A DNA stretch of 18,283 bases, taken from contig CALWKT010000078.1 in the NCBI GenBank assembly GCA_944381335.1, forward strand, positions 1-18,283. Reading direction: 5' to 3'. Source of the DNA: an uncultured Christensenellaceae bacterium. GTDB lineage: Bacteria; Bacillota_A; Clostridia; Christensenellales; UBA3700. A program made the translations under genes and the position numbers. Under the pieces are notes generated by a model that made no database searches, had not been told where the DNA came from, and was given only the letters and a program-made list of their open reading frames with translations. This document shows positions 1 to 18,283 of the stretch, one piece after another; positions within the stretch are counted from its first letter, which is position 1, and every line of letters begins with the position of its first letter.

Positions 1-481
1 TCGGAGTTTTGCCCGTTATTGCCTTTAAAAGCGCGTTTGCAGAGGTTATTTCGCTTTTATTCTGATCGTATGAAAGGTCTTTTCCGTCCTTATGAAAGTA
101 TCCGTGATTTCCGATCTCGTGTCCTTCGTCGGCAATTCTTTTTATCAGTGCGTTATTGTCGTCAGCCCAACATCCGCCGATGAAAAACGTGCTGTGCACG
201 TCATATGCCTTGAGGACGTCCAGTATTTTTTCAAGGTACTCGTTGCCCTGATACACGTTGAACATCAGAGCCACTTCTGAGCGCGTGTTTTCACCCCGGT
301 ATATCGCAGAGTTTTCTCCTCCGGACGAAAAAACCGTGTTGTAAGCTCCGCTGCCGGTAAAGCCGACAATGCAGAGAGAGACAAGCATTATCAATATCGC
401 GCAGTTTGACAGGATCTCTGTCAATATTCTGCTTTTCCTGCTTTTTCCTGACGTTAAAAGATCGGTTTCTGACAACTTCAT
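1..481 (-). CDS. Polysaccharide deacetylase (NodB fold), YlxY/PdaB type, partial at window edge
   Basis: The first 160 codons of a gene that runs off the left edge. The ATG at 481 follows a strong AGGAGG site (487-492). Residues 24-46 form one hydrophobic segment, so the protein is probably membrane-anchored with its catalytic domain outside the cell. The NodB fold begins near residue 69. The HGYFH segment (126-130) supplies the usual H-x3-H metal ligands, and STFFIGG (97-103) is the usual second strand. The first NodB motif, normally TFD in this family, reads MFNVYQG, with Asn75 where the catalytic Asp belongs. This suggests weak or no deacetylase activity. In B. subtilis ylxY sits directly beside mlpA, an M16 peptidase gene; here the two are neighbours but divergent. 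YlxY is known mainly from spore formers. The family call is good; the subfamily rests on context. Confidence 0.82.
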   Translation of the reverse strand, partial: MKLSETDLLTSGKSRKSRILTEILSNCAILIMLVSLCIVGFTGSGAYNTVFSSGGENSAIYRGENTRSEVALMFNVYQGNEYLEKILDVLKAYDVHSTFFIGGCWADDNNALIKRIADEGHEIGNHGYFHKDGKDLSYDQNKSEITSANALLKAITGKTP

Positions 482-542
482 AAGCGCCTCCTTTAGCAAT
501 ATATGCCGTCGGAACGGGCGGTATGAAAGCGGGGGTTATTAC

Positions 543-571
543 TTTACAAAACGCGCATAATATTTTATACT
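543..571 (+). promoter_or_regulatory. Sigma-A-type promoter for the M16 peptidase operon
   Basis: TTTACA (543-548), a 17-bp spacer and TATACT (566-571). Transcription would start near 578, giving a leader of only about 13 nt that still contains the GGAGGG ribosome binding site (582-587) ahead of the ATG at 591. Confidence 0.7.
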
Positions 572-590
572 GATATATATTGGAGGGATA

Positions 591-1853
591 ATGAAAGCTA
601 AAGTTTATCAGTTTGCGGACGGTCTCAGGCTCGTCCATCTTGAAAGAAAATCCACTCGCGCGGTTTCTATCGGGATCCTTACCGGAGCCGGCAGTGATAA
701 CGAAACGGAGACAAACAACGGCGTTTCGCATTTTCTCGAACACATGTTTTTCAAAGGCACAAAAACGCGCAATTCGCTGGATATAGTAAAGGAAATTGAC
801 GCGCTGGGCGCGCAGATCAACGCTTTTACGAGCAAGACCTGCACTTGTTTTTATACGTTCAGCATTGACGAGGACGGCGAAAAGTGCGCAGAGATCTTGT
901 CCGACATACTGTTCAATTCCGTTTTCGACAAAGAAGAACTTGAAAGAGAACGCAAGGTCGTGCTTGAAGAGATATCCATGAGCGAAGACGACAATGCGGA
1001 TCTGTGTCAGGACGTAGCCGCCGCGCTGTATTTCGGAGACAATGCGCTTGCCCGCCCGATACTCGGCACGAGGGATACCGTAAAAGCATTGCAGAGAGAA
1101 GATCTTGTCGAATATATAAGCAGGAATTACTGCGCTGAAAACACGGTCGTCGCCATCATCGGAAACATCAGTGAAGCGAGGGCGAGAAAGATAACTGAAA
1201 AATACTTTGAAGGAAGGTTTGCCTCTATTCCCGGCAGAAAATGGCACGACGTGCCGCACCGCACGGAAGGAGGCTACAAGACCGTTTTCAAGCCAATCGA
1301 ACAGGCGAATATCACGATGACGTTCCCGAGCGTCAGCATGACTGACAAGAACTATCTGACCGTCAACGCCGGCAGTTACGTTTTTGGCGGAGGAATGTCC
1401 AGCAGACTTTTTGCCGAGGTCAGAGAAAAGCACGGTCTCGCATACAGCGTCTATTCTTACAATTCTTCTTATTATAACAACGGCTTCAGCGCGATCTACG
1501 TCGGTACGAATACCGCTTCTGCGCTCAAGGCGGTGAGTATTGTTGCCGATATCATTGACGACGTGCGCAAAAACGGTTTTACAGAAGAAGAATTCCGCCG
1601 CAGTATTCAGCAGGCGAAGGCGGCATATATACTCGGGCAGGACAGCAACGGCGCGCTGATGCGGTTCTATTCCAAGTGGCTTCTTATGACCGATTCGCTT
1701 GTCGATTTCGACGATCTGATAGCTGAGCTTGACAAGATAGGGTACGATGATTTCAACGAGATATATAAAAATGAATTCGACAGAAGTCGCGTAAGCCTGG
1801 CATACGTCGGAAAAGAGCTGAAAGAAGATCTTTATTCTGCAATAAAACTTTAA
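591..1853 (+). CDS. mlpA: M16 family zinc metallopeptidase (MlpA/YmxG-like)
   Basis: A 420-residue processing-protease-type peptidase of the pitrilysin superfamily. The inverted zinc motif HFLEH lies at residues 47-51 and the third ligand is Glu127 in the VVLEEI segment, 76 residues after His51 as in mitochondrial processing peptidase beta. The C-terminal M16 half carries the usual glycine-rich GGGMSSRLF and REKHGLAYSV segments (about 264-285). The length is normal for the bacterial single-chain form. The start is set by GGAGGG at 582-587. It leads an operon: the dUTPase ATG is 12 nt past its stop. Its place next to a YlxY-like deacetylase matches ylxY-mlpA of B. subtilis. The physiological substrate is unknown. 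Confidence 0.9.
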   Translation: MKAKVYQFADGLRLVHLERKSTRAVSIGILTGAGSDNETETNNGVSHFLEHMFFKGTKTRNSLDIVKEIDALGAQINAFTSKTCTCFYTFSIDEDGEKCAEILSDILFNSVFDKEELERERKVVLEEISMSEDDNADLCQDVAAALYFGDNALARPILGTRDTVKALQREDLVEYISRNYCAENTVVAIIGNISEARARKITEKYFEGRFASIPGRKWHDVPHRTEGGYKTVFKPIEQANITMTFPSVSMTDKNYLTVNAGSYVFGGGMSSRLFAEVREKHGLAYSVYSYNSSYYNNGFSAIYVGTNTASALKAVSIVADIIDDVRKNGFTEEEFRRSIQQAKAAYILGQDSNGALMRFYSKWLLMTDSLVDFDDLIAELDKIGYDDFNEIYKNEFDRSRVSLAYVGKELKEDLYSAIKL

Positions 1854-1865
1854 CGGAGAAAAAAT

Positions 1866-2267
1866 ATGGATATAAAAGAAATACTAGAAGACAAAAACAT
1901 GGACAAACTGGATAAAATTTTCTATATGCAGAAGGCGCTCAACGACGATATCGCAGAGAGGAGAAACCTTGACAGAAGCGACAAGTCGGAGTGGCTCCAG
2001 CGTCAGACTCTCGCAATGATGAGCGAAATGGCAGAACTTATAGACGAAGTGAATTTCAAGTGGTGGAAAAACCCGAAGCCTCTGGATGACGAGAAGATAA
2101 AGTACGAGATCGTCGACATTCTTCATTTCTTCGTCAGCATGTGCCTGACTTCGGGTATGGATTCGGACGAGCTTTTCCGGCTGTATCTGAACAAGAACAA
2201 GGAGAATTTCGACCGTCAGAACGGGCTGAGCAAAAAAGAAGGCTACAAGTATGAGAAAAAAGACTGA
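1866..2267 (+). CDS. Dimeric dUTPase (all-alpha NTP pyrophosphatase fold)
   Basis: A 133-residue helical protein expected to hydrolyse dUTP to dUMP and pyrophosphate, keeping uracil out of DNA and feeding dTMP synthesis. Metal-binding acidic residues are visible as E54-x2-E57 in SEMAELIDE and E81-x2-D84 in YEIVDILHF, the arrangement of the all-alpha NTP pyrophosphatases. The FKWWK segment (64-68) is typical of dimeric dUTPases found in Clostridia and phages rather than the trimeric Dut family. An ACGGAGAA site lies just before the ATG. It is the second gene of the M16 operon, where B. subtilis has ymxH and then spoVFA/B. Related MazG-like enzymes share the fold, so substrate choice is inferred. 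Confidence 0.83.
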   Translation: MDIKEILEDKNMDKLDKIFYMQKALNDDIAERRNLDRSDKSEWLQRQTLAMMSEMAELIDEVNFKWWKNPKPLDDEKIKYEIVDILHFFVSMCLTSGMDSDELFRLYLNKNKENFDRQNGLSKKEGYKYEKKD

Positions 2268-2291
2268 AAAATCGTCCTTTTAGCTGAAATT

Positions 2292-2636
2292 ATGAGCATA
2301 ACGATACATATTTATTATAAAGGAAAACAAGGCTCCGCCGTACGGTTTGTCAACGATATGATATCCGAAGGGATAGTTGACCGCGTCAGGAAAGAGAAGG
2401 GCAATGAAAGATACGAGTATTATTTTTCGCAGAGCGACCCTGAGACGGTCCTTCTGATCGACAGGTGGAAAGATCAGGCTTCACTCGATATTCATCACGC
2501 GTCCGAGATCATGAACGAAATCATGAGGCTGAGAGAAAAACACTCGCTTTCAGTTTGGTTTGAAAGGTTTGAAGAAAATTCAGAAATACCTGAAAGAGAT
2601 CTGAAATTTTCTTCCGACAGGGACGGAAATCAATAA
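2292..2636 (+). CDS. Antibiotic biosynthesis monooxygenase (ABM)-domain protein
   Basis: A 114-residue protein that reads as one small ferredoxin-like ABM domain. It has an N-terminal strand (residues 2-8), a helix, a second strand ending YEYYFSQ (41-47), then VLLIDRWKDQASLDIHHASE (53-72), where the W-x-D/S-x2-xL-x-x-H-x-x-S pattern is characteristic. Members include quinol monooxygenases and haem-degrading enzymes, but many are uncharacterised and I cannot assign a substrate. The acidic tail beyond residue 95 is probably disordered. The ATG lies 24 nt after the dUTPase stop and has no good Shine-Dalgarno sequence, so translation may depend on coupling. The start fits the family because the first strand begins immediately after it. 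Confidence 0.7.
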   Translation: MSITIHIYYKGKQGSAVRFVNDMISEGIVDRVRKEKGNERYEYYFSQSDPETVLLIDRWKDQASLDIHHASEIMNEIMRLREKHSLSVWFERFEENSEIPERDLKFSSDRDGNQ

Positions 2637-2712
2637 ATAATATTTGAAAAGCAAGTGATCTGAGCTTGTTTAAATATGCACAAAACGGTTTTTGAATAGC
2701 TGACGAAAACTG

Positions 2713-2747
2713 AGAAAACGGAGAATTTTTCCCGTTTTCTTTTTTTA
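2713..2747 (+). terminator. Intrinsic terminator after the M16-dUTPase-ABM operon
   Basis: A 9-bp stem (2713-2721 with 2732-2740), AGAAAACGG pairing with CCGTTTTCT around a 10-nt loop, followed by a T run to 2747. It separates the first operon from ftsK. Confidence 0.75.
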
Positions 2748-2811
2748 TTTCCGATTTTCTGAACGCTATGAGGCGGCTCAAAAAGGCTATAATAAAATAT
2801 ATTATTTTATA

Positions 2812-2840
2812 TTGAATTATTCGCCCGACTGTGTTATACT
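2812..2840 (+). promoter_or_regulatory. Sigma-A-type promoter for ftsK
   Basis: TTGAAT (2812-2817), a 17-bp spacer and TATACT (2835-2840). Transcription should start near 2847. This rules out the in-frame GTG at 2831 and ATG at 2843 as ftsK starts, because both lie at or before the expected transcript end. Confidence 0.75.
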
Positions 2841-2899
2841 TAATGCAGTGTAATTATGCATACGGGAAATATGCGTGCGTTACGGGAAAGGAGTACAAT

Positions 2900-5800
2900 T
2901 TGAGAAGAACAAGACCTGAAAACAATGACGAGCGTCCCAAAAGTTCGGGCTTCGCAAACGGATTGGCGCTGTTCAGCATCTTTCTGGTGCTGAGCCTTAT
3001 TCTGTTCGGAGTTTTCGGCAAAGCGGGAGCAGCGGTCACAAAGTTTCTGACGGGGGTATTCGGCTACGCGATCTATGCGTACGGGGTCAGCGGAATGGTC
3101 ATCGGTCTCGCGCTTATGCTCAAGCGTAAAAGGAGTGTGACGACAGGCGTGCTGTTGCTTTACGTTGCGGCGGTCGCGCTTGTGATCGTGATGATCCACC
3201 TGTATTCTTCCAAGCCTTATTCATACAGCGGATACGGAAATTATATTTCCGCCTGTTACAATAACGCCGACACTGCGGGAGGATGGCTCGGCGCGCTGTT
3301 GTTGTATTTCCCTGTAAGGCTCTATGTGGTTTCAGAAGTCATCGCGGGATTGCTCCTGATCGGAGTAGTCGCGCTTCTGATCGTTTCGCAACTCAACAAG
3401 GAGATCACTTTCAGAGCGAGACAATTCGGTTCTTCAAAGAAGAAGAAGGAACGCAGAGACGTACGTCAGACCGGTTACGGAGAGCAGGAAGAAATGCGCC
3501 GCTATGCAGACGAAGAACCGGAAAGAGAGATCTACAACGGTGACGCCGACGGCAGGCAGCACTCCAACAGGGTGAGCAGGCGCTTTGGCAGAAAACCCGT
3601 TTCGTATCGTGAGATCGAAGACATAGGAAGCGACGAGCAGGCAGAGGATTATTCGCCCTATTACACGGATAATTCTACGCGTCAGACAACGGGAGGCGCC
3701 GGCGACGCGATCAGCGACAGAGTTGTCGACGACGCGCTTGACGTTTACAACAAGCGTCGCAGACAGGACGCAAGGGACAGGCTGTATAATTCCAGAGACG
3801 ACAGAAAACCTTCCGTTTCGGACGAGACGAGGCAGGATGCGAGAAGTTCCTGGGATATCTTGTACGGCGGAAAGAAGCCTTCGGGACAGCCTCAGACAGA
3901 AGAAAACGCAGCTGTATCTTCTGGTGACATATACGACGGTTACAGCAACAATTCCCGTATAAGGACAATGGAAGAAAATCTTCGCCGTATGCGTGAGGAG
4001 CAGAACCGCGGTGAGGGACATGACGCGCAACAGCCTCCCGTTTCTCAGGCAGAAACCCCTGACGCGGGCTCAGCTGACGAACATGTTGGAGAAACTCAGG
4101 GCAGCGGTGAGGATGACGTGACGCGCGATCTGTTCACCAACATAGACAGATTGCTTGACGAAGATCAAGGGCAGGGAGATGCCGGCGCGAGCGGCGGAGT
4201 TTCAGATACTGAGACGGACGACGGTAAAAAGGGCAGATCGTTGCTGACCGGTTCGATGGACGATTTCGGAGAGGCAGAAGATATGACCGAGCACGGCGGC
4301 GATCCTCTCAGAGGCTTTACCGGCGGAGACGACGATTATCAGCGCAGCAATATGCCGGACGGCAGCGGTCAGGACAAACCCGAGCCTAAAAAACCGGAGA
4401 AGCCCGTTGTTTCTGAAAAACCCGAAATTCCGGAGAAACCCGTGGTTCCCGAAAAGCCGGTGGTCGTAAGACCGACGATAAGCGATCCCGTAATCGGAAT
4501 CGCAAGACAGCCGGAACAGAAGCCCGAACAGAAACCCGAGCAGAAACCGGAAGAAACCAAGCCCAGGAAGCCTGTCAGGCGCAAACCTTACGTTCCGCCC
4601 ACAATAGATTGTCTGAAAGATTACAAAGAAGAAGTGGATTCCGGCACCGACTTTGAGGAGAAGATAGCGAGCGTAGAGACCTGCCTTGCCAACTTCGGCA
4701 TAGACGCCAAGGTTGTCAATGTGGTGAAAGGTCCCACGTTCAGCAGGCTTGAGCTTGAAGTTCCGCCCGGAATAAGCGTCAACAAGATCCCTCAGCACTA
4801 CAACGACATAGCGATGTGTCTTGCCGCAGAGAGCATACGTATTGAGGCTCCAATTCCCAAAAAGAGATACGTGGGTATCGAGATCCCCAACGAAAACAGA
4901 GGAACGGTGGGACTGAAACCGATAATCAATTCTCGTGAATTCAACAACGGGAAATCGAGCGGTCTGTTCTTTGCCCTCGGCAAGGACATAGACGGAGAAA
5001 GCTACGTGGGAGACATCACCGAGTTCCCGCACGCGCTTGTCGCAGGCGGTACAGGCGCAGGTAAATCAGTATGTCTGAACTGTTTGCTGATCAGCATGCT
5101 TTACAGATATTCGCCCGAAGATCTCAGGCTTATTCTGGTCGACCCCAAAGAAGTTGAATTCTTCAAGTACGAAGGTCTGCCGCATCTGCTGGTGCCGGAG
5201 ATACTCAGCGACAACAATAAGATCATCAACGCTTTGAAATGGGCGATAGACGAGATGGAGAGGCGTTATTCCGAGATAAAGAACTACAAGCAGTCCAACA
5301 TCGAGGAGTACAACGCGCTGTGCAAGACGAACAAGGATATGCAGAAGATGCCTTATATCCTGATAATAATCGACGAGGCGGCGGACATCATGCTTTCGCC
5401 TTGCGCAAAAGAATTCGAAGCGCTTGTCAAGCGTCTGACTGCGAAAGCCCGCGCCGCAGGCATACACATGATCGTAGCGACGCAAAGACCTTCCGTCGAC
5501 GTTATTACGGGTACCATAAAGGCAAATCTGCCCACCAGAATCGCCTTCGCCGTAGTTTCCAACGTTGACAGCAAGACCATTCTGGATTATGCCGGCGCCG
5601 AGAAACTTCTCAGAAAGGGCGATATGCTGTATAAACTCAGCACCAAGCCTCAGCCTGTACGTCTGCAATGTGCGTTTATTTCAGGCGCAGAAGTGGTCGC
5701 AGTCGTAGATCAGGTCAAAGCCAACAACGAAGCTTACTTTGACGAAGACATTCAGAAGGCGATAGACTTCGTGCCCGAAGAGCCGGATCAGGTCACGTCG

Positions 5801-6067
5801 GGAGGAGACAGTCAGGAATCGGGCGGCAGCGGCAACAGCGATCCGATGTTCGCACAGGCGGTAAAACTTGCCATAGACACAGGTTCTATATCCATTTCTA
5901 TGTTGCAGAGAAGGCTTTATCTCGGTTTCCCGAGAGCGGCTAAACTTCTCGACATGATGGAAGCCAGAGGATTCATAGGCAAATCCGCTTCCGGCAAACA
6001 ATGGGAGATCAGGATAACAAAAGAGGAGTACGACAAGCTTTTCCCCGAAGACGGAGGAGAAGAATAA
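2900..6067 (+). CDS. ftsK: DNA translocase FtsK/SpoIIIE
   Basis: A hexameric ATP-driven double-stranded DNA pump that clears chromosome from the division septum. I place the start at TTG 2900, 6 nt after AAAGGAG (2887-2893), giving 1055 residues; longer readings would overlap the promoter. The order is an N-terminal block of four or so membrane helices (roughly 20-170), a long charged and proline-rich linker (about 180-560) with KP-rich repeats, then the motor. Walker A is GGTGAGKS (716-723) and Walker B is LIIIDEA with D825-E826. The gamma winged-helix domain that reads polar DNA motifs occupies about the last 75 residues. The linker is longer than in SpoIIIE. Sequence alone does not separate FtsK from SpoIIIE. 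The next gene starts 77 nt on with no terminator between, so it may be transcribed with rimO. Confidence 0.95.
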   Translation: MRRTRPENNDERPKSSGFANGLALFSIFLVLSLILFGVFGKAGAAVTKFLTGVFGYAIYAYGVSGMVIGLALMLKRKRSVTTGVLLLYVAAVALVIVMIHLYSSKPYSYSGYGNYISACYNNADTAGGWLGALLLYFPVRLYVVSEVIAGLLLIGVVALLIVSQLNKEITFRARQFGSSKKKKERRDVRQTGYGEQEEMRRYADEEPEREIYNGDADGRQHSNRVSRRFGRKPVSYREIEDIGSDEQAEDYSPYYTDNSTRQTTGGAGDAISDRVVDDALDVYNKRRRQDARDRLYNSRDDRKPSVSDETRQDARSSWDILYGGKKPSGQPQTEENAAVSSGDIYDGYSNNSRIRTMEENLRRMREEQNRGEGHDAQQPPVSQAETPDAGSADEHVGETQGSGEDDVTRDLFTNIDRLLDEDQGQGDAGASGGVSDTETDDGKKGRSLLTGSMDDFGEAEDMTEHGGDPLRGFTGGDDDYQRSNMPDGSGQDKPEPKKPEKPVVSEKPEIPEKPVVPEKPVVVRPTISDPVIGIARQPEQKPEQKPEQKPEETKPRKPVRRKPYVPPTIDCLKDYKEEVDSGTDFEEKIASVETCLANFGIDAKVVNVVKGPTFSRLELEVPPGISVNKIPQHYNDIAMCLAAESIRIEAPIPKKRYVGIEIPNENRGTVGLKPIINSREFNNGKSSGLFFALGKDIDGESYVGDITEFPHALVAGGTGAGKSVCLNCLLISMLYRYSPEDLRLILVDPKEVEFFKYEGLPHLLVPEILSDNNKIINALKWAIDEMERRYSEIKNYKQSNIEEYNALCKTNKDMQKMPYILIIIDEAADIMLSPCAKEFEALVKRLTAKARAAGIHMIVATQRPSVDVITGTIKANLPTRIAFAVVSNVDSKTILDYAGAEKLLRKGDMLYKLSTKPQPVRLQCAFISGAEVVAVVDQVKANNEAYFDEDIQKAIDFVPEEPDQVTSGGDSQESGGSGNSDPMFAQAVKLAIDTGSISISMLQRRLYLGFPRAAKLLDMMEARGFIGKSASGKQWEIRITKEEYDKLFPEDGGEE
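4517..4552 (+). repeat. Three 12-bp in-frame tandem repeats in the ftsK linker
   Basis: Three consecutive copies of CAGAARCCSGAR encode the tetrapeptide QKPE three times. Just upstream (about 4390-4465) the linker also holds several diverged EKPVV-type units. These are coding repeats in a disordered tether and probably vary in number between strains. Confidence 0.8.
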
Positions 6068-6144
6068 CGGAACAATACGGACGGCGCACGGGTTGAGCCG
6101 GTATAACTTCGTACCGCGTAAGCGGCGCGTAAAGAGAGGATATA

Positions 6145-7461
6145 TTGAAGATAGGAGTTGTGTCGCTGGGATGCGACAAAAACAGGATAGATTCTGAAAA
6201 CATGCTCGCATACCTTGCTGATGCCGGGTATGAGTTCACGCCGGATCCGTCTCAGGCGGACGTCATCGTCGTGAATACCTGCGCTTTTATAGACGAGGCA
6301 AAGCAGGAAGCGATATCCACTATCCTGGAGATGGTAGAATACAAGAAAGACAAGTGCAGATATCTGGTGGTGACCGGGTGTCTGCCTCAGCGTTATATGA
6401 GCGAACTCAAAGAGGGCTTTCCCGAAGTCGACGCGTTTCTCGGCACGGGTAGTTACCATCTTCTGCCGCGCATCATAAAGGATCTGGACGGCAGGCATAC
6501 GGTGTGCGTTCCCAACGATAAAGATTTCAGAAAACATACGAAGGCTCGCGTGCTTACCACGCCGCCGCACTATGCCTACCTGAAGATAGCCGAAGGGTGC
6601 GACAATCATTGCACGTACTGTGCGATACCGCAGATAAGAGGCAGGTACACTTCCGTCCCCGTTGAAGATCTCGTTGAAGAAGCAAAGGCGCTTGTCAGAG
6701 ATTATCCGATAAAAGAGCTGATCGTCGTCGCGCAGGATCTGACGAGGTACGGTTACGATCTTGAGGGCAGATGTATGCTCACCGATCTTCTCGAAGAGCT
6801 CAGCAAGCTGAACGTGGAGTGGATACGTCTTTTATATCTATATCCCGAGGGCATAAGCGACGAACTTCTGGAATATATCTCGAAAAACGACAAAATATGC
6901 AAATATCTTGACATACCGTGTCAGCATATAAGCGATAAGATATTAAAGAAGATGAACAGGCGCATCACAAAGCAGGGCATAATCGATCTGTTTGAAAAGA
7001 TACGCAAGGCGGGAGACTTCTGCATCAGGAGCACGTTTATCGTAGGTTTCCCGGGTGAAACAGAACAGGATGAGCAGGAACTGGAGGATTTCCTGAATTA
7101 CGCTCAGCTCGACAGATGCGGCTTCTTCAGATACTCTCAGGAAGACAATACGGCAGCGGCAAGGCTTGACGGTCAGATAGACGACGAAGTCAAGCGTCAG
7201 AGATACGACAGGCTGTATTCGCTTCAGGAAAAGATAATGTCCGAAAAAACAAAACGCAGAGTGGGAAATGTCGAAAAAGTACTTTACGAAGGCATTGACG
7301 AAGACGCTCAGGCTTTTGTAGGCAGAACGCGTTGCGACGCGCCCGAAGTTGACGCAAAAGTGTGGTTCTGTTCAGACAAGTGCCTCGAGATCGGCAATTT
7401 CTACGACGTGCGTATGATAAGCAGCGAAGGCTGCGACCTTATAGGAGAGACAGTAAAATGA
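6145..7461 (+). CDS. rimO: Ribosomal protein S12 methylthiotransferase RimO
   Basis: A radical SAM enzyme that methylthiolates an aspartate of ribosomal protein S12. The N-terminal domain has the three cysteines for the second Fe-S cluster (C10, C46, C79). The radical SAM motif CDNHCTYC gives C152, C156 and C159, and a TRAM domain fills roughly the last 65 residues. The 438-residue length and the opening KIGVVSLGCDKNRIDSE favour RimO over the tRNA enzymes MiaB and MtaB. The start is TTG at 6145, preceded by AGAGAGGA; no better start exists. The stop overlaps the pgsA ATG by 4 bp (ATGA), so the two are translationally coupled. The ftsK-rimO-pgsA-cinA-recA order is common in Clostridia. Confidence 0.94.
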   Translation: MKIGVVSLGCDKNRIDSENMLAYLADAGYEFTPDPSQADVIVVNTCAFIDEAKQEAISTILEMVEYKKDKCRYLVVTGCLPQRYMSELKEGFPEVDAFLGTGSYHLLPRIIKDLDGRHTVCVPNDKDFRKHTKARVLTTPPHYAYLKIAEGCDNHCTYCAIPQIRGRYTSVPVEDLVEEAKALVRDYPIKELIVVAQDLTRYGYDLEGRCMLTDLLEELSKLNVEWIRLLYLYPEGISDELLEYISKNDKICKYLDIPCQHISDKILKKMNRRITKQGIIDLFEKIRKAGDFCIRSTFIVGFPGETEQDEQELEDFLNYAQLDRCGFFRYSQEDNTAAARLDGQIDDEVKRQRYDRLYSLQEKIMSEKTKRRVGNVEKVLYEGIDEDAQAFVGRTRCDAPEVDAKVWFCSDKCLEIGNFYDVRMISSEGCDLIGETVK

Positions 7462-8087
7462 ATTTACCCACAAAAATCACGGTCACGAGAATAGTTATGC
7501 TTCCCGTGCTGATCGTTCTCTTCTGCCTTGAAATGCACTTTTACGGCGCAGGGGACAAGCAGACGGGCGATATACTTTGTTTCGTGACCTCGCTTCTTTA
7601 CATAGCGACCGCGCTGACGGATTTTCTTGACGGCTATCTCGCAAGAAAAAGCAATCAGGTGACCACGCTCGGAAAGTTTCTTGATCCGATCGCGGACAAG
7701 GTATGCGTTCTGACAGGTCTTGCTTTCATCATGGAAGGAAACTTCATCTGGGGCATGCCGTACGTTGCGATGATCTGCACCGTCGTTATCATTGCGAGAG
7801 AACTGATAATAGGCTTGTTCAGACAGATTGCCGCTTCCAAGAAATTCATACTTGCCGCGGACATCTGGGGCAAGGCAAAGACGGTCATCACGCTTGCGGC
7901 GATAGGCACCGCGCTGTTCGTTCCGATCGGAGGTTCGTTCGGCGAGTCCACGATGTGGGCGGCGGGAATAATGATTATTCTGGCGACTGTGCTTACGGTA
8001 TATTCCGGCATTAACTATATCGTGAAGAACAGAGCGCTTTTTGCTGAGGATAAGGCTTCAGAAGGCGACGAAAACAAAAAAGACTGA
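7458..8087 (+). CDS. pgsA: CDP-diacylglycerol-glycerol-3-phosphate 3-phosphatidyltransferase
   Basis: A 209-residue integral membrane enzyme that makes phosphatidylglycerol phosphate, the committed step to phosphatidylglycerol and cardiolipin. The CDP-alcohol phosphotransferase signature is complete: D55-x2-D58-G59-x2-A62-R63-x8-G72-x3-D76-x3-D80. Several hydrophobic segments follow, and the C-terminal tail after about residue 190 is charged. The ATG at 7458 sits inside the rimO stop (ATGA overlap); an AGGAGAGA site lies about 8 nt upstream within rimO. A longer in-frame reading from 7362 would overlap rimO heavily and is not supported. Confidence 0.94.
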   Translation: MNLPTKITVTRIVMLPVLIVLFCLEMHFYGAGDKQTGDILCFVTSLLYIATALTDFLDGYLARKSNQVTTLGKFLDPIADKVCVLTGLAFIMEGNFIWGMPYVAMICTVVIIARELIIGLFRQIAASKKFILAADIWGKAKTVITLAAIGTALFVPIGGSFGESTMWAAGIMIILATVLTVYSGINYIVKNRALFAEDKASEGDENKKD

Positions 8088-8112
8088 TCGTCGCAAAAAA
8101 GAGGGATATATT

Positions 8113-8847
8113 ATGATAAGTTGTAAAAATTTGTGCGTGCTCAAGGCTTTCGACCTGCCCGAAGATGTCCTCGAAGATGTCCGCGCGGCTGAAACGGAAG
8201 GGATCGAGATCGCAATAGTAGAAGAATACCGTGATTTCACGATCAGCGTGATAAACAATACCGCAGATGAAGTCGTATTCAACGGCGTAGTCACCGCGCT
8301 CAAGAGGATACTCGGCTCCGCGCTCTATTCCGAGGACGGAGAGACGCTTGAGGAAGTTATGGTAAAAGAACTCAAAAACGCCGGCAAGACTTTCAGCGTT
8401 GCCGAATCGTTCACAGGAGGACTTATAAGCGCGCGTACCGTCAACGTCGGCGGCGCAAGCAGCGTGTTTTACGAAGGGCTTGTCACTTACGGCAGCAGCG
8501 CGAAGATAAGGCGCCTTCACGTCAAAGTTCAGACGATAGAAAAATATGGCGTGGTGAGCAGTGAAGTCGTACTTGAAATGACTCAGGGACTTCTTGCCAA
8601 CCGCATTACCGACTACGCTTTGGCGACCACGGGCTGCGCGGGGCCGGACAGCGATGAATTCGACACTCCTGTCGGGCTGTGTTACGTCGCGGTATCTTGT
8701 GCGGAAGGATCGCTCGTTTATGAGCTTCTTTTCGACGGGGACAGAAATTACATCCGCAATACCGCGGCTAATTTCGTCCTTTACGGTTTCATTGAAGTTA
8801 TCCGCGGCGACATTGCCGTCGGACAGACTATAAAAAGAAAAATTTAA
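8113..8847 (+). CDS. CinA-like protein without the N-terminal MoCF domain: KH-like region plus PncC domain
   Basis: A 244-residue relative of CinA. The C-terminal part (about 78-244) is the CinA_C/PncC domain, which deamidates nicotinamide mononucleotide in pyridine nucleotide recycling. It shows VAESFTGG (96-103, usually AESCTGG), [13 protein letters not shown] (119-131), YGVVS and ATTGCAGP. Residues about 5-75 resemble the middle KH-like region of full CinA. The roughly 170-residue N-terminal molybdopterin-binding-like domain of full-length CinA (about 410 residues) is missing. No start upstream could supply it because pgsA ends at 8087. The ATG at 8113 follows GAGGGA (8101-8106). The place between pgsA and recA is the normal one for cinA. 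Confidence 0.88.
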
Positions 8848-8857
8848 CGAGGTAATT

Positions 8858-9868
8858 ATGGAAAAAAAGAATGACGACAATAAGGCAAAGGAAAAATCCG
8901 CGCTTATTGACGACGCCATTGCCAAGATCGAGAAACAGTACGGCAAAGGCTCGATAATGAAACTAGGCGACGAGAGCGTCATGAAGGTCGACACGTTTAG
9001 TTCGGGTTGCCTTACGCTCGATATGGCTCTCGGCATAGGCGGATGGCCGCGCGGAAGGATAATAGAGATCTACGGACCTGAGTCTTCCGGTAAGACCACC
9101 GTCGCGCTTCACGCGATCGCTTCCTGCCAACAGGGCGGCGGGATCGCTGCGTTCATCGACGCTGAGCACGCGCTTGATCCGGTATATGCAGAGCATCTCG
9201 GCGTTGACGTAAAGAACCTTTACGTTTCTCAGCCTGACGACGGAGAACAGGCGCTCAACATTGCCGAAACGCTTGTCAGAAGCAATTCTATCGACCTGAT
9301 AGTGATAGACTCGGTTGCGGCGCTCACTCCGAGAGCGGAAATCGACGGCGAGATGGGACAGAGCTCCGTCGGCGTACAGGCAAGGCTGATGTCTCAGGCG
9401 CTCAGAAAGCTGACCGGCATCATCAGCAAGAGTAACACCTGCATCATTTTCATCAACCAGATCAGAGAGAAGGTGGGCGTTATGTTCGCCAATCCCGAGA
9501 CCACTCCCGGTGGCCGTGCGCTCAGGTTCGGAGCAAGCATAAGAGTTGAAGTGAGAAAGGGCGACACTCTCAAGGACGGCACCGAGTTCGTCGGCAACCA
9601 TACCAAGGCTAAAGTGGTGAAGAACAAGCTTGCGCCTCCGTTCCGCACCGCTGAATTCGACATCATTTTCGGCAAGGGCATTTCTCAGGCAGGTTGCGTG
9701 CTCGACGTGGCGATTGAGAAGAAGATCATCGTCAAGAGCGGTTCCTGGTTCAGCTATAATGACGAAAAGATCGGACAGGGCAGAGACAACACGGTCAGAT
9801 ATCTCGAGGACAATCCCGAGCTTATGGCTGAAATCAAGGAGAAAATTCTCTCCTCAAACGCGCAATAA
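8858..9868 (+). CDS. recA: Recombinase RecA
   Basis: The ATP-dependent strand-exchange protein of homologous recombination and co-protease for SOS induction. Walker A is GPESSGKT (73-80) and the Walker B region is [15 protein letters not shown]. The DNA-binding loop segments [20 protein letters not shown] and [13 protein letters not shown] are intact. At 336 residues it is a little shorter than many RecA proteins because the acidic C-terminal tail is brief. The ATG lies 10 nt after the cinA stop with AACGAGGT in front. No LexA-type operator and no separate promoter are visible in the gap, so transcription probably comes from further up the operon. Confidence 0.98.
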
Positions 9869-9899
9869 ATGCCGGATTGTTTAAAAGTTCGGATTTACA

Positions 9900-9929
9900 T
9901 TGACAACGCGCGTAAAATAACGTTATAAT
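9900..9929 (+). promoter_or_regulatory. Consensus sigma-A promoter for rny
   Basis: TTGACA (9900-9905), an 18-bp spacer and TATAAT (9924-9929): both hexamers are perfect. Transcription would begin near 9936, so rny has a strong promoter of its own separate from the recA operon. Confidence 0.85.
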
Positions 9930-9939
9930 AAGACAATAC

Positions 9940-9954
9940 CCCGGTAACTCCGGG
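9940..9954 (+). promoter_or_regulatory. Stem-loop at the very 5' end of the rny transcript
   Basis: CCCGG (9940-9944) pairs with CCGGG (9950-9954) around a 5-nt loop, a few nucleotides from the predicted transcript start near 9936. Short 5' hairpins can protect mRNA from 5'-end-dependent decay; a role here is only inferred. Confidence 0.4.
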
Positions 9955-9991
9955 TGTGTGATACTTAAAAATTGAATAACAGGAGGTTTGA

Positions 9992-11596
9992 ATGTTAAGC
10001 AGTAACACAGGCTTGACTTTACTCCCTGGGGCGGGAATTTCCGGCGGAATAGCGGCTGTAATAGCAATTGCTACGGCTGTTGTCGGAGTTGCAATCGGTT
10101 TGGTAGTGTACAGATTTTACGTCCATCGCACGATCGGCGGCGTAAAGCGTGAATGCGACACGATGAAAGAAAAAGCACAGATCGAAGCAAACGGCATCCT
10201 CGAAGGAGCAAAGGCAATAAAGGAAGAGCAGCAAAGACTGCGTCATGAACTGGACAGGGAGATCAAGCAGAAAAGAGACGAGAACTCCAGGACAGAGCAA
10301 AGACTCTCGCAGAGAGAAGATCAGCTTGTAAAACGCGAACTTTCCATTGACAAGAAGTCAGATCTGATCGACGAAAGAAAGAAACAGATCGAACAGAAGG
10401 AAAGCGAGATCGAAAAGCTCGAAAACGAAGTGCGGAATGCGCATACCGTCATGGTACAGGAACTTGAAAAGGTTTCCGGCATGACTCAGGGCGAAGCGAA
10501 AGAAGTATTGATCCGGGAAATGGTCGACGAAGCGAGAAAAGACGCAGAAGTAAAGGTCAGGGAGATAGAACAGCAAGCCAAGGAAGAAGCCGACAAAAAG
10601 GCTAAAAACATTGTGGGTATGGCGCTTCAGAGATGCGCTGTGGATCACGCTTCGGAAATTGCTGTTTCTGTCGTATCACTTCCCAACGAAGACATGAAAG
10701 GCAGGCTTATCGGCAGGGTCGGCAGAAATATCCGTTCGATTGAAAATTGTACGGGCGTTGACCTTATAATCGACGATACTCCGGACGTCGTGACCATCTC
10801 GGGCTTTGATCCGGTAAGGCGCGAAATTGCGAGACTTACGATCGAAAAACTCGTTTCAGACGGCAGAATACATCCCGCAAGGATTGAAGAAACCGTCGAA
10901 AAGGTCAAAAAAGAGATGGACGCGCAGATCAAGGAAGCGGGCGAAAACGCAGCGTTCGACGCAAATATTTACGGTTTGCATCCCGAGTTGATAAAACTTC
11001 TCGGCAGACTGAAATACCGCACCAGCTACGGTCAGAACGTTCTCAATCATTCTCTCGAGGTTTGCTTCCTCGCAGGTATGATGGCTTCTGAACTGGGCGC
11101 AGACGTCAAAGTAGCCAAGAGAGCAGGACTTCTTCACGACATAGGTAAATCGGTTGACCACGAATTTGAAGGCACTCACGTTTCGATAGGCGTTGAGCTT
11201 GCAAAAAAATTCAAAGAAAACCGCGCAGTCATACACGCGATCGAGGCGCATCACGGCGACGTGGAACCGCAGACTCTCGAAGCGATCATCGTTCAGGCGG
11301 CAGACTCCGTTTCAGGCGCAAGACCCGGAGCGAGAAGAGAATCGATCGAAAATTACGTCAAGAGACTTGAAAAACTTGAAAGTCTCGCCAATTCTTTCGA
11401 CGGCGTGGAAACGTCGTATGCGATCCAGGCGGGCAGAGAGATCAGAGTCATCGTGAAACCCGAAGAAGTCGACGATTCCAAGACAATGTTCATGGCAAAG
11501 GAGATCGCCAAGAAACTTGAAGCTGAACTGGAATATCCGGGACAGATCAAAGTCAACGTGATAAGAGAAGTAAGACGTGTTGAATACGCGAAATAA
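9992..11596 (+). CDS. rny: Ribonuclease Y
   Basis: A membrane-anchored endoribonuclease that starts mRNA decay in many Firmicutes. In order, the 534 residues show an N-terminal membrane helix (about 10-35), a long charged coiled coil (about 45-210) with many E/K/Q residues, a KH RNA-binding domain with the GxxG loop G241-R-V-G244, and an HD hydrolase domain with H382-D383 in LLHDIGK, followed by EAHHGD and [14 protein letters not shown]. The KH loop usually reads GREG; here Val243 replaces the Glu. The ATG at 9992 follows AGGAGG (9981-9986). A consensus promoter precedes the gene and an intrinsic terminator follows, so it is monocistronic. In B. subtilis ymdB and spoVS follow; neither is present here. 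Confidence 0.97.
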
Positions 11597-11618
11597 CAAT
11601 CTTTCAGACAGCAAGAAT

Positions 11619-11644
11619 GCGGACGGGAAACCGTCCGCTTTTTT
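11619..11644 (+). terminator. Intrinsic terminator after rny
   Basis: An 8-bp GC-rich stem, GCGGACGG (11619-11626) with CCGTCCGC (11631-11638), closed by a GAAA tetraloop and followed by six T. This is the strongest terminator in the window. Confidence 0.93.
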
Positions 11645-11831
11645 GTTGCAATCGAAACGTTAAGAACTTTTCGGCGGTGTTGTACGCGCTTCTTATGCAA
11701 AGTTATTTGAAATTATGCGGCTTGAAACTGATGCTACCTCAGGCGATGATTTTTAGTGAGTATTTCGGAAACCTATGGCGTAAAACAAAAAAAGGCTTCA
11801 CGTTATACGATCTTCTGTTGTAGTGTTATGT

Positions 11832-11960
11832 GCGCTGATTATACTGCGCCTTAAAAAATTTTCGTTGACGAGAACTAAAAATGCGGTACAATCAGCATTA
11901 TTTTGGTGGAGGTTACGTTCTTCTGATGTGACTTTTAAGCGTTGATTATGCTGTGCTTTA
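11832..11960. repeat. Two diverged 22-bp copies (11832-11853 and 11939-11960)
   Basis: Both copies begin GCGYTGATTATR and end CTGYGCYTTA, matching at 18 of 22 positions. All four differences are transitions. The copies lie 107 bp apart in the same orientation and flank the promoter-like site at 11865-11892. Confidence 0.55.
11865..11892 (+). promoter_or_regulatory. Promoter-like site with no gene behind it
   Basis: TTGACG (11865-11870), a 16-bp spacer and TACAAT (11887-11892), then GGTGGAGG (11905-11912), which would serve as a ribosome binding site. The nearest downstream ATG (11926) is followed at once by TGA. Either a gene has been lost here or the site drives a non-coding RNA. Confidence 0.45.
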
Positions 11961-11967
11961 CTGACTT

Positions 11968-12093
11968 TTACATTGCCTCAATGAGAACAGCTTGTGCAAT
12001 ACAAGCGATTTTCAATCTCTCCGGAGACATCGTGAAATTCTTGTAAGACTCAATGAGTACTTTTTTTGCTACGCTTGGATAACTTCTTTTCAA
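11968..12093 (-). CDS. Possible 41-residue small protein of unknown function
   Basis: A short ORF starting at TTG 12093, preceded 8 nt upstream by AAAGGCGG, one base from a full Shine-Dalgarno sequence. The residues look protein-like: a basic start (KRSYP), then two amphipathic helices rich in K, E, I, L and A around an FTMSPERL turn (20-27). The codons resemble those of neighbouring genes. The frame stays open upstream for about seven more codons before a stop. I do not recognise a family. It may be a real small protein or the remnant end of a longer lost gene. The overlapping possible RNA unit lies on the other strand. Confidence 0.3.
   Translation of the reverse strand: MKRSYPSVAKKVLIESYKNFTMSPERLKIACIAQAVLIEAM
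12046..12067 (+). terminator. Weak terminator-like hairpin with a T run
   Basis: ACTC (12048-12051) pairs with GAGT (12055-12058) around AAT, with two further pairs (AG/CT) outside a one-base bulge, then seven T (12061-12067). With the promoter-like site at 11865 it would bound a transcript of about 165 nt. Confidence 0.3.
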
Positions 12094-12111
12094 TCTGATT
12101 ACCGCCGCCTT

Positions 12112-12161
12112 TATTTTTTAATTAAAACGCATCAGCTATTTTTTAATTAAAACACATCCGC
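12112..12161. repeat. 25-bp tandem duplication
   Basis: Two adjacent 25-bp units (12112-12136 and 12137-12161) share an exact 17-bp core, TATTTTTTAATTAAAAC, and differ at only two of the remaining eight positions. Confidence 0.85.
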
Positions 12162-12343
12162 ATAATGCACTGTTAAGTACTTGTTATTACTGTGGCATTT
12201 GAGCTTGTTTGATATTATATAACAGATTTCAGTCTGCATTTCTTTTTGTATTTCTTTCAGCATTTCACTCTGCATTTCATTCAGCGTTTCATTCAGCGTT
12301 TCAGTCCGGTATACCGTAGTACATTCAGCATATCAGTCAGCAT
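12147..12343 (-). pseudogene. Possible frameshifted remnant of a repeat-containing coding sequence
   Basis: Read on the minus strand from the ATG at 12343, the 12-bp repeats encode four-residue units such as MLTD and MLN. After an irregular 8-bp step the frame changes, and units of the type TLNE, MQSE, MLKE and IQKE follow, then about 25 unrelated residues to a stop at 12147-12149. Treating the short step as a 4-bp deletion in one repeat restores a single frame. There is no ribosome binding site. I infer a decayed charged, helical repeat protein; simple repeat expansion without coding history is the alternative. Confidence 0.3.
12227..12342. repeat. 12-bp degenerate tandem repeat array, nine copies
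   Basis: The plus-strand unit is close to TTTCANTCWGCA. Seven copies run without gaps from 12227 to 12310 (exactly 7 x 12 bp), then an irregular 8-bp piece (12311-12318), then two more copies (12319-12330 and 12331-12342). Two neighbouring copies (12275-12298) are identical. Confidence 0.85.
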
Positions 12344-12442
12344 TAATTACAATTAATATGCTTAAAACAACAAAAGTCCTTGCTTGCTAAATATCTGTTT
12401 TCACAATCTTATGGATAAAGAGACAAGATGCCCCGGCGCATA

Positions 12443-13060
12443 CTAAAGCAGGATCAGTGCAACGAGCCACGGCATTATTACGCATACGACAAGACACAGA
12501 GCGGTAAAACAGAGCAGCAACGCGGCATAGTGCGACAGCAATTCTGTTATTGATCCGGTACAGGTCACCGTCGCGCTTTTTGCCGTCCAGTATCGGCTCG
12601 CAAAGCCTGTTGCCACAACGCAGATCGTCATATACCCGAGACAAAGCGGCAGATAAAAAAATATTGCCGTAAAGATACCGTCCACAAGAGCAACGTTTGC
12701 CGCGCCAACGAAACACAGCCCGAATCTGTATCCCAGAAATGCCGTCCATACAAAAGTCAGCGCGCTGAAATACTTTTTGAACACGCAGGTGAAGTTCACG
12801 GTAAGAGTTGCAAGCGCGAGAAGAAAGAATTTGAAAAAAGTTGAAAATTTGCCGTACTCTGCGGTTTTCAATGCGGAAAACACATTGAGTTTGAAATATT
12901 CTTCTCCGAATCTGACCGCAACGACAATGCCCAGCAGAATTCCGGTCAGACAAGACGAGCAGACAATGGCTATCAATGACGAATGTTCTTCAACAAACGC
13001 TGATACGCAGTTTTTAAGATAATTCAAATTGAGAAAAAACTTCTTCTTTCCGGTCCGCAT
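12443..13060 (-). CDS. SpoIIM-like multi-pass membrane protein
   Basis: A 205-residue, strongly hydrophobic protein with about five membrane segments (about 26-48, 74-95, 99-122, 126-155, 178-203) after a basic start. Length and topology fit SpoIIM, a subunit of the SpoIID-M-P engulfment complex, as does the order of segments including GYRFGLCF and the FFYLP turn. Context adds weight: in B. subtilis spoIIM lies in the block that also holds drm (deoB), dacF and lysA. No ribosome binding site precedes the ATG at 13060, and an in-frame TAG 9 nt before the ATG excludes a longer reading. The ATG lies in an inverted repeat. Start and stop spacing suggest co-transcription with the Spo0A-like gene 70 nt upstream. 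The SpoIIM name rests on topology plus context, so it is moderate. Confidence 0.55.
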   Translation of the reverse strand: MRTGKKKFFLNLNYLKNCVSAFVEEHSSLIAIVCSSCLTGILLGIVVAVRFGEEYFKLNVFSALKTAEYGKFSTFFKFFLLALATLTVNFTCVFKKYFSALTFVWTAFLGYRFGLCFVGAANVALVDGIFTAIFFYLPLCLGYMTICVVATGFASRYWTAKSATVTCTGSITELLSHYAALLLCFTALCLVVCVIMPWLVALILL

Positions 13061-13080
13061 AGTAAATTTCTATGCGCCGG
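13050..13080 (-). promoter_or_regulatory. Inverted repeat enclosing the SpoIIM-like start codon
   Basis: CGCATAG (13056-13062) pairs perfectly with CTATGCG (13070-13076) around 7 nt, and CCGG arms (13050-13053 and 13077-13080) extend the stem past a 2-nt bulge. In the minus-strand mRNA the ATG (13060-13058) would be inside the stem. Confidence 0.5.
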
Positions 13081-13092
13081 GATCAGACTTTA

Positions 13093-13101
13093 TGCGACAA
13101 A
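13093..13101 (-). promoter_or_regulatory. Spo0A-box-like site upstream of the SpoIIM-like gene
   Basis: On the minus strand it reads TTTGTCGCA, an 8 of 9 match to the 0A box TTTGTCRAA, 33 bp before the SpoIIM-like ATG and just behind the Spo0A-like gene. One such match is weak evidence by itself. Confidence 0.3.
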
Positions 13102-13130
13102 TTACGCGTTCTTAGAAAACGACCAGGCGA

Positions 13131-13487
13131 TTAAAACATCGCAGTCTGAACAGAATATCTGATTTTTTCGCACGACTGCATTATGAATTGCTTTGCCGTC
13201 GGTTTGCCTTTTTCTGTGTCGATAGTGTTGCCGAATTCTCCGTAAAGCGCGTCTATGTCGCCGTCAAGCCACGCTTTGGAAATACAGTTCTGAATGTTTT
13301 TGTCCACGCAGTCCGTGCACGTGCCGTATTTTTCCGAAACAAGTCTGTAACCGACGTATTTAAGCGGAAGTATCTCGATGCCGTTGAGTTCGGCTTCGAT
13401 AAGATCGACAAGATAGCGATAGCCCTTGCAGGACGGCTTTACGCCCAACGAAAGCAGATAACCGGAGATTTCGCGTTTGAAGTTCAT
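13131..13487 (-). CDS. Orphan Spo0A C-terminal (DNA-binding) domain protein
   Basis: A 118-residue protein that aligns by eye over nearly its whole length with the effector domain of Spo0A. It shows LGVKPSCKGYRYL (14-26; B. subtilis IGVPAHIKGYLYL), EKYGT, then the recognition-helix region ending in KAW (56-73), DGDIDALYGEFGNTI (75-89) and GKPTAKQFI (94-102). The phosphoacceptor receiver domain of full Spo0A (about 267 residues) is absent, so phosphorelay control is impossible in the usual way. In the recognition helix the Arg, Glu, Arg and His positions of B. subtilis are replaced (Cys, Asp, Gln, Asn), so its target may differ. The ATG at 13487 lies exactly 6 bp after a TATAAT box. A TTG two codons upstream is the only alternative, and a TAG blocks anything longer. 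It is divergent from deoB. Confidence 0.75.
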   Translation of the reverse strand: MNFKREISGYLLSLGVKPSCKGYRYLVDLIEAELNGIEILPLKYVGYRLVSEKYGTCTDCVDKNIQNCISKAWLDGDIDALYGEFGNTIDTEKGKPTAKQFIMQSCEKIRYSVQTAMF

Positions 13488-13493
13488 ATGCAA

Positions 13494-13521
13494 ATTATAC
13501 TACCTGACCGTGCGCGTAAAA
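13494..13521 (-). promoter_or_regulatory. Promoter for the Spo0A-like gene, predicted leaderless
   Basis: On the minus strand TATAAT occupies 13499-13494 and the ATG begins at 13487, so the usual start distance puts the first transcribed base at or next to the A of ATG. The -35 region is weak (TTTTAC, 13521-13516, spacer 16), which could mean activator dependence. Confidence 0.55.
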
Positions 13522-13568
13522 CTGCATATACTGTCAGAAAAGCGGAAAAAAGACGGGATAAAGCGGAC

Positions 13569-13589
13569 GCGTATATTGAAAAAATACGC
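13569..13589. promoter_or_regulatory. Inverted repeat flanking the deoB -35 box (possible operator)
   Basis: GCGTAT (13569-13574) and ATACGC (13584-13589) are perfect inverted arms around the TTGAAA -35 hexamer at 13576-13581. A repressor bound here would block the promoter. No regulator gene for it is evident in the window. Confidence 0.4.
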
Positions 13590-13604
13590 AAATAATGATA
13601 TAAT
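13576..13604 (+). promoter_or_regulatory. Strong promoter for deoB, predicted leaderless
   Basis: TTGAAA (13576-13581), a 17-bp spacer ending in the extended -10 element TGA, and TATAAT (13599-13604). Only 6 bp separate the -10 box from the ATG at 13611, so transcription should begin at the start codon. Confidence 0.75.
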
Positions 13605-13610
13605 ATTTTT

Positions 13611-14765
13611 ATGAAAACGTGTTATCTGATAGTGCTGGACAGCCTCGGGATCGGCGGAGCCGCAGACGCGGCGGATTTTGCCGACGAGGGCAGCAATACA
13701 TACAAGGCGATATATCCCTTTCTGAACACGCCTTGTCTGCGTTCGCTCGGCTTTGACAACATAGACGGGCTTGATTTCGCCGTGCCGGTGAAAAATCCGC
13801 TTGCAAGTTTCGCAAGGCTCGCGGAAAGGTCAAGAGGTAAAGACACGACGACCGGACATTACGAGATCGCAGGGCTTGTCGTCAGGTCTCCGCACCCGGT
13901 TTATCCTCAAGGTTTTCCTGACAATATCGTAAAAAAACTCTGCGAAGCGTGGGGCGTAAGCGGCGTGCTGGGCAACAAGGCGGCAAGCGGCACCGAAATA
14001 ATAAAGGAACTCGGTCAGGAGCATCTGAGAACGGGACTTCCGATCGTCTATACGTCTGCGGACAGCGTGCTTCAGGTCGCCGCGAGCGTGGATACCTTCG
14101 GGCTTGACAGGCTTTACGACTGCTGCGAAAAAGCAAGAAGGATAATGTGCGGCAAGGACAGCGTGGGCAGGATTATCGCGCGCCCGTTTTCGAGAGACGC
14201 TTCCGGCAATTTCTACCGCACTCCCGACAGACGCGATTACGCGCTTTTACCGCCGGCAAAAACTGTTTTGAACGCGCTTTCCGAAAGCGGTATCGACGTT
14301 GTGTCCGTCGGCAAAATAAAGGACATTTTCTGCGGATCCGGCATTACAAAGGCAATACCTGCCCACGGCAATAAAGAAGTCGGAGAAGGGATTCTGAATT
14401 TCAAGCCTGAAAAAGATTCTCTTGTATTTGCGAATTTCGTGGATTTCGATATGCTTTACGGGCACAGGAACGACGTCAAAGGATACGCAGATTGCCTGAA
14501 CGCGTTCGACAAGATATTGCCTGATATTCTGGGTAAGATCGGAGGCAACGATATGCTGATAATTACCGCGGATCACGGTTGCGACCCGTCAACGCCTTCA
14601 ACCGATCACTCAAGAGAAAACGTGCCGCTTATCGTTTACAGAAAGTGTGAAAAAGCAAAAGATCTCGGCACGATCGAAGGGTTTTACTATATAGCAAATA
14701 AAATTGCAGACTTTTTCGGCGTGCCGTATGAAGTAAAAGAAGTGGACGCCGCACCAAACCTGTAA
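13611..14765 (+). CDS. deoB: Phosphopentomutase
   Basis: An alkaline-phosphatase-superfamily metalloenzyme that interconverts (deoxy)ribose 1- and 5-phosphate in nucleoside breakdown and salvage. The 384 residues are close to the family norm of about 390. It opens with the metal-site strand YLIVLDSLGIGG (D10). It carries the active-site threonine segment GKDTTTGHYE (76-85) and ends with the second metal cluster ADHGCD (D321, H322) and TDHSRE (D332, H333). The start is fixed because the family's first strand begins at residue 4. There is no Shine-Dalgarno sequence; a TATAAT box sits 6 bp upstream. In B. subtilis drm is followed by pupG and dacF; here a small ORF replaces pupG. Confidence 0.95.
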   Translation: MKTCYLIVLDSLGIGGAADAADFADEGSNTYKAIYPFLNTPCLRSLGFDNIDGLDFAVPVKNPLASFARLAERSRGKDTTTGHYEIAGLVVRSPHPVYPQGFPDNIVKKLCEAWGVSGVLGNKAASGTEIIKELGQEHLRTGLPIVYTSADSVLQVAASVDTFGLDRLYDCCEKARRIMCGKDSVGRIIARPFSRDASGNFYRTPDRRDYALLPPAKTVLNALSESGIDVVSVGKIKDIFCGSGITKAIPAHGNKEVGEGILNFKPEKDSLVFANFVDFDMLYGHRNDVKGYADCLNAFDKILPDILGKIGGNDMLIITADHGCDPSTPSTDHSRENVPLIVYRKCEKAKDLGTIEGFYYIANKIADFFGVPYEVKEVDAAPNL

Positions 14766-14780
14766 ACGGAGAAAAATTTA

Positions 14781-14978
14781 ATGCGTACAAAAAAAGATAA
14801 GAGACCGTCTCAGGAAGAGATCGACAAAAAAATCAGCGATATAAAGGCGATTTGGGGCATTGAAGGGATGCAGGTCGAGCCTGAAACGGAAATCAGCCTG
14901 AGAAGATTCTTTGCCGGAGAGATGACGGAAGACGAACTTATGTCTGAAGTGATCGTAAACTACGAAAGAAAAAAATGA
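14781..14978 (+). CDS. Small VbhA-like (Fic-antitoxin-type) protein, no partner visible
   Basis: A 65-residue charged, helical protein. Its layout fits the antitoxin VbhA family: a basic N-terminus, a helix ending in IEGM (27-30), a spacer with EPE, then LRRFFAGEMTEDELMSEVI (40-58), the G-x-[IM]-T-x-[DE]-E-[LF] second helix typical of the group. VbhA-type proteins silence Fic AMP-transferases through an [S/T]-x3-E-[G/N] motif. Here E28-G29 is present but position 24 is Ile, so the inhibitory Ser/Thr is missing. No Fic gene (HPFx[D/E]GNGR) lies nearby. It starts 15 nt after the deoB stop with ACGGAGAA in front, so it is translated from the deoB transcript. The family call is tentative. Confidence 0.45.
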   Translation: MRTKKDKRPSQEEIDKKISDIKAIWGIEGMQVEPETEISLRRFFAGEMTEDELMSEVIVNYERKK

Positions 14979-15094
14979 AAATCCGAGTCTTGCCTGAAAT
15001 ATCCTGTTCCGGCCCCGGTTTTTTATAAGCGACGCCGGTTGTTTATCCGTAAAAGACAGATAAGCCGGAAAGGGCTGAAAATCGTATGAACTTT

Positions 15095-15119
15095 GCGCCG
15101 AATATTTGCGGCGCTTTTT
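15095..15119 (+). terminator. Intrinsic terminator between the small ORF and dacF
   Basis: GCGCCG (15095-15100) pairs with CGGCGC (15109-15114) around 8 nt and is followed by five T. It ends the deoB transcript, yet it lies only 37 nt before the dacF ATG, so it could also act as an attenuator for read-through into dacF. Confidence 0.75.
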
Positions 15120-15155
15120 CTTATACTAATCACAATCATTAAAGAGAGGTGCAGT

Positions 15156-16343
15156 ATGAAGAAAAATTTTGCGATATTACTTGCATTGCTTGCTTTGACG
15201 GCGGCAGTCTGGTCGGGCGTAGCGTACGCTAGCGAAATGCCTGACGTCGTAAGTGAAGCAAATGCTGTGCAATCGAAAGAAAGCGCATATAGCGTAAATT
15301 GCCATTCAGCTTATTTATCTGATTACGCTACGGGAGCGGAGCTGTATTCTTATAACGCGGACAGCAGACACGAGATAGCCAGCATGGTAAAAATAATGAC
15401 GGCAGATCTTGTATTCGAAGCGATAGAAAGCGGACAGATAGGAGTAGAGGATGAAATAACCGTATCCGAGCGAGCATCGTCTATGGGCGGCAGTCAGATG
15501 TTTCTGGACGCTAATGAAAAGTATAGGGTAAACGATCTGATAAAAGGTGTTGTCGTGGCGTCTGCAAACGACGCGGCGGTCGCGCTTGCGGAGACTGTAA
15601 GCGGAAGCGTGGAAGGTTTTGTGAACGCGATGAACGAAAAGGCGGAAAGTCTTGGCATGACAAATACGAAATTTGCAAACCCTACCGGTCTCCCGTCCGA
15701 AAGCGAGCAGTACTCGACGGCGCGCGACGTCAATGTGATGACGAGAGAACTGATGAAACACGACGGATATTACGAATACGCGGGGATATGGACAGAAGAT
15801 TTTACTCATCCGTCCGGCAGAGTAACGACTCTTACAAATACCAATAAGCTTATAAGAAGTTACCAGGGGTGCAAGGGCGGCAAGACGGGATATACAGACA
15901 GCGCTAAATTCTGCGTTTCAGCCTGCGCTGAAAGAAACGGAATCAAAACTGTCGCGACCGTGATAGGCGCAGACGACAGCAAGGTGAGATTTGCAGAAGC
16001 TTGCAGACTTTTCAACTACGCTTTTGCGAACTTCAGAAACGAGATCGTATGCAAGCAGGGCGAAAAGATTGAAAAAAGCGTTTCAGTTGAAAAGAGCAGA
16101 GTAAAGGCAATGACTCCCGTTGCCGCACAGGACGTGGCGGTCCTCATAAAACAGGGCGACGAAGTGAAGATAGAATACGAGCTTCCTGACAAAATCAAGG
16201 CGCCGGTCAGGAAAGGAGATCTTGTCGGCAGGATAAAAGTCACACATGAAGGCAAGGAATATTATTTCGATCTTATCAGTGACAGCGACATCCCACGCGC
16301 AACCATATGGGATATAATCAAGGACATGGCGGGTCAGTGGTAA
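15156..16343 (+). CDS. dacF: D-alanyl-D-alanine carboxypeptidase (DacF/PBP5 family)
   Basis: A low-molecular-weight penicillin-binding protein that removes the terminal D-Ala from peptidoglycan stem peptides. The 395 residues begin with a signal peptide (residues 2-25, cleavage after AYA). The three serine acyl-enzyme motifs are intact: S76-M-V-K79, S136-A-N138 and K243-T-G245. The C-terminal PBP5-like beta domain follows, and the last 15 or so residues form an amphipathic helix that probably anchors it to the outer membrane leaflet side. The ATG at 15156 follows AGAGAGG; a longer in-frame reading from 15093 would run through the terminator and is rejected. A TATACT -10-like box lies at 15122-15127 with no good -35. 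In B. subtilis dacF leads into spoIIA, which is absent here. Confidence 0.92.
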   Translation: MKKNFAILLALLALTAAVWSGVAYASEMPDVVSEANAVQSKESAYSVNCHSAYLSDYATGAELYSYNADSRHEIASMVKIMTADLVFEAIESGQIGVEDEITVSERASSMGGSQMFLDANEKYRVNDLIKGVVVASANDAAVALAETVSGSVEGFVNAMNEKAESLGMTNTKFANPTGLPSESEQYSTARDVNVMTRELMKHDGYYEYAGIWTEDFTHPSGRVTTLTNTNKLIRSYQGCKGGKTGYTDSAKFCVSACAERNGIKTVATVIGADDSKVRFAEACRLFNYAFANFRNEIVCKQGEKIEKSVSVEKSRVKAMTPVAAQDVAVLIKQGDEVKIEYELPDKIKAPVRKGDLVGRIKVTHEGKEYYFDLISDSDIPRATIWDIIKDMAGQW

Positions 16344-16435
16344 ACAGGTGAAATCATCAGCAAGCCTTAAAAGTATAAACCGGGTGGATGCATAAGAAAA
16401 AATAAATAAATAAAGCCTTATCCGGCTAAACGGAC

Positions 16436-16461
16436 GGAGCCGCGCATTTGCGGCTCCTTTT
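16436..16461 (+). terminator. Intrinsic terminator after dacF
   Basis: GGAGCCGC (16436-16443) pairs with GCGGCTCC (16450-16457) around 6 nt, followed by TTTT. A second small hairpin, AGCC/GGCT, lies just upstream at about 16413-16426. Confidence 0.8.
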
Positions 16462-16825
16462 CTGTTTGTCGTAGATATATAAAATTTTTTGTGAGACAAT
16501 ATGCCAGGTGGCGCAAATAATAAAACTTGGGCTTTTGAAAAAATATTATTCCGGTATGACGTGAATTTTTATAGAAAACAATATTAAAGCATGCAAAATT
16601 CATAATTTACTGAAATGTACTGTAATTATTTAAAAAATAATTAAAATACCAATATTAAATATCTCAAATATAATACTAAATAATAATTAAAAATAATAAA
16701 GTATTTAACTTTTGCTTGAGGTTATCTGATCTTAGCGTTGAAAAACGGTAAATAAAACGAATTTAACTCGGTTTTAACGAAAGAATGTTACTGTTGTGCA
16801 TGAAAAAGCAAGTGCAAACAATAAA
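16462..16825. other. AT-rich gene-free interval between dacF and lysA
   Basis: About 360 bp, extremely A+T-rich in its middle, with stops in every frame and no RNA gene I can recognise. It includes a perfect 9-bp A/T inverted repeat with a 3-nt loop (16623-16643). In B. subtilis the spoIIA and spoVA operons fill the dacF-lysA interval. Confidence 0.7.
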
Positions 16826-16854
16826 TTGACTTAAAAGTATATTTTTGTTAAAAT
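16826..16854 (+). promoter_or_regulatory. Sigma-A-type promoter for lysA
   Basis: TTGACT (16826-16831), a 17-bp spacer ending in the extended -10 element TGT, and TAAAAT (16849-16854). Transcription would start near 16861, leaving a leader of about 15 nt. That leaves no space for a lysine riboswitch. A TATAAT at 16857-16862 is too close to the ribosome binding site to be the main -10. Confidence 0.7.
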
Positions 16855-16875
16855 CTTATAATATAGGAGAAAAAT

Positions 16876-18195
16876 ATGAATTACAGAGATACGATGAATG
16901 TTAACGAAAAAGGCCATCTTCAGATCGGAGGCGTCGACGCAGTCGATCTGGTGAAGAAATACGGAACACCGCTTTACGTCATGGACGAAAGCTATATCAG
17001 GCAGGTTTGTCGCGCGTTCACAGAGACCGTGGAAAAAACTTACGGGGAAGGCGGCGTCGCCTATGCGTCAAAAGCTTTTTCCTGCAAAGCGATATACGAG
17101 ATTGCAAAGCAGGAGAATATGTATATCGACGTCGTTTCCGGCGGCGAAATATACACGGCAAACAGCGTCGGGTTCGACATGAGTAGGGCATATTTTCACG
17201 GAAACAACAAACTCGTCAGTGAAATTGAATTTGCGCTCGGTTGCGGCGTCGGGACTTTCGTCGTGGACAGTTTTGACGAAATAGACCTCCTCGACGCGAT
17301 GTGCGCAGAAAGAAAAACCGTTCAGAAAGTTCTTGTCCGCGTTAATCCGGGTGTTGAGGCTCACACTCATTCTTTCATCCAGACGGCGAAGGTAGATTCG
17401 AAATTCGGATTCGGTGTCAAAAACGGCTATGCGGACAAAGCTGTCGACGCTATACTCGGCAAAACTAATCTGCGCTTTGCGGGACTGCATTGTCACATCG
17501 GCTCGCAGATATTCGACAAACAGGCGTTTGCGCTTGCGGTAGACGTTGTGACAGATTACGTCGTTGAACTCAAAAACAGAGGAATTATCGTCGACGAGCT
17601 CAATTTCGGGGGTGGTTTCGGCATACATTACTGCGGCGACGACCCGAAATACGACGTGAAAGAATATTGCGATTACGTTGAGCTTTTAACGTCATCGCTT
17701 AAAAACGCCGTCGAGAAAAAAGGTATCAAAAAGCCGTTCTTCATGATCGAGCCGGGACGTTCGATCGTGGGAGAAGCGGGCGTAACCCTTTATTCGGTCG
17801 GCGCGATAAAAGACATATTGGGCATAAGGAAATATCTGGCGATCGACGGTGGCATGACCGACAATATCCGCCCGGCGCTATATGACGCTAAATATGAAGC
17901 TGTGCTTGCCAACCGCGCTGACGAAAAGCCTGAAGAAGTGGTGACTATCGCAGGAAAATGCTGTGAAAGCGGCGATATAATCCTGAAAGACGTAGCTCTC
18001 CCCGCGGCGAAAAGAGGAGACATAGTTGCTGTTTTCTCCACGGGTGCATACAATTATTCGATGTCAAGCAATTACAACCGCAATTTCGTTCCTCCCGTCG
18101 TGTTCGTAAAAGACGGAAAGAGCGCGTATGCGGTCAGACCTCAGAGTTACGAGGACCTCGTCAGAAACGACGTTACCTTGGAGTATAAAGACTGA
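16876..18195 (+). CDS. lysA: Diaminopimelate decarboxylase
   Basis: A PLP-dependent fold-type III enzyme that decarboxylates meso-diaminopimelate to lysine, the last step of lysine synthesis. In its 439 residues, YASKAF (63-68) holds the PLP lysine K66. HCHIGSQ (205-211), GGGFG (245-249) and EPGRS (292-296) bind the cofactor phosphate. CESGD (363-367) supplies the active-site cysteine from the partner subunit, and GAYNYSMSSNYN (390-401) is the conserved tail motif. The length fits the family. AGGAGA (16865-16870) precedes the ATG. The stop overlaps the next ATG by one base (TGATG), so the two are coupled. Confidence 0.96.
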   Translation: MNYRDTMNVNEKGHLQIGGVDAVDLVKKYGTPLYVMDESYIRQVCRAFTETVEKTYGEGGVAYASKAFSCKAIYEIAKQENMYIDVVSGGEIYTANSVGFDMSRAYFHGNNKLVSEIEFALGCGVGTFVVDSFDEIDLLDAMCAERKTVQKVLVRVNPGVEAHTHSFIQTAKVDSKFGFGVKNGYADKAVDAILGKTNLRFAGLHCHIGSQIFDKQAFALAVDVVTDYVVELKNRGIIVDELNFGGGFGIHYCGDDPKYDVKEYCDYVELLTSSLKNAVEKKGIKKPFFMIEPGRSIVGEAGVTLYSVGAIKDILGIRKYLAIDGGMTDNIRPALYDAKYEAVLANRADEKPEEVVTIAGKCCESGDIILKDVALPAAKRGDIVAVFSTGAYNYSMSSNYNRNFVPPVVFVKDGKSAYAVRPQSYEDLVRNDVTLEYKD

Positions 18196-18283
18196 TGTTA
18201 TTTTCTTTGATCAGACAACTTGCGTCGGCGGACGACAAACGCATTGTTTTCGTTTCGATTCTCGCATATATACCCGCGCTTTT
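18195..18283 (+). CDS. N-terminus of a probable site-2 protease family (M50) protein, partial
   Basis: Only the first 29 codons are inside the window. The ATG shares its A with the lysA TGA. The readable part is a short polar helix followed by a hydrophobic stretch (IVFVSILAYIPALL) that resembles the first membrane segment leading into the HExxH helix of Clostridia M50 proteases, and this gene often follows lysA there. The HExxH motif itself lies beyond the edge, so the family name is an inference from context. Confidence 0.4.
   Translation, partial: MLFSLIRQLASADDKRIVFVSILAYIPAL

Follow-up and report, generated by a model that had tools for sequence, protein, structure and literature searches.

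A stand-alone Spo0A effector domain beside a SpoIIM-like gene: a candidate second sporulation regulator in an order of gut Clostridia

Spo0A is treated as the single kinase-driven gate to sporulation, and a second, phosphorylation-independent tier of sporulation control is, to our knowledge, not known in model spore-formers. What, then, is the role of a gene that codes for the DNA-binding domain of Spo0A without the receiver, and that sits next to a gene for a SpoIIM-like membrane protein? Such a gene lies at 13131..13487 on the minus strand of the 18,283-nt stretch of DNA analysed here, termed the window. An earlier note on this DNA, made from the sequence alone, described it as a receiver-less Spo0A put to a new use. 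In this report we describe the protein, its partner gene and its relatives, trace its origin and outline a possible mechanism.

The protein at 13131..13487

The open reading frame runs from an ATG at 13487 to a stop codon ending at 13131 and codes for a protein of 118 aa. Residues 7-109 align with positions 1-104 of the Pfam effector-domain model PF08769 (Spo0A_C), i.e., with the whole 104-position model, at 69.6 bits (cut-off 25; E 2.6e-19). A receiver domain is absent from the 118-aa protein, in which the effector begins at residue 7. Only two PDB sequences match at E<=1, and both are Spo0A effector sequences (1lq1, E 3.2e-14; 1fc3, E 2.3e-13). The AlphaFold2 model (pLDDT 90.5) comprises six helices, and all seven PDB chains retrieved by Foldseek at E<=0.001 are Spo0A effectors, the predicted fold reaching TM scores of 0.76-0.88 to 1lq1/1fc3. 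The equivalog model of full-length Spo0A, TIGR02875, scores 61.8 bits, below its 200-bit cut-off. The 118-aa protein is the Spo0A effector domain and nothing else. Profile search and structure comparison thus bear out what had been read from the letters, namely an almost exact coverage of the effector domain, the lack of a receiver and the motifs KGYRYL, KAW, GDIDALYGEFG and GKPT, all of which are found in the protein.

The Spo0A proteins of Bacillus and Clostridia combine a receiver (PF00072) with the effector (PF08769). The stand-alone protein shares their effector fold, and its gene shares the spoIVB-spo0A-spoIIM slot that full-length spo0A occupies in other members of this order; yet it has no receiver, hence no phosphorylation site, and its recognition helix carries IQN instead of IRH. 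A laboratory construct termed Spo0A-DBD also consists of the effector alone and, as described in PMC3485338, binds DNA without phosphorylation. The construct retains the canonical helix, whereas the present protein is encoded by a natural gene and has altered contact residues. Among the matches listed in a search of the open-access literature, judged by titles and the openings of abstracts, none dealt with a Spo0A that naturally lacks its receiver; subscription journals lay mostly outside this scope. One homologue is named “sporulation initiation factor Spo0A C-terminal domain-containing protein” at NCBI, and annotation had therefore already noted the domain, but not the pattern.

Conservation, partner gene and host lineage

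A scan of GTDB genomes yielded 24 related loci (25 with the window), which comprise group A (the window, L001-L008 and L021), group B (L009-L020, L022 and L023) and the separate locus L024. In all 24 the stand-alone gene lies in the same chromosomal block, to the limits of each contig. One flank of the block is formed by ftsK, rimO, pgsA, cinA, recA and rny, with the order of rimO and pgsA swapped in some loci, and the other by dacF, with or without deoB. In the window, the flanking genes include rny (RNase Y, 9992..11596, plus strand; PF12072 and an HD domain), the divergent neighbour deoB (phosphopentomutase, 13611..14765, plus strand; NCBIfam PRK05362, 469 bits) and a dacF-type D-Ala-D-Ala carboxypeptidase gene (15093..16343, plus strand; PF00768, E 1.6e-66). 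Between the latter two, at 14781-14978 (plus strand), a 65-aa protein is encoded that weakly resembles the antitoxin VbhA (19.9 bits, cut-off 25.9) and is conserved at the same place in L004, L007 and L008.

The gene stands without a receiver in 25/25 loci and starts at an equivalent ATG in each, the N-terminus in group B being two residues shorter. Identity to the window protein ranges from 54 to 79%, 43 of the 118 columns are invariant across the 25 loci, and dN/dS values of 0.015-0.076 (12 estimable of 14 pairs) indicate purifying selection. The gene of the SpoIIM-like partner, which is likewise present in 25/25 loci, yields 0.014-0.099 (12 of 14 pairs). The stand-alone gene is a real, conserved gene, and relatives do carry the pair under purifying selection, which the earlier note had named as support for a real function. 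That the gene might be a decaying spo0A leftover, a pseudogene in the making, or an artefact of assembly has a close to negligible probability. It is a slot copy after a duplication and more variable among relatives than canonical Spo0A, as a leftover would be; however, its start and -10 spacing are equivalent in 25/25 loci from many assemblies, and neither the invariant columns nor dN/dS values of at most 0.076 agree with decay. Truncation, which had been considered at the outset, is excluded, since none of the loci carries a receiver-fused form. Among 148 sampled genomes of the class, some of them from the order, no short open frame matched at E<=1e-12 beyond the gene of G001, except in G259, where the frame comprises 75 aa and contains an internal stop.

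The partner gene (12443..13060, minus strand) begins 70 nt downstream of the stand-alone gene and codes for a SpoIIM-like membrane protein of 205 aa; a same-strand membrane protein of about this length follows the stand-alone gene in 25/25 loci. The partner resembles SpoIIM (PF01944) in gene slot, length and helical membrane character. In contrast to SpoIIM, none of the 25 partners of the window's clade matches PF01944 at E<=1, and no protein of the 24 related genomes scores over the PF01944 cut-off, the one weak match being in another gene. A PDB fold search with the model of the window's partner (pLDDT 81) returned no match at E<=0.001. A probable link to SpoIIM runs through intermediate families: profiles were built from the window-clade partners (A2), from partners in related slots (A4) and from SpoIIM proteins of the slot (A3), and their comparison gave 98.7% for A2 with A4 and 96.6% for A4 with A3, but only 4.5% for A2 with A3 directly. 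Two unrelated membrane families used as controls gave about 0.1% against A2 and A4, and two of nine A4 members match PF01944 themselves (best E 1.5e-8). On these profile steps and the shared slot, the best reading of the partner is a fast-evolving SpoIIM. The SpoIIM-like neighbour of the earlier note is a putative SpoIIM, linked by way of intermediates and not by a Pfam match of its own. In G001's order SpoIVA is common (82/101), yet PF01944 exceeds its cut-off in no more than four of 61 genomes; in much of the order, SpoIIM may thus be too divergent for its Pfam model.

The region had also been described as otherwise devoid of sporulation genes, as if the gene were a relic left after the loss of sporulation. 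The first statement is correct for the 18,283 nt of the window but not for the related genomes, and the second is not supported. A full-length canonical Spo0A (match of at least 137 bits) occurs in 21 of the 24 related genomes and no such copy is shown in three; most relatives thus have a complete spo0A, for which the earlier note had proposed a search of the full genome. The canonical copies fetched from relatives have a receiver-like N-terminus, confirmed by Pfam in L032, and an unchanged helix VERAIRHAIEVAW. SpoIVA is matched in 22/24 related genomes, over the cut-off in 20. The best match to the sigma-F model scores 255-278 bits in 23/24 genomes and 127 bits in G018, all below the curated cut-off of 321, and the two sigF loci that were read fully (L055 and L057) are spoIIAA-spoIIAB-sigF-like operons, their first two genes having been named by eye. 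Since the relatives keep these genes, the fact that the window has no spoIIA between dacF and lysA looks like a matter of gene order and not of sporulation loss. Judged from its related genomes, the host lineage looks spore-forming.

Has the protein nevertheless left sporulation, and does it regulate, e.g., the divergent deoB or cell-wall genes? We regard this as unlikely. The orientation of the gene, divergent from deoB or dacF, and a promoter spacing in common with deoB would suit such a role, but deoB adjoins the stand-alone gene in only 10/24 related loci compared to 25/25 for the SpoIIM-type partner. In addition, every order genome that carries the stand-alone clade has a SpoIVA match (19/19, 18 over the cut-off), as opposed to 82/101 genomes overall (P 0.012, unadjusted for kinship).

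Gene slot, trees and origin

In the wider order 101 genomes were sampled, 19 of which carry a member of the stand-alone clade. Within a 105-row tree (reduced from 117 matches by dropping duplicate domains and effector matches shorter than 75 aa), 42 stand-alone proteins including that of the window form one side of a branch with a support of 99/85. A SpoIIM-type gene lies beside 38 of the 42; 34 of these 38 partners had served to build the profiles used, and those of L072, L073, L075 and L081 matched independently. Seventeen members fall outside the window's clade; at nine of them spoIVB is present as well, eight of the nine also lie by dacF, and in some of these outer loci the stand-alone gene is inverted. 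The slot is held by a full-length gene in L060, where the order is spoIVB, full spo0A, spoIIM, purine phosphorylase and dacF.

The canonical copies lie elsewhere. In genomes that bear a stand-alone gene, 40/40 of them are without spoIVB, spoIIM, deoB, dacF and rny within 2.1-3.3 kb (some limited by contig ends), and the same marker genes are missing next to ten of ten further off-slot canonical copies. Nine genomes carry a longer Spo0A in the slot, and seven of these (G025, G035, G039, G047, G063, G067 and G073) possess a second, canonical copy elsewhere; no such copy was found in the remaining two (G046 and G091). The order genomes G048 and G074 have an off-slot copy only, and G028 and G034 gave no Spo0A_C match. 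Among 41 clade-bearing genomes, no canonical Spo0A was found in five (G008, G018, G020, G065 and G111), likely due to incomplete assembly.

Trees divide the family along the same line. For a rooted 55-row tree, which includes two Bacillus-type outgroup sequences, rows were selected by hand and 11 new ones added; the long-branched stand-alones L079 and L081, three others (L090, L117 and L120), a third Spo0A_C family and the L082 group were omitted. Here the off-slot canonical copies form a clade of 26 rows (100/100), opposite the slot copies and stand-alones (27 rows, 100/99), with the main stand-alone clade (96/83) nested among slot copies. The split is retained in a 61-row tree that restored the omitted rows (three of seven in the case of the third family): off-slot copies and third family comprise 24 rows (100/100), the slot side comprises 35 rows at lower support (92/99), and the main stand-alone clade receives 98/86. 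These trees comprise 110 columns and contain long branches; their outgroup does not form a clade, and the branching order of the slot copies is weakly supported. From gene order and trees together, one old duplication followed by receiver decay in the copy that stayed in the slot appears to be the simplest account.

Several further copies touch on this history. A Response_reg match is found in L060, L085 and L091, and there is none at E<=0.01 in L088 and L092. L088 (G073), L092 (G063) and L094 (G047) are near-full-length slot copies from genomes with SpoIVA and a second canonical Spo0A; they possibly represent intermediates of receiver decay, the N-terminal region being kept in L088 and L092 without a Response_reg match. 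Stand-alone Spo0A_C proteins also occur outside the main clade, on long branches of the slot side (L090 in G064, L117 in G123 and L120 in G031), and loss of the receiver may therefore have occurred repeatedly. The third Spo0A_C family (L046 and L049-L054, from seven group-A genomes) comprises proteins of 234-256 aa with the helix IERGIRH on the off-slot side of the tree; in the one member that was put to Pfam, L046, no receiver is seen. L082, L086, L087 and L093 are Spo0A-like, carry the helix VERNIRHAIETAA and are encoded just upstream of an apparent purine-nucleoside phosphorylase gene, and SpoIVA was not found in their genomes (G099, G055, G078 and G118). Finally, adjacent short open frames at G039:C6:54808-55593 each have a Spo0A_C match, and several partial matches are spread over several contigs of G091; these extras probably do not belong to the clade studied here and represent additional copies that stand alone or are decaying.

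Recognition helix, promoter and a possible mechanism

For the comparison of DNA-contacting residues we assume that position 1 of the 1lq1 chain is residue 148, and we take Arg211, Glu213, Arg214, Arg217 and His218 to be the helix residues with which Spo0A reads the 0A box. The window protein has Cys, Asp, Lys, Gln and Asn at these positions and thus differs from the 0A-box-reading set throughout. The changes formerly noticed relative to B. subtilis (Arg211, Glu213, Arg214 and His218) are real, and Arg217 is replaced in addition. Position 211, which is Lys in 40/40 canonical copies and Arg in the PDB chains, varies between Ser, Cys, Thr, Ala and Asn over the 42 clade members; among these, position 214 is Lys in 39, position 217 is Gln in 39 and position 218 is Asn in 40; Arg217 and His218 occur in none. 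The canonical copies keep Arg214, Arg217 and His218 unchanged in 40/40, and in the window's 25 loci the stretch D-K-N-I-Q-N-C-I (D62 to I69) is invariant. As Arg217 has become Gln and His218 Asn, the protein should read a site other than the 0A box, and a helix that is both changed and fixed argues for a DNA site that was kept but is different.

Two other readings meet at this helix. DNA reading might have been lost in favour of a part as a partner protein, e.g., one acting together with the membrane protein SpoIIM, to which the constant pairing with a membrane-protein gene would correspond. Yet few parts of the protein are as conserved as the stretch of the recognition helix, which is what DNA contacts would require, and we consider this highly improbable. 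Alternatively, the free effector might be an antagonist, a brake that dampens sporulation by occupying 0A boxes or by pairing with the effector of canonical Spo0A. The fold is the same, the dimer surface is possibly shared and canonical Spo0A co-occurs in 36/41 clade-bearing genomes; but a simple competitor would keep the 0A-box-reading residues, which here are changed and fixed (Arg217 0/42, His218 0/42), and such a brake is a doubtful proposition.

The promoter bears on how the protein might be supplied. A -10 hexamer TATAAT (13494..13499, minus strand) ends exactly 6 nt before the ATG, in line with the earlier prediction that the gene starts at its own promoter, and no Shine-Dalgarno-like stretch was seen by eye before the window gene. 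A -10-like hexamer ends at an equal distance in 25/25 loci; it is TATAAT in ten (the window and nine relatives), and the other 15 have variants of one or two bases in a less clear register. From this geometry, a transcript beginning at the ATG, i.e., a leaderless one, is predicted. Outside the window's clade the 6-nt spacing occurs in four of the 15 clade members whose upstream regions were read (L073, L075, L080 and L081) and is missing in 11, several of which have a Shine-Dalgarno-like stretch; the geometry accordingly belongs to only part of the family. That leaderless starts are general in these loci was rejected: in a group-A scan that omitted open frames under 120 aa, the TANAAT-6-ATG peak amounts to only 14 of 614 candidate starts, nine of them at deoB, four at the stand-alone gene and one at another gene. 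At deoB, the TATAAT (TAAAAT in L008) lies exactly 6 nt before the ATG in 9/10 group-A loci, L004 showing no pattern match. In the window this hexamer is at 13599-13604, within the stretch 13599-13610 next to deoB; here, as at the corresponding site of relatives, a single intergenic region is predicted to serve two leaderless genes that diverge from it.

The consensus of ten aligned group-A promoters reads TTCGACA at -51 to -45, the complement of TGTCGAA, which is the 0A core as given in PMC3485338. This heptamer scores 56/70 in the ten promoters; of the 16,384 heptamers three attain this value, TTCGACA being one of them. Single promoters match it at 7/7 once, 6/7 six times, 5/7 twice and 3/7 once (L003); the window, with TCTGACA at 13532..13538 (minus strand), is among those with 5/7. 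No enrichment of the 0A core is found in 14 group-B promoters (L024 omitted). As a control, three of four spoIIAA promoters, namely those of group-A relatives, carry TTCGACN or TCCGACA 12 nt before TATAAT (spacing by eye), and that of G024 is without it; the distance from box to -10 is 32 nt at the stand-alone gene versus 12 nt at the spoIIAA promoters. At the promoter of canonical spo0A, three of eight group-A relatives show a core with one mismatch, at varying positions. A strict 16-mer of the group-B promoter is present at the stand-alone promoter in 6/8 genomes and three times elsewhere, compared to two hits of a reversed control, and a regulon was thus not found.

Taken as a whole, we explain the gene by an old duplication of spo0A, after which the copy in the slot became a second sporulation regulator that is controlled by supply, independent of phosphorylation and directed to a new DNA site, and we give this explanation a probability of roughly 0.55. 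In this order spo0A would have duplicated early, and the off-slot copy would have stayed canonical with receiver and unchanged helix. In the ancestral slot, between spoIVB and spoIIM, the other copy would have diverged and lost its receiver, leaving a stand-alone effector. According to PMC3485338, the isolated Spo0A DNA-binding domains of Bacillus and C. difficile bind their targets without phosphorylation, the inhibition by the receiver being gone. Since a receiver is missing, the DNA-binding domain should be free of inhibition and phosphorylation should have no target; the stand-alone protein would then be active when made and be controlled by its supply, which would be determined at a promoter that has a weak -35 and a predicted leaderless transcript. 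In group A the conserved 0A-like box upstream may allow canonical Spo0A~P to switch the gene on, or may serve autoregulation. The changed helix would provide a target set of its own within sporulation, and the first candidate target is the operon that it forms with the engulfment gene of SpoIIM type. The more specific version of this account, in which an ancient duplication split two Spo0A proteins, one listening to kinases and the other receiver-less, with a new operator and switched on by the first via the 0A-like box, we put forward tentatively and at somewhat less than an even chance. The regulator put to a new use, as originally suggested, fits with a real receiver-less effector that is kept by selection, has a SpoIIM-type partner and carries altered DNA-reading residues.

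Genomes are searched for spo0A as a first marker of the potential to sporulate, as set out in PMC11536998. In the lineage described here, the classic spo0A slot holds a gene that is not a response regulator and canonical spo0A lies elsewhere, a warning for annotation based on gene order or domains. On the slot side of the trees, some copies have a recognisable receiver and others do not; together they form a natural series, which illustrates how a response regulator may become a constitutive transcription factor. The stand-alone effector is a small protein, and its DNA site is directly measurable. If the proposed explanation is true, an order of gut Clostridia would possess a second tier of sporulation control that works without phosphorylation and is tied to the engulfment gene spoIIM.
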